From Desulforudis sp. (lineage in GTDB: Bacteria > Bacillota > Desulfotomaculia > Desulfotomaculales > Desulforudaceae): DNA of 64,000 bases. The DNA is taken from positions 1 through 64,000 of the forward strand of contig QZIR01000074.1 in the NCBI GenBank assembly GCA_003604975.1, read 5' to 3'. The notes beneath the pieces were generated by a model. It was not told the DNA's origin, ran no database searches, and saw only the letters and a program-made list of their open reading frames with translations. The stretch's first letter is position 1; each line of letters starts with the position of its first letter. Position numbers and translations under genes: made by a program. This document shows, piece after piece, positions 1 through 64,000 of this stretch.

Positions 1-23
1 ATAAATATGTAGAAAAACTAAAA

Positions 24-57
24 TAAAAAACCCCTTGCAGGCTTATATAGCAAGGGT
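24..57 (-). terminator. Rho-independent terminator (minus strand), orphan
   Basis: Bases 32-38 (CCCTTGC) pair with 50-56 (GCAAGGG). Read on the minus strand, the hairpin is followed by a T-rich run made from the A-tract at 21-30. No intact minus-strand gene lies between it and the tyrS stop at 1567, so the gene it once served is gone, or it simply insulates a gene beyond the left edge. Confidence 0.5.
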
Positions 58-170
58 GTTTGGACTTCTCTGTTCGATTAGGCTGTCAAACTAACGGGGG
101 GGTCGGTGCGGCAGTATTATGTATTCATAACTATGCTCTATTGTCTGATGACTAAAACGTCTGTTATTAT

Positions 171-190
171 CGGTTATGTAATAACATAGG
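171..190. promoter_or_regulatory. Inverted repeat upstream of modA remnant, possible operator
   Basis: TATGT (175-179) and ACATA (184-188) form a perfect inverted repeat with a 4-base centre, about 100 bases upstream of the modA remnant. A ModE-type molybdate operator would be plausible here, but the sequence does not clearly match the ModE consensus, so this is only a candidate site. The rest of 60-216 shows nothing else that I can assign. Confidence 0.2.
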
Positions 191-216
191 CGCGTGACTC
201 TGTGTTGAGTCGACGT

Positions 217-265
217 AAGGCATTGAAGCCGGGTTTGTTTCCGGTTCAATGCCTTTTAGTTTTTC
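217..265 (+). terminator. Strong hairpin with T-tract just upstream of modA remnant
   Basis: An 11-base arm (217-227) pairs with 245-255, and the inner CCGG arms 229-232 and 241-244 extend it. TTAGTTTTT follows on the plus strand. It lies directly before the modA start, so it could end an upstream transcript or be an attenuator in a modA leader. I could not recognise a known riboswitch aptamer in front of it. Confidence 0.55.
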
Positions 266-285
266 TGAAACGGATGGTGATGTTT

Positions 286-759
286 ATGCGGTACAGTTCG
301 ATAAAGATGGTCGTCCTTAGTCTGGTAACATTATTGCTACTGTCTGGTTGTGGGCCGGCGAAAGACCCAGAATCCGGGGTAATGACCCTTTCCGCAGCCA
401 TGGGCCTTAAGAGCGCGCTGACAGAAATTAAGGAAGACTATCTACAAAAGCATCCGGGACAGGAAATTAATATTAACTTTGCGGCATCCGGGGTGCTTCG
501 GACTCAAATCGAGCAGGGTGCCCCGGTAGACCTGTTTATCTCCGCCGACCAAAAGGACATGGATGAACTGGTGGTACGGGGGTTAATCGATACAGATTCA
601 CGGACCAATCTGGTGGGAAACAGACTAGTGATTATCCTCGCTAGCGACATTGTCCTCGACAGCGTCGCGGACGGCCGTGATTGCCTCCAGTGTGGTTGCC
701 TTCCCGCTGTATTATCAGTCCGTAAAGGCGGCTTTCGAAGGAGTGGACGTACGCTATGA
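286..759 (+). pseudogene. modA: modA remnant: molybdate-binding lipoprotein, C-terminal half lost
   Basis: This is the N-terminal half of a ModA-type periplasmic molybdate-binding protein. The start at 286 gives a lipoprotein signal peptide with lipobox LLLSGC, so the mature protein would be membrane-anchored. ModA-like sequence follows: LSAAMGLKSAL, then FAASGVLRTQIEQGAPVDLFISAD. Similarity stops near base 670, after about 128 residues where the family has about 250. The frame then runs into modB sequence in the wrong frame and stops at 759. The C-terminal half of modA and the N-terminal part of modB are missing, as expected from one deletion with its joint near 660-675. No functional binding protein is expected. 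ATG codons at 274 and 280 are alternative starts. Confidence 0.8.
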
Positions 760-1102
760 ACAGGCGGCCAGGACCTTGGGGGCATACGAACCGAAAGTCT
801 TTTTCACCGTAACGCTGCCGTTGGCTTGGCCGGGAGTGGTAGCCGGATTGGTGATGGCCTTTGCCCGGGCCCTGGGTGAATTTGGCGCCACCCTGATGGT
901 GGTGGCGGGTAACATTCCCGGGATTACGCAGACCGTGCCCCTGGCCATCTACTTCGCGGCAGAGGCTGGGGACTACCGGACGGCAACGATTCTGGTGGCC
1001 GTAATATCAGTGGCCTGTTTCCTAGCAATTGTATGGCTGGAATACTGGACCCGGCATCGGATGGCACGGTGGCGGGATGAGCGGGGTAGAGTAAGTGCTT
1101 GA
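671..1102 (+). pseudogene. modB: modB remnant: molybdate ABC permease, N-terminus lost
   Basis: These are the C-terminal two thirds of a ModB-type inner-membrane permease. Recognisable sequence begins at TAVIASSVVAFPLYYQS and includes the EAA-loop region (EQAARTLGA) that contacts the ATPase, followed by ALGEFGATLMVVAGNIPG, typical of molybdate permeases. About 140 residues remain of the usual 220 or so, and the first membrane segments are gone. The frame is open from 650 but lacks a credible start. The TGA at 1100-1102 overlaps the first codon available to the modC remnant. Non-functional as it stands. Confidence 0.8.
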
Positions 1103-1461
1103 GGAGAAACATCACCTATGGGTGTATTGAAGACCGTTACTTATGCCGCGTAAAGGGTAGAGATACACTGACTATGTTGGGCATCGCCCACCTGAGTGAC
1201 CGCTTTCCCGGCCAAATCTCGGGGGGTGAGAAGCAGCGGGTAGCACTGGCTAGGGCGCTTATGGCCGGGCCGGAACTGCTCTTGCTCGACGAATCCTTAT
1301 CCGCCCTGGATCCAGATACCCGTAGTAAGCTGCAACAGAAGATGCTACTGGTCCAACAAAAAACGCAGATCCCCTTCGTCATGGTTACCCACGATGTTGG
1401 CGAGGCCGAGTTAATGGGTGACCGAATCATCCGTATCGAAAATGGTAGGATCCAACAGTGA
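1095..1461 (+). pseudogene. modC: modC remnant: molybdate ABC ATPase lacking Walker A
   Basis: This is the C-terminal part of a ModC-type ATP-binding subunit. It retains the ABC signature ([15 protein letters not shown]), Walker B ([14 protein letters not shown]) and the switch histidine (MVTHD). The first 90 or so residues, with the Walker A loop, are absent, so it cannot bind ATP normally. GTGCTTGAGG at 1095-1104 could be the original start joined by deletion to codons for an NITYG motif, which normally lies beyond the Q-loop. The protein ends after RIENGRIQQ, without the usual C-terminal molybdate-binding (MOP/TOBE) extension. The deletion is separate from the one that joined modA to modB. 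Confidence 0.8.
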
Positions 1462-1566
1462 CGATAGTGTGCATCGAAGGACTACAACATCCATGATCGG
1501 GCCAGATATACAAACCTTAGCCGGCCTACCTAGACGATGGCGCCTGTGACGGTGAATCGTTCACAG

Positions 1567-2781
1567 TTACATCAGCCTGATGAACTTACGCTTCCCAACC
1601 TGGACAATCGTACCGCTGACTGCTTCAAGCTCAGTATCCACCTCGACGGTTTTCTCCCCGTTAACCTTTACGGCTCCTTCCTTTATGTAGCGGCGAGCCT
1701 CGCTGGTGCTGGAAGCCAAGTGCGACAGAAGCATTAGTTTGGGCAGCCAGATACGACCGTTCGAAAGCGCATCGGCGGGCACCCGGAATAAAGGAATGTC
1801 GGTGGGCAGTTCGTGCTGCTGAAACACCTTTTTGAATTCGGACTGCGCCGTTTCCGCGGCGGCAGCGCCGTGGAAGGTGGCCACGATGGTCCGCGCCAGC
1901 AGCATCTTGGCATCGCGGGGGTGGAGCCGACCGACGGCCAGATCCGCATTGATGCCCTTCAGTTCCTCCATCGACAGCGGCGCGACCAGTTCAAAATACC
2001 GTGCCATCAGTTCGTCCGCCAGGGACATAATCTTACCGTACATTTCACCCGGTGGCTCAGTGATCCCCACGTAGTTCCCCAGGCTCTTGCTCATCTTCTG
2101 TACGCCGTCCAATCCCTCCAGGAGCGGCATGGTGATCGCGATCTGCGGTTCCTGCCCGTACTCTCGCTGCAGGGTGCGGCCCATCAGCAGGTTAAACTTC
2201 TGGTCCGTACCCCCCAGTTCGACGTCCGCCTCCAGGGCGACCGAGTCGTACCCCTGCATCAACGGGTAAAAGAACTCGTGGATGCTGATCGGTAGCTGGG
2301 AGCGGAAGCGCTTCTCAAAGTCGTCCCGCTCCAGCATCCGGGCCACGGTGTATTTCGACGACAGCTCGAGAACCTGGGCGAAGTTCAGGGGCGCCAGCCA
2401 CTGGCTATTGAAGACGATGTTGGTCTTCTCGGGGGAGAGGATCTTGAAGATCTGTTCCTCGTAGGTGCGGACGTTAGCCAGCACTGCTTCTTCGGTGAGC
2501 TGCTTACGTGTCTCCGATTTCCCGGACGGATCGCCGATCCGCCCCGTATAGTCCCCTAAAACTAGAAAAACCTGGTGTCCCAAGTCCTGAAACTGCTTCA
2601 GCTTCTGCAACACCACGGTGTGCCCCAGGTGTATGTCGGGCGCCGTCGGGTCAAGCCCCAGCTTTACCCGGAGCGGCTTTCCGGTAGCCAGTGAACGGCG
2701 CAGTTTCGCGGCCAATTCCTCTTCCGGAATGATTTCCACGACCCCACGGCGAATGATTTCTAGTTGTGCTGCCAGGTCCAA
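1567..2781 (-). CDS. tyrS: Tyrosine--tRNA ligase
   Basis: Cytoplasmic enzyme that charges tRNA-Tyr with tyrosine using ATP. The class I fold is shown by the HIGH-type motif ([15 protein letters not shown], near residue 45) and the KMSKS loop ([11 protein letters not shown]), followed by a C-terminal S4 RNA-binding domain ending in [11 protein letters not shown] prefer the TTG start at 2781 (404 aa) because GGGAGG lies seven bases upstream; the in-frame ATG at 2796 has no ribosome-binding site. It has its own promoter and a leader of only about 70 bases, so there is no room for a T-box, unlike thrS. Its stop lies about 105 bases beyond the modC remnant; nothing else is seen in 1462-1566. Confidence 0.96.
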
Positions 2782-2860
2782 AATTATGCCTCCCATCGCT
2801 GATACGGTAACACTGCCAATATCTCTGCGAAACCAGACGACCCTTTTCGACGTCTTCTAA

Positions 2861-2890
2861 ATTATAACAGAATGCTGGCCGGACGTGCAA
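2861..2890 (-). promoter_or_regulatory. tyrS promoter
   Basis: The minus strand reads TTGCAC (2890-2885), an 18-base spacer, then TATAAT (2866-2861). This is a good housekeeping sigma-A promoter that places the transcript start about 70 bases before tyrS. It is divergent from the pbp promoter. Confidence 0.75.
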
Positions 2891-2929
2891 CGAGCCATAT
2901 TTTTGCGTTTCTATTTTTGATTTCCCCTG

Positions 2930-2938
2930 TGATATAAT
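2930..2938 (+). promoter_or_regulatory. Extended -10 promoter for the penicillin-binding protein gene
   Basis: TGATATAAT (extended -10, TGnTATAAT) lies 45 bases before the pbp start. No good -35 hexamer is seen, as is common with extended -10 promoters. GGGAGG precedes the ATG at 2983. Confidence 0.6.
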
Positions 2939-2982
2939 GCAAGACAAAGTAAGTTTAGCCTGTTTTTGTACGGGAGGAACCC

Positions 2983-5268
2983 ATGCCTGAAAAGCGAAAC
3001 AGATCAAAAACGCGACGGCGTCTGAACATCTTCCGGCTTCTGGTCGTCTTGATGGCCCTTGCGGTATTCATTGGCGGCGGGGCAGCTTTCGGCCTGGTAG
3101 CACTCAGCCTGAAAGACATCCCCACTTTTGACGTCAATGCCCTACAGCCGAATAACGCAACCTTGATCTATGATAAGAACGGTGATCTCGTCGCTGAGAT
3201 CGGCCTGGAGAAGCGGATTCCGATTTCCATTAACGATGTGCCACCGCATGTGAAGAAGGCCTTCCTGGCCGCTGAGGACAACTCGTTTTACCAGCACCAC
3301 GGCGTGGATATGCGCGGTATTGCCCGCTCGGCCTGGCTGAACCTGACCACGGGTTCACGTGTCGGCGGCAGCACTCTTACCCAACAGTTGGTCAAAAACT
3401 GTTTCCTCACCCCGGATAAGCAGTACAAGCGCAAGATTCAGGAAGTATTTCTGGCCGTCCAGGTGGAACGCCACTATTCCAAGGACGAGATCTTTCAGAT
3501 GTACCTGAACTGGAACTACTTCGGGGAAGGCGCCTACGGCATTCAGTCGGCCGCGGCCACCTATTTCGGCAAATCGGTTCAGGACCTCAGTATCGAAGAA
3601 GCGGCCATGCTGGCCGGTCTGCTCCAGGCCCCGTCATACTATTCCCCCTACCAGAACTACGATGCCGCTCTGCAGCGGCGCAACATTGTGCTGGGCCTGA
3701 TGGCCCGCTTCGGCCACATCACCGAGGAACAGGCTGAAACGGCCAAGAACAAAACCATTAAACTGAGCGACACCACCCCGGCCGAGCGCCAGTATCCCTA
3801 CCCCTATTTCATTGACTACGTTACCGACCAGCTCGTTGCCAAGTACGGCGAAGTCCGCGTTTTCCGGGAGGGCCTCAAGGTCTACACCACCTTAGATCCT
3901 AAGATCCAGGAGGCGGCCGAGACGGCCTTTGCCAACCCGAACAATTTCCCGGGATCCAACCGTGACAACAAAGACACCCTGCAGCCGCAGGGTGCTGCGG
4001 TGTTCCTCGACCCTCACAACGGCTATATCAAGGCCATCGTCGGGGGCCGCGAACACACCCAGCGCCGCCAGTGGAACCGGGCCACCCGGGAGCGGAGACA
4101 GCCCGGCTCGGCCTTTAAGCCGATCATCGCCTACGGCCCGGCCATCGAGTATCTCGGGATGGGTCCGGCCACGGTCTTTGACGACATCCCAATCAAGTAT
4201 CCCAAGTGGGAACCTGTAAACTACGACGGCGCCTTCCGGGGCCTGGTCACGATGCGGACCGCCGTAACGTGGTCGGTCAACATGCCGGCAATCAAGGCCC
4301 TGGAATACGTAACTCCCTCCCGCGGCGTGGACTTCGCGCTAAAGCTGGGGATCAACAATAATCTCCAGGATGACCGCCACAACCTGGCCATTGCTCTGGG
4401 TGGCCTGACCCACGGCGTGACCCCGCTGGAAATGGCGGGTGCCTACGGGGCCTTTGCGAACCAGGGTGTGTTCATTGAACCCACCGCGATAACCCTGGTC
4501 AAGAGTAACCGGGATGCGGTAATTGAAGAGGTTGTCCCGGTCAAGGTGCGGGCAATGAAGGCCACCACGGCCTACCTGGTCACCGACATGCTGCGAACCG
4601 CCGTGAACCAGGGTACGGGCACCAGGGCGCGCATGGGCGACCGCCCCGTGGCCGGTAAAACCGGGACCACGGACAAGCGCGAGAACATCTGGTTCGCCGG
4701 GTATACCCCCGAACTGGTCGGCGTGGTCTGGATCGGACACGACGGTGACCAGAAGAAGTCCCTGCCGGTCGGCGCCTACGGCGGTGTGTACGGCGCCCAG
4801 ATCTGGCACGAGGTGATGACCAAGGCTTTGGCGGGCGTACCCGTACGGAATTTCCCGCAGCCGGGCGGGCTGATCACGGCCACCGTGGACTCCAAGTCCG
4901 GACTCTTACCCGGTCCGCGAACACCACTTGAACACCAGGTTTCCGACCTGTTTGAAAAGGGCACTGTACCGACCGAAATGGATAGCTCCCACGTGTTGGT
5001 TGAGATCTGCCCCGCTACCGGCCTCCTGGCCAGTGAGTTTTGCCCGGAACGGATTACCAGTGTGCGGGTGGATGTCGGGTACACCGTGCCGGATTTCGTA
5101 AAGGACTTTGACCTCCGGCTCCCCTCGGAGACCTGCGACCTGCACGACGGGAGCATACTGCCGGGCTTCCCTCCGTTCCTGAAGGATGAGCTCTTGCCGC
5201 CTGCCGGAGATGACAGCAGGGAACCCGCTCAAGGTACTAATGGAAACGGACAGTTTATTCCTTTGTAA
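2983..5268 (+). CDS. Class A penicillin-binding protein (PBP1A-type)
   Basis: Bifunctional peptidoglycan synthase of the cell envelope. A basic cytoplasmic tail and one membrane anchor (about residues 17-42) precede a GT51 glycosyltransferase domain with the EDNSFYQHHGVD motif (catalytic Glu near 98) and GGSTLTQQLVKN (128-139). The transpeptidase domain has the SxxK nucleophile motif SAFKP (Ser376), the SVN triad (431-433) and KTGTT (559-563). At 761 residues it has normal length for the family; the tail beyond residue 640 has paired cysteines (CPATG, CPERI, CDLHD) and is Pro/Gly-rich. The gene is monocistronic, between its own extended -10 promoter and a strong terminator, and is the only long intact plus-strand gene in the first 25 kb. 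Confidence 0.95.
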   Translation: MPEKRNRSKTRRRLNIFRLLVVLMALAVFIGGGAAFGLVALSLKDIPTFDVNALQPNNATLIYDKNGDLVAEIGLEKRIPISINDVPPHVKKAFLAAEDNSFYQHHGVDMRGIARSAWLNLTTGSRVGGSTLTQQLVKNCFLTPDKQYKRKIQEVFLAVQVERHYSKDEIFQMYLNWNYFGEGAYGIQSAAATYFGKSVQDLSIEEAAMLAGLLQAPSYYSPYQNYDAALQRRNIVLGLMARFGHITEEQAETAKNKTIKLSDTTPAERQYPYPYFIDYVTDQLVAKYGEVRVFREGLKVYTTLDPKIQEAAETAFANPNNFPGSNRDNKDTLQPQGAAVFLDPHNGYIKAIVGGREHTQRRQWNRATRERRQPGSAFKPIIAYGPAIEYLGMGPATVFDDIPIKYPKWEPVNYDGAFRGLVTMRTAVTWSVNMPAIKALEYVTPSRGVDFALKLGINNNLQDDRHNLAIALGGLTHGVTPLEMAGAYGAFANQGVFIEPTAITLVKSNRDAVIEEVVPVKVRAMKATTAYLVTDMLRTAVNQGTGTRARMGDRPVAGKTGTTDKRENIWFAGYTPELVGVVWIGHDGDQKKSLPVGAYGGVYGAQIWHEVMTKALAGVPVRNFPQPGGLITATVDSKSGLLPGPRTPLEHQVSDLFEKGTVPTEMDSSHVLVEICPATGLLASEFCPERITSVRVDVGYTVPDFVKDFDLRLPSETCDLHDGSILPGFPPFLKDELLPPAGDDSREPAQGTNGNGQFIPL

Positions 5269-5286
5269 ACCCTCTCCAAATAGCAA

Positions 5287-5324
5287 GGCGCGGGCTCCAA
5301 ATACGAGCCTGCGCCTTTTGTTTT
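5287..5324 (+). terminator. Rho-independent terminator after the pbp gene
   Basis: An 11-bp stem (5287-5297 with 5305-5315, one G-U pair) and a 7-base loop are followed by TTTTGTTTT. It lies 20 bases beyond the pbp stop and also separates pbp from the convergent sufB. Confidence 0.9.
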
Positions 5325-5350
5325 CCGCATGTTCTGAAAGAACCGGTTCC

Positions 5351-6517
5351 CTACATGATGCTGTCCTGGTTCTGTTTCACGGCCCGGTCGATTTCGGCCT
5401 GCAGTTCCGCAGGCAGCCCATCCATCTTCACGTTTAAGAATCCGCGCACGATGGTGGAGGTGGCCTCTTCCTCGCTCAGCCCCCGGGCCATCAGGTACTC
5501 GATCTCTTCCTGGGCGATCTTGCCTACGGCCGCCTCGTGCGACATCTCAGCGCCCGCCACCCGCGCCTCCAGTTCCGGAATGGCATGGATCAGGCCCTCC
5601 GGGGACAGGATGAGTCCGTGGCACTCCAGATGCGCCTTGATTCCGGCCGCATCGCCGCGCAGATGACCCCGGTTCAGAATGTCACCCCCGGTAGTCAGCG
5701 CCCGGGCGATGATCTCCGCCTTGGTGTTGGGGGCCTCCAGCCACACACGTGAACCCACGTCCATCTTCACCCCAGGCTGCGCCACGAGAATGCTGTTGGA
5801 ACGGACCAGCGCACCCGGACCGGTCAGCCTGGTTAGGGGGTTCATTTTCAACTCGTGCACCGGATGCATGCAGACGAAGTTTGAAAGAAACACTCCCCCT
5901 TCCTCCACGACCATCCCGCTCCGCGGGTGCACATACATGTCTTCTCCCCAGTTGTGGATCATGGTGAAGGTCAGCTTGGCGTTCTTCTTGATATAGAACT
6001 CAGATATCCCCAGGTGCATCCCGGTCCGGACCGCGTGCCCGCTGGCGCACCCGGTGATGATGTTCAACTCGGCGCCTTCCTCAACGATGACGATGTTGTG
6101 TACCGCCTGCGCAAATCCGTTCTCGGCAAGGTAGAGGCTTGCCTGAACCGGGTAGCTGGCCTTTACCCCGGGTAAGGCACGGATAAAGTAGCCGTGTCTG
6201 GAGTATTCACGCGCATAGGCGGTGTACTCGTCCGCCTCGGGGGAAACGGACTTCCAGTAGTAATCGGCCAACCAGTCGTACCGGGAAACCGCCTCCTCGG
6301 TACTGAGGACCTCCACGCCCGGTTGCTCGACACCACAGTGCACGATGGAATCGTCCATCTGCATGAAGGTACCGGAACGGTCCGTTCCGCTGAATTCAAT
6401 GCCGGTCTGCACCAGGCGGTTTCGGTCCAGGATGTCCAGCCTTTCCAGAGAGTCCAGGTAGGCACGTCTGGGAGACTCCTTCTTGAACGATTGCGGCAGT
6501 ACTTTCTTGTCACTCAT
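5351..6517 (-). CDS. sufB: SufB/SufD-type Fe-S cluster assembly scaffold
   Basis: Cytoplasmic beta-helix scaffold on which Fe-S clusters are built, working with the SufC ATPase encoded 83 bases upstream. It is recognised by the SufB/SufD core: HNWGEDMYVHPRSG, AEIIARALTTGGDILNRGHLRGDAAGIKAHLECHGLIL (here spanning a longer region), and the C-terminal AVGKIAQEEIEYLMARGLSE motif. At 388 residues it is shorter than classical SufB (about 470) and matches the single-scaffold two-gene systems of anaerobic Firmicutes and archaea. No sufD, sufS or sufU lies nearby, so the sulfur donor must be elsewhere. Confidence 0.9.
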   Translation of the reverse strand: MSDKKVLPQSFKKESPRRAYLDSLERLDILDRNRLVQTGIEFSGTDRSGTFMQMDDSIVHCGVEQPGVEVLSTEEAVSRYDWLADYYWKSVSPEADEYTAYAREYSRHGYFIRALPGVKASYPVQASLYLAENGFAQAVHNIVIVEEGAELNIITGCASGHAVRTGMHLGISEFYIKKNAKLTFTMIHNWGEDMYVHPRSGMVVEEGGVFLSNFVCMHPVHELKMNPLTRLTGPGALVRSNSILVAQPGVKMDVGSRVWLEAPNTKAEIIARALTTGGDILNRGHLRGDAAGIKAHLECHGLILSPEGLIHAIPELEARVAGAEMSHEAAVGKIAQEEIEYLMARGLSEEEATSTIVRGFLNVKMDGLPAELQAEIDRAVKQNQDSIM

Positions 6518-6600
6518 TTATCTGACTCTCCTTCAGTTCTCTAAGCCTGAGAAGCCAGGCGGCGTATGCAAACGCGGGCGAGGATACGGCACGTCTGTGG

Positions 6601-7365
6601 TTAGGAGCAGGTCTGTGAACACCGCACACACTCGCCGTAGCCGATCTTCTGAATACAGCCGAATAGTTCCCGTGGGTTCCCCATACAGGAGAGCCGGCCG
6701 TTGAAGAGCACGTGGCCGACGTCCGGGTAAACGTAGTTCAGAATGTGCCCGGTATGGGTGATTACAAGGCCGGACTTCCGGCGCATTTCCCGCTTGCGGC
6801 GGGGGCAGACCGCCTTGTCATTCAATCCGTCGCGGTCCAGGAGTTGGTTGATCGACTCCCCGATCAAGGCGATGTTCTCGATGTCTACACCGGACTCGGG
6901 TTCGTCCAGCAACACCAGATCAGGGTCCTGAGCCATCAGCTGCAAGAGTTCCGAACGCTTCAATTCGCCTCCCGAAAAGCCATGGTTGACTTCACGGTGC
7001 ATGAAATCGGTAAAGTTAAGGCGCTGTGGCAGTTCTTCCGGAAACTCATGGCCCTGCGCGCAGATCCGCACCATATCCCGCATCGACAGGCCCTTGATCG
7101 TAGGTGGGCGCTGGAACATCAGGCCGACACCGAGGAGCGCCCGTTCGTGGACCGGTTTATGCGTAATGTCTACGCCCTTGAAAATGATCTCTCCGTCTAG
7201 TATCTGATACCTGCTGAAGCCGGCGATGGCGCCCAGCAGGGTGGACTTTCCGGATCCGTTCGGGCCGAAAAGGACGTGCGCCTCCCCGTCATTGATCACT
7301 AGGTTGATGTCCTCCAGGATCACTTTCCCGGCGACCGCTACCTTCAGACCGTTAATCTCTAGCAT
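6601..7365 (-). CDS. sufC: SufC-type Fe-S assembly ATPase
   Basis: ABC-type ATPase that drives conformational change of the SufB scaffold. Walker A GPNGSGKST (34-42), signature SGGELKRSE (131-139) and Walker B VLLDEPESGVD (151-161) are all present. The start at 7365 is set by AGGAGGT a few bases upstream; a longer frame to 7443 would run into the DUF89 gene. Two features are unlike classical SufC: a basic insertion with a cysteine (about 178-198) just before the H-loop strand, and a cysteine-rich C-terminus (CIQKIGYGECVRCSQTC). I infer that the tail may bind metal or a cluster. It is probably cotranscribed with the DUF89 gene upstream and sufB downstream. Confidence 0.92.
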   Translation of the reverse strand: MLEINGLKVAVAGKVILEDINLVINDGEAHVLFGPNGSGKSTLLGAIAGFSRYQILDGEIIFKGVDITHKPVHERALLGVGLMFQRPPTIKGLSMRDMVRICAQGHEFPEELPQRLNFTDFMHREVNHGFSGGELKRSELLQLMAQDPDLVLLDEPESGVDIENIALIGESINQLLDRDGLNDKAVCPRRKREMRRKSGLVITHTGHILNYVYPDVGHVLFNGRLSCMGNPRELFGCIQKIGYGECVRCSQTCS

Positions 7366-7379
7366 CACTGACCTCCTTT

Positions 7380-8219
7380 TTAACAAAAAGTCGCAACGTA
7401 GCTGTTTTGGGGTACCCCCAGTGAACGCGCCACCGGCGCACACTTGGCCATCAGCACGTGAAAAACGGGTGGCCTCCCCTCGATCTCAGGCAGGGTCTCA
7501 TAGTACCCCATCCCCTTAGCGAGAATCAGATCCACACCGTAGAACAACTCGGAAAACCCGGCCGGCACAAGCTCCATGTCCAGCCCGGGCGTGTCGGTCT
7601 CCGTAGTTACAATATTCTTCATCTTTCCCGTCAAACCTGCCTGATCGAGCTCAAACATCGTCAAATCGTTCTGCACAGCGGATCCCTTGATAGTGTAATA
7701 CGTTTCCGCGTATTTTTCCAGTTCCTGAACCAGCCCCAGGTCGAAGTAGCACTCCGAGGCGTTATCGGCCAGGTACAGAATCCGTCGGCAGTCGGCCAGA
7801 CGCTTGATAAACTCCGCCGTCTGGTCCAGGTAAAACTCTACCGGAGCCATCATCTCCGCGGCCACCGTGTCCGAGTCCTTGAAGAAGTCGACGGCGTTTC
7901 CGAGCACAGCCACCTTGAGCAGGCCGGGCAGGTCACCGCTGAAGCGCCGCCGGACTAAGGGAATCATCCGGGCCGCCAGCTCCATCTCCTGGGCCTTAAC
8001 CTGGCGGAACGGGTCGGTATCCCCGGCGATTTCCCTGATCACCCGCTGCGCTTCACCCGCGATCTGCGTGGGAATGCGACCCTTCGGGTAGTCGCGTTCC
8101 AGCACGGCCAGTCCGGCAAGCCGGGCCTTCTCCCGGCGCTCTTTATCGGTCCGGGCCAGACTCACCGTCTTCAGGATCAGTTTTTCCAGGCATCCGTAGC
8201 ATTCCTCGGCGGTACGCAT
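7380..8219 (-). CDS. DUF89 / ARMT1-like protein (subfamily with N-terminal CxxC)
   Basis: This 279-residue protein belongs to the DUF89 family, whose characterised members are metal-dependent phosphatases proposed to remove damaged or surplus phosphometabolites. Visible hallmarks are the N-terminal CYGC pair (residues 8-11), which marks the prokaryotic subfamily, the DNASE metal motif, KGSAVQNDLT, and DLILAKGMGYYE near the C-terminus. The substrate is unknown. It lies 10 bases downstream of mutS2 and 14 bases upstream of sufC, so it probably belongs to the same transcript. Confidence 0.8.
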   Translation of the reverse strand: MRTAEECYGCLEKLILKTVSLARTDKERREKARLAGLAVLERDYPKGRIPTQIAGEAQRVIREIAGDTDPFRQVKAQEMELAARMIPLVRRRFSGDLPGLLKVAVLGNAVDFFKDSDTVAAEMMAPVEFYLDQTAEFIKRLADCRRILYLADNASECYFDLGLVQELEKYAETYYTIKGSAVQNDLTMFELDQAGLTGKMKNIVTTETDTPGLDMELVPAGFSELFYGVDLILAKGMGYYETLPEIEGRPPVFHVLMAKCAPVARSLGVPQNSYVATFC

Positions 8220-8229
8220 TGCTTCCCCC

Positions 8230-10587
8230 TTAAAACTCGACTACCGTTACGCCGATCCCGCCCTCACCGGCCTCCCCCAGGCGAAAATGCTTAACCCGGG
8301 GGTCGCCCCGCAGCTGCTCGGTGACCGCGGCCCGCAGCACCCCGGTCCCCTTGCCGTGGATCAGGTGCACCCGCGGTACACCCGAGAGCACGGCGTCATC
8401 CAGGTATTTGTCCAGTTCGGACAGGGCCTCCTCGGCCCGCATCCCGCGCATGTCCAGTTCTGGCTTGAAGTCCCTGACCTTCTCCATGGCCATCTGCCCG
8501 GTAGTCTCGCGTACCGGCTCGGGGGCGGCCGCCCCGGTGTGCAGGCGCAGTTCCGCAAAGGGCAGGTTCAACCGGATACTCCCCACCTGCACCACGGCCT
8601 CGTCTCCTTTGGTCACGGAAACCACCTGGCCTTCCTGGTTAAAGCGGGGGATGAACACCGTCTCACCCGGTTTCAGCTCACGGGGAGCGGCACCCCCGCC
8701 GACCGGCGCACTGCGTGCCGGGATCTGGCCGGACAAATCGTTGATCCGGTCCCGGGCCTCGTGGATACCCTGCTCGCGCTCGCGGTTCGAATCCTGCTTG
8801 AGCTGCTCGCGCAGCTCGCGAATGATCGCCTCGCCCTCCTGCCTGATCCGGCGCACCTGCTCGTGCGCCTGTTCCGTGGCCTTCTCCCGGATGGCCTGTT
8901 TCTTTTCCAGCAGCCGGGCGAGCTCCGCGTCATACTTGGCCCTCAGTCCCTCGGCCTCGCGGCGCAGTGAACGCGCCGCTTCCCGATCCCCTTCGGCCTG
9001 CTGCTGGGTGAGCTCCAGATTCTTCAGCAGGTCCTCGGCGCGGCGCTGATCCACACTCAGGTACTCCCGCGCCCGCTCCACGATCTCGCCGGGCAGGCCC
9101 AGCCGGGACGCGATCTCGAAGGCGTTGGAACGCCCCGGGCGTCCAATCACGATTTTGTACAGCGGCTCCAGGGTGACGTTATCAAACTCGACACTGCCGT
9201 TTTCCACGCGTTCCCGCGTGGTGGCAAAATGCTTGAGCTCGCTGAAGTGGGTCGTGGCCACCGCCTTGGCCCCCCGGGCCAGCAGCTCCTCCAGAATCGA
9301 CTGCGCCAGGGCCGCCCCCTCCGTAGGGTCCGTGCCCGTGCCGAGTTCGTCGATCAAAATCAGGCTGTCCGGGGTCACGTCCCGCACGATGTTCACGATG
9401 TTGCGCATGTGCGACGAAAAGGTACTCAGCGAGTCCTCGATGCTCTGCTCGTCCCCGATGTCCGCGAACACCCGTGAAAACAAGCCCACGGAGCATTCCT
9501 CCGCCGGCACCTGCAGACCGGCCTGGACCATTAAGACCGTCAGTCCGACCGTCTTCAAGGCCACCGTCTTGCCCCCAGTGTTGGGCCCGGTGAGCACCAG
9601 GATATCGAAGTCCTGGCCCACGCGGCAGCCAATCGGTACCGCATCACCCCGGATCAGGGGGTGCCTGGCCTGGCGAAAGCGCAGATGCACGCCCGGCTCG
9701 AGCGTCGGAGGCACAGCCTTCAGCTGCAGGGTGAAGCGGCCCTTGGCCATCGTAAAGTCGATGTGTGCCAGGATGTCCACCGACCCCAGGGTTTCTAGCG
9801 CTACAGCCCCGGTCAGGGCGGAGAACTCGGCCAGAATCCGGTAAATTTCCTGCTTCTCAGCAGCCTCGAGGCGCCTGATCTCGTTGTTCTTTTCCACGAC
9901 CGCCATCGGCTCCACGAAAAGGGTTGCTCCTGAAGCCGACTGGTCGTGCACCAGCCCAGGGACCTCACCACGGTATTCAATCTTCACCGGCACCACGTAC
10001 CGGCCCTCCCGGATGGTGATGATCTGGTCCTGGAGGTACTTCTGCGTAGAACGGGAGCGCACCATGCCCTCGAGCGTCTCCTTCACCTGTTGACGAGCAC
10101 GCTGTAGGCGCCGCCGAACATCGCCCAGGCGGGCCGAAGCGGTGTCGGCCAGCTCCCCTCCGGGCATCACGGCCTCCAGAATCCGTTTCTCCAGGTCCGG
10201 AGCAGGGCTCATCAGCCAGGCCCGGCCCGCCAGTAACGGGTATTTTTCGGCCCGCCCGGAGAAGAAGTTCCGTATCACGCGGATCGTCCGCAGCGTGCGC
10301 CCGACATCAAAGACGGTCTCCGCCTCCAGCACCAGGCCCCGTTCCGCCCGTCTCAAGGCCTCCCGGATATCCGGCCAGGCGTTGAACTCCGCCCCCGGCT
10401 CCAGGCGCAGGACTCGGGCCGCCTCCTCGGTTTCCGCCTGCAGGCGCTCCACCTCTTGGGCATCGGCCACCGGGACAAGAGCCTCCGCGAGCTCCCGACC
10501 GGGCGGCGACGTGCAGTGCCGGGCCAGACGCTCGGTGATCTTGTCCCATTCCAGGCGCTTGAGGGTCCCCTGATCGGCAATCGTCAA
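8230..10587 (-). CDS. mutS2: MutS2 family ATPase/endonuclease
   Basis: A 785-residue cytoplasmic MutS2. The MutS core ATPase has Walker A GPNTGGKT (about 334-341) and a Walker B ending in IDELGTGTDPTEGAAL. A long charged coiled coil (about 515-620) follows, then a linker, and a C-terminal Smr nuclease domain (from about residue 705: LDMRGMRAEEAL, then HLIHGKGTGVLR). Family members bind branched DNA and act against homologous recombination, and some rescue collided ribosomes; which role applies here is not shown by the sequence. It starts 2 bases after the U32 gene, so the two are almost certainly cotranscribed. Confidence 0.95.
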   Translation of the reverse strand: MTIADQGTLKRLEWDKITERLARHCTSPPGRELAEALVPVADAQEVERLQAETEEAARVLRLEPGAEFNAWPDIREALRRAERGLVLEAETVFDVGRTLRTIRVIRNFFSGRAEKYPLLAGRAWLMSPAPDLEKRILEAVMPGGELADTASARLGDVRRRLQRARQQVKETLEGMVRSRSTQKYLQDQIITIREGRYVVPVKIEYRGEVPGLVHDQSASGATLFVEPMAVVEKNNEIRRLEAAEKQEIYRILAEFSALTGAVALETLGSVDILAHIDFTMAKGRFTLQLKAVPPTLEPGVHLRFRQARHPLIRGDAVPIGCRVGQDFDILVLTGPNTGGKTVALKTVGLTVLMVQAGLQVPAEECSVGLFSRVFADIGDEQSIEDSLSTFSSHMRNIVNIVRDVTPDSLILIDELGTGTDPTEGAALAQSILEELLARGAKAVATTHFSELKHFATTRERVENGSVEFDNVTLEPLYKIVIGRPGRSNAFEIASRLGLPGEIVERAREYLSVDQRRAEDLLKNLELTQQQAEGDREAARSLRREAEGLRAKYDAELARLLEKKQAIREKATEQAHEQVRRIRQEGEAIIRELREQLKQDSNREREQGIHEARDRINDLSGQIPARSAPVGGGAAPRELKPGETVFIPRFNQEGQVVSVTKGDEAVVQVGSIRLNLPFAELRLHTGAAAPEPVRETTGQMAMEKVRDFKPELDMRGMRAEEALSELDKYLDDAVLSGVPRVHLIHGKGTGVLRAAVTEQLRGDPRVKHFRLGEAGEGGIGVTVVEF

Positions 10588-10589
10588 TT

Positions 10590-13118
10590 CTATAGCACCC
10601 CGCGAAAATAATGTCCGGTGGTGATTCCGGCCGGACTCAGCAAGCGCAGCCGCTCCTTAGCATCCGCCGCCGCGACATTGTTAAGCCGCGTGGCCCGGTC
10701 GAGCACCCCGCGGTATATCTTGGTTGCCGTGCGAATATAGGCGGCGTCCTTGATCCGCCCTTCGATGCGTAGGCAGGTGATCCCTGCCTCGAGCAGCGCC
10801 GGCACCTGTTCCACCAGGCAGAGGTCCTTGGGGTTGAAGATGTGCATCCGGCACGACGCATCCGTCCCGACCGGGAACAATTCGTCCTTCCGGTCGCGCA
10901 GGTAAAAGCGACGCCCGGCACGACACGCCCCCTGGCAACGCCCTTCTCCGCCGTCTAACAGGCTGCCAAGCACACAGTGCTCGGTGACCATCATCGGCAC
11001 CGCCCCCTGCATCAGGGTCTCCAGCTCAATGCCACCTTCCGGCGACAGCGCGCGCACCTGGTCGATGGTCATCTCCGGGGACAGGGTCACCCGCTCCACC
11101 CCGGAACGCGCCAGCAGGGTCACGGTTTCACTGTTAAAGATATTCAGCGGGAAATCCGCGACCACCTTCAGGCCGCGCCCGGAAAAGTGCTCCAGCAGTC
11201 CCAGATTGGTGACCATGACCCCGGAGACATCCCCGGAAACCGCGCTGAAAAGGGCCTCCCACTTGGCGAACTCGGGGGCCCGCACGATCCGCGGGAACCA
11301 GAAGTAGAGGGCCGCCCCCCGTTCCCGGCAGAAGGCCGCCGCCTCGAGAATCTCCTCGCGCCTGGGAATCGCCGCCCGGCCCAGGGAGTCCCCCGGGAAA
11401 TAGACGAGGTCCGCGCCACCGTTTACCGCCGCCCTCACTCCGTCCAGGTCGCCGGTCGTGACAACCAGCCGCGGCTTACCGGCTGGGGTCCCGGCCGCAC
11501 GCCGCCGCTTCCGCCGCCCGAGCCACTCTTCGAGTCGTGCATTCGCTTCCCGTACTGCCGCAGCGTCCGGCACCCACTCCCCGACCCGCTGTTCCTCCAA
11601 CCGGGCCAGGGCGTCCCGGCGCACCGTATTCAGCTCGCCCAGCGGCACCATGACCTCGCCCTCGATGTCCGACCGGATCTCGTCCGCCACAAAGGGAGTA
11701 TTCCCCAGGCGTTCCATCTGCCCGGCCACCACTTCCGGCGTAAGCGGCCTCGTGAGCGCTGGCGCCGCCAGCACCGTTCCTTGCACCCGGACGGTCCGAC
11801 CCGCCCGGTCCCTCACTTCCAGCGCCACGGGTTCTCCTTCCCGCACCCGCAGGCTGAACACCAGCGGGATCCGCCGCTGTTCCCGGGTCGAGGAGAAGGT
11901 CTCCCGTGCACGGCGCACCATCTCCGCGTCCAAAACCTTGAAGGCGCGGTCACCCGCCCGGATCCGGCCCTGGGCCGGGAAGCTGGCCACTTGCCCAGCC
12001 TCTCCGGAAGCGGCCTTTTTCCCATTGACCCGCAGGTCACCGACGGTCACGGCGATGCGCCCCCCGACCTTCACCCAGAAATCCACGATGTCTCCCTCGG
12101 CCAAGTATCCGTCCAGGGCGACCTCCACCCTACGTTTCGCCGGCAGGTACTGCTTGACGCGCCCGATCGGAACCCCGCGGTTGTTGGACTGGTTGTAGTT
12201 CATCAGCGCCCGCCCGGCCTGTCCGAACAGGTGTCCGGTGGTAAACCCCCGGTTAAAGGCCTGGGCCAGGGTACGCTGCTCGTCATCCGAAACAAAGTAT
12301 TCACCCGCCAGTGCCCGGTCCAGCAGCTTGCGGTAGACAGAGACCACCACCGCCACGTATTCCGCCCGGCGCAGGCGGCCCTCGATCTTGAAGGCGTCCA
12401 CGCCGGCATTGATCAGGTCCGGCAGGTGCGCGCTCAGGTTCAGGTCGCGGGGGCTCAACAGGTAGGCGCCCGCGACATCAGTCTCTACCGGTTTGCCCCC
12501 TTCTCCCACCAGCGCGTAGGGGAGGCGGCAGGGCTGGGCGCATCGGCCGCGGTTGCCGCTCCGCCCACCGATCAGGCTCGACATCAGGCATTGTCCAGAG
12601 TAACTGAAACAAAGGGCGCCGTGGATGAAAGTCTCCACCTCCAGACCACCTGCGCTCTTCAAAAGGCCGATCTCCTCCAGGGTCAGCTCCCGTGCCGGAA
12701 CGACCCGCTTGAAGCCCAGTTTCTTCAGGTAGGACACACCCTCGACATTGTGGACCGTCATCTGGGTACTGGCGTGCAAGGGCAGGCCGGGCAGCAGTTC
12801 CCGGGCCACCCCGGCCAGACCGAGGTCCTGTACGATGACGCCATCCACGCCCAGGCGGTACAGCAGCTCAAGCAGCCGGACGGCCTCTTCAAACTCCGTG
12901 TCCGCGATCACGACGTTCACCACGACGTACACCCGGACGTCACGGACGTGGGCGTACTCCACGGCACGAGCCAGCCCTCCGGCGTCGAAGTTGTCAGCCG
13001 ACTGCCGGGCGTTGAACGACTGCGCGCCGAGGTAGACGGCATCGGCCCCGTTCTGCACAGCGGCAACCAGGGCGTCCCAGTTTCCGGCCGGCGCCAGGAG
13101 CTTAGGCCTATGTTCCAT
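10590..13118 (-). CDS. U32 peptidase-family protein (RlhA/DUF3656 type)
   Basis: An 842-residue protein with an N-terminal U32 domain (about 1-300) carrying the signature region ETFIHGALCFSYSGQC and a CAQPCR cysteine motif. A middle DUF3656-like domain (about 380-500) follows, then a second U32-like half (about 550-840) with another set of cysteines (EHCVLGSLL, CQGACRAGRR, CRMHIFNPKDLC). Family members such as RlhA and TrhP are now linked to tRNA or rRNA hydroxylation rather than proteolysis, and the conserved cysteines probably hold an Fe-S cluster. The two-half architecture is most like RlhA. It shares a transcript with mutS2. Confidence 0.85.
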   Translation of the reverse strand: MEHRPKLLAPAGNWDALVAAVQNGADAVYLGAQSFNARQSADNFDAGGLARAVEYAHVRDVRVYVVVNVVIADTEFEEAVRLLELLYRLGVDGVIVQDLGLAGVARELLPGLPLHASTQMTVHNVEGVSYLKKLGFKRVVPARELTLEEIGLLKSAGGLEVETFIHGALCFSYSGQCLMSSLIGGRSGNRGRCAQPCRLPYALVGEGGKPVETDVAGAYLLSPRDLNLSAHLPDLINAGVDAFKIEGRLRRAEYVAVVVSVYRKLLDRALAGEYFVSDDEQRTLAQAFNRGFTTGHLFGQAGRALMNYNQSNNRGVPIGRVKQYLPAKRRVEVALDGYLAEGDIVDFWVKVGGRIAVTVGDLRVNGKKAASGEAGQVASFPAQGRIRAGDRAFKVLDAEMVRRARETFSSTREQRRIPLVFSLRVREGEPVALEVRDRAGRTVRVQGTVLAAPALTRPLTPEVVAGQMERLGNTPFVADEIRSDIEGEVMVPLGELNTVRRDALARLEEQRVGEWVPDAAAVREANARLEEWLGRRKRRRAAGTPAGKPRLVVTTGDLDGVRAAVNGGADLVYFPGDSLGRAAIPRREEILEAAAFCRERGAALYFWFPRIVRAPEFAKWEALFSAVSGDVSGVMVTNLGLLEHFSGRGLKVVADFPLNIFNSETVTLLARSGVERVTLSPEMTIDQVRALSPEGGIELETLMQGAVPMMVTEHCVLGSLLDGGEGRCQGACRAGRRFYLRDRKDELFPVGTDASCRMHIFNPKDLCLVEQVPALLEAGITCLRIEGRIKDAAYIRTATKIYRGVLDRATRLNNVAAADAKERLRLLSPAGITTGHYFRGVL

Positions 13119-13138
13119 TAAACGATAACCTCCAAAAC

Positions 13139-14104
13139 CTATCCGGCCTGATTGCGGCGATCCACACGCAACAGCCCGGCACAGGCCACAATCTCCACGC
13201 CCCGCTCGGCCAGTTGGTCGAGGAGCAGGTTCATGCCCAGCGAATCACTGGCCATGTGCCCGGCGATAATCACGTTGATGTGGTTCTTCTCGGCCTCCTT
13301 GCGGTGTTTCTCACCGATATGCATTACCACGATTGTGCCAACGCCCGCGGTCGCCAGCTTGCTGTAGGCGTCTTCCGAGCCGCCGGTACCGCCCGTCATA
13401 TCCACCCAGACCTTGCCCGCCTTGCGCTCGGGGCTGCCGATAACGATGAAGGGGCCGGCGTTCAGCTGAACCGCCTGGGCGTACTCAGGCTGCTCCTTCA
13501 GGATCTTTACGATGTCCTTCAGCGTTTCCGGCCGGCGCTCGTCCATGGTCTTCTGCAGGAAACTGACCACCTGGTTGTCGGCCGGCGTGTGCATGCACAT
13601 CATCGGGATGTCCAATACCCGCGCGGCATCTACCGCCCGGTTGTGGTTGAGCGGCATCAAGCCTCTGCGGACCTCGCTGATCCGCGAAGACATGATCCCT
13701 TGGGCCACGTTGATCGGCACCCCGTAACGCGCCAGGACGTCTTCCTGCAGGTGCATCACGTCGTGCAACGCCGCCAGGGCCTTGCCCTCCGGGTGGTGCG
13801 AGACGATCAAGTCGATCTGTTGGCCCCGTTCACCCAGGCGGTCGGCCAGGATGACCTCGCCGACTTCCATGTCCACCCCGACCAGGATGGACGTAACCTC
13901 GTGTCCGGGATCGCCGTAGAGAATGCGCGTGTCGCTGTAGGGGTTGGACAGTATGTCGGTATCAAACTCCTGCTTCTCGTCCTCCTTCAGCTCCTCGTAC
14001 TTCTCACGTGCCTTCTGCAGCTCTTTCTCCACGGTTTCCCGCCCGCGCGGGTCCGCATCAATCCCCCTCTGCACAACCAGCTCGTATATTTCCTGTAGCT
14101 TCAT
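13139..14104 (-). CDS. NIF3-like / NGG1p-interacting-factor family protein
   Basis: A 321-residue cytoplasmic protein of the NIF3 (DUF34) superfamily. The metal-binding motifs LIVSHHPEG and AGHMASDSLGMN are present, and an N-terminal helical extension of about 60 charged residues precedes the core. The family binds a dinuclear metal centre and its biochemical role is still unclear, so I assign no reaction. AAGGAG precedes the ATG. The gene is separated from zapA by a terminator and lies 20 bases upstream of the U32 gene, so it may begin that operon. Confidence 0.75.
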   Translation of the reverse strand: MKLQEIYELVVQRGIDADPRGRETVEKELQKAREKYEELKEDEKQEFDTDILSNPYSDTRILYGDPGHEVTSILVGVDMEVGEVILADRLGERGQQIDLIVSHHPEGKALAALHDVMHLQEDVLARYGVPINVAQGIMSSRISEVRRGLMPLNHNRAVDAARVLDIPMMCMHTPADNQVVSFLQKTMDERRPETLKDIVKILKEQPEYAQAVQLNAGPFIVIGSPERKAGKVWVDMTGGTGGSEDAYSKLATAGVGTIVVMHIGEKHRKEAEKNHINVIIAGHMASDSLGMNLLLDQLAERGVEIVACAGLLRVDRRNQAG

Positions 14105-14195
14105 TCACCCATCTCCTTCCGTAATCAGCCCTTGGGCTATACTTAGTATGCCTAATCCACCCAGTTTTTTCACATCCGGTGTACGGGCTCTAAAC

Positions 14196-14234
14196 AAGAA
14201 AAAGGCCGTTTCGGGTCGCAAAACCCGCTCCGGC
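14196..14234 (-). terminator. Terminator after zapA (end of the pheS-pheT-zapA run)
   Basis: The minus strand reads GGCCG...GGGT, a loop, then ACCC...CGGCC (14203-14234, with an internal mismatched stretch), followed by TTTTTCTTG. It lies just after the zapA stop. The remaining bases to 14105 contain the NIF3-like gene's ribosome-binding site and no clear promoter. Confidence 0.75.
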
Positions 14235-14250
14235 CCTGCTCTCGAAACAA

Positions 14251-14517
14251 TCAGGCAGTTTCGTCCCTTTCGATCAGCTGTACCAGACTGTCGTAACTCT
14301 CCTGCAGTTTGGCCAGTTCATCCGCCAGGTTGATGGCGGTCAGGACCGCCGCCTTGTGCAGCGGCAGCCGGGGGTTGCGGGTGATGAGCTCATCGATGCG
14401 GTCGTCCACCTCTTTGGCAAGGCTCTTGATATACTCGGCAGGCAGGTCCGCCTTGAGTACATATTTGTCATCGGCGATATGGACCTCCACCCGGGTCGCG
14501 TTCACGGATTTGGCCAA
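14251..14517 (-). CDS. zapA: Cell division protein ZapA
   Basis: An 88-residue ZapA-type protein. These are cytoplasmic coiled-coil dimers or tetramers that cross-link FtsZ filaments at the division ring. The N-terminal beta region (VEVHIADDKYVLKADLP) and the AKEVDDRIDELITRNPRLPLHKAAVLTAINLADEL region (longer than quoted motifs usually are) match the family. It lies 25 bases downstream of pheT; a pheST-zapA order is common in Firmicutes. A terminator follows immediately. Confidence 0.9.
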   Translation of the reverse strand: MAKSVNATRVEVHIADDKYVLKADLPAEYIKSLAKEVDDRIDELITRNPRLPLHKAAVLTAINLADELAKLQESYDSLVQLIERDETA

Positions 14518-14542
14518 AGCCTTTCCCCCTTCCGGAAACTCT

Positions 14543-16945
14543 CTACTTCCTGAGTCTGGCGCCGGTATGCTCGGTCAACAGCCGGACGATCTCGTCAAGG
14601 TTGCCGTTTACCTCTTCGTCCGTCAAGGTGCGGTCGGGAGCCTGGAAGCGCAACGCGAAGGCCAGGCTGCGGTAGCCCTCTTCGACCTGTTTGCCCTGAT
14701 AGACGTCAAACAGGGTGATCTCCTGGAGCAGCGGCCCCCCGCCTTTCCGGATCAGGGCGACTACCTCGAGCGCCGGCACGGCGGTCTCGATAACGAAAGC
14801 CAGGTCCCGCTCCACACTCGGGTAGCGCGGTAACCCCTCGTAACGCTTGACGGTCTCCCGGTCGAGCCTGATGATCTGGTCAAAGTCCAGCTCGCAGGCC
14901 ACGGATCCCGGGGGCAATTCGTAAGCCTCCAATACGTCAGGATGCAGCTCGCCCATCACTCCGAGAACCGTGTCGCCCAGCCTTACCCAGGCCGAGCGTC
15001 CGGGGTGGAACGAGGGATGCTCGCCCCCCGGCACAAACTCAAACGGGGGCAAACCAATCTTCTGCGCCACCGTCTCCAGCACGCCCTTCAGCTGGAAGAA
15101 ATCCAGCGGCCTCTTTGCGAGGTTCCAGCCCCCCGGTGTACCACCCATCATGGCGATCGCCAGCACCATACGCTCCTCGGGGAGCGGGTCGTCCGCGCAA
15201 CGCCAAAAGACCGTAGCCACCTCAAACAGCGCGGTGTCCACATTCCGCCGGTGGTAGTTCCGCGCGAAGGTCTCCAAAAGACCCGGGAACAAGAGCGTGC
15301 GCATCACCGACTGGTCCTCGCTGAGCGGATTCTGCAGGGCCAGCGTGTCACGCAGCGCGTGGTCCGCCGGGATACCCAGGCGGTCAAACACCCCCGGGCT
15401 GACAAAGCTATAGGTAACCACCTCGGTCAGGCCGCAGGCGGCCAATAGTTCCCGGACCTGGTTTAACAGCAACTGCTCCGGCGTCCGGATCCCGGGTGTA
15501 GTCGCCCCAAAGGGCAGCGTGTCCTCGATCCGGTCGTAGCCGTAAATCCGGGCCACCTCTTCCACCAGGTCGATCTCCCGCTGCACGTCCGGCCGGTGGC
15601 TGGGGACGGAAATCAGGAGCCCGTCATCGGCCTCCCGCGGGGCGAATTCCAGCTTCTCCAGAATCCGAACCACTTCCTCCCGCGGCACCGAAACCCCGAG
15701 GATCTGGTTCACCCGTTCGGGACGCACCAGGATCGTGCGCGGCACATAGGGCGCCGGGTAGTTGTCCACCGCGCCCGAAACGGCTTTTCCGGCTCCCATC
15801 TGTTCTAAGAGCTCCACCGCGCGGTTGGCCGCCCACAGGCAGCCCTCGAGGTCGACCCCCTTCTCAAAGCGGAGCGAGGCCTCGGATCTGAGGCCCAGGT
15901 CCCGCACCGTACGCCGGATGCTAATCGGGTTGAAACAGGCCGATTCCAACAGCACCGTCCGGGTCTCGGCCGTAACCTCGGAGTCCAGTCCGCCCATCAC
16001 CCCGGCGATGCCGATTGCCACTGCCGGGTCCGCGATCAGCAGCATCTCGGGCGTCAGGCGGCGCTCGGCCCCGTCCAGGGTCACCATCCGCTCGCCGGGC
16101 CGGGCCCGCCGCACAACCACGTGACCACCCGTCACGCGGTCAAAATCAAAGGCGTGCATGGGCTGGCCTAGTTCCAGCATCACGTAGTTGGTTACATCCA
16201 CAATATTGCTGATCGGCCGTACCCCCAGCGTGGTCAGCCGCTGCTGCATCCACGCCGGTGACGGTTCGATCTTCACATCTTTAAGCATCCGGGCCACATA
16301 GCGGCGGCAGAGCTCCTCGTCCTCGATGTCGATCCGTACGCCCTCGATCATACTTTCGGCGGGCTCGACACCGGACACAGGCTTCAGTTCAGTGTTAAAG
16401 ATCACCGCCACTTCTCTGGCCACCCCCAGGATCGACAGGCAGTCGCCGCGGTTAGGGGTCAAGTTCAGTTCCAGGATACTGTCGTCCAGCCCGAGGAGCG
16501 GTTTCACGTCCACTCCCACCGGCAGGTCGGGCGGGAGGATCAGAATCCCCTCGTGGTCCTCTCCGATTCCGAGCTCATCGGCGGCACAGAGCATCCCGCT
16601 CGAGCTCACGCCCCGGAACTTGGCCCGCTTGATCACCAGGCCGCCGGTCAGCTTAGACCCTTCCAGGGCCACCGGCACGATATCATTAACCTGCATGTTG
16701 TGCGCACCGGTCACGATCGTCACCGGCTCACCCCGACCGACATCCACCTGGCAGATCACCAGGCGGTCGGCGTTTGGATGCCGCTCAATCTCCAATACCC
16801 GGCCGGTCGTAACCCCCTCGATCTCCCGACCAGGTTCCTCTACCGCCTCCACAGCCACACCGACCAGCGTCAGCCTATCCGCCAGTTCGCCGGCCGATAC
16901 CGGCACATCCACGAATTCTTTAAGCCAATTTAATGAAACCCGCAC
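14543..16945 (-). CDS. pheT: Phenylalanine--tRNA ligase beta subunit
   Basis: An 800-residue beta subunit of the cytoplasmic alpha2-beta2 PheRS. In order: the EMAP-type tRNA-binding domain (about 39-150; ITVVTGAHNMQVND region), the B3/B4 editing domain, the B5 domain (about 400-475), the catalytic-like core and the C-terminal anticodon-binding FDX-ACB domain ending in LTEHTGARLRK. Full length, with no sign of damage. It begins 25 bases after pheS on the same transcript. Confidence 0.97.
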   Translation of the reverse strand: MRVSLNWLKEFVDVPVSAGELADRLTLVGVAVEAVEEPGREIEGVTTGRVLEIERHPNADRLVICQVDVGRGEPVTIVTGAHNMQVNDIVPVALEGSKLTGGLVIKRAKFRGVSSSGMLCAADELGIGEDHEGILILPPDLPVGVDVKPLLGLDDSILELNLTPNRGDCLSILGVAREVAVIFNTELKPVSGVEPAESMIEGVRIDIEDEELCRRYVARMLKDVKIEPSPAWMQQRLTTLGVRPISNIVDVTNYVMLELGQPMHAFDFDRVTGGHVVVRRARPGERMVTLDGAERRLTPEMLLIADPAVAIGIAGVMGGLDSEVTAETRTVLLESACFNPISIRRTVRDLGLRSEASLRFEKGVDLEGCLWAANRAVELLEQMGAGKAVSGAVDNYPAPYVPRTILVRPERVNQILGVSVPREEVVRILEKLEFAPREADDGLLISVPSHRPDVQREIDLVEEVARIYGYDRIEDTLPFGATTPGIRTPEQLLLNQVRELLAACGLTEVVTYSFVSPGVFDRLGIPADHALRDTLALQNPLSEDQSVMRTLLFPGLLETFARNYHRRNVDTALFEVATVFWRCADDPLPEERMVLAIAMMGGTPGGWNLAKRPLDFFQLKGVLETVAQKIGLPPFEFVPGGEHPSFHPGRSAWVRLGDTVLGVMGELHPDVLEAYELPPGSVACELDFDQIIRLDRETVKRYEGLPRYPSVERDLAFVIETAVPALEVVALIRKGGGPLLQEITLFDVYQGKQVEEGYRSLAFALRFQAPDRTLTDEEVNGNLDEIVRLLTEHTGARLRK

Positions 16946-16969
16946 GCAGGGGGCGCCTCCTTTATCGCA

Positions 16970-17992
16970 TTAAAACTGAGCCAAAAACCGCATATCGTTA
17001 TCGAAGAAGAGCCGCATATCGTCAATGCCGTACTTCAGCATGGCAATCCGCTCAATGCCCATCCCAAAGGCAAACCCGGTCACCTTTTCGGAATCGTACC
17101 CGGAGATCTCCAGCACCCGGGGGTGGATCATGCCCGACCCCAGGATCTCCAGCCAACCGGTGTGCGAGCAGACGCGACAGCCGCCGCCCCCGCAGATCAC
17201 GCAGGAGATGTCCACCTCCGCCGACGGTTCCGTGAACGGGAAGTAGCTCGGCCGAAACCGCATCTTCGTCTGCGGGCTGAACATCTGCCGGGCAAAAGTC
17301 GTCAGAGTTCCCTTCAGATCACCGAAGGTGATCCGCTCATCCACCGCAAAACCCTCGACCTGGTGGAACATCGGGGAGTGTGTGGCATCGTCGTCCCGCC
17401 GGTACACGCGGCCCGGCGCGATAATCTTCAGGGGAACGCGGGGCGCCGTCTTCTCAAAGGTGCGTACCTGGACCGGGGAAGTGTGGGTCCGTAAGAGAAC
17501 CTCCGGCCCGAAGAAGAAGGTGTCCTGCATGTCCCGGGCCGGGTGGTCCTTCGGCAAGTTCAGCGCCTCAAAGTTGTAGTAGTCGGTTTCCACCTCGGGC
17601 CCCTCCACGATCATAAAGCCGAGGCCCAGGAAGATGTCCTCAATCTCCTCACGGACGATGGTCAGGGGATGCTTAGTGCCCAGGAACTGCCTGGTGCCGG
17701 GCAGGGTCACATCGATCCTCTCGGTCTGCAGGCGCCTGGCCTTCTCCAGTTCTTTGAGGGTGCTGGCCCGGGCGGTCAGCGCGCCCTCGATCCGGGCCTT
17801 GACCTCGTTCGCCGCCTTCCCAACCAGGGGGCGCTCCTGCGGCGAAAGGCCGCCCATCCCTCTCAGCACCTGGGTTAAGACTCCCTTTTTGCCCAGATAC
17901 CTGATGCGCAGCTCTTCCAGTTGCTCTAAGCTATCTATCTGGGCCAGAGAGGATTCGACTTCTTGTGCGATTTCTTCTAATCTCTCTAGCAT
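16970..17992 (-). CDS. pheS: Phenylalanine--tRNA ligase alpha subunit
   Basis: A 340-residue catalytic subunit of PheRS, class II. It has an N-terminal coiled coil for tRNA contact (about 1-85), motif 2 ([13 protein letters not shown] and [18 protein letters not shown]) and motif 3 near the C-terminus ([16 protein letters not shown]). [13 protein letters not shown] cysteine cluster near residue 270 is an ornament of many Firmicute and clostridial enzymes. No T-box is found upstream, although thrS in this window has one; the upstream 430 bases instead hold a small gene and hairpins. Confidence 0.97.
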
Positions 17993-18092
17993 CGATTTAC
18001 CATATCCCCCTTTTTCTTCTCTGTTTCTAGTCTAACCCCCCGAATTCCTTTCAATATGATATTCGTCGTCAAAAAATTGGCCCCAAAAGGAA

Positions 18093-18113
18093 GAACGCCC
18101 GCTTAAGGCGCTC
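18093..18113 (-). promoter_or_regulatory. Hairpin in the pheS leader, possible attenuator or weak terminator
   Basis: On the minus strand GAGCGCC pairs with GGCGTTC across a short loop, and TTCCTTTT follows. It lies about 100 bases before the pheS start. A second inverted repeat (GGAGAAT at 18185-18191, ATTCTCC at 18207-18213) lies further upstream. No leader-regulator motif that I know was recognised. The stretch 17993-18092 holds only the pheS ribosome-binding site (AAAGGGGG). Confidence 0.35.
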
Positions 18114-18212
18114 ATGCAAAACCTGGTGGGCATCGTGGTGCACTATCAGGTAGGGTATCTAGAATATACCAGAAGTACCAACCCGGAGAATGTCGCCTAT
18201 CCGGCTATTCTC

Positions 18213-18243
18213 CAAAAAACAAAATCGCCCCAAAGGACGATTT
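18213..18243 (-). terminator. Terminator after the YqzL-like small gene
   Basis: On the minus strand AAATCGTCC pairs with GGCGATTT around a short loop, followed by a TGTTTTTT run. It lies 26 bases after the small ORF's stop and closes a short transcription unit that starts at the 18401-18429 promoter. Partial read-through would supply pheST. Confidence 0.75.
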
Positions 18244-18268
18244 GAAACAGCTGACCTAGAGGAGGAGC

Positions 18269-18361
18269 CTAATGCAGAACGAGTCTTCTGTAGAGCATGT
18301 AAGCCCTGACCGAACCGGTCGTTTCGAAAAGCCTCCAAAAAAATTCAGCTGTTAAATGCAT
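18269..18361 (-). CDS. YqzL-like small protein (30 aa)
   Basis: An ATG at 18361 opens a 30-codon frame ending in TAG at 18269-18271. The peptide has an aromatic start (TAEFFWRLFE), then TGSVRAY and MLYRRL, resembling the YqzL family (PF14006) of tiny Firmicute proteins, which have the pattern FxWKxFxxTGxIxxYLLxK. Function unknown. It has its own promoter 40 bases upstream and a terminator 26 bases downstream, so it is a real transcription unit rather than a chance ORF. The ribosome-binding site (GTGAGCGG) is weak. It could alternatively act as a leader peptide for pheST, since it contains three Phe codons, but the family resemblance argues for a conserved product. Confidence 0.65.
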   Translation of the reverse strand: MHLTAEFFWRLFETTGSVRAYMLYRRLVLH

Positions 18362-18400
18362 CCGCTCACAACCTTTCAAGTTCTTGGAGACCTTACGGAG

Positions 18401-18429
18401 ATTATATCACAAGCCTAATTCTAACACAA
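18401..18429 (-). promoter_or_regulatory. Promoter of the YqzL-like gene (and perhaps pheST)
   Basis: The minus strand reads TTGTGT (18429-18424), a 17-base spacer and TATAAT (18406-18401). The -10 carries the same TGTGATATAAT context as the pbp promoter at 2928-2938. The -35 overlaps the end of the upstream TrmH-family gene. Confidence 0.75.
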
Positions 18430-19257
18430 GGAACTTTTGGCCCGCTGGCGCACGGCTTCGTAGACCAAAAGGGCGGTGGCGACGCCTACGTTCAGCGACT
18501 CCGCCCTTCCAGGCATGGGAATAAAAACCAAGTTGTCCACGGCATCTCGCAGCTCTGGTCCGACCCCCCTGGTCTCGTGTCCGACCGCCACCGCCGTAGG
18601 TCCGGCAAAGTCACAGTCATACAAGGAACGGTCGCCGTTCGGGTCGCCGGCCAGCACCTGAAACCCCCGCCTCTTAAGGCCGGAAACCAGCTCGGCCGGG
18701 TCAACCTGCTCCGCGATAGGCAGGTGGAAGACCGAGCCCGCGGTGGCCCGCACCACCCGCGGATGGTACAGGTCCACGCTATCCCTCAGGAGGGCCACGC
18801 CGGTCACCGCACAGGCGTCAGCGGTCCGGATGATCGTGCCCAGGTTTCCGGGATCCTGGATCCCGTCCACGACCAAGACCAACGGGACGCCGGTCCGGGT
18901 CGCGAGCACCTCGTCCACGGTGGTACCGGCTTTATACACCAGGGCGACCACCCCCTGCGGGGTCTCGGTGGCGGTGAGTTCCTGCAGCAGGGCCGGCTCG
19001 ACCTCCCACACGGCAATCCCCCGTCCGGACGCCGCAGTCACTAGCGCCGCGGTGCGGGGATCGCGCAGGGCTTCGGCCGTGAAGACGATGACCTCGACCT
19101 CAAAGTCGGCGGCGAGCGCTTCCTCGACCACCCGTACTCCCTCGACCAGGAACCTGCCCTCCCGCTCACGGTGTTTCCGCTGGTGAAACTGCTTCAAGTA
19201 TTTCAGCCTTGGGTTATGCCGGGAGGTAATCCTAAACACGCGCTTAGGCTCCTTCAA
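18421..19257 (-). CDS. TrmH/SpoU-family RNA 2'-O-methyltransferase
   Basis: A 278-residue SPOUT-class methylase that would methylate a ribose in rRNA or tRNA with S-adenosylmethionine. An N-terminal L30e-like substrate-binding domain (about 1-110; GRFLVEGVRVVEEAL) precedes the knotted SpoU domain with motif 1 (QDPGNLGTIIRTADA), motif 2 (VAVGHETRGVG) and motif 3 (PMPGRAESLNVGVATALLVYE). The length and N-terminal domain suggest an RlmB/TsnR-like rRNA enzyme; its exact target is not certain. It overlaps ktrA by 14 bases, so the two are coupled. Confidence 0.9.
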   Translation of the reverse strand: MKEPKRVFRITSRHNPRLKYLKQFHQRKHREREGRFLVEGVRVVEEALAADFEVEVIVFTAEALRDPRTAALVTAASGRGIAVWEVEPALLQELTATETPQGVVALVYKAGTTVDEVLATRTGVPLVLVVDGIQDPGNLGTIIRTADACAVTGVALLRDSVDLYHPRVVRATAGSVFHLPIAEQVDPAELVSGLKRRGFQVLAGDPNGDRSLYDCDFAGPTAVAVGHETRGVGPELRDAVDNLVFIPMPGRAESLNVGVATALLVYEAVRQRAKSSLC

Positions 19258-19891
19258 ACCTCTGCAGCCGGTCGGTGCGGCCGATGGTGACCAGGACGTC
19301 CCCTTCTTCGATGACGGTCTTGGCCCCGGGAGCGATGATCACGTCTTTACCGCGCCGGATGGCCAGGACGTTGGCCCCGTATTTCACCCGCATCCCGGAG
19401 TCGGCCAGCGTCTTCCCCAAAAACTGCGGCGCCGCCGCCAGCTCCAGGATGCTGAAGTCCGGGGAGAGGTCGATCTGGTCCAGGATATTCTTGGACACCA
19501 GGCCGCGGGCCACCCGGATCCCCATGTCACGCTCCGGAAAGACCACCTTGTCCGCGCCGACCCGGGCCAGGACCCTACCGTGGAGGTCGGTGCGGGCCTT
19601 GGCCACCACGTTCGGCACGCCCAGTTCCTTCATCATCACCGTACACAGGATGTTGGCCTGCATGTCCTTCCCGATGGCCACGATGACCACGTCGAAGTTC
19701 CGGATGCCGAGGGCGGAAAGCGCCTCCTCATCCAGAGCGTCGGCCTGCACCGCGTGCGTAACCTTGTCCATGATCTCCTCAACTTTTGACTCACTCACAT
19801 CGACAGCCAGGACATCGTAGCCCATCTTGGCCAGTGTTGTGGCGATGCTGGCCCCGAACCGTCCCAGCCCGATAACCGCAAACTGCCGCAT
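19244..19891 (-). CDS. ktrA: KtrA/TrkA-type potassium channel regulatory subunit
   Basis: A 215-residue cytoplasmic RCK protein that gates a KtrB/TrkH-type K+ transporter in response to nucleotide. The N-terminal Rossmann fold has GLGRFGAS and binds NAD(H) or ATP, and the C-terminal TrkA-C domain starts near residue 135. I place the start at the ATG at 19891, eight bases from GAGGAG, rather than the GTG at 19900. The membrane partner ktrB is not in the window. Its terminal 14 bases overlap the TrmH-family gene. Confidence 0.88.
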   Translation of the reverse strand: MRQFAVIGLGRFGASIATTLAKMGYDVLAVDVSESKVEEIMDKVTHAVQADALDEEALSALGIRNFDVVIVAIGKDMQANILCTVMMKELGVPNVVAKARTDLHGRVLARVGADKVVFPERDMGIRVARGLVSKNILDQIDLSPDFSILELAAAPQFLGKTLADSGMRVKYGANVLAIRRGKDVIIAPGAKTVIEEGDVLVTIGRTDRLQRFEGA

Positions 19892-19935
19892 TACACGCAC
19901 TCCTCTACGGTTATTTCCATAGTATTAGCACTCTT

Positions 19936-19967
19936 CAAAAAGAAAGCATGGTGCTTTCGACCATGCT
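19936..19967 (-). terminator. Terminator of infC-rpmI-rplT
   Basis: An 8-bp stem, AGCATGGT with ACCATGCT (19945-19952 and 19960-19967), is followed on the minus strand by TTCTTTTTG. It lies 24 bases after the rplT stop. Confidence 0.88.
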
Positions 19968-19990
19968 CTCCCGTTTAGTTTTCTTCCTGT

Positions 19991-20350
19991 CTATTTGTTC
20001 AGGTTGGCCTTGGCCACCTCAACCAGTTGTCCGAAAGCTTTCTCGTCCCTTACCGCCAGATCGGCCAGCATTTTCCGGTTGATCTCCACACCGGCGTGCT
20101 TCAGGCCCTGGATGAAACGGTTATAAGAAAGGCCGTTCATACGGGCGGCGGCGTTGATCCGAGTGATCCACAGCCGGCGGAAGTCACGCTTCTTGGCGCG
20201 GCGGTCGCGAAAGGCGTACAGCAGGGAGCGCATCACCTGCTGATTCGCTATCCGGTATAGTTTACTCTTAGCGCCCCAGTAACCCTTGGCCAGTTTAAGT
20301 ACTTTTTTGTGTCGCTTTTTATTCGTAACTGCGGTTTTTACGCGCGGCAT
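19991..20350 (-). CDS. rplT: 50S ribosomal protein L20
   Basis: A 119-residue L20, normal length, with the basic N-terminus ([20 protein letters not shown]) and the GLSYNRFI stretch typical of the family. It is an early-assembly 23S rRNA-binding protein. In Firmicutes L20 also represses this operon by binding the infC leader, and a fitting leader is present at 21108-21270. Confidence 0.98.
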
Positions 20351-20365
20351 AATGACATTCCTCCT

Positions 20366-20572
20366 CTAAGCCTTGTACGGTAGTAAGCTGCGCAGCCGGG
20401 CCATATCTCCGGGACTCAGGATGAACGTCCCGCGCAGGCGGCGTTTCCTCTTTGCGGTCTTGCTTTCAAACTTGTGACTGCTGAAGGCGTGATAGCTCCG
20501 CAGTTTACCCGTGGCTGTCTTCTTGAACCGCTTCGCAGCAGCCCGGTGAGTCTTAATCTTTGGCAACGTCAT
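20366..20572 (-). CDS. rpmI: 50S ribosomal protein L35
   Basis: A 68-residue L35 with the family core KIKTHRAAAKRFKKT and the LLPYKA C-terminus. The ATG at 20572 gives MTLPK; a TTG two codons later would give the more usual MPK-like start and has the better Shine-Dalgarno spacing, so the first two residues are uncertain. It lies 13 bases after infC and 15 before rplT. Confidence 0.96.
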   Translation of the reverse strand: MTLPKIKTHRAAAKRFKKTATGKLRSYHAFSSHKFESKTAKRKRRLRGTFILSPGDMARLRSLLPYKA

Positions 20573-20585
20573 TCACTTCCTTTCG

Positions 20586-21107
20586 CTACTCCTGCTTTTG
20601 CGCTGTAGGGGCTAGAATCATTATCATGTTGCGACCTTCGAGTTTGGGATGTCTTTCCACAGTGGCCATCTCCTGCACTTGCTCAGCCAGCTTACGCAAG
20701 AGCTGCTGGCCCAGGTGCGGGTGTACAATCTCACGGCCACGAAACATCAGGGTGACCTTGACCTTGTCCCCGTCTTTCAGGAAACGCATGGCGTTCCGGG
20801 CCTTGACCTCAAAGTCGTGGTCCTCGATGTTCGGACGCATCTTCACTTCCTTGAGGCTGACAACGTGCTGTTTCTTGCGCGACTCCTTGTCTCGCTTGCT
20901 CTGCTCGTACTTGTAACGCCCGTAGTCCATGATCCGACAAACCACCGGACGGGCCTGGGGCGCCACTTCGACCAAGTCGAGCCCACTCTCCTCGGCCTTC
21001 CGGAGAGCGTCAAAGAAGGGCACAATACCCAACTGCTCACCATCGGCGCCGATCAAACGTACCTCTCTGGCCCGGATCCCCTGATTGATGCGAAGGTCCT
21101 TGGTAAT
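20586..21107 (-). CDS. infC: Translation initiation factor IF-3 (AUU start)
   Basis: A 173-residue IF-3 that binds the 30S subunit and discriminates the initiator tRNA and start codon. The conserved N-terminus (INQGIRAREVRLIGADGEQLG) is in frame only if translation begins at the ATT at 21107-21105. A TAA lies two codons upstream, and AGGAGG ends ten bases before the ATT. No ATG, GTG or TTG is available before the TTG at 21056, which would remove 17 conserved residues. AUU initiation of infC is known from Escherichia coli and Bacillus and lets IF-3 repress its own synthesis. N-domain about 1-85, linker, C-domain about 90-173. Confidence 0.93.
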   Translation of the reverse strand: MTKDLRINQGIRAREVRLIGADGEQLGIVPFFDALRKAEESGLDLVEVAPQARPVVCRIMDYGRYKYEQSKRDKESRKKQHVVSLKEVKMRPNIEDHDFEVKARNAMRFLKDGDKVKVTLMFRGREIVHPHLGQQLLRKLAEQVQEMATVERHPKLEGRNMIMILAPTAQKQE

Positions 21108-21270
21108 AACTTATACACCTCCTGAAAATTTCCAATAAAGAAAGCGGGCTACCGCCCGCCTGAAATGCCGGAAAAGATCCGAGGATCTGTCCACGTAACC
21201 TCACTGACGCTACTGGTCGTAAGGTGAGAAGCGGGTCGGCTTCTACTTGTACAAATATTTGGCATTTACC
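21108..21270 (-). promoter_or_regulatory. infC-rpmI-rplT leader with attenuator (L20-leader type)
   Basis: The leader between the promoter and infC ends in a terminator: GCGGGC, GGTA loop, GCCCGC (21144-21159), followed on the minus strand by TTTCTTTATT. The position, operon and terminator match the Firmicute L20 leader, in which L20 binding favours termination. I did not fold the aptamer, so the L20-binding element itself is inferred. Confidence 0.75.
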
Positions 21271-21277
21271 GCCAGTA

Positions 21278-21306
21278 ATTATACCACGTACACTCTAACC
21301 CGTCAA
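21278..21306 (-). promoter_or_regulatory. Promoter of infC-rpmI-rplT
   Basis: The minus strand reads TTGACG (21306-21301), 17 bases, then TATAAT (21283-21278): near-consensus sigma-A, as expected for a ribosomal protein operon. Confidence 0.88.
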
Positions 21307-21407
21307 GCAAAAATGCAGAATATCTGTCGTATCTGGAGTTGCCGTTCCGACATCCGACCTCCGACGACCGACGACCGAATAGCCAAGCGACGTTTTGCAG
21401 CGGTCTC

Positions 21408-23348
21408 TTAGGATTCCCGGCGCAGGTACCTGGTCTCGATCCTGCCCTTCAGGTCGGCGATCACTGCTTCCAGCGGCTGCGCCCCCAGGTCACCCTCGCT
21501 CCGTTCCCGGACCGCAACCGTCCCGGACTCCACTTCTTTGTCGCCGGCAATCAGCATGTAGGGGACCTTCTGCACCTGGGCCTCCCGGATCTTGTAGCCC
21601 ACTTTTTCGTTCCGGCCGTCGAACTCGGCCCGGATCCCCGCCTCCAGCAGCCGGTCGGTGACCTGCCGGGCGTACTCCGCGTGGCGGTCGGTGATCGGGA
21701 TCACCCGCGCCTGCACCGGCGCCAGCCAGAGCGGAAAGGCTCCAGCGAAGTGCTCCGTCAGGATCGCGATGAACCGCTCCAGGCTGCCGAACACCACTCG
21801 GTGTAACATAACCGGCCGGTGCTTTAGTCCGTCCTCCCCGACGTAGGTCAGGTCGAACTTCTCCGGCATCTGAAAGTCGCACTGGATCGTCCCGCACTGC
21901 CAGGTCCGCCCCAGGCAGTCCTGCAGCTTGAAGTCGATCTTCGGCCCGTAAAAGGCGCCGTCCCCCTCGTTCACCTTGTACGGCAGGCCCTTCTTCTCCA
22001 GGGCCCCGCGCAGGGCGTTGGTCGCCGTCTCCCACAGTGCGTCCGACCCCATCGCCTTTTCCGGCCGGGTCGAGAGCTCGATGTGGTAGTCGAAACCAAA
22101 GATGTTCCGGTAGAAGTACTCGACCATCTCGATGATCCCCACGATCTCGTCTTCTACCTGCTCGGGACGGCAGAAGAGGTGCGCGTCATCCTGGGTAAAG
22201 CAGCGGACCCGCATCAGGCCGTGCAGCACCCCGGACAGCTCATGCCGGTGGACCAGCCCCAGCTCACCCAGCCGGATCGGCAGCTCCCGGTAGCTGTGGA
22301 GGCGCGACTGGTACAGGATGATCCCACCCGGGCAGTTCATCGGCTTGATGGCGTAGTTCTCCTCGTCGATCCGGGTGAAGTACATGTTTTCCTTATAGTG
22401 TTCCCAGTGCCCGGAACGTTCCCACAGTTCCTGGCGAAGGATGATCGGTGACCGAATCTCCTGGTAGCCCTGCTTCACGTGCTCTTCCCGCCAGAACCGC
22501 TCCAGCTCGTTGCGCAGGACCATCCCCTTCGGATGAAAGAAAGGAAAGCCCGGCCCCTCGTCGTGCACGCTGTAAAGGTCCAGCTCCACCCCGAGCCGCC
22601 GGTGGTCGCGCTTCTTGGCCTCTTCCAGACGGAAGAGGTACTCTTTGAGCATCGACTGCTTCGGATACGAGGTGCCGTAGATCCGCTGCAGCATCCGGTT
22701 CCGCTCGTCGCCCCGCCAGTAGGCCCCGGCCAGGCTCAAGAGCTTGAACGACCGGATCCGCCCCGTGGACGGGACATGCGGGCCGGCACAGAGGTCCGTA
22801 AAATCTCCCTGCCGGTAGAAGGAGATCACCGCGTCCTCGGGCAGGTCCTCGATCAACTCCACCTTGTAGTCTTCCCCGGCCGCCCGGGCCAGCGCGATCG
22901 CGTCCTCGCGGCTCAGTTCAAACCGTTCGAAGGGCAGGTCGGCCTCGATGATCGCCTGCATCTCCTTCTCAATCTTCTCCAGGTCCTCGGGCGTAAAGGA
23001 CTGCAGCACGTCGAAGTCGTAGTAGAAGCCGTCCTTGATCGCCGGGCCGATCGCCAGCTTGCACTCCGGAAAAAGCTTCTTTACGGCCTGGGCCATCACG
23101 TGCGACGAGCTGTGGCGGTACACCAGCTGCCCTTCCTCGTCATCAAAGGTCACAAACTCGACCTGCGCGTCGCCGGTCAGCGGGCGGTGCAGGTCATACA
23201 GCCGCCCGTTCACCTTCGCGGCCAGGGCTTCCTTAACCAGGCGGGAGCCGATCCCCCTGGCGATTTCGAGCGGCGTAACCCCCTCCGGGTGCTCCACCAC
23301 CTTGCCGTCTTTAAGCGTAATCTGGATCACTTGGATTTCCCCCTTCAT
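21408..23348 (-). CDS. thrS: Threonine--tRNA ligase
   Basis: A 646-residue class II synthetase that charges tRNA-Thr. The N-terminal TGS domain (about 1-65), the editing/SAD domain with HSSSHVMAQA (about 80-90) and CAGPHVPSTG, the catalytic core (motif 2 region RHELSGVLHGLMRVRCFTQDDAH) and the C-terminal anticodon-binding domain (from about 540: RVIPITDRHAEYA) are all intact. Expression is controlled by a T-box leader upstream. Bases 21307-21407 between its stop and the infC promoter hold nothing that I recognise beyond a short run of direct repeats (CCGACATCCGACCTCCGACGACCG region). Confidence 0.98.
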   Translation of the reverse strand: MKGEIQVIQITLKDGKVVEHPEGVTPLEIARGIGSRLVKEALAAKVNGRLYDLHRPLTGDAQVEFVTFDDEEGQLVYRHSSSHVMAQAVKKLFPECKLAIGPAIKDGFYYDFDVLQSFTPEDLEKIEKEMQAIIEADLPFERFELSREDAIALARAAGEDYKVELIEDLPEDAVISFYRQGDFTDLCAGPHVPSTGRIRSFKLLSLAGAYWRGDERNRMLQRIYGTSYPKQSMLKEYLFRLEEAKKRDHRRLGVELDLYSVHDEGPGFPFFHPKGMVLRNELERFWREEHVKQGYQEIRSPIILRQELWERSGHWEHYKENMYFTRIDEENYAIKPMNCPGGIILYQSRLHSYRELPIRLGELGLVHRHELSGVLHGLMRVRCFTQDDAHLFCRPEQVEDEIVGIIEMVEYFYRNIFGFDYHIELSTRPEKAMGSDALWETATNALRGALEKKGLPYKVNEGDGAFYGPKIDFKLQDCLGRTWQCGTIQCDFQMPEKFDLTYVGEDGLKHRPVMLHRVVFGSLERFIAILTEHFAGAFPLWLAPVQARVIPITDRHAEYARQVTDRLLEAGIRAEFDGRNEKVGYKIREAQVQKVPYMLIAGDKEVESGTVAVRERSEGDLGAQPLEAVIADLKGRIETRYLRRES

Positions 23349-23360
23349 GCACTAAAACAT

Positions 23361-23610
23361 AAATAAACCCCCGCGTCCGCTCAGGGACGGGAGGCTTTAC
23401 CCGCGGTTCCACCCTGTTTGGAGGGCACGATGTGGCCCTCCCACTTAACAGGACAGGTAACGGCTGTCACCGGCCCGGCTTCATCACCGGGCGACTCCGA
23501 GGTGGTCTTCATCCGCCTGTTACCCGGACGCGCTTGCAGCCTGGGGCGCATCCTCTCTGAAGGGCCGTGCCGGACTACTCGCCTCTTCATTGCGTTTACA
23601 TATTCGCCTA
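23361..23610 (-). promoter_or_regulatory. T-box riboswitch controlling thrS
   Basis: On the minus strand, stem I begins with AATGAAGAGGCGAGTAGTC and contains AGAGAGGATG. The specifier region reads GAAGACCACC (23510-23501), which offers ACC codons for threonine. The conserved T-box, AGGGTGGAACCGCGG, is at 23415-23401, and its 3' side competes with a terminator whose CCTCCCGTCC arm and GGACGCGGGGG arm (23394-23368) are followed by TTTATTT. Uncharged tRNA-Thr should stabilise the antiterminator and allow thrS transcription. Confidence 0.93.
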
Positions 23611-23611
23611 G

Positions 23612-23640
23612 ATTATATGCCGTCCCCGGAGTCCTGTCAA
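23612..23640 (-). promoter_or_regulatory. thrS promoter
   Basis: Perfect consensus on the minus strand: TTGACA (23640-23635), 17 bases, TATAAT (23617-23612). The T-box leader starts a few bases downstream. Confidence 0.93.
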
Positions 23641-23675
23641 CACAGGCAGATTAAGCCTCGAACCGGTGCGGCCCG

Positions 23676-24305
23676 TCAGATGACCAGCATCCCGGTCCGG
23701 AACAGCACGTAGTACACGACCACCTGGATCAGTCCGATCAGGAACCCGATTACCCCGCCGAGCAGGGTGATCGCCCGGAGTTCCCGGGACGCCACCTGGA
23801 AGGCCACCTGCTCCAGCATCTCAAGCGGAAAGGAGTTCAGCCGCGCCTCAATCAGCTGCCCGATCTTGACCTCCCGGCGCGCCGCCGCAGTGAGCTCGTC
23901 CACCAGCAGCTCAACAAAGCCCGGCATCCGTTCAGCCACGACGTCCGCCATCTTCTCCGCGATGAAGGTCTTGATCGAGTACGGTACGATCACCGGCATT
24001 TTGATCATGACCGCGTCGTAGACCCCCACCCCCACCGCCTCCACCAGGCGGTCGGAGATGTCTTTCACGTCGAGGTAGGCGACCAGGTCGTCGATCGAGA
24101 GCAGTTCTTCCTCCACGACCCGGCCCACGGTCGCGGCCAGGTCGCGGCGCCGCTTGGGGATGACCCCCTGGATGGCGAAGGGAGTTCCCGGTATGCGAAT
24201 CGGGTTGTAGGGGCGAAACAGGAGCTTGACCGCGATCCAGTTGGTCGACCAGCCGATCAAGCCCCCTACAATCGGAATTAGCGCCAGGTAGAGCCAAGTG
24301 TACAC
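23676..24305 (-). CDS. DUF445 family membrane protein
   Basis: A 209-residue protein of the DUF445 (YheB-like) family; function unknown. An N-terminal membrane segment (YLALIPIVGGLIGWSTNWIAV) with the family pattern GWxTNWxAVKxLFxP is followed by a soluble helical middle and a C-terminal membrane segment (LLGGVIGFLIGLIQVVVYYVLF). I choose the GTG at 24305, five to six bases from AAGGAG; the frame extends to a TTG at 24326 without a ribosome-binding site. The 104 bases to ytxC contain an imperfect inverted repeat (AGCGCCTCC and GGGGGCGCT arms) that may terminate this region. Confidence 0.8.
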   Translation of the reverse strand: MYTWLYLALIPIVGGLIGWSTNWIAVKLLFRPYNPIRIPGTPFAIQGVIPKRRRDLAATVGRVVEEELLSIDDLVAYLDVKDISDRLVEAVGVGVYDAVMIKMPVIVPYSIKTFIAEKMADVVAERMPGFVELLVDELTAAARREVKIGQLIEARLNSFPLEMLEQVAFQVASRELRAITLLGGVIGFLIGLIQVVVYYVLFRTGMLVI

Positions 24306-24431
24306 GTTTTCTCCTTCGCTAGCCAAAATCTGAGATTGAATATACTACAGCCCTACCCCGAAGGCAAGCGCCCCCAGGTTCATTCCCAGCGTATTGTTAA
24401 ATATAGAGACTTTGGTAAGAGCCCGGAGGCG

Positions 24432-25277
24432 CTAGGCTTTGTTCCAGATGGAACAGTGATTACACCCCGTGCACTGCGTGATCGTGGCGCCGAATACCTC
24501 GCGCAGGGTCTCCAGGGTTACGGGAAGGCAGCGCTTCCCGTGCAGGACGGTCTTTTTCGGGGAAAGGGTCAGCAGCGAGGAGATCAGGATGTCCTCATTG
24601 CGCACCTCGTCTTCCAGGAAGTGCGCGTCCAACTCCAGTTTCCGGGAGAGATCCTGGAAAGCTGCATCGTACAGCTTGAAGCGGCTGCCGGCCTCGATCA
24701 CCACATTGACGGCGTCCAGCCGCTCTTCTCTCTGGCTGGTGTAGTTTTTTAGGATACAGATAAACTCTTCGTTTTCCTGTTCGAAAATCTGGTCGTCCGC
24801 GAGCCAAGCCAGCGCATCACACAGCTGTTCCACCAGGTCATGCAGGCGGAACCGCGCCAGGCCGGCCACGTCCAGGTTGGTGGACTCCTCAAGGTGTTGA
24901 GCGACCCGGACGGCCGCGCTGTTGCGCAGCTTACGCATCAGGGCCCGGTCTTGGTTTAGCCGATCGCACAGTTGCAGCCAGTCCAGATCATCAATGATGC
25001 AGTCCTGTCCCCGAATCAGCTCCGGGCCGAAAAAGGTCTGCCACTGGACGGTGACCAGCGCGGCCACGCTATTAGAGATCGCCGCCGTAAAGCCCTTGCG
25101 GTCCACCCGCCCGAAGAACCGATGCTCCGTCATCCGGCAGCGGAAGAACCCTTTCGGCCTCTCCTTATACTGGACACGCATGCCTCGCGTGCGCAGGATC
25201 TTCAGTTCCCGCCGGACGAACGTGTCGAATATCTCCGAATGCTCCGGATCAACCACAACCTTGATTTCCACCTTCAA
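24432..25277 (-). CDS. ytxC: YtxC-like sporulation protein
   Basis: A 281-residue protein of the YtxC family (putative sporulation protein), found in endospore formers and often near thrS as here. Visible: an N-terminal ferredoxin-like beta region, a long helical middle (HLEESTNLDVAGLARFRL; RLDAVNVVIEAGSRFKLYD) and a C-terminal CTGCNHC motif preceding SIWNKA. The biochemical function is not known. TTG start with AAAGGGG upstream. Its presence supports a spore-forming host. Confidence 0.78.
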   Translation of the reverse strand: MKVEIKVVVDPEHSEIFDTFVRRELKILRTRGMRVQYKERPKGFFRCRMTEHRFFGRVDRKGFTAAISNSVAALVTVQWQTFFGPELIRGQDCIIDDLDWLQLCDRLNQDRALMRKLRNSAAVRVAQHLEESTNLDVAGLARFRLHDLVEQLCDALAWLADDQIFEQENEEFICILKNYTSQREERLDAVNVVIEAGSRFKLYDAAFQDLSRKLELDAHFLEDEVRNEDILISSLLTLSPKKTVLHGKRCLPVTLETLREVFGATITQCTGCNHCSIWNKA

Positions 25278-25527
25278 CTTCCCCTTTGCCAGGATGGAAC
25301 CCCTATTAGAAATGTAATTCTCTCCTGCTCACAATATGCCCAGAAAAAGGCCCCAGGTAGCCACCCGCCCGGGCTTGACCGGCCCTGAGGGCCCGCGTGC
25401 AGGGCAAGCGGAGCAAAACCCGGCGGTCAATAAAAACCGGCAGGAATACCAATAACTAATGCAGAAGTCTCATTCTTCGGGGATTCTTGACATGGTAAAA
25501 AATGGACTAGGCAGGGGGAAATGAGTT
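25278..25527. other. Intergenic region with no recognised gene
   Basis: 250 bases between the divergent ytxC and a membrane-protein gene. I see no ORF or RNA. A TTGACA-like hexamer occurs near 25487 on the plus strand, without a convincing -10 at the right distance. Confidence 0.4.
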
Positions 25528-25926
25528 GTGAGTTACCGGGGTAATCGGTTGGCCGTCTTCCTGATCTTCGCGGGGCTCGGTATCTTCGCCTTTTGGGTGA
25601 TCTGGCTGCTCGGGGGAAACCTGACGGAGGGTCTGCGCACCGTGGAGAACGAGAACTACATCGTCTTCCACATCGCGGCAGAACTGATCACCGCCGTCCT
25701 GGCCTTCACCGGCGGTGTCCTTTGGCTAAGTGAACACCGGCGGGCGCCGGTGTTCGTGATGGTTGCCCTCGGGATGCTCATCTATACGGGACTCAACAGC
25801 ATGGCCTGGGGGGTCCGCAACGACCCCGTCCTCTCGGTTTTCTTCGGCATGGTGTTCATCGTCGGCCTCATTGGCCTCTACTGGTTCGCCAAGGGCCTGA
25901 TGAGCAAACCCACCGGGCAGCAGTAG
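25528..25926 (+). CDS. Small four-helix membrane protein, function unknown
   Basis: A 132-residue GTG-start ORF with four predicted membrane helices (roughly residues 8-30, 45-68, 74-96 and 100-122) and short polar loops. It has no motif that I recognise. GGGGGAAATGA just upstream contains a plausible Shine-Dalgarno. Regular codon use and hydrophobic periodicity argue that it is real. It is one of the few plus-strand genes and stands alone. Confidence 0.65.
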   Translation: MSYRGNRLAVFLIFAGLGIFAFWVIWLLGGNLTEGLRTVENENYIVFHIAAELITAVLAFTGGVLWLSEHRRAPVFVMVALGMLIYTGLNSMAWGVRNDPVLSVFFGMVFIVGLIGLYWFAKGLMSKPTGQQ

Positions 25927-25927
25927 G

Positions 25928-26811
25928 CTACCCCAGTCCCACGTCCGCACCCAGCACCCCAACCACCCGGTGGCCGGCCATAATCGGCACCGACACGGTT
26001 AAGCAAGTCCCATTTCCCCCTCCACATTCGCCAACTGCTTGGAAGCCGTGGTTGAAGAGTCACGACTCGCGGTGATGCTGCCCACCACCGCGTCCACATC
26101 CTGCTTCATCTTCTGCAGGACATCGGCCGTCTTGCTGATCGCGGTCGCCGTGTGGTCCGACAGCTTCCCGATCTCCTGGGCCACCACGGCAAAGCCCCGA
26201 CCGGCCTCTCCCGCCCGGGCCGCCTCGATGGCCGCGTTCAGGGCCAAGAGCTTCGTCTGATCCGAGATCTCACCGATACTGCCGGAAATGGACCGGACCC
26301 TTTCGACAGCCGTCTCCAGGGTCTGGATCTGGTCCTTCAGAGCGCTATTACTCTGCGCGATATCTCTAATCGCCCGGAGCACTAGTTCCAGCGCCGCGCC
26401 GCTCTCCTTCACCGCCGCCTCACTGCCGGCAAAATCCCGCTCCAGGTCCATCCCGGTCTGCTGCAGGGTACCGGCAATGCGGTTCATCTCGTCAAACAGC
26501 GTGGCCAGGTCCGCAGTCGACCGTACCGCCCCGTCCATCTGGTCGGACGCCGCCCGGACCTGCTGCGAGGTCAACTGTACCTCTTGGGTCAAGTACCGGA
26601 CCTTGTTCACCAGGCCGCAGACCGCCTCCGCCAGCCCGGAGAACTTGTCATCCCCATCCACCCGGCAGACCACCGGCAGCTCCACCCGCTGCCAGCTCAC
26701 CGTCTCCGCCTCCATCCGGCCGATCAGCTCCGCATACCGTTTCCGCGGGCGGAGACAGACCACCGCACCGGCTGCCCCGGCCAAAAACAACCCCAATAGA
26801 AAGGCAATCAA
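25928..26811 (-). pseudogene. Chemotaxis-receptor gene with internal deletion
   Basis: The frame 26811-25999 encodes 270 residues: one N-terminal membrane segment and a methyl-accepting signalling domain with the conserved hairpin tip ([22 protein letters not shown] region). It stops abruptly at TAA 25999-26001 after NVEGEMGLA. In the next frame, 25-28 codons down to TAG at 25928 encode [20 protein letters not shown] followed by ADVGLG, the typical last strands of a Cache-type sensor domain. The intact ancestor probably had a C-terminal sensor domain that has been almost entirely deleted, with the joint near a run of five Gs (minus strand). A truncated signalling protein could still be made. 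Confidence 0.7.
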
Positions 26812-26849
26812 GAAAAAAAGACGATTCTATACAGTCCAGGTAACTGGTA

Positions 26850-27117
26850 ACCACCTGACGCTTGTGCAAAGCGTACTCTTTGGTCAACTGTGCGAGTGCA
26901 ACTAACTTGGTTGGCACAGTTAAACCACCGAGCGCTGACTCCACCTCCGCACAAACGGTCACACCGTCCAGCAGTGCCTGCTTGTAGCCACTTTGGTCTC
27001 TTTGCTCCTAGTGAATCTGGTGATAAATGCTGACTCGGGCCAAGGCAGCATTTAATTGAGCCTGATGATCATTCAAGGTATTCAGTGTTAGAGCCTCATG
27101 GGTAGGTACCCCGCGCT
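26850..27117 (-). pseudogene. Decayed reading frame of unknown function
   Basis: One minus-strand frame is helix-like and protein-like over about 90 codons (HEALTLNTLNDHQAQL; EQRDQSGYKQALLDGV; TKLVALAQLTKEYALH) but is broken by a TAG near its middle and has no start codon. The base composition is lower in GC than the flanking core genes. It runs into the 5' side of the chemotaxis-receptor remnant. Family not recognised; the case rests only on codon-like pattern. Confidence 0.35.
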
Positions 27118-27329
27118 CAGGGCCGGCGATCGATGAGCTCGGTCAGCGGTGAGGTCGTAGCATCCCAACCGCCAACCGAACAGACGACCAGCACAATCAC
27201 CATAAAGACGATGAGCGATCCGCCAATACCCGCTCCCGCCCTCTTGAAAGAACGATTCTTCCCGCGATGCAGGTGATAGTCATAGGGACTTTCACCCTTC
27301 TGCCGATTCTTCCGTTCAATCTCAGCCAT
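27117..27329 (-). CDS. Small single-span membrane protein, hypothetical
   Basis: A 70-residue ORF with a basic N-terminal half (KNRQKGESPYDYHLHRGKNR) and one strong membrane segment (GGSLIVFMVIVLVVCSVGG). No motif recognised and the ribosome-binding site is weak. It lies 50 bases after the mcrC stop on the same strand, so it may be the tail of the defence transcript or a separate gene. Confidence 0.45.
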   Translation of the reverse strand: MAEIERKNRQKGESPYDYHLHRGKNRSFKRAGAGIGGSLIVFMVIVLVVCSVGGWDATTSPLTELIDRRP

Positions 27330-27379
27330 CTGTTTTCTAAAACGGCGCTATGTTTCAGTGAGTTTAATCTCGGCCCCCC

Positions 27380-28720
27380 CTAAAACCTATGGACTCCAGT
27401 AACAGATGCATCCCGGTCTCCAAAAACCAGTTTCCTTGCCAGTTCTCTTCTCTGGCGTGCCACCAACACGCTGTCCGGCTCGGCCAACACTTCGGCCAGG
27501 TGGTTTATGATCACTGGCCGTAGAACAACCTGTGCACGACTACCACCAGAGACAGGCTCTCGGACCTCGATTGCCGCATCACCAGCCCCGCTTTCCGTTG
27601 TAGGATAGAGGATGATGGCCTTGGTTACCCCGCGCTGGCTTAGAGCATACAGGGCAAGCTGATACAGCATATCTCTTGGCAGGGAATTCTCCCATAGGTC
27701 CCGATACTTGGCGTCCAGTATGGCCATTACCCGACCCGTTTCGTCAAGGATCACATAATCCGGCCTGGGCACCGGGGCGGATTTCTTCTTGGGATTAAGA
27801 CCGGGAACGTAGGCAAACATACCGTGTAAGCGGTACTCTTCCCGCAAGCGAAAACCGTCCAGGTTTTCACGCAGGAACCGGCCCACCAGCGCCTGGAAAA
27901 AACGGTTCATGTCAAACAGGAAACCAGGCACGGAAACTCCATGAGCTGATCGTTCGAACTCCGTACCCAGGTTGTGGTACAAAATCCTTATCAACTGAAA
28001 GGCTGGCTTGTAGGCGCGCGTCAGCCGGCCGGTTTCCCGTTCAAGACGGGCAAAGACATAATGCGCCAAGTCAACGGTGGCGACGTTATCCGTACACGCG
28101 GCAATCCGTCTTAAACGAGCTCGTAGCTCCAGATCACTGGTCATAGAGGCAGCCAGCCGTACACCTGCCACCAGCATTTGGTTGGGTAAGCAGTCTTCGA
28201 GGCGGGGATAATGCCAACAAGGCAGTGTGGAACCCCAGAGCCCCCCGGTGCGGGCGATTTCCTGGAAACTGATCTTCCCCCGTGGACTGGAGAGACAATC
28301 ACTTCTTGCCTGGTAGGTTCGGTAAAGCCCCCTCGCGACCAACTCGCCGGCCTCAGCAGCAAGTTGGGCTATCAGTAAGTCCTGAAAAGACCGGCTTGAG
28401 GCATCTAGTCGTACATGCTCATGGAGATGCAGGTTGCGTAACCCGTAGGCATACCGGAGAAGCACAACAAGCGGTAAACCGGCTATCTTCGGCCGGACAG
28501 TCACACGCACCGGACCAATTCCAACCGACCCGACATACGATGTGGACCGGATCGCCAGCCCTGACGCCAGTTCTTGGATCTCAAGCTTTCCCGTTTTGGC
28601 CAGAGTGGTCGCCATCCTTCGCGCCGCCGCGTCATCAGCAAACGTCAGCCCCCTCGTCACGCTGTTCTCGTGAGGCAGGAGTTCAGCCCACTCCGACAAG
28701 GTCACCGACACGGCGCTCAC
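27380..28720 (-). CDS. mcrC: McrC: nuclease subunit of McrBC-type modification-dependent restriction
   Basis: A 446-residue McrC. The N-terminal beta-rich region (GSVGIGPVRVTVRPKI) is the McrB-contacting part, and the C-terminal PD-(D/E)xK nuclease carries RPDYVI (Asp321) and LDAKY (Asp336, Lys338). With McrB it would cleave DNA containing modified cytosine. The GTG start overlaps the mcrB stop by four bases (GTGA), so translation is coupled. Because mcrB is frameshifted, McrC may lack a working motor. Confidence 0.9.
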   Translation of the reverse strand: MSAVSVTLSEWAELLPHENSVTRGLTFADDAAARRMATTLAKTGKLEIQELASGLAIRSTSYVGSVGIGPVRVTVRPKIAGLPLVVLLRYAYGLRNLHLHEHVRLDASSRSFQDLLIAQLAAEAGELVARGLYRTYQARSDCLSSPRGKISFQEIARTGGLWGSTLPCWHYPRLEDCLPNQMLVAGVRLAASMTSDLELRARLRRIAACTDNVATVDLAHYVFARLERETGRLTRAYKPAFQLIRILYHNLGTEFERSAHGVSVPGFLFDMNRFFQALVGRFLRENLDGFRLREEYRLHGMFAYVPGLNPKKKSAPVPRPDYVILDETGRVMAILDAKYRDLWENSLPRDMLYQLALYALSQRGVTKAIILYPTTESGAGDAAIEVREPVSGGSRAQVVLRPVIINHLAEVLAEPDSVLVARQRRELARKLVFGDRDASVTGVHRF

Positions 28721-31024
28721 GCCTGTTGCCCCTCGGCTTGGCCCCCCGCATCAGGAGTCTCCGCACCGATGTCCTCAGGTTCACTACTGTCTGTTTGTTC
28801 CTGTTCAACCTTCACTACGGAGAACGACGCCGAGAGCTCCGGACACGGCGCTAGCAGGGCACGGATGAGGTTGTCCTTCTGGTCCGGATCCAAGAGTTCT
28901 TCCCTGAACCGCTGCGCAGACACGTCCACCAGGGTTTTCCCCAAAACACCTGCAAGACTGGTGTAATCTTCATAACAATACTCCTCCAAGAGAGGAAACA
29001 AATCCTCACGCAAGACACGAACCAACTTGGCAAAACTGGTGATAGGCTTCGAACCATCCATCAGGTACGAGTGACCGATCTGGAGATTGCGCGCATCCCG
29101 CCCTATGTTCGCGCAGATACGCTGGTTCAGGGACTCAAGCCACGCCCAGGGGTATCCCGTCCACCACAACATCTCCCAGTACACCCGGATCGGGCATCAA
29201 CTCCACAAAGCCAAAGCGCCGCCTGAGGGCCGTATCCATCAGGGCAATCGATCGGTCCGCCGTGTTCATCGTGCCAATCACGTAGAGATTGTCCGGAACA
29301 CGGAAAAGGTCACCGCTCAGCGGAAGGATAACCGGCTTCTTTCGCTTAGACTTTTCGAGAACAGTCATCAGTTCGCCGAAAATACGTGGGATATCCCCGC
29401 GGTTGATTTCATCAATGATCAGGTAGAAACGGTAGTCAGGGTTGGCCTGCGCCTCCGCACATATTCTCTTGAATACACCGGACCGCAGCACAAAACCCAT
29501 CTGCCCCCCGTTCGTCTCCGGCCGGTAGCCTTCTAAGAAATCCTCGTAACCGTAAGCCGGGTGAAAACAACACATCCGGACCAGCCCCTCCAGCCGGTCT
29601 CCGCCGATCACTGTCGTCCTTTCTTCCTCGCTCAACTGGCCATAGTCCCGGCCAAACCGGTAGTGCGCGGCGAGTTGTCTTGCCGCGATTTCGGCCCAGT
29701 AGGTCTTGCCGGTCCCCGGCGGCCCGTACAACAGCACCTGGCCCTTCCGTTCCAGGACGTGCTGAATTCGTCTCGGAAGACCGTCCAGTAGAGGAGCTTG
29801 CGAAGGAATCCTTGGTAAGACCAATGGCGACGGATCAGGTCTTAGAATCCGCTTCTCCGCTTCCACTTGATTTACGGCATACTTGCGATACTCCCGAAAC
29901 GTACTCTGTAGCCCTTCCGGGGTTGGCATTTTCCATTCGTCCAGACTGAGCCATTCCACCGGACGGCGGTGAGGAAAATCCGAATCAGCATCGTAAGAGT
30001 ACCCTCCCGTCACCCTGCCGATGCCCAAAACCGTCTGACCATCGCAGGCCAGCACCAGGTCACCCTCAAACATGCTGGTTACAAAGTTCCAAACCTCAGC
30101 CGTCTGCCTGCCGATCATCTGAGGTGTGTTTGAATACTGTTCTTCCATCAAATGGCGTAGCTTTTCCCGCAGCTCCCGGCTTTTCCAGTAGCCAGACAGG
30201 TCGCCCAGAAGCGGCCACCCAATAGCGATAAGATTCCCGTCCCGCATCAGGTCCCAGCGGTTCCTGGCCCTGGTTCCGTCACTCGTCCCAACACACCAGT
30301 ACTTGTAGGGCCTCCCGTTCCTAGCGTGGAGCACCATAATCAGGTGGCTCAGGTGCATACCCAATTCGCCGGCGAGACGCACAAAGCGACCGGCCGCCAA
30401 ATACCGGCCATCACCTTCCGGCGGCAGTTGCAGAAGCTTGATAAGGTGAAACCGCTGGTAGTAAGGTACGTGATATGAGTCAAGCTTTTTCGGGTAAAGC
30501 AGGCTAAAATACTTGTGTCCCCACGCCGAGTTACTGACATCGGGGCACTTCTCATCCATCGCCTGCTGCAACTGCCGGTACTGATCATCTGAGGCACCTT
30601 CCGGCATAGCTTCCAGAAGGGCAACCCCCCTGATCAGTTGCTCCCTGTGCTTCCTGGCCACGGCTACCGCCTCATCCAGCGAGATTTCATGCTTTTCGGA
30701 AGGACTACCCACAACCCACGCGCCGGTGTCGCTGCGCCAGTAGATCCCAAACTTGAGAGCGCTTCCACCGGCGATGCTCCCGAATACAGCCGGGAACTCT
30801 TCATCGTCCTTGAACTCCAGCCAGTAGACCAAGCTGTCGCGTTTGCTGTGGTCATGCATGGACTCCAGGAGTATTGGACCGTCCATACGCATCAACTGCT
30901 CAGGTCCGAAGCGTTTCCGGAAAGTAGTGCAGTACTCTTCCAATTGCGTGGTAGGTCTCAACTTTCCTTTAGCAAGCATATCCTGATACCGTCCGAGAAT
31001 GTCTTCCCGGATAGCCCCCAGCAT
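28717..31024 (-). CDS. mcrB: McrB-like AAA+ GTPase, frameshifted near the C-terminus
   Basis: The motor subunit of the McrBC system. The first frame (31024-29135, 629 aa) has an N-terminal domain of about 230 residues, an EVE/PUA-like module (about 240-350; [20 protein letters not shown]) that could read a modified base, and the McrB GTPase core: Walker A GPPGTGKT (434-441), Walker [20 protein letters not shown] and the McrB hallmark GTMNTADRS. It runs out of frame after DGIPLGVA at 29135. The remaining C-terminal lid ([14 protein letters not shown], then GHSYLMDG) continues in the frame 29184-28717. One indel near 29140-29160, within or beside ACCCCTGGGCG, would restore a protein of about 770 residues. 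This may be a true mutation, an assembly error or, less likely, recoding. Confidence 0.85.
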
Positions 31025-31082
31025 CTTCTCAACTCCTTACCCTGCCGCTCTTAATCGCCTATCTCGTTTGACTAGAAATCAC

Positions 31083-31805
31083 CTAAACAGCGCCGTGGAC
31101 TGATGGAATTTCGTCCCAGGTGCGTCCGCAAAGCCGGCGTCCTGCCCGTTTCTTGTTGATACCACCCCACTGTTTAAAGAAAAAGGGTACTTGGGCCACC
31201 GAGCATTGATCCTGAATATCTGTAACCCAGCTTTCCAACATGGGACGCGCGTGTGGCCCTGACTCACCACCTACTATCAGCCAGTCGACTCCATCCAGAT
31301 TCAACCCCTGTAGCGGTCCCAATAAAGGTTCGGCGGAAACGAACTTGACACTTGCCCCAGTCTTTCGCAAATCATCAATGCGGTACACAAAGCGTTCGTT
31401 CTCCACACTTACTCCCATCCATACGTTAGGAGGCCAGTCGATTTCGGGACTCAACTCAGAGAGGCGCTTTGAACGCTTAGTGAGTACCTGGAATTGATGC
31501 CAGGAGGCCTGACGCATAATGCCAAATACACGGTGTATGAAATCCACAGGCACTTCTTCATGAAACAGATCACTCATCGAGTTTACGAAGATCATTTGCG
31601 GCTTCTTCCACCTTAATGGTATTTCCAAGGCATGTTCGTGCATTGTCGGCTGAAACCCATTAGCATAGTTCGGCTGACCCATCGCCTGCAACCTGATGGC
31701 CATTCGTTCGGCATAGCAGTTTGCACATCCCGGGCTAATCTTTGTACACCCAGTCAGCGGATTCCATGTAGATTCTGTCCACTCTATTTCGGATTTTGCA
31801 CCCAC
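31083..31805 (-). CDS. Gp37/Gp68-like three-Cys-motif protein (DUF5131)
   Basis: A 240-residue protein of the phage Gp37/Gp68 family (PF07505). The N-terminus reads [20 protein letters not shown] followed by ANCYAE, a CxxxxxxCxxC cluster resembling radical-SAM-type iron-sulfur ligation, and the rest is a TIM-barrel-like fold with [15 protein letters not shown]. Its activity is unproven. It begins 3 bases after tcmP; the two families are known to co-occur, so they are very likely partners in a DNA-modification or defence function. Confidence 0.85.
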
Positions 31806-31808
31806 ACC

Positions 31809-32936
31809 CTAGTCCCCCTTTGGAGGGAAGATAACCCGTACGTTATCGCCAAACGTGTTCTTTGGACGTCGCTCGGCCGGTGGGTCGGCAATAATGCGGC
31901 CTTCTTCCTCCATGTTGATGAGTACTGCTTTGTAGTTCCTGGCAATAAATGGTCTCCCTACATGATGCCGTTCGTAGATATCCTTCATTTTAATATTTTT
32001 GCCCGCAAACTCCTCCAACAGCATCTCTCCGAGTTCATCCAGCGGCCGCGAAAGCTCAAACAAAACAGGATATCTCCTGTCTGCAGGATTATACTCAAAA
32101 GACGGGACTCCGAACTCAGAACGGGAACTCCTTCTTGCCATAATCTCCTTCATAATGTTGTACCCCCGAAGATGTTTGCTGACAAAAATCAAATGGTGGC
32201 TAGTTCGGGTTCCCCGGTTATTTCTGAAACGAAACGGCAAGACATACTTGCCACCAAGTTGCCGTAGTGCCTGGACGATCTCTTCCACAATGGTAAATTC
32301 TCGCTCGTGCGGTCTGAGGCTATGTGTTTGACTTCGCAACCTTTGTGCCCGCTCCTCACCGAAAAGAGCATCCATATGGAGTTTCACAGCATCGTTCTGT
32401 ATTCCCATACTGATCCTGTTGTAATTGAAAAAAAGTATACACTCACAACCCCAGTCTTTTAGAACGGAACTGATCAAGCGCAGGGAAAGCCCTTTGTATC
32501 CCCATGGATCAACAAACAATAGAGTAGGGACAAGGCGGAACCGCTCGAAAATCTCGACAATCTCATCGCCAACCTCAAAGCTGTACACCAACGGTTTAAA
32601 ACGTAGAGTCTCGACCCCGGAAAGATTGAGAATCTCCCTCTTTAATGATTCCGAAAACCCCTTGTCTACGTCGTTAAAGACTGTGATCAGTTTATCACGC
32701 AGTTCTGGATTGCCAATTGCCTGCTCCAAGATTGCTAGCGGAGTAGAGCCTGTTCCGTCCTTGTATCTACCAGGAACTGAGAACAGATCAACATACGCAA
32801 TTCGCCCTTTCAGACGACCACTCTTCTTCTGAGCTGAAGATATTACTGTTGCCCACGCCCAAAAGTATTTTGCGACAATAGATGCTTTGATCAGGGATTG
32901 CTCAGATCTTTCGTCAAAGAAAGCATCCCCGTTCAA
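31809..32936 (-). CDS. tcmP: Three-Cys-motif partner protein TcmP
   Basis: A 375-residue TcmP-family protein (TIGR04474), named for its co-occurrence with the three-Cys-motif gene next door. The N-terminal region KASIVAKYFWAWATVI and YVDLFSVPGRYKDGTGSTPL are typical; LLFVDPWGYKGLSL resembles a Rossmann-type methylase motif, so a SAM-dependent activity is possible but not shown. TTG start with GGGAGGG eight bases upstream. Its base composition is clearly AT-richer than the flanking core genes, a sign of transfer. The 166-base gap to the DUF499 gene may carry its own promoter, though none is convincing. Confidence 0.85.
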   Translation of the reverse strand: MNGDAFFDERSEQSLIKASIVAKYFWAWATVISSAQKKSGRLKGRIAYVDLFSVPGRYKDGTGSTPLAILEQAIGNPELRDKLITVFNDVDKGFSESLKREILNLSGVETLRFKPLVYSFEVGDEIVEIFERFRLVPTLLFVDPWGYKGLSLRLISSVLKDWGCECILFFNYNRISMGIQNDAVKLHMDALFGEERAQRLRSQTHSLRPHEREFTIVEEIVQALRQLGGKYVLPFRFRNNRGTRTSHHLIFVSKHLRGYNIMKEIMARRSSRSEFGVPSFEYNPADRRYPVLFELSRPLDELGEMLLEEFAGKNIKMKDIYERHHVGRPFIARNYKAVLINMEEEGRIIADPPAERRPKNTFGDNVRVIFPPKGD

Positions 32937-33102
32937 GGTTCACCCTCCCTCCCTAGCAACCGGATGATGCACTATATCTATAAGCATACAATGCTACTCC
33001 GTCACAGCATGGTCACTGGGGCGTAGAACCTGAAAAAGAGCATCTTAAGTGGCCGTACCAAAACTGCTAGTAAATACAGTAATCCACCATATGTATGAGT
33101 GG

Positions 33103-35871
33103 TTACTCAACCTTTACCCGCTCTGTCAATCCCAAGTCTTGAAGTATCTGTTTCACGTCAGACTCGAAACTCTGGGAAACGGTGTCGTCTACAGTAACCG
33201 AAAACTCAATACCAATCTTAAGATCAGAACCGTTCCGTAGCTTCGGTAGAATCTTCGTTCCCAGCCGGTTCCATATTTCGGGAGGTAGGTCTCCGAAAAT
33301 CCGGAACGCCTTGGTGGCAGCGCCTGGCTCAGCTTCCGGGCTAGGTTCCGGCTCCAGTCCCGGAATATCCACCGGTCTTGGTTCAGGTCCGGGGCATGGG
33401 TCAGGACCAACTACTGGCGGAGACTCCGAGGCAACCTTTAAAGTCTTCGCTTTGGCCTTCAATAGGAGAAACACACCGGACTCGAAGGCGACCTCATCCG
33501 CCGCAATAGGCTCATTAAACCATACACTCTCATAGCCGTCATCCGGCTTGTGCCCGGAAGCCAGACCGAAATCGCCTCGTTGTACAAACTCGGTGATCTT
33601 GGTTTGCAGTACTCCATCCGGGTCAAGCAGTCTTGTAAGCGAGCCATTTAAAAAGCTTTGCCTAAGGCTTGTCAAAGGCCATGCCCCGGAAGCTTTTAGC
33701 GCCGGGGGCCAGTTCCGCTCGATGTAGCCCGCACCCACGGACTCGTTCAGTAAGGCCTGCGACTTTAGTGCCGTGATCACGCGCCCACAGAGCGTCTCTC
33801 CGCCGCTGGAATGACCGGCACCGAGGTCAATAGCCTGCAATCCGTCGGGTTCATCCTTGTCCGCCAAGACCACAAAACGGTAGCCGCCCCAGACCTCGTC
33901 CTTGGCAGCTTCCGCTACTTCAGCCACCTTTGACTGGATTTCAGCCCGGTCGGCACGCTCAAAATCACCACCCAGTGTCCCATCGGCAACCTCCCGCGCC
34001 ACCCGCTTCCAAGCAAGCCACATCTCAACACTTTCGCGCAGATCGCGGCCCGGTTTTTTCAAGCACCATACTAAAGACCCTGGATACAGCCTCGGCGACT
34101 TGCCCCGCATCTTTGTCCATTCTGCTATTTGCTGTCGAAACGCATTTCCGCCTGTCCACTCATGCCCCGGGTCAACCACCACAAGTGTGAGCTTGGGGGT
34201 GTCCTGAACGGCAGCTCCATCCTCCGGAAATAGGACCAAAGGAATACTCGTCCCACGCCTGAACTCCTCTTCGATGAGTCTACGCATAGCTGGTTTGATT
34301 TCGGATTCCTCATCAAGGGAAGCACGCCGGTCGTTAACCACCTTCTTCATCGTCGGCTGGTGGCTGATCTTGAAACCGTCCGAGCCAACCCGCCGAACAA
34401 AATAAGCCTTGTCCTCTAGCGCAAAGGCCGCATTGTCTACCGAGGTGGTATCCATATTCGGCTCCCCAAGTGCAAAGCGTAACTCGGGCAAGTGCGCCAC
34501 CCTGTCCACCTGACCACCGGACGACTCAAACAGAATGGTGGTCCCTACGCGGCGGTAAATATTCCGTAGCGCACCCTTGGTGTCTGCATCAAGGGCGCGT
34601 GCATGGGAATGGGTCCCGGAAATGTCGGCATCAATTGCAGCTACAAGGCGGGACTCCCCAAGCTGACCCAGCACAACGCTCCGAAAATCAGGTACCTCAA
34701 GCGGAGCCGAGCCGATCGTGATGAGAGGTTCTCGGCGTGCCTCCATGAAGCCGGTTCGATAAGCCCAAGAGATCCATTGCGCCAGCATGGCCAATGTGCC
34801 CCGCGTCTGCTGGTACTGCGAGAGCGCCTGCCACTTGCGTTGGAATACCGACAATGTCGCTGGGTGAAACGGGTAACAAGTCTCGAAACGGCTGCGGAGA
34901 TATTCCCTGGCTTTGGCCTCCGTGGTTGCGCTATCCACCGCCGTCCATTCGGGCGGGAGTTGCGCCCGACGTTCAAAACACCAGTCCCCGTAAACTCTAG
35001 CTACGTTCTTCCGAACACGGTCGTTCCCGATGTCCTCAAAAAGTCGGCGACGCACCACTTCGCTGATTTCGGTTTCATCATTGGCTATCAGATCCTTGGC
35101 CACACGGCGAACGACCCGGGTAATCTTCTCCTGCCACTGCATATCCCAATCGGTCATCTCCACCTGGCTTCGCGGCAGGCTGATGACCGCCGCGCCGTAG
35201 GTAGTGCCCGTGGTGGCCACGGTCAGGTTCTGGATAAAGGCGTGGAACTGCTCGGCCATTCCCCGATGACGGTTCAAGAAATTCAATACCTCGTCAAACA
35301 AGAGAAGAATCGGCCCACCCGCCGCTTTGAAAACCCGGCCCAGAGCCTCCGTCCCTGGCGGCGTTGTTCTGGCTGCCGTGCCAAGCTCCCTGACACCATC
35401 TTCCCCAGCTAACTGCCAGGCGATGTCAATCCAGGGCGTTTCCCGCCCCTCTTTTGGATCCCAAGCGTTACCAACAAATGCGGCGACACGGGTCTGCGGA
35501 ACAGTGCCGACCCCCGCCTCTTTGAGCATCCTGTCGACACCGGGATACTTGGACGCTTTTTCACTGTTGGTAACAAGGTGATAAAGTACGGTGAGCGTAT
35601 GGGTCTTGCCGCCGCCAAACTGGGTAATGAGCGTCATTACCGGCGCCGTATTCGCGGTTTGGCCGGAGAGGCGTCGCAGAACCATCCCCGCATGTTCGCG
35701 CAGCGCCCGTGTAAAACAGGTCCGGGCGAAGAACTGTTGTGGGTCGCGATAGTCCTCCGGGGCGGTTTTCGCGATCACCTGCTCGAGGTGGATGGCAAAC
35801 TCGTCCGGGTTGAACGAACGCCCTTCTCTTACTTCCTTGCGTGGCGTAGCAACTTTGTACCAGGGTTCCAC
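33103..35871 (-). CDS. DUF499 AAA+-type ATPase
   Basis: A 922-residue predicted ATPase of the DUF499 family (COG1483). The Walker A-like ITQFGGGKTHTL lies near residue 85-95, Walker B LLLFDEVLNFLN near 190, and an arginine-rich helicase/AAA core follows to about 400. The C-terminal half has a beta/alpha domain, then a Pro/Glu/Gly-rich linker (PGPEPRPVDIPGLEPEPS) and a small C-terminal domain. DUF499 proteins are typically encoded beside DUF1156 methylases, as here (39 bases). GTG start with AAAGGAGG. It is inferred to be the motor or specificity-controlling subunit of the four-gene system. Confidence 0.85.
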   Translation of the reverse strand: MEPWYKVATPRKEVREGRSFNPDEFAIHLEQVIAKTAPEDYRDPQQFFARTCFTRALREHAGMVLRRLSGQTANTAPVMTLITQFGGGKTHTLTVLYHLVTNSEKASKYPGVDRMLKEAGVGTVPQTRVAAFVGNAWDPKEGRETPWIDIAWQLAGEDGVRELGTAARTTPPGTEALGRVFKAAGGPILLLFDEVLNFLNRHRGMAEQFHAFIQNLTVATTGTTYGAAVISLPRSQVEMTDWDMQWQEKITRVVRRVAKDLIANDETEISEVVRRRLFEDIGNDRVRKNVARVYGDWCFERRAQLPPEWTAVDSATTEAKAREYLRSRFETCYPFHPATLSVFQRKWQALSQYQQTRGTLAMLAQWISWAYRTGFMEARREPLITIGSAPLEVPDFRSVVLGQLGESRLVAAIDADISGTHSHARALDADTKGALRNIYRRVGTTILFESSGGQVDRVAHLPELRFALGEPNMDTTSVDNAAFALEDKAYFVRRVGSDGFKISHQPTMKKVVNDRRASLDEESEIKPAMRRLIEEEFRRGTSIPLVLFPEDGAAVQDTPKLTLVVVDPGHEWTGGNAFRQQIAEWTKMRGKSPRLYPGSLVWCLKKPGRDLRESVEMWLAWKRVAREVADGTLGGDFERADRAEIQSKVAEVAEAAKDEVWGGYRFVVLADKDEPDGLQAIDLGAGHSSGGETLCGRVITALKSQALLNESVGAGYIERNWPPALKASGAWPLTSLRQSFLNGSLTRLLDPDGVLQTKITEFVQRGDFGLASGHKPDDGYESVWFNEPIAADEVAFESGVFLLLKAKAKTLKVASESPPVVGPDPCPGPEPRPVDIPGLEPEPSPEAEPGAATKAFRIFGDLPPEIWNRLGTKILPKLRNGSDLKIGIEFSVTVDDTVSQSFESDVKQILQDLGLTERVKVE

Positions 35872-35910
35872 AGGCTTCGCCTCCTTTGCACTCTCCTTTG
35901 CCCTTCACAC

Positions 35911-38900
35911 CTACCTCGGTACAGCCAAGAGCATAGCGTCCAGCAGGCGCTTTTCCTCGCTGCCTTTCGGGTAAAGCGCCGACAGTGCGTTGGCGAGGCG
36001 CAGGAAATCGGGGCCGCGCTCCTGCTCGGTCTTGATCAGCACCCGAAGGGCGTTCGCCTGGCCGCCCGCCTGCAGCAGCATGGCAGCATGAACGTGGTCG
36101 AGCGTAGTGGCCTCCCGCTCAGACTGGAACTCAACATCCTTCGCATCCACGGCTATCTTACGGCGACGGCCGCGAGTCTTTGGCACAGGTCCTTCCTCAA
36201 GTTCGGGGAAGAGCGTCAACTGGAGGTCCTTCTTCTGGTCCGGCCCAACCCAATCGGCCACGGCCTCGGCACCATCTTTACCGAACAATTGCTTGGCACG
36301 CTCGGACACGGACATAAGTCGTACAACACCCTTCTTGGTCTCGATTATCCGACCCTCCCACTTGGGAAGCCCGATGCCCAGGGGCTGGGCGAAGCGGCGC
36401 ACTACGTCGAAGACCAGGCTGTAGCCCTTGGCTTTACCGGATGGAGCGGTCTCCTCGTCCTCGTCGCCAGCATTGTCCTCGGTTTCCTCATCCGGACCCT
36501 CGCTGGAACCATTCTGGCCTTTGGTGCTCTGGAGTGTCCAGAGAAAAAGAGCAGTGAGACGTGCGTCTTCTTCTAAAGCCCCAGCCACACCGTTTCTTGC
36601 TTTGGCCTCTCCCGTCCCCAAAATGTTTTCCAGAGCTGTTCGACCAACAACTTCCCACACCTTCTCCAGATACTCGTCGAGCTTGACCTCGCGGCCGTCG
36701 GCGGTCTCGACCTTCGAGTGGCGGCTGAAGATCTCCAATGCTGGGCCAATACAGGCGAAAACCAGGTCCGCACCGCGAACGCTTTCCCCTTGGAGCCGTT
36801 CCATCCAGTCGCCGACACGTTTAGGTAGCTCACGCAGCACTTCACCCCAGTCACCTACCGGAGCATCATCGGGCCTGGGGCGGCAGACAAGGTGAACGCT
36901 GGTGGCGAGAGCGGCTGACTGCTGTGAGCGGAGCCGGTTAGCGCGCTCTGTTGCGATGGGCCAAGAAGCAGTAATTACCCAGCCCCCACGAATCATACCT
37001 GAAAGGAGGGCTTCCCACCCTTCCGTTGTCTTATGCGCAAAGACGACGCTTCCAACGCCGTCTCCACGCAAAACCCGGCGGCCTTCACCAAAGACTGTCG
37101 TCATAGCGTCTTCAAAAAAGGCACGGTCTTTGATCCGCGAATCGTATGTCTTGGTCTCATCCTGAACAATCTCCCGCACTTTCGGCGTCAGAAGATTTCC
37201 ACCATCAAATGGGTCACGCAGCAATACTGTTCTAGGAAGACACCGTTTCAACCAAACGAAGAAGAAGTCAGCTAAATCAGCGTAGGGAACTGCATCGTAG
37301 TACGGAGGGTCTGTGAACCATATTTGCGATGCCTCATCAGGCAGAGGCGACGTACGGGCGTCTGCAAGCTGGACTTGTCCATCACCTGAAAGACCCGAAA
37401 CGGAAACCACTGCTCCCACTAGCTGTTTTAGCACATTGTGGTAGCTGCCAGTGGCATTGCTGAAAGGAGAACCTTCAGCAAAATCCCACACTATCGGCAA
37501 TGCTTGTCGATTGAAAACGTGGCCAAGCTTTTCGCCTCCCGTATCCCATCCAACAAGTGAGGCAATCCGGTCGGACAATCTCGAAACCACCAAGGCCAGA
37601 AGTTCACGGAGAGTTCCATCTCCTGCAAACCTGGCAGTCCAGCTAGAAAGGCTCACTAGGCAAAGAGTTTGGCGGGTCGTAAAAAGATCGCCGAAGGTCA
37701 TCATGCCATACTTTTGCACGGAGAAGGCACGGCCCGCTCCTGAACCGCCGCCAGCGGGCGTGGGTTCGTCCGGCACGGGACACAGACCCAACTTCCCGCT
37801 GCGCTCCCACTCGTCAATAATCTCCTTCATTCGCTTTTGAGCCTTCCAGACAGCCTGATAGTCATTCTCGGCCGGCAAGCGGTAGCGGCGACCCTGCTTA
37901 ACAGGCATAAAGGTAATAACGGCCAACATTCGCGCGCCACCAACGCGCTTGCCCGTGGCGTCAAAGACTACTTCCGCACCACCGCGCTGTTCGGAAAGCT
38001 GAGCGCGGACACGTGTCGCCGGAAGGACCGCTCCGCAACAAAGGCACGTCGCCTTGGCGCGGGTAACACTGCCGACGGGGACATCCCTGTCCACCTTTGG
38101 TTCAAAGACCTCGTACTCCACTCTTGGTCGGTCATCCATTAGCCGGACAACCTTGTACCGGAGTGCCCACTTACGTCTGGCCTTGGTAGAAAGCCAGAAG
38201 GAGCGCACCAACGGGATCTCCGCGCCGCAATTGGGCGACTCGCACCATACAGTCCGCGCCCAAAGGTAGGCAATGGGCATCGCGCCGTCCGGGTCTTTTG
38301 GGTAGAACTCGGCCAGCTCCTTCTCGGCCTGCTCCCTAATCTTCGCACCAACTCGCTGCAATTCCTCAGCTAGTTCTGACCCGTGGCGGGGAATGTCCTC
38401 CAGCATAACCTTGTTGAGCAGGCAGGCAACTGGGTTAAGGTCACTGGCGAAGGCCTCGCAGCCAAGACGCAATGCCTCAAGCGGAATCGAACCGCCTCCA
38501 GCAAACGGGTCTACCACCAGTGGTGTCTCCTCTGGATGCGCGGCTTTTACCAGGCCACGGCTTACTTCAAGATAAAACATATGTGTCGAATGCTCCCACG
38601 CCGAGGAATCAGCGATAAATTTCAGCAGCGCCTTGCGAAGCTCCTCGTCCTTGACGCCAAAGGTTCCCTGGACGTTTGGCAACAACGCCCGCGCCCTCGC
38701 TTTGAATTCCGTTGGGCACAGTGGATCACACGGGTCAGGCAACAACAACCCCAAAAGCATTGCCCGGCAGGCCGCCAACGGTCGTCGCGCCCACCATTGA
38801 TGAAACGACTGAGGATGATTCCGAACGATAGGCTTCTCTCTTACCGAATGCTTAGAAACCTCTGCAATGGGAAAGTCTACTTCTGCCAGTCGCCTGCAGT

Positions 38901-38913
38901 CCTTGGGGATCAT
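35911..38913 (-). CDS. DUF1156 DNA methylase with zinc-binding cysteines
   Basis: A 1000-residue protein of the DUF1156/COG1743 type, a predicted amino-methylating DNA methylase. The N-terminal DUF1156 region (HPQSFHQWWARRPLAACRAM) is followed by the SAM-binding motif DPFAGGGSIPLEAL (135-148), two Cys pairs (CESPNC and CLCC) likely to bind zinc, and catalytic motif IV DPPYYDA (535-541). The product would be N6-methyladenine or N4-methylcytosine. It starts within the last codons of the UvrD gene (ATGA overlap), showing translational coupling. It probably marks self DNA while the helicase and nuclease partners act on unmarked DNA. Confidence 0.88.
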   Translation of the reverse strand: MIPKDCRRLAEVDFPIAEVSKHSVREKPIVRNHPQSFHQWWARRPLAACRAMLLGLLLPDPCDPLCPTEFKARARALLPNVQGTFGVKDEELRKALLKFIADSSAWEHSTHMFYLEVSRGLVKAAHPEETPLVVDPFAGGGSIPLEALRLGCEAFASDLNPVACLLNKVMLEDIPRHGSELAEELQRVGAKIREQAEKELAEFYPKDPDGAMPIAYLWARTVWCESPNCGAEIPLVRSFWLSTKARRKWALRYKVVRLMDDRPRVEYEVFEPKVDRDVPVGSVTRAKATCLCCGAVLPATRVRAQLSEQRGGAEVVFDATGKRVGGARMLAVITFMPVKQGRRYRLPAENDYQAVWKAQKRMKEIIDEWERSGKLGLCPVPDEPTPAGGGSGAGRAFSVQKYGMMTFGDLFTTRQTLCLVSLSSWTARFAGDGTLRELLALVVSRLSDRIASLVGWDTGGEKLGHVFNRQALPIVWDFAEGSPFSNATGSYHNVLKQLVGAVVSVSGLSGDGQVQLADARTSPLPDEASQIWFTDPPYYDAVPYADLADFFFVWLKRCLPRTVLLRDPFDGGNLLTPKVREIVQDETKTYDSRIKDRAFFEDAMTTVFGEGRRVLRGDGVGSVVFAHKTTEGWEALLSGMIRGGWVITASWPIATERANRLRSQQSAALATSVHLVCRPRPDDAPVGDWGEVLRELPKRVGDWMERLQGESVRGADLVFACIGPALEIFSRHSKVETADGREVKLDEYLEKVWEVVGRTALENILGTGEAKARNGVAGALEEDARLTALFLWTLQSTKGQNGSSEGPDEETEDNAGDEDEETAPSGKAKGYSLVFDVVRRFAQPLGIGLPKWEGRIIETKKGVVRLMSVSERAKQLFGKDGAEAVADWVGPDQKKDLQLTLFPELEEGPVPKTRGRRRKIAVDAKDVEFQSEREATTLDHVHAAMLLQAGGQANALRVLIKTEQERGPDFLRLANALSALYPKGSEEKRLLDAMLLAVPR

Positions 38914-40862
38914 AGGCGCGCATCATCCAAGCTCTGAAGATACCCCTGGCCTAGTTGAGGCGCGACTGGTGCATCCTGTAGGAAGCGTGTAAGCGAGCGG
39001 TAGGTCTGTCCGGAGGTCCTGCCCGTATGTCGCTGTGGCCCGGTTCGCCGATTGCAGTATGTAATAAACAGATAGTGCTTCGCACGCGTCAGGGAGACAT
39101 AAAGTAGCCTGCGCTCATCACTAATCGCATCGCCCTTAGCTCGACCAGGTAGGTATTCATCCTCCGCAGCCACAATGATAACAGCCTCCGCTGTGAGCCC
39201 CTTGGCCTTATGCATAGTCAGGATGTTTACTTTCCCCTCTTCAATTTCCTGCTCGATATCTTCCCTCGAGACATCCATGGCACGTACGAGGCCATTTATG
39301 GAACCCGGATCAGCCGCCCTGATAGTCAATTCAAATTGACGCCCAATCACCTGCCGATGCCCTTCGTCTGGCACAACTCGACTCATGATTCGCCTTATCG
39401 TCTCGATCAGATCGGTGTCACCTTCCTCTGATGGCAAGAGCGACGAGAGCTCCTGGAGGGTCATTCGAATGACCTCTACCTCCGCTTTGATCCGTCCTCC
39501 ATGCCGTCCAGAGACGGAGGAGGGATGATTGCACGTAATTTGCAACGCCTCGGCGAACCTTGCGTTGCATGATTTGGCAAGCTGGTATATAACGTCTGCC
39601 GCGCCCGGTCCCAGACCGTTATTGCGAAGCTTGAACAGTGTTCTCCACGCTAGATGATCATTCTCGTTGGCGAGTAGCCGCAGGAAGGCGAGGACCTGGC
39701 GTCCAACAGCCTCGTTCAGGGGATCTGTGTCTGCGGTAGCGACTCCGACTGGGACATCCTGCGATTCCAACGTTTGTCGGAGTACGGAGGAAAAAGCTCC
39801 GTTACGATCCGTTCGTAAAAGGATCAGTATCTGACCCGGTTCAACCCCCCGGTTACTAATCAGATCTCGGCAGATTTGCGCGACCCCTTGCGCCTCTTGG
39901 TTCTGGTCGCGGAAGCGCAATAGAGCGATTTCACCGCCATCGCGTCCGTCGTCAGCCCGTAGCGGCTTATCTATTCTGCGGTAGTCCTGCCGGGCAACAA
40001 ATAATCCCAAATCAAGGACCTCTTGGTCACAGCGCTTGCAGATTTCGAGCGCCAGCTCACGCGCACCCGGGTAGTCCTGAGGGAATCGACGGATGCCTTC
40101 CGGATGCGCCATTCGAAAACCGTAGATGCTCTGATCATCGTCACCGGCCACGTAGACCTCGGCACCCTTATCCCCGATTGCCTTTACAATGCCTAGGTCG
40201 CATCGGTTCAGGTCCTGATACTCATCAACCAGGAGATAGCCGGGTGGTCCCTCAAGCGTGAAGTCGTCGTGTTGCTCAAGAGCGCGTTTCAACTGATAGA
40301 CGAGTTCTGCGCGTAGTAAGTAACCATAGATCTCGCGGTGTTCTCTCCACGCCCCAAGAAAGGCGGGATTTGGAAAGCGTTGATCCCAATCGCCTTCATC
40401 TGCTGTTAGGCTCTGCCAATCGGCCGAAAGTTCGTTCAGCAAGCATCGTGCTTCATCAACTGTATTCAGGCCGAGCAAGGCCTTCAGATCTTCTAAGATG
40501 ATATAGCGTTCCTCCCAATCATCCGCAATCCTCAGGGGTTGCGGAAGCGATGTAAGACGCGCGGAATTACGCAGCAGTTGCCTGAGGGCGAAAGAGTGTA
40601 GCGTCGAAATCCTCGGCACCTTCTCATGACCCACCTCGGATTGCACACGCTGCCGTAGCTCGTGTGCAGCAGCCCGGGTGAACGTTAGAGCACATATTTC
40701 GCCCGGCTCAACGTTTCTTGCTTCGATCAGAAAGCAAATACGCTTGGTCAAAGATCGTGTTTTGCCTGTTCCAGGTCCTGCAAGGAGGCGAGCATGCGAA
40801 CCGAAATATCCGGCCGCACTCCTTTGTTCGGGTAGCAGTCCTTCGTCCCAAGGCATTGTCAT
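38910..40862 (-). CDS. UvrD/PcrA-like superfamily 1 helicase
   Basis: A 650-residue SF1A helicase. Walker A AGPGTGKTRSLT (about 28-39), motif Ia ALTFTRAAAHEL, motif II LLVDEYQDLN, motif III VAGDDDQSIYGFR and motif V/VI (NILTMHKAKGLTAE; LYVSLTRAKHYLF) are all present. No nuclease domain is seen. It is shorter than housekeeping PcrA (about 720-750) and lies between the DUF1156 gene (4-base overlap) and the SNF2 gene, whose extended frame ends at the base before this ATG. The context makes it part of the defence module rather than the chromosomal repair helicase. Confidence 0.88.
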   Translation of the reverse strand: MTMPWDEGLLPEQRSAAGYFGSHARLLAGPGTGKTRSLTKRICFLIEARNVEPGEICALTFTRAAAHELRQRVQSEVGHEKVPRISTLHSFALRQLLRNSARLTSLPQPLRIADDWEERYIILEDLKALLGLNTVDEARCLLNELSADWQSLTADEGDWDQRFPNPAFLGAWREHREIYGYLLRAELVYQLKRALEQHDDFTLEGPPGYLLVDEYQDLNRCDLGIVKAIGDKGAEVYVAGDDDQSIYGFRMAHPEGIRRFPQDYPGARELALEICKRCDQEVLDLGLFVARQDYRRIDKPLRADDGRDGGEIALLRFRDQNQEAQGVAQICRDLISNRGVEPGQILILLRTDRNGAFSSVLRQTLESQDVPVGVATADTDPLNEAVGRQVLAFLRLLANENDHLAWRTLFKLRNNGLGPGAADVIYQLAKSCNARFAEALQITCNHPSSVSGRHGGRIKAEVEVIRMTLQELSSLLPSEEGDTDLIETIRRIMSRVVPDEGHRQVIGRQFELTIRAADPGSINGLVRAMDVSREDIEQEIEEGKVNILTMHKAKGLTAEAVIIVAAEDEYLPGRAKGDAISDERRLLYVSLTRAKHYLFITYCNRRTGPQRHTGRTSGQTYRSLTRFLQDAPVAPQLGQGYLQSLDDARL

Positions 40863-43800
40863 TTATCCATCCTTCCCATACGGCCGAGCGTCTTCCCGTA
40901 CCTGCATCGGCCGGGTCATCGCATCCACCTGTAGCCAGTAGTGCTGCACCTTAGTAACCTCGTGCCACGGAAAACGCGCCGGGTCCTTAATGGGTTCCTG
41001 CAGTGTGGGCTACGAGGCGCAATTGGTGACGACATACAACCAGTAGCAGTCCCGACGGTCTTCCGCGACCCGGCGTTCGTTGGGTGTGAGTAGGATCGTC
41101 CCCCTGGCCTCGGCCAGTCCCTTCACCTCAATCAAGCGCAGTTCGCCGGAATTGAGATCAAGGCTGGTAATGTCGTAGCCTAGGTTCTTCTCATGAACAT
41201 CGTAGACCTGGCGGCCTTGAGCCTGCTCGTATTCCATAACCACCTGCATAGCGGTGGCCTCAGTCTCCCGGTTGGGCCGCATGCGGCAAATATCCGGGGC
41301 CTCGCGCTCTGGGTGCGGCAGAACCAGGATAGAGGTAATGCGCTCCACGGCCTGGAGGGACAGGGAGTGCTGCTGCTCAAGCTCCTTCCGCCGGCGCTCC
41401 CGTCGCACCAGAAGCTCAGCGTGGCGGTTCTCCGCCTGGGCCAAACGGCCTTCAGCCCCAGGCACACCCTTTTCTTTTTCCTCGTTCGCCTTACCGATCT
41501 CATCGTCCGCGCGCTGGAGGAGCTCGGTAAGGGAAAGCTCCACGTGCTCGGCGATACGCTCTACCTCGACCAAGCGTTCATTACGGGTCTTCTCCAGAAA
41601 GGCCTGCAGCGCATTCGCGTGGAACCAAGTAGTCGCTTCGGGGGCAAAGGCCACAGCGGGCAGTTCGTTCGGCGGTGTAGCGGGCGCGAAGTTGCCTAGC
41701 ATGTTAGGCTCGCGCAAGTGTAGCGGACCACTCTCTACAAGCTCAACGGCGAAGAGCCGTTCGTGAACGATGTGGCCCAGGCCGTCCACCACCCGAGCGC
41801 GGTAAAAATCAATCCTGGACGGCTCCTCATGCTGGAGAGAGTAAAAACAAGTTCCCTTGCTGAACGCCTCGATGGCCTGCACATAGGTGTGCCTGCGGAT
41901 GGCCTCAAAAAGCGGATGCCCAGGCGTAACCCACTCGAGGTTGTGTTTTTCGGCAGCATCGCGGTCCGTGGAGCAACGCGGGTACTTATTTGTAAGGGTT
42001 GGTAGTTTCCAGTCAGGTTCCCGTTCGTAGTGCCGGAGCACCGCCGGTGTCCGGGCTGGCTCGAAGGTGTGCGGTATACTCTCAAAGGCCTTGAGCCTTA
42101 GCGGGACGTAACTGGCCGCCTCGCGAATGAAGCGAACGATGGTTTCCGGAACGACACGGCGTTCCTGCGCCCGGGCGCGGCGCTCAATTAACATTTCCAG
42201 GTTCAACTTCTTGGACGCCAGGCCTTCAAGGGCGTTCTGGCAGATGGCGCGGAACCGCCCTTCATCAACACTCTCAAGGAGCCGCTCTTCGAGGTCGGCG
42301 TCGCCGAGTTTCCCGGCATAATATTCCCTCAGGACGCGCTCTACGTGGGCGGCGGGAAGCACTTCGCCCACCACGTTGAATACCGCATCATCGTCAAGGG
42401 CATTCCGGATTTCCTGCAGTTTCTCCAAAATCCGCTGCAAGACTCGCCCCTCGATGGTGTTGGTCGCCACGAAGTTGAAGATGAGGCAGTCCTTCCTCTG
42501 GCCGTATCGGTGGATCCGCCCCATGCGCTGTTCCAGACGGTTGGGGTTCCAAGGGATGTCGTAGTTGAAAAGGATGTTACAGACCTGGAGATTGATGCCT
42601 TCACCCGCCGCCTCTGTAGCGACAAGGATCTGAGTCGCCCCTTCCCTGAACTGCTGCTCGGCATAGAGACGTGTGCCGGGCTCGTCCCGCGATCCCGGCC
42701 TCATGCCGCCGTGGATACAACCGACCCTGAAGCCCCAAGTCTTCAGCTTCTCCATGAGGTAGTCGAGCGTGTCCTTGAACTCGGTGAAGATCAGCAGACG
42801 CTGGTCCGGGCGGTCGAAGAACCCCTCATTCTGGAGGAGGTCTTTCAACCGGGAGAGTTTCGATTCGGCCCCGGAATCCTCCACTATCCAGGCCTGGTCT
42901 GCAAGACCGCGGAGTTCTTCAATTTCTTCTCTGACCTGGTCCGCGTTACCGGCCAGGGTAATTGCCTCCAGTATTCTCTCGAGGCGCTCTCGTTCGTTTT
43001 CTTCCATCTCCTCAAGTTCTTCAGGATCAGGGAGATCGGGTGGTGCAAGGCGGACGAGTTCCTGCGCGCGCTTAAGACCTTCCTCAAGCCTGCGGGCACG
43101 ATTCTCCAGGCTGTGTCGCATGGCATAGGTGCTGGATGCCAACCTGCGCTGGTAGAGGGACATCAGGAAACCCACTGCCCGGGCGCGGGGATCGTCACCC
43201 TGAGCTGCGGCCTTGGCGCTCTGTCGCTTCACAAATCGGGTGACATCCCTGTACAGTTCAAACTCCGGCCCGTCGATCTGGAAATCAACGGTGTGCGGAA
43301 TGCGCTTCGTAAAAATCTTCTCCGCCACCCACGTGCCATCCGGACGCCGCTCGGGGAAATAGACCATCGCCTCCTTGGTGCGGCGCAGGTAAAACGGCGC
43401 ACGACGGCGATCCATGGCTTCGCGAATGGACCTTACGTCCGCATAGGCGTCCGTATCCAGTAGCTGCAAAAGCAGACTGAAGTTTACCGGGTCACCTTTG
43501 TGCGGGGTTGCGGTAAGTAAGAGAACATGGTCGGAGGTGTCCCGGAGTAGCTCACCAAGGGCGTACCGTGCTGTCTTACGCGCGGGAGGTGTCCACGACA
43601 TCCGGTGGGCCTCGTCCACTATGATAAGGTCCCAATGGACCTGCCTGAGTCCGGGAAGGATTTCGTTCCTCTTGGCCAGGTCAAGGGACGTGATGACCTT
43701 TCTCTGCTCAAGCCAATGGTTAATGCCAAATTGGTCTCTGATGTCACCGCCTTTAAGAACCATAAAGCTCTCGTCAAACTTCTCCTTGAGTTCGCGCTGC

Positions 43801-44297
43801 CACTGGAAGGAAAGGTTAGCCGGGCAGGCGATCAAAACCCGTTCGGCCAGCCCCCGCAGCTGGAGTTCGCGGATGAGAAGTCCTGCCATGATGGTCTTTC
43901 CAGCACCTGCGTCATCCGCGAGTAGGAACCGAACTCTAGCCAGCTTCAAAAGGTAGTCGTAGACCGCTTCAAGCTGATGCGGCAGGGGATCAACTCGGGA
44001 GATGGAGAGGCCAAAATAAGGATCAAACTCGTAGGCGATACCGAGGGCGTGAGCCTGCAACCCCAGCCGGAGTAAACGCCCGTCAGCATCATAACTGTAG
44101 TTAGCATCCGTAATGGTAAGGCCCTCGAAGTCGTTAGCGCTGAGCGTAACCTTGCGGAATCGCTCAGACTGTATGCCGACCAGTCCAAGGACCCACGTGC
44201 CATCACCGCTTGTTCGGACAGTCTCTACACGCATCGGCTCACTAAAGAGCGAACCCCTCAATATCTGGCCCTCGCACGGGACTGAGAACCCTGACAC
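40863..44297 (-). CDS. SNF2-like helicase with DUF3883 domain, in-frame amber codon near the 3' end
   Basis: An SF2/SNF2-type translocase. The N-terminal specificity region is followed by Walker A LADDAGAGKTIMAG (about 125-138), DEAH box IIVDEAHRM, motif III LLTATPHKGD, motif V ILVATEAAGEGINLQ and motif VI QRMGRIHRYGQ. A coiled coil (about 940-1000) precedes a C-terminal DUF3883 domain (GYDITSLDLNSGELRLIEVKG). The first frame stops at TAG 41010-41012 after 1095 residues. The same frame stays open for 48 more codons (PTLQEPIKDPARFPWHEVTK; VQHYWLQVDAMTRPMQVRE) to a TAA directly abutting the UvrD ATG. The true end was probably there. GTG start with AGGAGAAGGA. Confidence 0.85.
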
Positions 44298-44544
44298 ATT
44301 CCTTCTCCTATCTGGAATAAGCTATGAAACGTGACTGTGACCCTCCACAAGCGGCACAGCCCGACACGCCGTCAATACTGGAACAGGCAATGTCCAACTC
44401 CATCCCTATTCTACAGGAAATGCCTGAACCCCTTTCTCAACTGGACAAATGCTCTAAGTTTGGAATACCCTGTCGGAATCTGAGAATACAACTCACTGTT
44501 AACATTTGGCATTTGCCCCCACGTGAAGGCTGCTGTGATGCCGC
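44298..44544. other. Gap between AddA-like and SNF2 genes
   Basis: 247 bases, noticeably AT-richer than the genes beside it. No ORF of substance. A TAGAAT near 44410 on the minus strand might be a -10, but no proper -35 is found. It divides the island into an AddBA-like unit and the SNF2-UvrD-DUF1156-DUF499 unit. Confidence 0.3.
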
Positions 44545-47500
44545 CTAGATGTCCGTTTGCACGTACTCTCTCCCGTGTGTGAAGAACAAGCCTAGTTCTG
44601 AGGGTGCTGTCCCCGTGGCTCTTTCCCAGAGCCAGGCGTAGGCCTTGAGTTGAGCAGCGTAGTAGTACGCTAGAGCGTTCCGTTCGGCCTCGGTCTCGTA
44701 GTGGTCAGTCTTGAAGTCAACCAGTACCCAGCCGTCTCCTTCCTTGAAAGCAAGGTCGATGACCCCCTGGGTGACGGTGGGTACGGTATCCTCGGCTCTA
44801 GTGTGGGGCTCGGCAAGAACACCGCTGAGTGGGGCTTCCGCGATGCGTTCACTTGCCGCTTCGACCCTCCTCCAGAAGTCTGTCTTCTGGATTTCCTCTA
44901 GTAGTGCGAGTAGCTCCCCTGCTTCGGATACCGGTCTTCCCTCTTCTTCAAGGATCTTGGCGGCCCAGGCTTCCAGACCCTTTTCCCCGCGGACCAGCTT
45001 TTCGAGCATCCGGTGTACCGCACTGCCCCAAGACATCCCCCTGCCTTCCCCGTGGCGCGTTGGCGCGTCCGCTTCCTTAGCGATCACGGTTACGGACTGT
45101 ACAGCGTAGGACGGGCTCTTGGCGGCATCCCAGGTAGTCGCCAGAACGCTCTGCAGTGTTTGGTAGTCGGCGACGGTAACCGTGGCAGCATCGGGTGCTG
45201 GATCATCTACCGTGGCCTGGATTTCCTCGGGATCATCCAGTTCCGGGACGTCCTGAAGGGCGGCATTCAGTAGGGACCAGGGACTCTTGTCCGGGCTCTT
45301 TTCGAAGGTGCTGACCACCAGGATGTCCTTGGCGCGGGTGGCGGCTACGTAGACCAGGCGCACCTCTTCAGCGTCTTGGTATTTCGCTTCAATCTGTTGG
45401 AGATTGGTCCAGTCCGGGGGTGTCGCGATTATCGGCCCGTTGCCGTAGGGGCCTGGTTTGGATACCTGCAGGTATCCGCAGGGAGGGTCGGTGGTGCGGT
45501 CGATGTGAAGATCGGGATCCTTAGACACCTTTTTGCCGGGGTGGGCCAGAAACACGACGGGGGCCTCAAGGCCCTTGGCCTTGTGCAGGTTCATCAGGCG
45601 GACGGCGCCACGGCTTCCGGCGTCCAGCTCGAGTCCGTTCTCAGTCCCTGTCTCCAGCAGTTCGCCGAATCGCTGTACCAGGCTGCTGAAGGTGGTTTCC
45701 CCGGCGCTTTCGTACTCGCCGAGGAGCTCACGGAGCAGCAGGGTGTTCGCGGCGCCGCTCCGGGCAGGCGGTTCGCTCAAGACCCAGGGAAGGAGCCCAC
45801 TTTCTGACAGAATGGAGGATACAGCGGCCGCCGGGGGCATCGTCCGGCTCCAGCGATGGTAGGTCTTGAGCTTCTCGAAGGCGGCCGTAAAGACAGCCTT
45901 AACTTCCGGCCGAAGATCGTCTTCCGGTACGCTGGCGAAGATTGAAAAGCGCCCGCCGGCCTCGCGGTACTCCCAGAGCTCCTGGTCGCTAAACCCAAAG
46001 AAGGGCCCGCGCAGGGCCGCGACGAGGTTTACCGGATCGTCGGGCCGGGACAGGACGGTGAGGAGCGTATGGGCCTCGGCCAGCGGCGGGACGGCCTGCA
46101 CGCCGCTCCCACCTGTGATACTGTAAGGAATTCCCTGTTCATCAAGGGCACGGGCGTAGATCTCCATGCCGTCTCTGTAACGCAGGAGGATCAAAACGTC
46201 GTCGGGGCGGATGGGCGACGGGGGTTTATCTTTACGGGACAGGGGCAGCTTGCTGTCCAGAGCCCAGCGAATCCACCGGGCAATCCGTGCGGCATCACGC
46301 TGGGCGACCCCTTCCTTGTTGTTCTGTCCCTGGGCGTCAGGGATACTGATCCTATACACCCCGTTGAGTGCTCCGGTGGCCGGTTCGCGTACAGTGTGCA
46401 TCGGCGCGTAGGACGCCTGGAAGTCGGTACTTGTTACCGGGAAGGCGGACTCAAAGACCGGGTTGATGAACTCAGCCAAGGAAGGCACGGACCGGAAGTT
46501 GGTGTCCAGGTGCAGGAGCCTTCCCCCGCCGTCCACGATCAGCTTCTTTACAAGGTTGTAGGTGTCGATGTCTGCCCGGCGGAAGCGGTAGATGGATTGC
46601 TTCGGATCCCCGACCACGAACAATGACCCCGGGCGGGGAACCAGTTTGCGCCAGTCTTTCTCGTGGCAGTCCTGGCCGGTCAGATAGAACACCATCTCGG
46701 CCTGAATGGGGTCTGTGTCCTGAAACTCATCCACAAGGAGACGCGTGTACCGGGCTTGCAGGAAGCGGCGCATCTCCGGATTCTCCTTCAGAGCCCGGGC
46801 CGTCCGGATCAGCAGGTCCTGGAAATTGAGCCGGGACAGGGCCTCACGGCGTTCGCCGAGGCGTTGGACGGCGGGCAGCACGAAGGGGATCAGCGTGGCG
46901 TAGCGGTGCTCACGGGTGCCCTCCATTACCGGCTCCACGACTTCCTGCCGGAACTGGTCAAAGGCGTCCCGGGCGGCGAGCGCCTCGGCTTTGCTGGACC
47001 ACAGTTTCTGGATCACTTTGAGGCCACGGTTCAGTGATCCGAAGACCTTGCTGAACTGTCGCCGGTCACGCAGGTCATAGTGGGCGCTGACCTGCTGGAT
47101 TTCGAGGATGGCATTCTGGAGGCCGTCGCGCCGGTCTTCAATCGGGGAGGGCGGAATTAGGGGAGCCACTTGTTCGAGGAACTGGTTCAGGGCGGCAAGG
47201 GGCGGATCGACGTCTATGGTTGATGCCGGTGAGCAGGGGAACTCGACCTCGGGATAACGGCAGAGGCGGTCGTAGACGAACTTCAGCTCCTCAAGGGTGA
47301 GACCCATCTCTTCGATTTCCAGGATCCTGGCTTCGTCGTTATGATGCATCTCCAGGAGGTATTCCCGCCAGACCTGGTCAGCCAGCGGTCCCTCCTCCCC
47401 TTCTTCCACGGTTTCAAACTCGGGGTCAAGCCCGGCTTCCACCGGCTGCTCCCGCAGGAGCCGCTCACAGAATGAATGTATGGTGCCGATAAACCCTCGC

Positions 47501-47796
47501 TCCAGATCGAGGAGCGCCGTCTCCAGGCGCTTACGCTCTAGTTCGGACGTGACTTTGGACAGCCGTTTCTCCAGCTCTTCCTGGACGCGCTCTTTGAGCT
47601 CCTGGGCGGCCTTGCGCGTGAAGGTGATGGCCGCAATCTGGTCGACGGTCGCCTCTTCCGTTTCCAGGAGGGCGATGATCCGTTCCACCAGGCTGGATGT
47701 TTTACCGGATCCGGCCCCGGCCTCCACGATGATCGTGGTGGACAGGTCTGTCCGGATGGCGTCCCGGGCGGTCTGGTCGATCAGGACGTTACGCAA
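44545..47796 (-). CDS. AddA/RecB-like helicase-nuclease
   Basis: A 1083-residue SF1 helicase fused to a RecB-type nuclease. Walker A VEAGAGSGKTSSL (about 24-36), motif Ia AITFTRKAAQEL, LLVDEFQDTDPIQ, VVGDPKQSIYRFR, and MNLHKAKGLEAPVV are present. The C-terminal nuclease has GVIDLAFKEGDGWVLVDFKT, with the Asp and Asp-x-Lys residues of the PD-(D/E)xK fold, and a QLKAYAW motif. The TTG at 47796 is chosen: AGGAGG lies nine bases upstream and it overlaps the addB-like stop; a longer frame to 47847 has no ribosome-binding site. It would act with the AddB-like protein as a dimeric helicase-nuclease on DNA ends. Confidence 0.88.
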   Translation of the reverse strand: MRNVLIDQTARDAIRTDLSTTIIVEAGAGSGKTSSLVERIIALLETEEATVDQIAAITFTRKAAQELKERVQEELEKRLSKVTSELERKRLETALLDLERGFIGTIHSFCERLLREQPVEAGLDPEFETVEEGEEGPLADQVWREYLLEMHHNDEARILEIEEMGLTLEELKFVYDRLCRYPEVEFPCSPASTIDVDPPLAALNQFLEQVAPLIPPSPIEDRRDGLQNAILEIQQVSAHYDLRDRRQFSKVFGSLNRGLKVIQKLWSSKAEALAARDAFDQFRQEVVEPVMEGTREHRYATLIPFVLPAVQRLGERREALSRLNFQDLLIRTARALKENPEMRRFLQARYTRLLVDEFQDTDPIQAEMVFYLTGQDCHEKDWRKLVPRPGSLFVVGDPKQSIYRFRRADIDTYNLVKKLIVDGGGRLLHLDTNFRSVPSLAEFINPVFESAFPVTSTDFQASYAPMHTVREPATGALNGVYRISIPDAQGQNNKEGVAQRDAARIARWIRWALDSKLPLSRKDKPPSPIRPDDVLILLRYRDGMEIYARALDEQGIPYSITGGSGVQAVPPLAEAHTLLTVLSRPDDPVNLVAALRGPFFGFSDQELWEYREAGGRFSIFASVPEDDLRPEVKAVFTAAFEKLKTYHRWSRTMPPAAAVSSILSESGLLPWVLSEPPARSGAANTLLLRELLGEYESAGETTFSSLVQRFGELLETGTENGLELDAGSRGAVRLMNLHKAKGLEAPVVFLAHPGKKVSKDPDLHIDRTTDPPCGYLQVSKPGPYGNGPIIATPPDWTNLQQIEAKYQDAEEVRLVYVAATRAKDILVVSTFEKSPDKSPWSLLNAALQDVPELDDPEEIQATVDDPAPDAATVTVADYQTLQSVLATTWDAAKSPSYAVQSVTVIAKEADAPTRHGEGRGMSWGSAVHRMLEKLVRGEKGLEAWAAKILEEEGRPVSEAGELLALLEEIQKTDFWRRVEAASERIAEAPLSGVLAEPHTRAEDTVPTVTQGVIDLAFKEGDGWVLVDFKTDHYETEAERNALAYYYAAQLKAYAWLWERATGTAPSELGLFFTHGREYVQTDI

Positions 47797-50700
47797 TGCC
47801 GGCCACCTCCTGCAGGATACTGAGCTCGGGGGTCTTTCCCGCCTCAAGCTTGACCTTTATCGCTTTGATGGCGGCGTCTGGCCGGCAGACGGAGGTGTAA
47901 TCGCAGAACCGGCAGGCCTCTCCGTCCTCAGCCACCACAAAGGTGCCGTTGCGCAGGAGCGTGCAGAGGAGTTCCAGCAGTCGGAGCACAATCGTACGGT
48001 CTTGCTGCGGACGCAGAACCCGGCAAGCCTCTCCCTTTTCGGTTGGGAAGTAGTAGCCTGAACGGGGCACCACGGCCCTGGGATCAGGCCCGGCCTGCAG
48101 GACGGCTTCCGCCGCGATGGCGTATAAGGCATGCTGGATCTGACGCCCGCGCTGTACATAGTCTTGCTCCCGGTAGTACCGGGGGCTCCCGGTCTTGTAG
48201 TCGATACACAGGTAGCCCGCGTCGGTTTCATCTAAACGGTCGATCCGGCCGCAGACCCGGATGAGCAGGCCGTCGGGCATGGTAAGGGTCACGGGGTCGG
48301 CCAGGCCGACTCCAGCCGCCTGTACGGCCTCGTCCCCCATCCCGAAGGGAACCTCGAAGTACCGGGGCCGCGAATCCCGGCCGTAGTTCTCCTCGGCGCG
48401 CAGGAAGAGCTCGAGGGAACGCCTGATCCGGCGTTTCTCCTGTTCGAGGACCACATCCGAAGGTGCCGGCACTGCCTCGAGCATGCCGCCGACCAGTTCA
48501 TCGGAGATCTCCATCAGCAGCGTGGCGTCCTGCTGTCCCCCGGGAGCGGTGGCAGAGAGCTTCCGATAATAGGTGCAGAAGATGTCGTGCATCAGAAAGC
48601 CCATTTCCTTGCCCGCGAGCCACTGGGTCGGGTCGCACACCCGGTCCGCCGGCTTCTCAACGCGGAGGACGCAGGAGAGGAAGTAGGCGAAGGGGCATTT
48701 GGCCAGGGTCTCGATCTGGCTGGGCGAAAGGATCAGGGTATTGTTCAGGCGCGGGTCAAAACGCCCCGGCGGGACGTTGATCTTGCCGTCGTAAGCGGTC
48801 AGGGTATCCATTCCCCGAATGGTCAGGGCGTCCTGGCCGCGCGCCAGGTCCGGGTAGCACTCCCGGACCAGCTGCGGGCTTACGGAGCCGGTATCCGTAA
48901 AGACCCTAAGCCACCATTCGTCAACATCCAGTTCCTGTCCCGGGAGAGGAACGAAACCGGCCGCAGGCTGCATTGCCTCGCGAAAGGCATTGTAGTCGGC
49001 GGACGGGTCACGGACTAGGCGAAAGGTCTGCAGCAGAACGGCCGCCGGGACAGAATCACGCACGGCGACGGTGTCAAAGAGAGAGTAACTGAGCGTAACC
49101 GTCCCGTCCAGATTGGCCATGAACTGAACCAGGTTCCAGAGTGACTCTCCCGGCCTTGCCGCCGCCAGGGGCAGCTCCGGGGCAATGGCGGACCTTTCCG
49201 TATCCAGGAGGACCGGGCATTCGGTGCCGGAGCCCGGAAAGCGCCTTGCGTCCAGCCCCACAATGTAGGTATGCTGACGACCCAGCCAGAAGGCCCGGCG
49301 GTAATGCGTTACGTGCAGATGGCCGGACTCCGGACCCCGGGCGTAAATGCGTAACGACGCAAGTTCGCGCTGGAGCCGTTCCAGCGCCTCGGTGAGCGGT
49401 ATGCGGAGCTCCTTGGTTCCGGCAAGCACCCGGAAGTGATCCGCGGCGGTCTGCCGGGCTGCCCCGTCCAGGCTGCCGGAAACCGCGGCGAATCCATCCG
49501 CCAGACCCGCCAAGCCCTGGGCGAAGTCCTGGAAGGAAACCTGAGCGTCATCTCCCGGGGCCGGTATGTGCCGCAGCAGCCGGTCGATGTATTCTTTGAA
49601 AAGGCGGACCTGTTCCGCCATTTGTGTCTGGTATTGTCCATACCTGGAGGTCCCACAGTCTGCGGCCTTTGCCTCATCGTACGCGGCCAGCTTTTCCAGG
49701 CAGGGCTGGTAGCGGGCGCGTCCCCAGCAGACCCCGGCCTTGCGCAGGATGTCCGCTGATCTGATGGTGCCCGGCGCCTCTTCACCGGTCTTTAAGAGTC
49801 CGTCCAAGAACAGCTGGCCGAGCGTACAGGCCTGGAAGTCCCCTTCGATCCACTGCAGGATACCCTTCAATGCCTTGCCCGGACGGGTCAGCAAGAGAGG
49901 GATCCCCTCCGCGAAAGTGATGGGCAGATCCAGTTTCACGGCGAGACGGTAGAAATGCCATGCGTAATCGTAAGAGGTGTAGGTAACGGTCACCTGGTCC
50001 AGAGGCAGCCCTGCGCCCCTGATCCGTCGCAGGACCTCGGCGGCCTCGCTGTATTCGCCGTAGGCGGCAAAGATCTGGACGGAATCGTCGTCCGGGTCAT
50101 GTTGAGCCGCAGGAAGCGTAGACCGGTCGTAGAGCCAGGGTAGGCGCTGCACATTGGATGAAGGAACCACCGGTGGCTCATCCGTCACCAGCCAGGCGGA
50201 CCGGGGCGGAAGCAACTTCCGTACGGGTTCGGCGCGCAGAAAGACCACCAGGTCGCCGGCCAGTTGTTCGAGAAAGGCACCCTGGTGGGGTGGCAGTACA
50301 ATATCCGTGGGCACCAAGAAAAGCCGTGTATCCTCAGCCCGGTTCCGGACAGCCTCCATAGCCAGGCGGTAGACGTCCGCCATGTCGACCAGGTGGTCCC
50401 GGGCCAGTACCTCTTCGTAGGCTTTTAGAAGCTTGACCAGGTCCCGCTGCTTGCGTTGGTTCGGCAGTGGGACGGTGCCGAGGCGATCTGAGTTGATGCC
50501 CGCCAGGCGGAGCTCGCCGACCGCCCGGTCTAAGGCGCCGATGATCCCGGGACGGGGCTCCAGGGTGTTGAAATACTCAAGGTCCAGGCGCAGGCTCCGG
50601 AAGATGTTTTCGATCAGGAACAGGCCGGACGCATCCGGCAGCAGGGACAGGCCCTGTTCGAGCATCGACAGTTCCGCCGTTTCGAGGGCCAGGCCGTCCA

Positions 50701-50854
50701 CCGTCGCCACGTGCAGGTTGAGCCACGTCCCGCCGTCCAGGGCCAGGCGTTCAAGGAGACTGTGCCCCGAGGCGTAGTCGGGGCAGATCAGGATCTTTTC
50801 GGTAAACAGGTACTCGCGGCACACCCGGGCCAGTTCGCGCCGGATTTGATTCAC
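47789..50854 (-). CDS. AddB-like PD-(D/E)xK nuclease with Fe-S cysteines
   Basis: A 1021-residue AddB-like partner of the helicase-nuclease downstream. The helicase-like N-terminal region lacks the Walker A loop (ILICPDYASGHSLLERL where AddB usually has GxxGSGKT). The C-terminal nuclease has GRIDRLDETDAGYLCIDYKT, with Asp and Asp-x-Lys. One cysteine before it (ETLAKCPFAYFL) and three after it (CRFCDYTSVC) form the 4Fe-4S ligand set known from AddB. GTG start with AGGGGAG. It is first in the defence transcript. It may be the host's only AddAB pair or an island-specific paralogue; the window cannot decide. Confidence 0.82.
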   Translation of the reverse strand: MNQIRRELARVCREYLFTEKILICPDYASGHSLLERLALDGGTWLNLHVATVDGLALETAELSMLEQGLSLLPDASGLFLIENIFRSLRLDLEYFNTLEPRPGIIGALDRAVGELRLAGINSDRLGTVPLPNQRKQRDLVKLLKAYEEVLARDHLVDMADVYRLAMEAVRNRAEDTRLFLVPTDIVLPPHQGAFLEQLAGDLVVFLRAEPVRKLLPPRSAWLVTDEPPVVPSSNVQRLPWLYDRSTLPAAQHDPDDDSVQIFAAYGEYSEAAEVLRRIRGAGLPLDQVTVTYTSYDYAWHFYRLAVKLDLPITFAEGIPLLLTRPGKALKGILQWIEGDFQACTLGQLFLDGLLKTGEEAPGTIRSADILRKAGVCWGRARYQPCLEKLAAYDEAKAADCGTSRYGQYQTQMAEQVRLFKEYIDRLLRHIPAPGDDAQVSFQDFAQGLAGLADGFAAVSGSLDGAARQTAADHFRVLAGTKELRIPLTEALERLQRELASLRIYARGPESGHLHVTHYRRAFWLGRQHTYIVGLDARRFPGSGTECPVLLDTERSAIAPELPLAAARPGESLWNLVQFMANLDGTVTLSYSLFDTVAVRDSVPAAVLLQTFRLVRDPSADYNAFREAMQPAAGFVPLPGQELDVDEWWLRVFTDTGSVSPQLVRECYPDLARGQDALTIRGMDTLTAYDGKINVPPGRFDPRLNNTLILSPSQIETLAKCPFAYFLSCVLRVEKPADRVCDPTQWLAGKEMGFLMHDIFCTYYRKLSATAPGGQQDATLLMEISDELVGGMLEAVPAPSDVVLEQEKRRIRRSLELFLRAEENYGRDSRPRYFEVPFGMGDEAVQAAGVGLADPVTLTMPDGLLIRVCGRIDRLDETDAGYLCIDYKTGSPRYYREQDYVQRGRQIQHALYAIAAEAVLQAGPDPRAVVPRSGYYFPTEKGEACRVLRPQQDRTIVLRLLELLCTLLRNGTFVVAEDGEACRFCDYTSVCRPDAAIKAIKVKLEAGKTPELSILQEVAGIA

Positions 50855-51199
50855 GCCAGCACTCCCCTTGCTTCCTCAATTCGATATGGTTACTTTCCCT
50901 TGGCTACCATTTTCGGGTTCCTGTTCCATTTCTCCTGCACTACGGTAGGTGCTCTCGGAGATACGGTCCTGGGCCAAGAAGCTCTATCTGTCCCGGCTTT
51001 GTCTTAGACCGTAAACCTTCTCCGGCTCGGGCGGGCCATGCGGGTCCGGGGCTGCTCACCCTTGTTGGTAAAGAGGCTTCACCCTCTTCGTTGTTATGTG
51101 AGGTTACGGTAACACACGTCTGTGTCACCAGGCGGTCAGTGCTGCGCAAAAGCATCTGAACCGTGTTTACTAAACCAAAACGGCGGCTGTCTTGCCAAG
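50855..51199. other. Island edge, no recognised gene
   Basis: 345 bases upstream of the addB-like gene. I see no intact ORF, no attachment-site repeat that I can confirm and no integrase. The promoter for the island should be here, but I could not pick one out with confidence. Confidence 0.3.
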
Positions 51200-51707
51200 G
51201 TCAGGTAAAAAGGTTTATCATGCCGAACAAAAACCAGGGAATATTTCACTTTAAAACATGTTTTTGGCAATAGGCACCGAAGTATCTTTAGGAAAATCCG
51301 TCGAAAAACTGACATCGTTGTCGAACGGTTAGAGGAGTACCTGACCAAGCACCCGATCATGGAACGCGAATGGTCGCGCATATTGCAGGATCAAATAGAC
51401 CCGGCAATCAAGGCCATTATCTACGGTCGTATACCTTTGGAGGTCCCGCCCTACGCTGTCATTGGTTCTCTGGTGGCAATGGCCAACTATGTGCGATCTT
51501 TGTGGGAAGGAACCAAGGGACAAGAGTCCTTCGAAACGTTCTTCAAACAGGTGATCAAAAAGAACAGGTGGGTTTGCTGCCGGGGTAACCCTCGACATCG
51601 AGGACCTGAAGTCGTTAGACTACTACGCCACCTACCTGGAAGGCAGCGGTGCGGTCGAAGGCGCCTCCTACGTCAGGATGGTCCGCAGGGAGCTGACTGC
51701 CTCCTGA
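51200..51707 (+). pseudogene. Frameshifted gene of unknown function
   Basis: Protein-like sequence runs in one frame (IVVERLEEYLTKHPIMEREW; ILQDQIDPAIKAIIYGRI; PPYAVIGSLVAMANYVRSLW) to about 51565, then continues one base out of phase (GFAAGVTLDIEDLKSLDYYA; YLEGSGAVEGASYVRMVRRE) to TGA at 51705-51707. The shift maps near an A5 run at about 51555. Together they make about 150 residues, mostly helical. An in-frame ATG is at 51359, but the similarity-like pattern starts earlier without a clear start. Family not recognised. A single indel would restore it. Confidence 0.5.
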
Positions 51708-51965
51708 GCAAAATATCGGTTTCAAATCGTGGCCTAGGGAGAGCGGCTGCCTAAGACTTCCCTTACATTTTGTACCCCAAGGGGTTTCATGGTGCTGCCC
51801 TACTCTCCTACAGCTGTTCGCGACCTCAGCATACCCGCACCTATAACACACTCGAAAGCCGTACCCACCTGCTCGGTGCGTATTCTCCCAGAGCGATTCT
51901 CAGAAGGTCCTCTTGCCGATCGAAATCCGGCGGCGGGGTAAAATAAGCGACAGGAGGTTTTGGTA
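51708..51965. other. Intergenic stretch, nothing recognised
   Basis: 258 bases between the frameshifted gene and the small ORF. It contains the small ORF's AGGAGG at 51952-51957 and no other feature that I can support. Confidence 0.3.
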
Positions 51966-52205
51966 TTGGAGAAAATCACAATCAACCTTGAGCCCGAAGT
52001 GGACCGGGCCGCGGTCGACCGGGTGCGGGCGGCCATCAACGAACTGGGTGCCGGCGGTGAGATTACGATCACCATCGAGTCGGCGGACGCCCATCAGGCT
52101 GATCCCGTCCTCGAGGTACTGGACGAAAGCGGCTTTGACTACCAGTCAAAGGGCAGTCACAACGGCAGAAGCTACTACATCAACGCCCGGCGAAAGCTGC
52201 AATAG
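51966..52205 (+). CDS. Small soluble protein, hypothetical
   Basis: A 79-residue acidic ORF with alternating beta and helix pattern (ITINLEPEVDRAAVDRVRAA; GGEITITIESADAHQADPV; ESGFDYQSKGSHNGRSYYIN). The perfect AGGAGG at 51952-51957 lies eight bases before the TTG at 51966; an in-frame TTG at 51960 is too close. The strong ribosome-binding site and compact fold-like pattern argue for a real gene. I do not recognise the family. It is convergent with the truncated transglutaminase-like gene. Confidence 0.6.
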   Translation: MEKITINLEPEVDRAAVDRVRAAINELGAGGEITITIESADAHQADPVLEVLDESGFDYQSKGSHNGRSYYINARRKLQ

Positions 52206-52213
52206 CGTGTGGG

Positions 52214-53059
52214 TTAGGTTTTGAACTGGTTGGATTTGCTCTTGTCGACCTGATAGCCGTCACTGACGATCTTAACGGCCAGGTACGTGTTGACGCCGGG
52301 CGGGGCCTTCAGGCGCAGGGTGTAGGTCGCCCAGGAGCGCGGTTCCAGATCGGCCGCGTCCGACCAGCGCTGGTCGTATACCTTACCGTTGCCTGCGTCG
52401 AGCGCCGCATAGACCTTGGTGTCCCGGGCGATGGCGGTGCCGTCGTTGTGGACGATGACCTTGAGCTCGATGAAACCGCCCGGGGTGCTCTTCGAGGTCC
52501 ACTCGTGGGTGATCACCGGTTGCGGGACCAGCGGGAGGATCTGGGCCTTCCGGTTGCGGTACTCTTTCGGGATCTGACCAATTGACCAACCGGTGCCGGT
52601 AGTCTCGACGTAGTAGTACCGGGTGCCCTGGTACTCGTAGTACACGCCGGGCAGGTTCTCCCCTTTTACTCCCACCGCCATGTGGCCCGGGTCACCGGGC
52701 AGCAAGATCAGGACTACCCCGTAGTTCATCTCCTTAAGAATGGAAGCAAGCAGGATGCTGGTGTCCTCACAGTCGCCTTTCTGGTCGACCAGGGTCTCCA
52801 GCGGGTAACGGGCGTACTGGTCGAAGCCCTTGGAGAGGTCGTCGGTGACGTATTTGGGCCAGGAAAAACACGAGAAGAAGGACCAGTCTGCCTTTCCCCA
52901 AAGTACACACCTTCCTCGGTCCAGGGACCTGGCCTCCAGATTCGGCAGGGCACCCGTGATCTCCTGCCGGTTCGGCCCCCTGACGGGCGCCGACCAGGTT
53001 CTGTCCAACGATCTCGCTGTGGCGCCATGACACGGTTGCGTCGGGAACGGCAGGTGCAT
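52214..53059 (-). pseudogene. Transglutaminase-like protein, 5' end replaced or lost
   Basis: From about 52860 down to the stop, the sequence encodes a transglutaminase-like cysteine-protease fold: YVTDDLSKGFDQYARYPLET, GDCEDTSILLASILKEM with the catalytic Cys, and a GHMAVGV histidine, then a C-terminal beta-sandwich (ITHEWTSKSTPGGFIELKVI). Upstream of that point the frame to 53059 is Arg/Pro-rich and does not look like the family's usual N-terminus, which should include a signal peptide or membrane anchor and a FVQxxxYVxDD approach. The 5' part was therefore probably lost or scrambled. No good ribosome-binding site precedes the first ATG. Confidence 0.6.
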
Positions 53060-53093
53060 CGGAGACCGGATCAGGCTTCAGATGAACCTGGTT

Positions 53094-54347
53094 TTACTGT
53101 GTAGGTAGGCAGTGGGACGGGCCTGATGATGGACGTGTGGGGAACGAGTCCGGGCCGAAATCAGCGACCTTGACTCTGTTCCCTCCATCCTCTTTCGCCC
53201 TGTACATGGCTTTATCGGCCTCGATGATCAGCATTCCGGGAGTGGAGCCCAGGCCGGGGACAGCGGTGGCGACGCCAAGGCTGACCGTGACATACCGGCT
53301 GACCGGAGAGGCACCGTGAGGAATCTGCAAGTCTTCAACCCTGGCCCGCAGCCAATTCGCCAGGGTAACGGCGTGGTCGATATCGGTGTTGGGCAGGATG
53401 ACGACGAACTCTTCTCCACCGTAGCGGGCAACCGTGTCTCCGGCGCGCCTCAGCGACTCATTAAGCGTTCCGGCCACCCGTTTCAGGCAGTCGTCGCCCA
53501 CCAGGTGGCCGCAGGCGTGGTTATAGGACTTGAAAAAGTCGGTATCGATAAAGATCAGGGACAGCGAATACTGCTCGCGCATCGCCCGTCGCCATTCCTC
53601 GTTCAATAAGCTGTCCAGGTAGCGGCGGTTGGGGATGCCGGTCAGCCCGTCTATCGTGGAGAGATTCTCCAGTGTCTTGTTGGCCTCCTCCAACTCCGCC
53701 TTCTGCCGTTCGATCGTTTTCCGGTTTAGGAAATCCGGAATCCGCATATTGAAGAGGACCACCGAAAAGACCCAGGACAGGACTGCTGCAATCGACCCGT
53801 TTACCAAGTTGGCTGTCACTTTTTGAGGGTCGATTTGAAAATATGCTATGGCGTAGACGAAGGTTAGAAAAGATAAGAAGAAAATGAGGAGGCTGTCCCT
53901 GGGTCTGAGGTGTATTATGCTGGCTACCCCGAAACAGCCCAGGATGTAGGCGGAGATAGATCCGTGCAGGAGCCGGTCGACGCCGGTGATCACGGCGCAC
54001 ATCACAAGGGCGAAGCCGGCCGTAAACACCACCAGGAACTGGTGCCAGCCGGTGATGTGCGAGGTGGAAGCGGGGAGCGTCAGCCAGACCAGGAATAATA
54101 TAACAAGGAGCCCTACAAGAAACACGAGATGGACCGAGACCAGCAGCCAGTATATATCCCCCAAATCCCAGGTGTAATTCATTTCCAGGACTATAATGAG
54201 AGTAAGCAGAAATGTAACGACGACCCCACACATCCTGATGCGGAACACGTTAATATAGCACTGTTCCGCCATAAACTCTTGTTTATACTCCTCTGGGATA
54301 TGTGCCCAGATTCTTTGCCGGAATTCGTGGATCCTTATCCACATCAT
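53094..54347 (-). CDS. Membrane-bound diguanylate cyclase (GGDEF)
   Basis: A 417-residue protein with about six membrane helices (residues 40-205), a short coiled coil (ERQKAELEEANKTLENL) and a complete GGDEF domain. The active-site motif is GGEEF (310-314), preceded at the canonical five-residue distance by the product-inhibition I-site RAGD (301-304). DGLTGIPNRRYLD and DTDFFKSYND-type metal and substrate residues are present (FFKSYNHACGH). It should make cyclic di-GMP at the membrane with feedback control. The membrane region is of no named sensor type that I recognise. Transcribed alone. Confidence 0.9.
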   Translation of the reverse strand: MMWIRIHEFRQRIWAHIPEEYKQEFMAEQCYINVFRIRMCGVVVTFLLTLIIVLEMNYTWDLGDIYWLLVSVHLVFLVGLLVILFLVWLTLPASTSHITGWHQFLVVFTAGFALVMCAVITGVDRLLHGSISAYILGCFGVASIIHLRPRDSLLIFFLSFLTFVYAIAYFQIDPQKVTANLVNGSIAAVLSWVFSVVLFNMRIPDFLNRKTIERQKAELEEANKTLENLSTIDGLTGIPNRRYLDSLLNEEWRRAMREQYSLSLIFIDTDFFKSYNHACGHLVGDDCLKRVAGTLNESLRRAGDTVARYGGEEFVVILPNTDIDHAVTLANWLRARVEDLQIPHGASPVSRYVTVSLGVATAVPGLGSTPGMLIIEADKAMYRAKEDGGNRVKVADFGPDSFPTRPSSGPSHCLPTQ

Positions 54348-54486
54348 GGAAACACCTCATCGTTTAGCAATATTAAGCCGGAATTATCTGGTTAATGCTT
54401 CAATTTCTCTATCCATTCGGAATTGCCTGCTTGTACAGTGCAAAAACTAAATTTAAGTTTGATAAGACTAGTGAAAGGGGTTTCGA

Positions 54487-56406
54487 ATGGGCTATACGGC
54501 TATGTTCAAGGCAAGGAGGGTTTTCATCTGGCTGCTCCTGGCAGCGGTGTTCGCTATCTGCTCCCCGCCGGCTCATGCCGCTGCATCCGGCATTATACCC
54601 CTGGAGGACTTCTTCCGCAATCCCGAAAAAGCGGGTTTTCAACTGTCCCCCGACGGCGAACACGTGGCTTTCCTCCAGCCCTGGTCCAGTCGCCTAAACG
54701 TCTACGTACAGAAGGTCGGCTCAACTAAGGTGACCCGGATCACCGGCGCCACCGCCAGGGACATCGGCGGCTTTTACTGGGTGAACGATGACCGGATCGC
54801 CTATCTGCAGGATGAAGGCGGAGACGAGAACTTCCGGATTTACGCCGTGAACACCGACGGCACGGACCGGAAGGACCTGACCTCCTTCCAAAACACCCGG
54901 GCGGGGCTGGTGGACGGACTAAGAGACAGCGATGACGAGATCCTGATTACCCTGAACAAGAGGGATGCACGGGTCTTCGACGTGTACCGGGTCAACGTCG
55001 ACACCGGGGAAATGAAGCTGGTGGCGGAAAACCCGGGGAACATTGCCGGCTGGCTGACCGACCATGATGGGAAGGTACGGGCGGCGGTGACCGAGGACGG
55101 AGTGAACACCGGCCTGTTATACCGTGAAACCGAGCAAGCACCTTTCCGGACGGTGGCGAAGACCGACTTCCGGGAAAGCATCCGTCCCCTGCTCTTCTCC
55201 TACGACAATCGGTATCTCTACGTTTCCTCGAATGTAGGCCGGGACAAACGGGCCGTCTTCAAGTATGATCCGGCCACCGGGAAAGAGCTGGAATTGGTCT
55301 TCAAACACCCAACAGTGGACGTGGTGGACCTGCTGAGCTCGTACCACAAGCAGGCGATCACGGGGGTCTCCTACGTAACCGACCGGCTCCACTACCACTT
55401 CTTTGATCCGGAGCGGAAAGAACTCCAAGAAACACTGGAAAAGCGACTGCCGGGTTATGAGGTTCAGGTGGTCAGCGCGAGCCGGGACGAAACGCGGATG
55501 GTAGTGCGCACCTACAGCGACAAGTCTCAGGGGGCGTATTACTTCTACGACCTCGAGCAGGGAGATTTGCAGAAGCTCGCCGAGGTCAGCCCCTGGCTCG
55601 ATGAGGCAAAGATGGCCGAGATGCGGCCGATCACCTTCACCGCCAGGGACGACCTGATCATCCACGGGTATTTGACGCTGCCCCGGGGCGTGAAACCGGA
55701 GAACCTGCCGGTGGTGGTGAACCCGCACGGAGGTCCCTGGGCGCGGGATTACTGGGGATTTAGGCCCGAGGTCCAGTTCCTGGCGAACCGTGGATACGCC
55801 GTCCTACAGATGAATTTCCGGGGCTCCACTGGATACGGGCGGGAGTTCTGGGAGGCCGGTTTCAAGGAATGGGGCCGGGCGATGCAGGATGATATCACGG
55901 ACGGGGTGCACTGGCTGATCGCCGAGGGCATCGCCGATCCGGACCGGATCGCGATTTACGGGGGGTCTTACGGGGGCTACGCCACCCTTGCCGGCCTGAC
56001 GTTTACCCCTGAGCTGTACGCGGCCGGGGTGGATTACGTGGGGATCTCGAACATCTTTACCCTGCTGGAAACCATTCCACCCTACTGGGAACCGGGGCGG
56101 CAGATGCTGTACGAGATGATCGGCCATCCTGAAAAGGACCGGGAACTGCTCGAGGCGGTTTCCCCCGTCTTCCACGCCGAGAAGATTAGGGCACCCCTGT
56201 TCATCGCGCAGGGAGCCAACGATCCCCGGGTGAAAAAGTCCGAGTCCGACCAGATGGTCGAGGCGCTGAAGAAGAAAGGGATTGACGTGCCGTATATGGT
56301 AAAGGACAATGAGGGCCACGGTTTCCGGAACGAGGAAAACCGGATGGAGTTCTACCGGGCCATGGAGGAATTCCTGGCGAAGTACCTGGAGAGTACAGCG
56401 GAATAA
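54487..56406 (+). CDS. Secreted S9-family (prolyl oligopeptidase-type) peptidase
   Basis: A 639-residue serine peptidase. The N-terminal signal peptide (FIWLLLAAVFAICSPPAHA) suggests export across the membrane. A beta-propeller domain (about 40-370; repeated DG, YDPATG and YVSSN elements) precedes the alpha/beta-hydrolase domain. The catalytic triad can be placed: Ser494 in GGSYGGYATLAG, Asp579 in GANDPRV and His611 in NEGHGF. NPHGGPWARDYWGF is the oxyanion region. It probably trims peptides outside the cell. AAAGGGG lies six bases before the ATG. It converges on the Crp/Fnr gene with only three bases between the stops. Confidence 0.92.
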   Translation: MGYTAMFKARRVFIWLLLAAVFAICSPPAHAAASGIIPLEDFFRNPEKAGFQLSPDGEHVAFLQPWSSRLNVYVQKVGSTKVTRITGATARDIGGFYWVNDDRIAYLQDEGGDENFRIYAVNTDGTDRKDLTSFQNTRAGLVDGLRDSDDEILITLNKRDARVFDVYRVNVDTGEMKLVAENPGNIAGWLTDHDGKVRAAVTEDGVNTGLLYRETEQAPFRTVAKTDFRESIRPLLFSYDNRYLYVSSNVGRDKRAVFKYDPATGKELELVFKHPTVDVVDLLSSYHKQAITGVSYVTDRLHYHFFDPERKELQETLEKRLPGYEVQVVSASRDETRMVVRTYSDKSQGAYYFYDLEQGDLQKLAEVSPWLDEAKMAEMRPITFTARDDLIIHGYLTLPRGVKPENLPVVVNPHGGPWARDYWGFRPEVQFLANRGYAVLQMNFRGSTGYGREFWEAGFKEWGRAMQDDITDGVHWLIAEGIADPDRIAIYGGSYGGYATLAGLTFTPELYAAGVDYVGISNIFTLLETIPPYWEPGRQMLYEMIGHPEKDRELLEAVSPVFHAEKIRAPLFIAQGANDPRVKKSESDQMVEALKKKGIDVPYMVKDNEGHGFRNEENRMEFYRAMEEFLAKYLESTAE

Positions 56407-56409
56407 CCC

Positions 56410-57147
56410 CTATTCGTTCACCCAGGCGGCCAGCTTCTTGGGATCGGTGATCACGATCTCCCGCCCGTCCACGGTGATGCTGTTCTCCTGGCGAAATGTA
56501 TTCAGGAGTACCGTAACGGTCTGACGGCTGGCACCGATCATAGACGCCAGTTCGTTGTGGGTCAGGGGCAACTTGATCTTGGTGCCGGAATTCGTCGGAA
56601 TCCCACAGCTGTCACTGACTTTAAGCAAGAACAGGGCCAAGCGTGCCGCGGCGTGCCAGCATACCAGCTCGAAGACCATGGATTCGGCCGCCCGCATCCG
56701 CGCGGCCAGGAGCTTTGAGGTCCGGATCGCCAAACCGGGCTCGGCATTCATGAGGTCCAGGAACTGCTCCTTGATGAGCACCACCAGCGTAATGTCGCGG
56801 ATAGCACCGGCATAGCAGGTCCGGTGACCGTGGTAAAGCGTTTCCGCCAGGCCGATCATCTCGCCCGGGTTGCGCATTGCCCCGACCGTGACCTCCTGCC
56901 CCTCGGCACTCATTTTATAGATCTTTACGTAACCGCTTTCGATGAGGTACACCCGGTCAGCCACTTCGTCAGGAGACCAGATAATCTGGTCACGGGGATA
57001 GCGGACCAGTGTCCCGTTCTTGCGGATCAGTTCCTTTTCGTGGTCACTGACAACCAGAACGTCCTGCGTCCCTGGTTTGGTATCCGTGCTACCAAACACC
57101 ACACTCACCCCCATTTGCATCTTATCCAATTTCTGAATAATTCGCAA
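56410..57147 (-). CDS. Crp/Fnr-family transcription regulator
   Basis: A 245-residue regulator with an N-terminal cyclic-nucleotide-binding-like domain (YLIESGYVKIYKMSAEGQEV; NPGEMIGLAETLYHGHRT), a dimerisation helix and a C-terminal winged helix-turn-helix (LTHNELASMIGASRQTVTVL). There is no N-terminal FNR cysteine cluster, so it is unlikely to sense oxygen by an Fe-S centre; Cys residues near 113 and 161 could bind haem or metal. It lies 40 bases after the last hydrogenase gene and may be cotranscribed with it, so it may control the hydrogenase. The exact start is unsure; GTG codons about 15 residues in have a GGGGGTGAG upstream. Confidence 0.85.
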   Translation of the reverse strand: MRIIQKLDKMQMGVSVVFGSTDTKPGTQDVLVVSDHEKELIRKNGTLVRYPRDQIIWSPDEVADRVYLIESGYVKIYKMSAEGQEVTVGAMRNPGEMIGLAETLYHGHRTCYAGAIRDITLVVLIKEQFLDLMNAEPGLAIRTSKLLAARMRAAESMVFELVCWHAAARLALFLLKVSDSCGIPTNSGTKIKLPLTHNELASMIGASRQTVTVLLNTFRQENSITVDGREIVITDPKKLAAWVNE

Positions 57148-57187
57148 ATGGGTTTAAAAAATCCTGCTTAACGTGTAATTATATAAA

Positions 57188-57547
57188 TCAAGTCTCTTTA
57201 CTGGCGGAATACGCCACCGTTTTAGCATCTGCGGCCCCGTGGGGGCTTACTTCCATACGCAGCGATCCCTGTGGACAAAGCTCGGCGCACCGTGCGCAGC
57301 TAATGCAGGCAAAGGAGTTGTAAACACGCGAGATGTGCAGGTTCTCACGGTCCTCCTCCACCGAAATAGCAGCGGCCGGGCAGATGTTTGCGCAGATCCC
57401 GCAGTAGGTACACTTATCCGGATCGTAGGCCAGCCGCGCCCGCGCCCTGGGGAAGGGTTCCCTTTTCACAATGGGGTACGGACGGGTCGCCGGACCGGAG
57501 AAGAGGTTTTTGATCAGGTTTCCACTCATTAAGGGCATTATATGCAC
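57188..57547 (-). CDS. echF: Ech-type hydrogenase ferredoxin-like subunit F
   Basis: A 119-residue polyferredoxin subunit homologous to NuoI. Two 4Fe-4S motifs are complete: CTYCGICANICP and CISCARCAELCP. It carries electrons between soluble ferredoxin and the small subunit on the cytoplasmic face of the complex. It is the last gene of the six-gene set, 12 bases after echE. Confidence 0.92.
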   Translation of the reverse strand: MHIMPLMSGNLIKNLFSGPATRPYPIVKREPFPRARARLAYDPDKCTYCGICANICPAAAISVEEDRENLHISRVYNSFACISCARCAELCPQGSLRMEVSPHGAADAKTVAYSASKET

Positions 57548-57559
57548 ACCTCCCGCTTA

Positions 57560-58636
57560 TCAGCGTTCCGTACAGGCGATGCAGGGGTCGATGGACATCG
57601 TGATCACGGGTACGTCCGCCAACTCGCACCCGGGAAGCATGACCAAAAGCGCCGGAATGTTGGAGAAGGTCGGGGTCCGGACTTTGAGCCGTTCCAGGTA
57701 GGCCGTACCGTTCCCCCGGGCATACTCCACCAATTCGCCGCGGGGCTGTTCCACCCGAATCAGTCCCTCCCCTTCGGGGAAGCTCTTGACCGTGACCGTC
57801 AGGTCGCCCTCGGGCATCTGATCAAGGGCCTTTATGACCAGCTCCACGGACTGAACCACCTCACGCAGCCGAACCATCATCCGGGCATAGGAGTCACAGC
57901 CGATTTCCACCACCGGTTCAAATCCGAGGTCGTCATACACCGCGTATCCCAGGGTTCGGGCGTCATCGGCCCACCCGCTGCCGCGCAGCGTGGGACCGAC
58001 GGTACCCAGGCTCCAGGCCTGATCGCGGGGCAGCACTCCCTTACCCACAGTACGGAGTTTCACCGTGTAGTCCTTGGCAAACACGGGATAGATGCTCTTG
58101 AGTTCCTTCTGGAAGGCAGCCATCTGGCGGCGGACCCCCGGCTCCATGTCCAGGTCGATGTCCCGCCGGACACCGCCAATGACACAAGACGACTGGATCA
58201 CCCGCTGGCCGGTGGTCATCTCCAGGGTATCCAGGATGATTTCCCGTGCCCGCCAGCACTGCATGAACAGGCTTTCGAAGCCGAACGAGTCGGCCAGGAG
58301 TCCCAACCAGAGCATATGACTGTGAATCCGAGAGAGCTCGCTCCAGACCACCCGCAGGTATTTCGCCCGCGGCGGGACTTCCACCCGCATCATCCCTTCG
58401 ATCAGCTCGCAGTAGCAGAGGGCGTGGATGAAGCTGCAGATGCCGCAAATGCGCTCGCACAGGAAGATGTTGTTCGGGTAGAGGTTGGCTTCGGCGGCCT
58501 TTTCAATCCCCCGGTGCATGTATCCGATCACGGGAAGGACCTCGACCACGCGTTCGTCTTCACAGGTCAGCTGCAGCTGAATGGCCTCCGGCAGAACCGG
58601 GTGTTGCGGCCCGAAAGGAAATGTGACACGTGCCAT
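57560..58636 (-). CDS. echE: Ech-type [NiFe] hydrogenase large subunit E
   Basis: A 358-residue catalytic subunit related to NuoD. The nickel ligands are present: RICGIC (Cys64, Cys67; HALC follows) and DPCIAC (Cys352, Cys355), which separates it from true complex I subunits. The protein ends three residues after the last cysteine (TER), so there is no C-terminal extension for a maturation protease to remove. It should interconvert protons and hydrogen using ferredoxin electrons. The start overlaps the echD stop by one base. Confidence 0.95.
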   Translation of the reverse strand: MARVTFPFGPQHPVLPEAIQLQLTCEDERVVEVLPVIGYMHRGIEKAAEANLYPNNIFLCERICGICSFIHALCYCELIEGMMRVEVPPRAKYLRVVWSELSRIHSHMLWLGLLADSFGFESLFMQCWRAREIILDTLEMTTGQRVIQSSCVIGGVRRDIDLDMEPGVRRQMAAFQKELKSIYPVFAKDYTVKLRTVGKGVLPRDQAWSLGTVGPTLRGSGWADDARTLGYAVYDDLGFEPVVEIGCDSYARMMVRLREVVQSVELVIKALDQMPEGDLTVTVKSFPEGEGLIRVEQPRGELVEYARGNGTAYLERLKVRTPTFSNIPALLVMLPGCELADVPVITMSIDPCIACTER

Positions 58637-59034
58637 TACTCTCCACCTCCTGTCAGCTTAGGCTTCGGCCGCACCTTGAGGAGCGGCATCTGCAGGCTTT
58701 TCTCAGACAGAAGCATTCGGCACTTGAAGTCAATGGCCAGGTTTATGATCTTCACCCCGAAGAACTCTCTGATCTCATTTTCCATCAAGACCGCGCCAAG
58801 CAGGATCGAGGAGATACTCGGCAGTTCCTCGTCTTTGGCCATCCGCACCCTGAGCCTCACCACATCCAGTGTCGGCTTCTGAAACAGGTAGATGATTTCG
58901 AATTCCGGGTCCAAGTCGAGACAGATCATCGTGGTAAAGCGGGCCCCCTCCGAGGCTAGGAGTTCAACCTCTTTCAACAGCGCATCCGGGCTGATTACCG
59001 GATCGGCGCCCCGGTCAACGCGCACCTGCTGCAT
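58636..59034 (-). CDS. echD: Ech-type hydrogenase subunit D (NuoC-like)
   Basis: A 132-residue NuoC-like soluble subunit: FTTMICLDLDPEFEIIYLFQ, LPSISSILLGAVLMENEIRE and EFFGVKIINLAID fit the family. It has a structural role linking the large subunit to the rest of the cytoplasmic arm. It overlaps echC by 20 bases and abuts echE. Confidence 0.88.
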   Translation of the reverse strand: MQQVRVDRGADPVISPDALLKEVELLASEGARFTTMICLDLDPEFEIIYLFQKPTLDVVRLRVRMAKDEELPSISSILLGAVLMENEIREFFGVKIINLAIDFKCRMLLSEKSLQMPLLKVRPKPKLTGGGE

Positions 59035-59473
59035 GTGCTACACCCCCGCTTCTCTTTTCCTCCAGTTTCTGTAACGCCAGCACTACGCCGTCGATTATCG
59101 CTTCCGGCCGGGCGGCGCAGCCTCTGACGTAGACATCCACCGGAATGACCTTGTCGACCCCGCCCAATGTGTTCACGCAGTTATGGAAGACCCCGCCCGT
59201 AGCGGCACAGGCGCCCACGGCAATCACCACCTTCGGATCAGGTGTCTGCGCGTAGAGCCGCTGCAGTACTTCGCGGTTTTTCCAGTTAACCGGCCCGGTG
59301 ATCATCAGCACGTCGGCGTGCTTGGGGTTGCCGATGTTGAGCATACCGAACCGCTCCACGTCGTACAGCGGGGTCAGGCAGGCCAGAATCTCAATATCAC
59401 AACCGTTGCAACCACCGGTGCAGTAGTGCAGGATCCAGGGGGATTTGACCCGGGCACGTTTCAGGAAACCCAT
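59015..59473 (-). CDS. echC: Ech-type hydrogenase small subunit C (NuoB-like)
   Basis: A 152-residue small subunit that holds the proximal 4Fe-4S cluster. Four ligand cysteines can be placed: Cys22 and Cys25 in GGCNGCDIE, Cys89 in VGACAATGG and Cys119 in RGCAARPEA. It lacks the medial and distal cluster domains of uptake hydrogenases, as expected for group 4. Confidence 0.94.
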   Translation of the reverse strand: MGFLKRARVKSPWILHYCTGGCNGCDIEILACLTPLYDVERFGMLNIGNPKHADVLMITGPVNWKNREVLQRLYAQTPDPKVVIAVGACAATGGVFHNCVNTLGGVDKVIPVDVYVRGCAARPEAIIDGVVLALQKLEEKRSGGVAHAAGAR

Positions 59474-59504
59474 CAGGCCTCACTCCTTTCCGAAACCGCA
59501 CTGG

Positions 59505-60365
59505 TTAGAGTAATACCGAGAGCAGTACAAGATTGGCGACAATAAACCCGATACCGACGCCCCAGCTCGCACCGAGCATCCAGGACCAGCGCAGGCGGGC
59601 GGCGATGTTGTCGATCCAGAGCTCGAGGAAGTAGGCGGCGAAGGCGATCAGGACCCCCACCCACAGCGGCTGCACCCAGAAGAGGGCAAGGAAGGCCATC
59701 AGCAGGACCAGCTCATACCAGTGGGTCAGTTCAATGAGTGCCAGGTGCGGCCCCGAGTACTCGGTGTAGACGCCGCGCACCAGCTCCTGGTGGGCGTGTT
59801 CAGAGGCGGCAATGTCAAAGGGCGACTTCCGCATCTTGATACCCAGGGCCACCAGCACCGCCACAAAGACCAGAGGTAGAAATGGCAGGAGCGGCTGGTT
59901 GGCCTCAAATACGCTGTACACGGTGAACCCGCCGGTCTGGAAGTAAATCGCTACGGCCGCCAGCAACAGGATCGGCTCGTAAGAGAGCATCTGCAGCAGT
60001 TCCCGGTTGGCCCCGAAGCGCGCGTAGGGCGATCGGGCGGAAAGCGCACCAAAGGCCAGCGCCCCCCCGGCGAAAGCAAGGATGAAGAACACAACCAGGA
60101 GATCCTGCCCCAGAAAGAACAGGGCAAAGGCCGTAAGGGTCAGCAGGAAATAGCTCCACACCCAGGCGATGCTGGCCCGGGAGCTGACCGAGCGGGATTT
60201 GCCGACCAGCTTCCCGAAATCGTAGAACGGCTGGGTCAACGGCGGTCCGAGGCGCCCCTGCATTCGGGCCGTAAGCTTCCGGTCGAGCCCTCTTAAGAGA
60301 CCCCCGACCAACGGGGCCAGTAACACTGCAGCGACCGCGATAATGATGGGCCAGGTCAGTGTCAT
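59505..60365 (-). CDS. echB: Ech-type hydrogenase membrane subunit B (NuoH-like)
   Basis: A 286-residue membrane subunit with about eight helices, homologous to NuoH. The family signature is visible on the cytoplasmic loops: ARMQGRLGPPLTQPFYDFGK, MRKSPFDIAASEHAHQELVR and GVYTEYSGPHLALIE. It connects the cluster-bearing arm to the ion pump. Its ATG overlaps the echA stop (ATGA). Confidence 0.94.
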   Translation of the reverse strand: MTLTWPIIIAVAAVLLAPLVGGLLRGLDRKLTARMQGRLGPPLTQPFYDFGKLVGKSRSVSSRASIAWVWSYFLLTLTAFALFFLGQDLLVVFFILAFAGGALAFGALSARSPYARFGANRELLQMLSYEPILLLAAVAIYFQTGGFTVYSVFEANQPLLPFLPLVFVAVLVALGIKMRKSPFDIAASEHAHQELVRGVYTEYSGPHLALIELTHWYELVLLMAFLALFWVQPLWVGVLIAFAAYFLELWIDNIAARLRWSWMLGASWGVGIGFIVANLVLLSVLL

Positions 60366-62287
60366 CGCAAGATCACCCCCGCCAAGAGCGCCACCAGCAA
60401 CACCAGGGCACTCCAGTTCGATAGCGGGGTCAGCCGAGCTTCACCGAACAGTTGCGTCCAGTAGGCGCCTCCGGTTGTAGCCTGGACCGGTTCCCCGGCG
60501 ATACCGGTAAACCACAGCTCCGGGCCGTCGACATTTACGCCGCAGAGGTAGACCGGATCAAGTTCTTTCCGGTACCCGCGTGCGGCCAGGGCGGGCAGCA
60601 ACACCGCTGCAGCCACGGCCAGGAACAGCGCCCAGGGCGGGAAGAACCCGAATGTGGTGCGCAGATGCCACCCTGCTACGTCAAAGGCCTGGTCATAGCC
60701 CATGCCCGACAGCGCTGGCTGGATCAGCACAGTGATGAGGGGCGTCACGAAAATGCTCAGCCCCACAGCCCCAGACACCAGCAACAGGATGGTGCCATAA
60801 GCCAGGAAGGGCTTTGGCTCCTTGGTCTCAACCACCGGCCCGCTGAGCATCCGGCCGAGCCACTTGGACCAGAAGACTAGGGTAGCTGCGCTTCCGACCG
60901 CAAGGAAGGTCACCACGGCGATAAACCACCCGGCCTGAGCCCCGGCGGCTTCGATCGCCGCCCACTTGGCGAAGGCCACGCCGAAGGGCAGGAACAACAT
61001 CGAGAGCATGCCGATCACGGCAGCTATCGTGAGCACCGGACGGCGTGCCGCCAGTCCGTCCAGATCTTCGATGTCGCGGCTGCCGATCTGCTGTTCGGCT
61101 ACGCCCACCGCCATAAAGAGCATCCCCTTGGAAACAGCGTGGAAGATGATCAGGGCGATACCGGCCGCGATCGCCAGGTCGGTGTTAATACCGGCGCAAC
61201 AGACGATTAGGCCGAGGTTGGCGATGGTCGAGTAAGCCAGCACCCGCTTGGAGATGTTCTGGCCGATGGCCAGGAGCGAGGTCACCATGAACACAAACGC
61301 GCCGAAGATCGCCACCAGAAGCGAAAGGCTGGTGTCGGCATAACCCGGTGCCAAACGCAGCACCAGGTAGACACCGGCCTTAACCATGGTGCTGGAGTGC
61401 AGGAGCGCGGACACCGGGGTGGGCGCGACCATTGCCCCTAAGAGCCAGCTCTGGAAAGGTGCCTGAGCGGCCTTGGTAAAGCCGGTCAGGCAGAACAGGG
61501 CCAGCGGCAGGAGCACCAGGGCCGATCCCCCGGTAACCAGTTCTTGAATGGATATCGTGCCGGCGTTGTTGTAGGCCAGTCCAATCCCGGCCACCATCGC
61601 CACCGAGCCGACCAGGTTCATCCAAAGGGCGCGCAGGGCGTTCTCTCTGGCCTCGTCCGTGAGGTTGTGGCGGATCAGGTGGTAACAGCACAGGGTGGTG
61701 ACTTCCCAGAAGAAGAAGAGCCAGAGCAGGCTGTTCGCAAAGACTAGGCCGTTCATCACCCCCAGAAAGAGGACGAACCAGAAGAAGAACTGGGGTTGGC
61801 GCGTGCGTTCCAGCTTGAGGTGGGCTTCATGCGCGGGCATATAGTCGGTGGCGTAGAGGACGATCAGGCTGCCGACAACCGAAATCACAAGGCACATCAC
61901 AATGGCCAGGGCGTCGATGTGAAAGACCGGTGACACGGCCACGTGCCCGCCGAGCACCCCGAACTGAACCACTGGAAGCAGCACCGCAAGCACCACAGCA
62001 AGGCCCAGGACCAGGCCGTTCCGGGACGTGACGCCGATGTACAGGAAATAGGCAAGGATTACGTAGTCAAGAACAGCAACGATGTTATCCCAGACTGCCG
62101 CCGGCGTTAAGGCGAACGGCCCCTCTGGCAAAACCCGCAGGGCGAGAGCCGCCGCCGCAACCATCAGCAGCACCATCGCCGGTAGTAGCAAGACCTTCTG
62201 CGCCGCAGCGTTTCGGAGCGCAAGACAACACACGGCCACTGCCACCGGCAGGAGAACGAGTAAGGAAACAAGCAGCTCACCAGACAA
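60362..62287 (-). CDS. echA: Ech-type hydrogenase membrane subunit A (NuoL-like antiporter)
   Basis: A 641-residue Mrp/NuoL-like ion-translocating subunit with about 16 membrane helices. The conserved core has FFWEVTTLCCYHLIRH (Glu of the first helix pair), GFTKAAQAPFQSWLLGAM (Lys), and HSSTMVKAGVYLVLR (His and Lys). These residues form the proton or sodium path in this family. TTG start after GAAGGAGG. It is the first gene of the hydrogenase operon. Confidence 0.94.
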   Translation of the reverse strand: MSGELLVSLLVLLPVAVAVCCLALRNAAAQKVLLLPAMVLLMVAAAALALRVLPEGPFALTPAAVWDNIVAVLDYVILAYFLYIGVTSRNGLVLGLAVVLAVLLPVVQFGVLGGHVAVSPVFHIDALAIVMCLVISVVGSLIVLYATDYMPAHEAHLKLERTRQPQFFFWFVLFLGVMNGLVFANSLLWLFFFWEVTTLCCYHLIRHNLTDEARENALRALWMNLVGSVAMVAGIGLAYNNAGTISIQELVTGGSALVLLPLALFCLTGFTKAAQAPFQSWLLGAMVAPTPVSALLHSSTMVKAGVYLVLRLAPGYADTSLSLLVAIFGAFVFMVTSLLAIGQNISKRVLAYSTIANLGLIVCCAGINTDLAIAAGIALIIFHAVSKGMLFMAVGVAEQQIGSRDIEDLDGLAARRPVLTIAAVIGMLSMLFLPFGVAFAKWAAIEAAGAQAGWFIAVVTFLAVGSAATLVFWSKWLGRMLSGPVVETKEPKPFLAYGTILLLVSGAVGLSIFVTPLITVLIQPALSGMGYDQAFDVAGWHLRTTFGFFPPWALFLAVAAAVLLPALAARGYRKELDPVYLCGVNVDGPELWFTGIAGEPVQATTGGAYWTQLFGEARLTPLSNWSALVLLVALLAGVILR

Positions 62288-62328
62288 CGCGTATACACCT
62301 CCTTCTCGGTCGGTAGACGTATACCTGA

Positions 62329-62904
62329 TTAGCTCTTTCTACTGTCCAAAAGGTCAGCCAGACTGTCCATTTTTTTAGTGGTCTCCCCGTATTCATCCAG
62401 CATCTTCTGCACCTTGCTGAAGTAAGGCAGCCTGGGACGTAGGTAGCCAAAGAGGATGCGGCCGAAGATGTAACAGATCAGAAAAACGACAACGTAGTTA
62501 GCAGCGAGATTTGTGAAGGGAAAATACAGCTTGATGTCCATAAAACGCAACTGCATCCAGCTGAGAGCGAAGAAGATTGGCCAGAGAAAAGCAGCCGACA
62601 GGGCAACAGCGTTGAAGAAGACTCTCCCAAAGGCGTCGTTGGCCTCTTTATTCTGGGCCTTGTACTGCTGCTTCTCCCCCGCCCTTAACGCCGCCAGGGA
62701 GGCGTTGTTCATTTCCACCATTCTGGCGTTCAGACCCTGCAGATGTTTGAGGTTCAACCGGTAAGCGATGGACGCCGTAAATTCCCCGAGAACGACCGTC
62801 AGGAAGGCGAGGAGGAAGGTGCCCAGGAAGAAATCGGACACCGGATTCCCCGTGATCCGGTAGAGGACGATTAGTACTTGATCTAAGGCAGTCCAGAATT
62901 CCAC
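62329..62904 (-). CDS. Small membrane protein, possibly Oxa1/DUF106-like
   Basis: A 191-residue protein starting at the GTG at 62904 (AAAGGG upstream); the frame extends to 62973 without a ribosome-binding site. The order is one membrane helix (about 27-48), a charged cytoplasmic helical hairpin (MVEMNNASLAALRAGEKQQY; KNKEAND-type), two membrane helices (about 93-116 and 127-150) and a C-terminal coiled coil. This layout resembles archaeal DUF106/EMC3-type members of the Oxa1 superfamily. That assignment is a topology argument, not a motif match. It lies between the TSUP gene and the hydrogenase operon on the same strand and could serve either. Confidence 0.55.
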   Translation of the reverse strand: MEFWTALDQVLIVLYRITGNPVSDFFLGTFLLAFLTVVLGEFTASIAYRLNLKHLQGLNARMVEMNNASLAALRAGEKQQYKAQNKEANDAFGRVFFNAVALSAAFLWPIFFALSWMQLRFMDIKLYFPFTNLAANYVVVFLICYIFGRILFGYLRPRLPYFSKVQKMLDEYGETTKKMDSLADLLDSRKS

Positions 62905-63006
62905 GGTATCAAACCCTTTAATTTGGGGTGGCGGCCGGTCCAGGGAGGAAGCCCGAAACCGGCCGCCCCTCACGTTGCTTACATTTGGTTATTTACATTT
63001 GGTTGT

Positions 63007-64000
63007 CTACATCGGCACCCAGGCCTGGCCGAAGAAGCCCTTGCTGAAGTAACCGAGACCAACGTAGATAGCGAGGACCACAAACAGCCGCTTGAGCCAG
63101 ATCTCCGGGATGTACTTCTGGGTGCGTGGCCCGACAATTGAGCCAATGAAGATCCCGATCAGTTCGATCCCGATCAGCGACCAGTAGACACCGGCTCCGG
63201 CCAGCTTAATGTAGGCCGTGATGCTGGCGCACATGCTGATGAAGACTGTTAGGGCCGAAGTGCCGGCCACGATAAACATCGGCAGGCCGACGATACTGGT
63301 CAGGAACGGGACGTACAGGAAACCGCCGCCGACACCGATGAAAGACGAGATGGCCGCGATGACGATACCGCCGAGGATGGGCCAGATCGGATTGAAGCCA
63401 AATTCAACTCCGCAGAAGGTAAACTCGACGCGGCTGACGCTGAACTTGGTAACCTTGACCCCTCTGTCTACGGTATCACCCTTCTCTTTAACGCTCTTTT
63501 CAAAGGCGTTCGCGGCATCCTTGGCAGCCTTCTTGCTGGCCTGACCATGGGGAGTGGTTTCATACAAGAGAACAGCGCCGACGAGGAATACGAACAGCCC
63601 GAACCAACCCTGGTACTGACTGAAGGTGATCTTGCCGCCGGTCAGCCAAGGGATCGCCACCGCGCCGACGATCGAGCCGAGACCGAGAGCGAGGCCCAGC
63701 GGCCAAACCAGACGGCCCATCCGGAAGTAATTGAGGCTCGAAACAAACGCGGAAAGACCCACCAGGAACTGGTTTGAAACACGAATCGAGTCCGTTAAGA
63801 GCTTGTTGACCGTAGGAGCCGTTTCCTTAAAGCTCTTCGCGTAAGGCCCCAGCCCAAACACCGTCATGTGGCCCACGCCGGCCATGATCCCGCCGAACGC
63901 GCCCACTGTGGAGAACACCCAGCCTACCCAGATCGCCCACAGGAAAGCCGCAATCAAGTTGACCTGAGGCGCCCCAGGAACCCCAAGGAATCCGCGCGGG
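63007..64000 (-). CDS. TSUP (TauE/SafE)-family transporter, cut by window end
   Basis: At least 330 residues of a TauE/SafE-type permease, a family that moves sulfite, sulfonates and other small anions. Membrane helices pack in two halves with the glycine-rich family motifs GAFGGIMAGVGHM and SSFIGVGGGFLYVPFLTS. A soluble insert of about 45 charged residues (KKAAKDAANAFEKSVKEKGD) joins the halves. The frame stays open past the TTG at 63957 to the window edge, with sensible sequence (GVPGAPQVN), so the true start lies outside. Transport of a sulfur oxyanion would suit a sulfur-metabolising anaerobe, but the substrate is not shown. Confidence 0.85.
   Translation of the reverse strand, partial: PRGFLGVPGAPQVNLIAAFLWAIWVGWVFSTVGAFGGIMAGVGHMTVFGLGPYAKSFKETAPTVNKLLTDSIRVSNQFLVGLSAFVSSLNYFRMGRLVWPLGLALGLGSIVGAVAIPWLTGGKITFSQYQGWFGLFVFLVGAVLLYETTPHGQASKKAAKDAANAFEKSVKEKGDTVDRGVKVTKFSVSRVEFTFCGVEFGFNPIWPILGGIVIAAISSFIGVGGGFLYVPFLTSIVGLPMFIVAGTSALTVFISMCASITAYIKLAGAGVYWSLIGIELIGIFIGSIVGPRTQKYIPEIWLKRLFVVLAIYVGLGYFSKGFFGQAWVPM

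What the first reader, a model, noticed from the sequence alone, without database searches (positions are those of the whole stretch)
40863..41012. In-frame amber codon with 48 conserved-looking codons after it in the SNF2/DUF3883 gene
The frame after TAG (41010-41012) stays open and protein-like (EPIKDPARFPWHEVTK, VQHYWLQVD) and ends with TAA exactly one base before the UvrD ATG. That fit means the original gene ended there. It is either a nonsense mutation, an assembly error, or suppression; pyrrolysine decoding is possible in principle in some Peptococcaceae but has no direct support here.
Basis: partly seen in the sequence, partly recalled or inferred. Interest (0 to 1): 0.55.

Follow-up and report, generated by a model that had tools for sequence, protein, structure and literature searches.

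The report
Broken phage-defence helicase gene (HmaA)
One premature stop codon cuts the last part off a phage-defence enzyme in this bacterium, most likely a recent ordinary loss-of-function mutation (a sequencing error is not excluded), while an intact relative of the same gene sits elsewhere in the same genome.

Summary
The gene is hmaA, the SNF2 helicase-nuclease of an Hma (DUF499-centred "Type-1 BR") defence operon, minus strand 41010-44297. TAG at 41010-41012 is followed by 48 open codons and a TAA that directly abuts the uvrD ATG. None of 78 homologues readable at that column has a stop there; they carry E, K, T, A, Q and others and continue for 30 or more residues. The window's tail is as consensus-like as intact ones (rank 66 of 69), so the stop is young or an error. 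The lost part adjoins and probably completes the C-terminal PD-(D/E)XK nuclease. Pyrrolysine and amber suppression are rejected: no pylS over cut-off, no MttB, no CUA tRNA among 46, RF1 present, TAG ends 17 of 46 window ORFs. Other hmaA homologues have stops at other places, so the site is not programmed. A second Hma operon in this genome has an intact hmaA (85% identical). A McrB-like gene 12 kb away is frameshifted, which suggests real decay. Best reading: a recent private nonsense mutation disabling the effector of one of two Hma systems. An assembly error cannot be excluded without reads. Ordinary.

The parts
41010..44297 (-). hmaA as it stands (1095 aa, GTG start): SNF2 helicase with NOV_C/DUF3883 C-terminal domain, cut by TAG
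   Evidence: PADLOC HmaA E 5.1e-169; Pfam Helicase_C, SNF2-rel_dom, NOV_C (on the read-through P0001); ORF
41010..41012 (-). premature TAG codon
   Evidence: sequence; 0 of 78 readable homologues have a stop in this column
40863..41009 (-). former 3' end of hmaA: 48 codons plus TAA, still protein-like
   Evidence: homologue tails; tail profile score rank 66 of 69 from the lowest
40870..40877 (-). GGGAAGGA, Shine-Dalgarno-like site of uvrD lying in the last codons of the hmaA tail, 7 nt before the ATG
   Evidence: read directly from the sequence; function inferred
38910..40862 (-). UvrD-like helicase gene between hmaA and hmaB, open frame of 650 aa
   Evidence: Pfam UvrD-helicase, UvrD_C; GajB-like in PADLOC
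35911..38913 (-). hmaB, DUF1156 DNA methylase, open frame of 1000 aa, the same length as the contig-47 copy
   Evidence: PADLOC HmaB E 1.6e-107; Pfam DUF1156; lengths
33103..35871 (-). hmaC, DUF499 ATPase, open frame of 922 aa (932 and 924 in the contig-47 and G005 copies)
   Evidence: PADLOC HmaC E 1.1e-92; Pfam DUF499; lengths
29135..31024 (-). McrB-like AAA gene, frame lost near 29140
   Evidence: Pfam AAA_5; ORF ends early and its C-terminal part lies in another frame
28717..29184 (-). overlapping ORF in another frame whose part from about 29142 down encodes the missing McrB-like C-terminus
   Evidence: matches inside continuous 764-807 aa frames in G287, G126, G295, G269

Best explanation
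The TAG is a recent, private nonsense mutation in hmaA. It removes the last 48 residues of the protein. At least about 30 residues follow this column in each homologue whose end could be read, and they adjoin and probably complete the C-terminal PD-(D/E)XK nuclease domain, so the truncated protein probably misfolds there or cannot cut, and the restriction side of this Hma operon is off (inferred). The presumed catalytic motif of the nuclease (GYD ... EVK; role recalled) and both helicase motor domains lie upstream and are kept (shown). hmaB, hmaC and uvrD are open frames, so methylation can continue without restriction (inferred). The stop also leaves 144 nt untranslated before uvrD and uncouples its translation from hmaA, although uvrD keeps its own Shine-Dalgarno-like site (inferred). 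The cell carries a second Hma operon with intact hmaA on contig 47 (shown), which may have relaxed selection on this copy (inferred).
For: Column test: 80 loci from one search, 78 readable at the column, no stop; E 18, K 15, T 10, A 8, Q 6, D 5, N 4, V 3, M 2, R 2, S 2, H 1, L 1, G 1 (own-genome loci L001 and L002 left out of this count). Phylum search with the C-terminal 142 aa: 46 matches in 45 of 398 genomes, 32 of the 46 running past the column, only the window's with a stop. Tail undecayed: rank 66 of 69 from the lowest, window included, 14 of 83 rows with fewer than 38 tail residues left out; pN 0.11-0.21 and pS 0.54-0.96 in the tail over 11 pairs. Columns P1105, W1110, K1115, H1118 (L144 numbering) after the stop are invariant in the 58 sequences aligned. 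The domain model of the intact copy (column at residue 111) aligns past the column, to residues 143-151, with Hjc, NhoI, Eco15I and SPARDA chains at Z about 9-11. Intact hmaA copies in the same genome and in the same-family genome G005. A McrB-like gene in the same island is frameshifted, while 31 of 37 ORFs scanned outside 29135-44297 had Pfam matches, most spanning their profiles nearly end to end.
Against: No reads were available, so the base itself is unverified, and the undecayed tail fits an error equally well. Loss of function is inferred. The full-length model is mediocre (mean pLDDT 69.6, pTM 0.47), and in the isolated domain the tail is low-confidence after residue 130. Rows for VRR_NUC and FAN1 nucleases, aligned with low-confidence stretches left out, end at residues 106-117, that is at or near the column, so the core fold may be nearly complete without the tail. 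Tail pN is more than twice that of the adjoining region in 4 of 11 pairs, so the tail may simply be less constrained. The Pfam survey is a weak test of sequence quality: it has partial matches (three ABC-transporter pieces at 202-1461, DUF445, YtxC and others), 6 ORFs without a match, and would miss lesions outside domains.
Confidence: 0.62

Rival explanations
1. The TAG is a base error of sequencing or assembly, or a minority allele fixed in the consensus; the real gene is intact.
For: The tail is fully consensus-like and the other genes of the operon are open. The genome is in 75 contigs with 1.91% contamination. A second lesion nearby, in the McrB-like gene, could be an error too.
Against: Of 37 ORFs scanned outside 29135-44297, 31 had Pfam matches, most nearly end to end, which speaks weakly against a high error rate. 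The two lesions sit about 12 kb apart in one compositionally distinct stretch of defence genes, where real decay is plausible.
Confidence: 0.28
2. The short protein is functional and the last 48 residues are dispensable, so the TAG is simply a new natural end.
For: The presumed catalytic motif lies upstream of the TAG. The last 16 or so residues are variable or missing in some homologues such as L013, L035 and L069. FAN1 and VRR_NUC rows align only up to about the column.
Against: None of the 76 loci with a stop in view ends within about 30 residues of the column. Four columns after it are invariant in 58 aligned sequences. Hjc, NhoI and SPARDA rows align on to residues 143-151.
Confidence: 0.05
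3. Ribosomes read through the TAG at some rate, giving a long active and a short inactive form.
For: The downstream frame is intact and conserved.
Against: No other homologue seen has a stop there. Other hmaA stops found are at unrelated positions and are TAA or TGA. RF1 is present. No CUA tRNA was found. TAG ends 17 of 46 ORFs picked in the window.
Confidence: 0.04
4. The TAG encodes pyrrolysine.
For: Only that it is an in-frame TAG; pyrrolysine occurs in some anaerobic Firmicutes (recalled; a Peptococcaceae genome paper appears in the search listing, not read).
Against: The three PylS matches score 21-29 bits against a cut-off of 178; 13 of 14 control genomes also show matches and only 1 passes the cut-off. 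No MttB. No CUA anticodon among 46 tRNA matches. TAG is a common terminator. Homologues have no one conserved residue at the column.
Confidence: 0.01

Closest known systems
Hma system (PADLOC paper 2021, PMC8565338), treated as a DUF499-centred Type-1 BREX-Related system in PMC12839542
   Same: helicase (HmaA) with C-terminal nuclease domain, DUF1156 methylase (HmaB), DUF499 ATPase (HmaC) in one operon
   Different: hmaA is truncated by a TAG; a UvrD-like gene sits between hmaA and hmaB
Sporadic nonsense inactivation of a restriction effector with its methylase left open (general knowledge of restriction-modification systems)
   Same: single stop in the effector gene, modification gene open
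   Different: loss of activity not tested here
Pyrrolysine-encoding TAG genes such as mttB
   Same: in-frame TAG with an open frame after it
   Different: no pyl synthetase over cut-off, no CUA tRNA found, no conservation of the TAG

Membership tests
Hma / Type-1 BR defence system | HmaA SNF2 helicase | tested here: met
   PADLOC HmaA E 5.1e-169
Hma / Type-1 BR defence system | HmaB DNA methylase with DUF1156 | tested here: met
   PADLOC HmaB E 1.6e-107; Pfam DUF1156
Hma / Type-1 BR defence system | HmaC DUF499 ATPase | tested here: met
   PADLOC HmaC E 1.1e-92; Pfam DUF499
Hma / Type-1 BR defence system | C-terminal PD-(D/E)XK nuclease fused to the helicase (Type-1 BR; present in 79% of taxa by PMC12839542) | tested here: met
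   NOV_C match; model of the intact contig-47 copy's domain aligns with Hjc and NhoI at Z about 10-11. In the window copy the end of this region is cut off.
Hma / Type-1 BR defence system | phage restriction | not testable with these tools
   needs an experiment
Pyrrolysine-encoding gene | pylS in the genome | tested here: not met
   best 28.7 bits against a cut-off of 178.15
Pyrrolysine-encoding gene | tRNA with CUA anticodon | tested here: not met
   46 matches of RF00005, none with CTA by ARAGORN; an aberrant pylT missed by both programs is possible
Pyrrolysine-encoding gene | TAG rare as a terminator (recalled) | tested here: not met
   17 of 46 picked ORFs of 100 aa or more end with TAG
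Programmed stop-codon read-through | stop conserved at the same place in homologues | tested here: not met
   0 of 78 readable loci; of 32 matches running past the column only the window's own has a stop

The most novel reading that the evidence does not exclude
The stop is a selected, leaky off-switch: the cell keeps the methylase of one Hma operon on and its helicase-nuclease mostly off, with low-level read-through giving a reserve of active effector, while the second operon does the everyday work. Scattered stops in other hmaA genes (3 of 80 loci, plus 1 with a frame change) and none in the aligned hmaB stretches would fit repeated selection against the effector.
Probability: 0.03. Interest if true: 0.45.

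Novelty: new member of a known kind. Interest (0 to 1): 0.13.

Why it matters
It matters little by itself. It suggests that profile-based annotation would file this Hma operon as complete, since the PADLOC profile still scores the truncated HmaA at E 5.1e-169 although its C-terminus is cut. If effector genes of such systems are lost more often than their methylases, defence-system counts from genomes overstate active defence; the numbers here (3 stops in 90,396 aligned HmaA residues, 0 in 45,269 HmaB residues) are too small to say.

Tried and rejected
Pyrrolysine, amber suppression and programmed read-through: rejected. The 'TAG inside' flags for SNF2 genes of G005 and G006 looked like a family-wide TAG; reading the frames showed the normal stop of 697-699 aa genes, and by my reckoning the matches overrun it by at most two residues. 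Codon-rate analysis was limited because synonymous sites are near saturation; the script stopped with an error at the twelfth homologue, L014, which has its own internal stop, so 11 pairs were obtained. PF23316 was a wrong accession and tells nothing. A regular-expression script found no anchors and was replaced by tblastn. No match to the same stretch was found in viral contigs by exact pattern; one 75% relative there, L182, continues about 30 residues past the column. The difference in stop counts between hmaA and hmaB is not significant by my reckoning. One search gave 71 HmaA-like matches in 62 of 398 genomes, many of them probably other SNF2 helicases; two have an in-frame stop (the window and G052), and in G229 the gene seems to be in pieces. 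One search gave 31 HmaB matches in 29 of 398 genomes, none with a stop. One search (McrB-like C-terminus) gave matches in 15 of 299 genomes, own included; open frames of the other 14 run from 319 to 1086 aa, one with an inner TAA, so 764-807 aa describes the four closest only; the junction itself was seen in 2 of 5 loci read. Searches of plasmids (1,045 records, each under 60% identity) and of solved structures (nearest RapA) added nothing to the question. Paper search gave nothing used.

Full report
What is there. The gene on the minus strand at 41010-44297 encodes a 1095-residue SNF2 helicase with a C-terminal NOV_C (DUF3883) domain. It is the HmaA of a defence operon: PADLOC gives HmaA at E 5.1e-169, HmaB (35911-38913) at E 1.6e-107 and HmaC (33103-35871) at E 1.1e-92. 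A UvrD-like gene (38910-40862) lies between hmaA and hmaB; a gene with a GMT-wHTH domain (three-Cys-motif partner by recall), a DUF5131 gene and McrBC-like genes follow. The Hma system was named in PMC8565338 (passages seen), which calls HmaB an m5C methylase. PMC12839542 (sections 28-31 and passages seen) treats the system as a DUF499-centred Type-1 BREX-Related system with an N6 methylase and a helicase that in 79% of taxa carries an active C-terminal PD-(D/E)XK nuclease.

The stop. TAG is at 41010-41012, followed by 48 open codons and a TAA at 40863-40865 that directly abuts the uvrD ATG. A Shine-Dalgarno-like GGGAAGGA for uvrD lies in the last codons of this tail, so the DNA of the tail can serve uvrD whether or not it is translated.

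Homologues. One search of a collection of 84,980 species genomes gave 251 relatives, of which the best 80 were kept. At the TAG column 78 of 80 could be read (not L023, L031): none has a stop; residues are E 18, K 15, T 10, A 8, Q 6, D 5, N 4, V 3, M 2, R 2, S 2, H 1, L 1, G 1. The position is variable and mostly polar. Four of 80 run off their contig; the other 76 show a stop, none within about 30 residues after the column (shortest seen L035, 32 residues by my count). An independent search of 398 genomes of the phylum with the C-terminal 142 residues gave 46 matches in 45 genomes; 32 run past the column and only the window's has a stop.

No decay. In a profile test on the 69 of 83 rows with at least 38 tail residues aligned, the window's tail scored 66th from the lowest. 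In the tail pN is 0.11-0.21 and pS 0.54-0.96 over 11 pairs; in 4 of the 11 tail pN is more than twice that of the adjoining region. Synonymous sites are near saturation, so this shows long constraint, not the age of the stop. Together they say the stop is young, or not real.

What is lost. Four tail columns (P1105, W1110, K1115, H1118 in the intact copy) are invariant in the 58 sequences aligned. In a model of the intact full-length contig-47 copy, residues 1091-1120 have block means of pLDDT 86-90, although the whole model is mediocre (mean 69.6, pTM 0.47). A model of the domain alone (158 residues, column at 111) has block means of 92 at 111-120, 70 at 121-130 and about 40 after that. Aligned with solved structures, Hjc, NhoI, Eco15I and SPARDA rows reach residues 143-151 (Z about 9-11), whereas VRR_NUC and FAN1 rows, aligned with low-confidence stretches left out, end at 106-117. 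So the TAG falls at the end of the nuclease core, after its presumed catalytic motif, and removes a conserved extension; loss of function is likely but inferred.

Recoding excluded. The three PylS matches score 21-29 bits against a cut-off of 178, MttB is absent, RF1 is present, and 46 tRNA matches, read by ARAGORN, include no CUA or UUA anticodon. TAG ends 17 of 46 ORFs of at least 100 aa picked mechanically in the window.

Context. The same genome has a second Hma operon on contig 47 with an intact hmaA of 1142 aa, 85% identical, and a same-family genome G005 has another. Both carry an OLD-like ATPase gene (name recalled, not scanned) in the slot where the window has UvrD. Other hmaA homologues have sporadic lesions at unrelated places: L008 TAA at residue 659, L014 TGA at 166, L030 TAA at 44 (3 of 80), and L023 a frame change near 1055. 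In aligned HmaB no stop was seen (0 in 45,269 residues against 3 in 90,396 for HmaA), a difference that is not significant by my reckoning. A McrB-like gene at 29135-31024 loses its frame near 29140: its C-terminal part continues in another frame, while its four closest relatives have continuous frames of 764-807 aa. Third-codon-position GC is 0.50-0.69 in the main ORFs at 29135-44297 against mostly 0.70-0.88 in the surrounding large ORFs, as for an acquired island (inferred).

Verdict. The likeliest cause is a recent nonsense mutation that disables the effector of one of two Hma systems (0.62); an error in the sequence is the main rival (0.28) and needs reads. It is ordinary biology.

Noticed in passing
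window 28717-31024 (-): McrB-like gene frameshifted near 29140; the missing C-terminus lies in another frame. Its four closest relatives have continuous frames of 764-807 aa.
   Followed up: yes
window 38910-40862; L144; L162; L011; L022; L035; L048; L050; L075; L079: The slot between hmaA and hmaB varies: a UvrD-like gene in the window, L035, L048, L075 and L079, an OLD-like ATPase (name recalled) in L144, L162, L011, L022 and L050, neither matched elsewhere within the flanks held. OLD-like plus UvrD-like recalls the two Gabija parts.
   Followed up: partly
L079:4665-4934 and 5828 to about 6090: The HmaA C-terminal region occurs a second time about 1.1 kb downstream, as a partial duplicate in another frame.
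   Followed up: no
window 202-1461 (+): Three short ORFs match only parts of a solute-binding protein (profile 2-87 of 227), an ABC permease (55-182 of 184) and an ABC ATPase (87-135 of 137), like remnants of a transporter operon.
   Followed up: no
L008, L014, L030, L023: Other hmaA genes with a single in-frame stop or a frame change at unrelated positions.
   Followed up: partly
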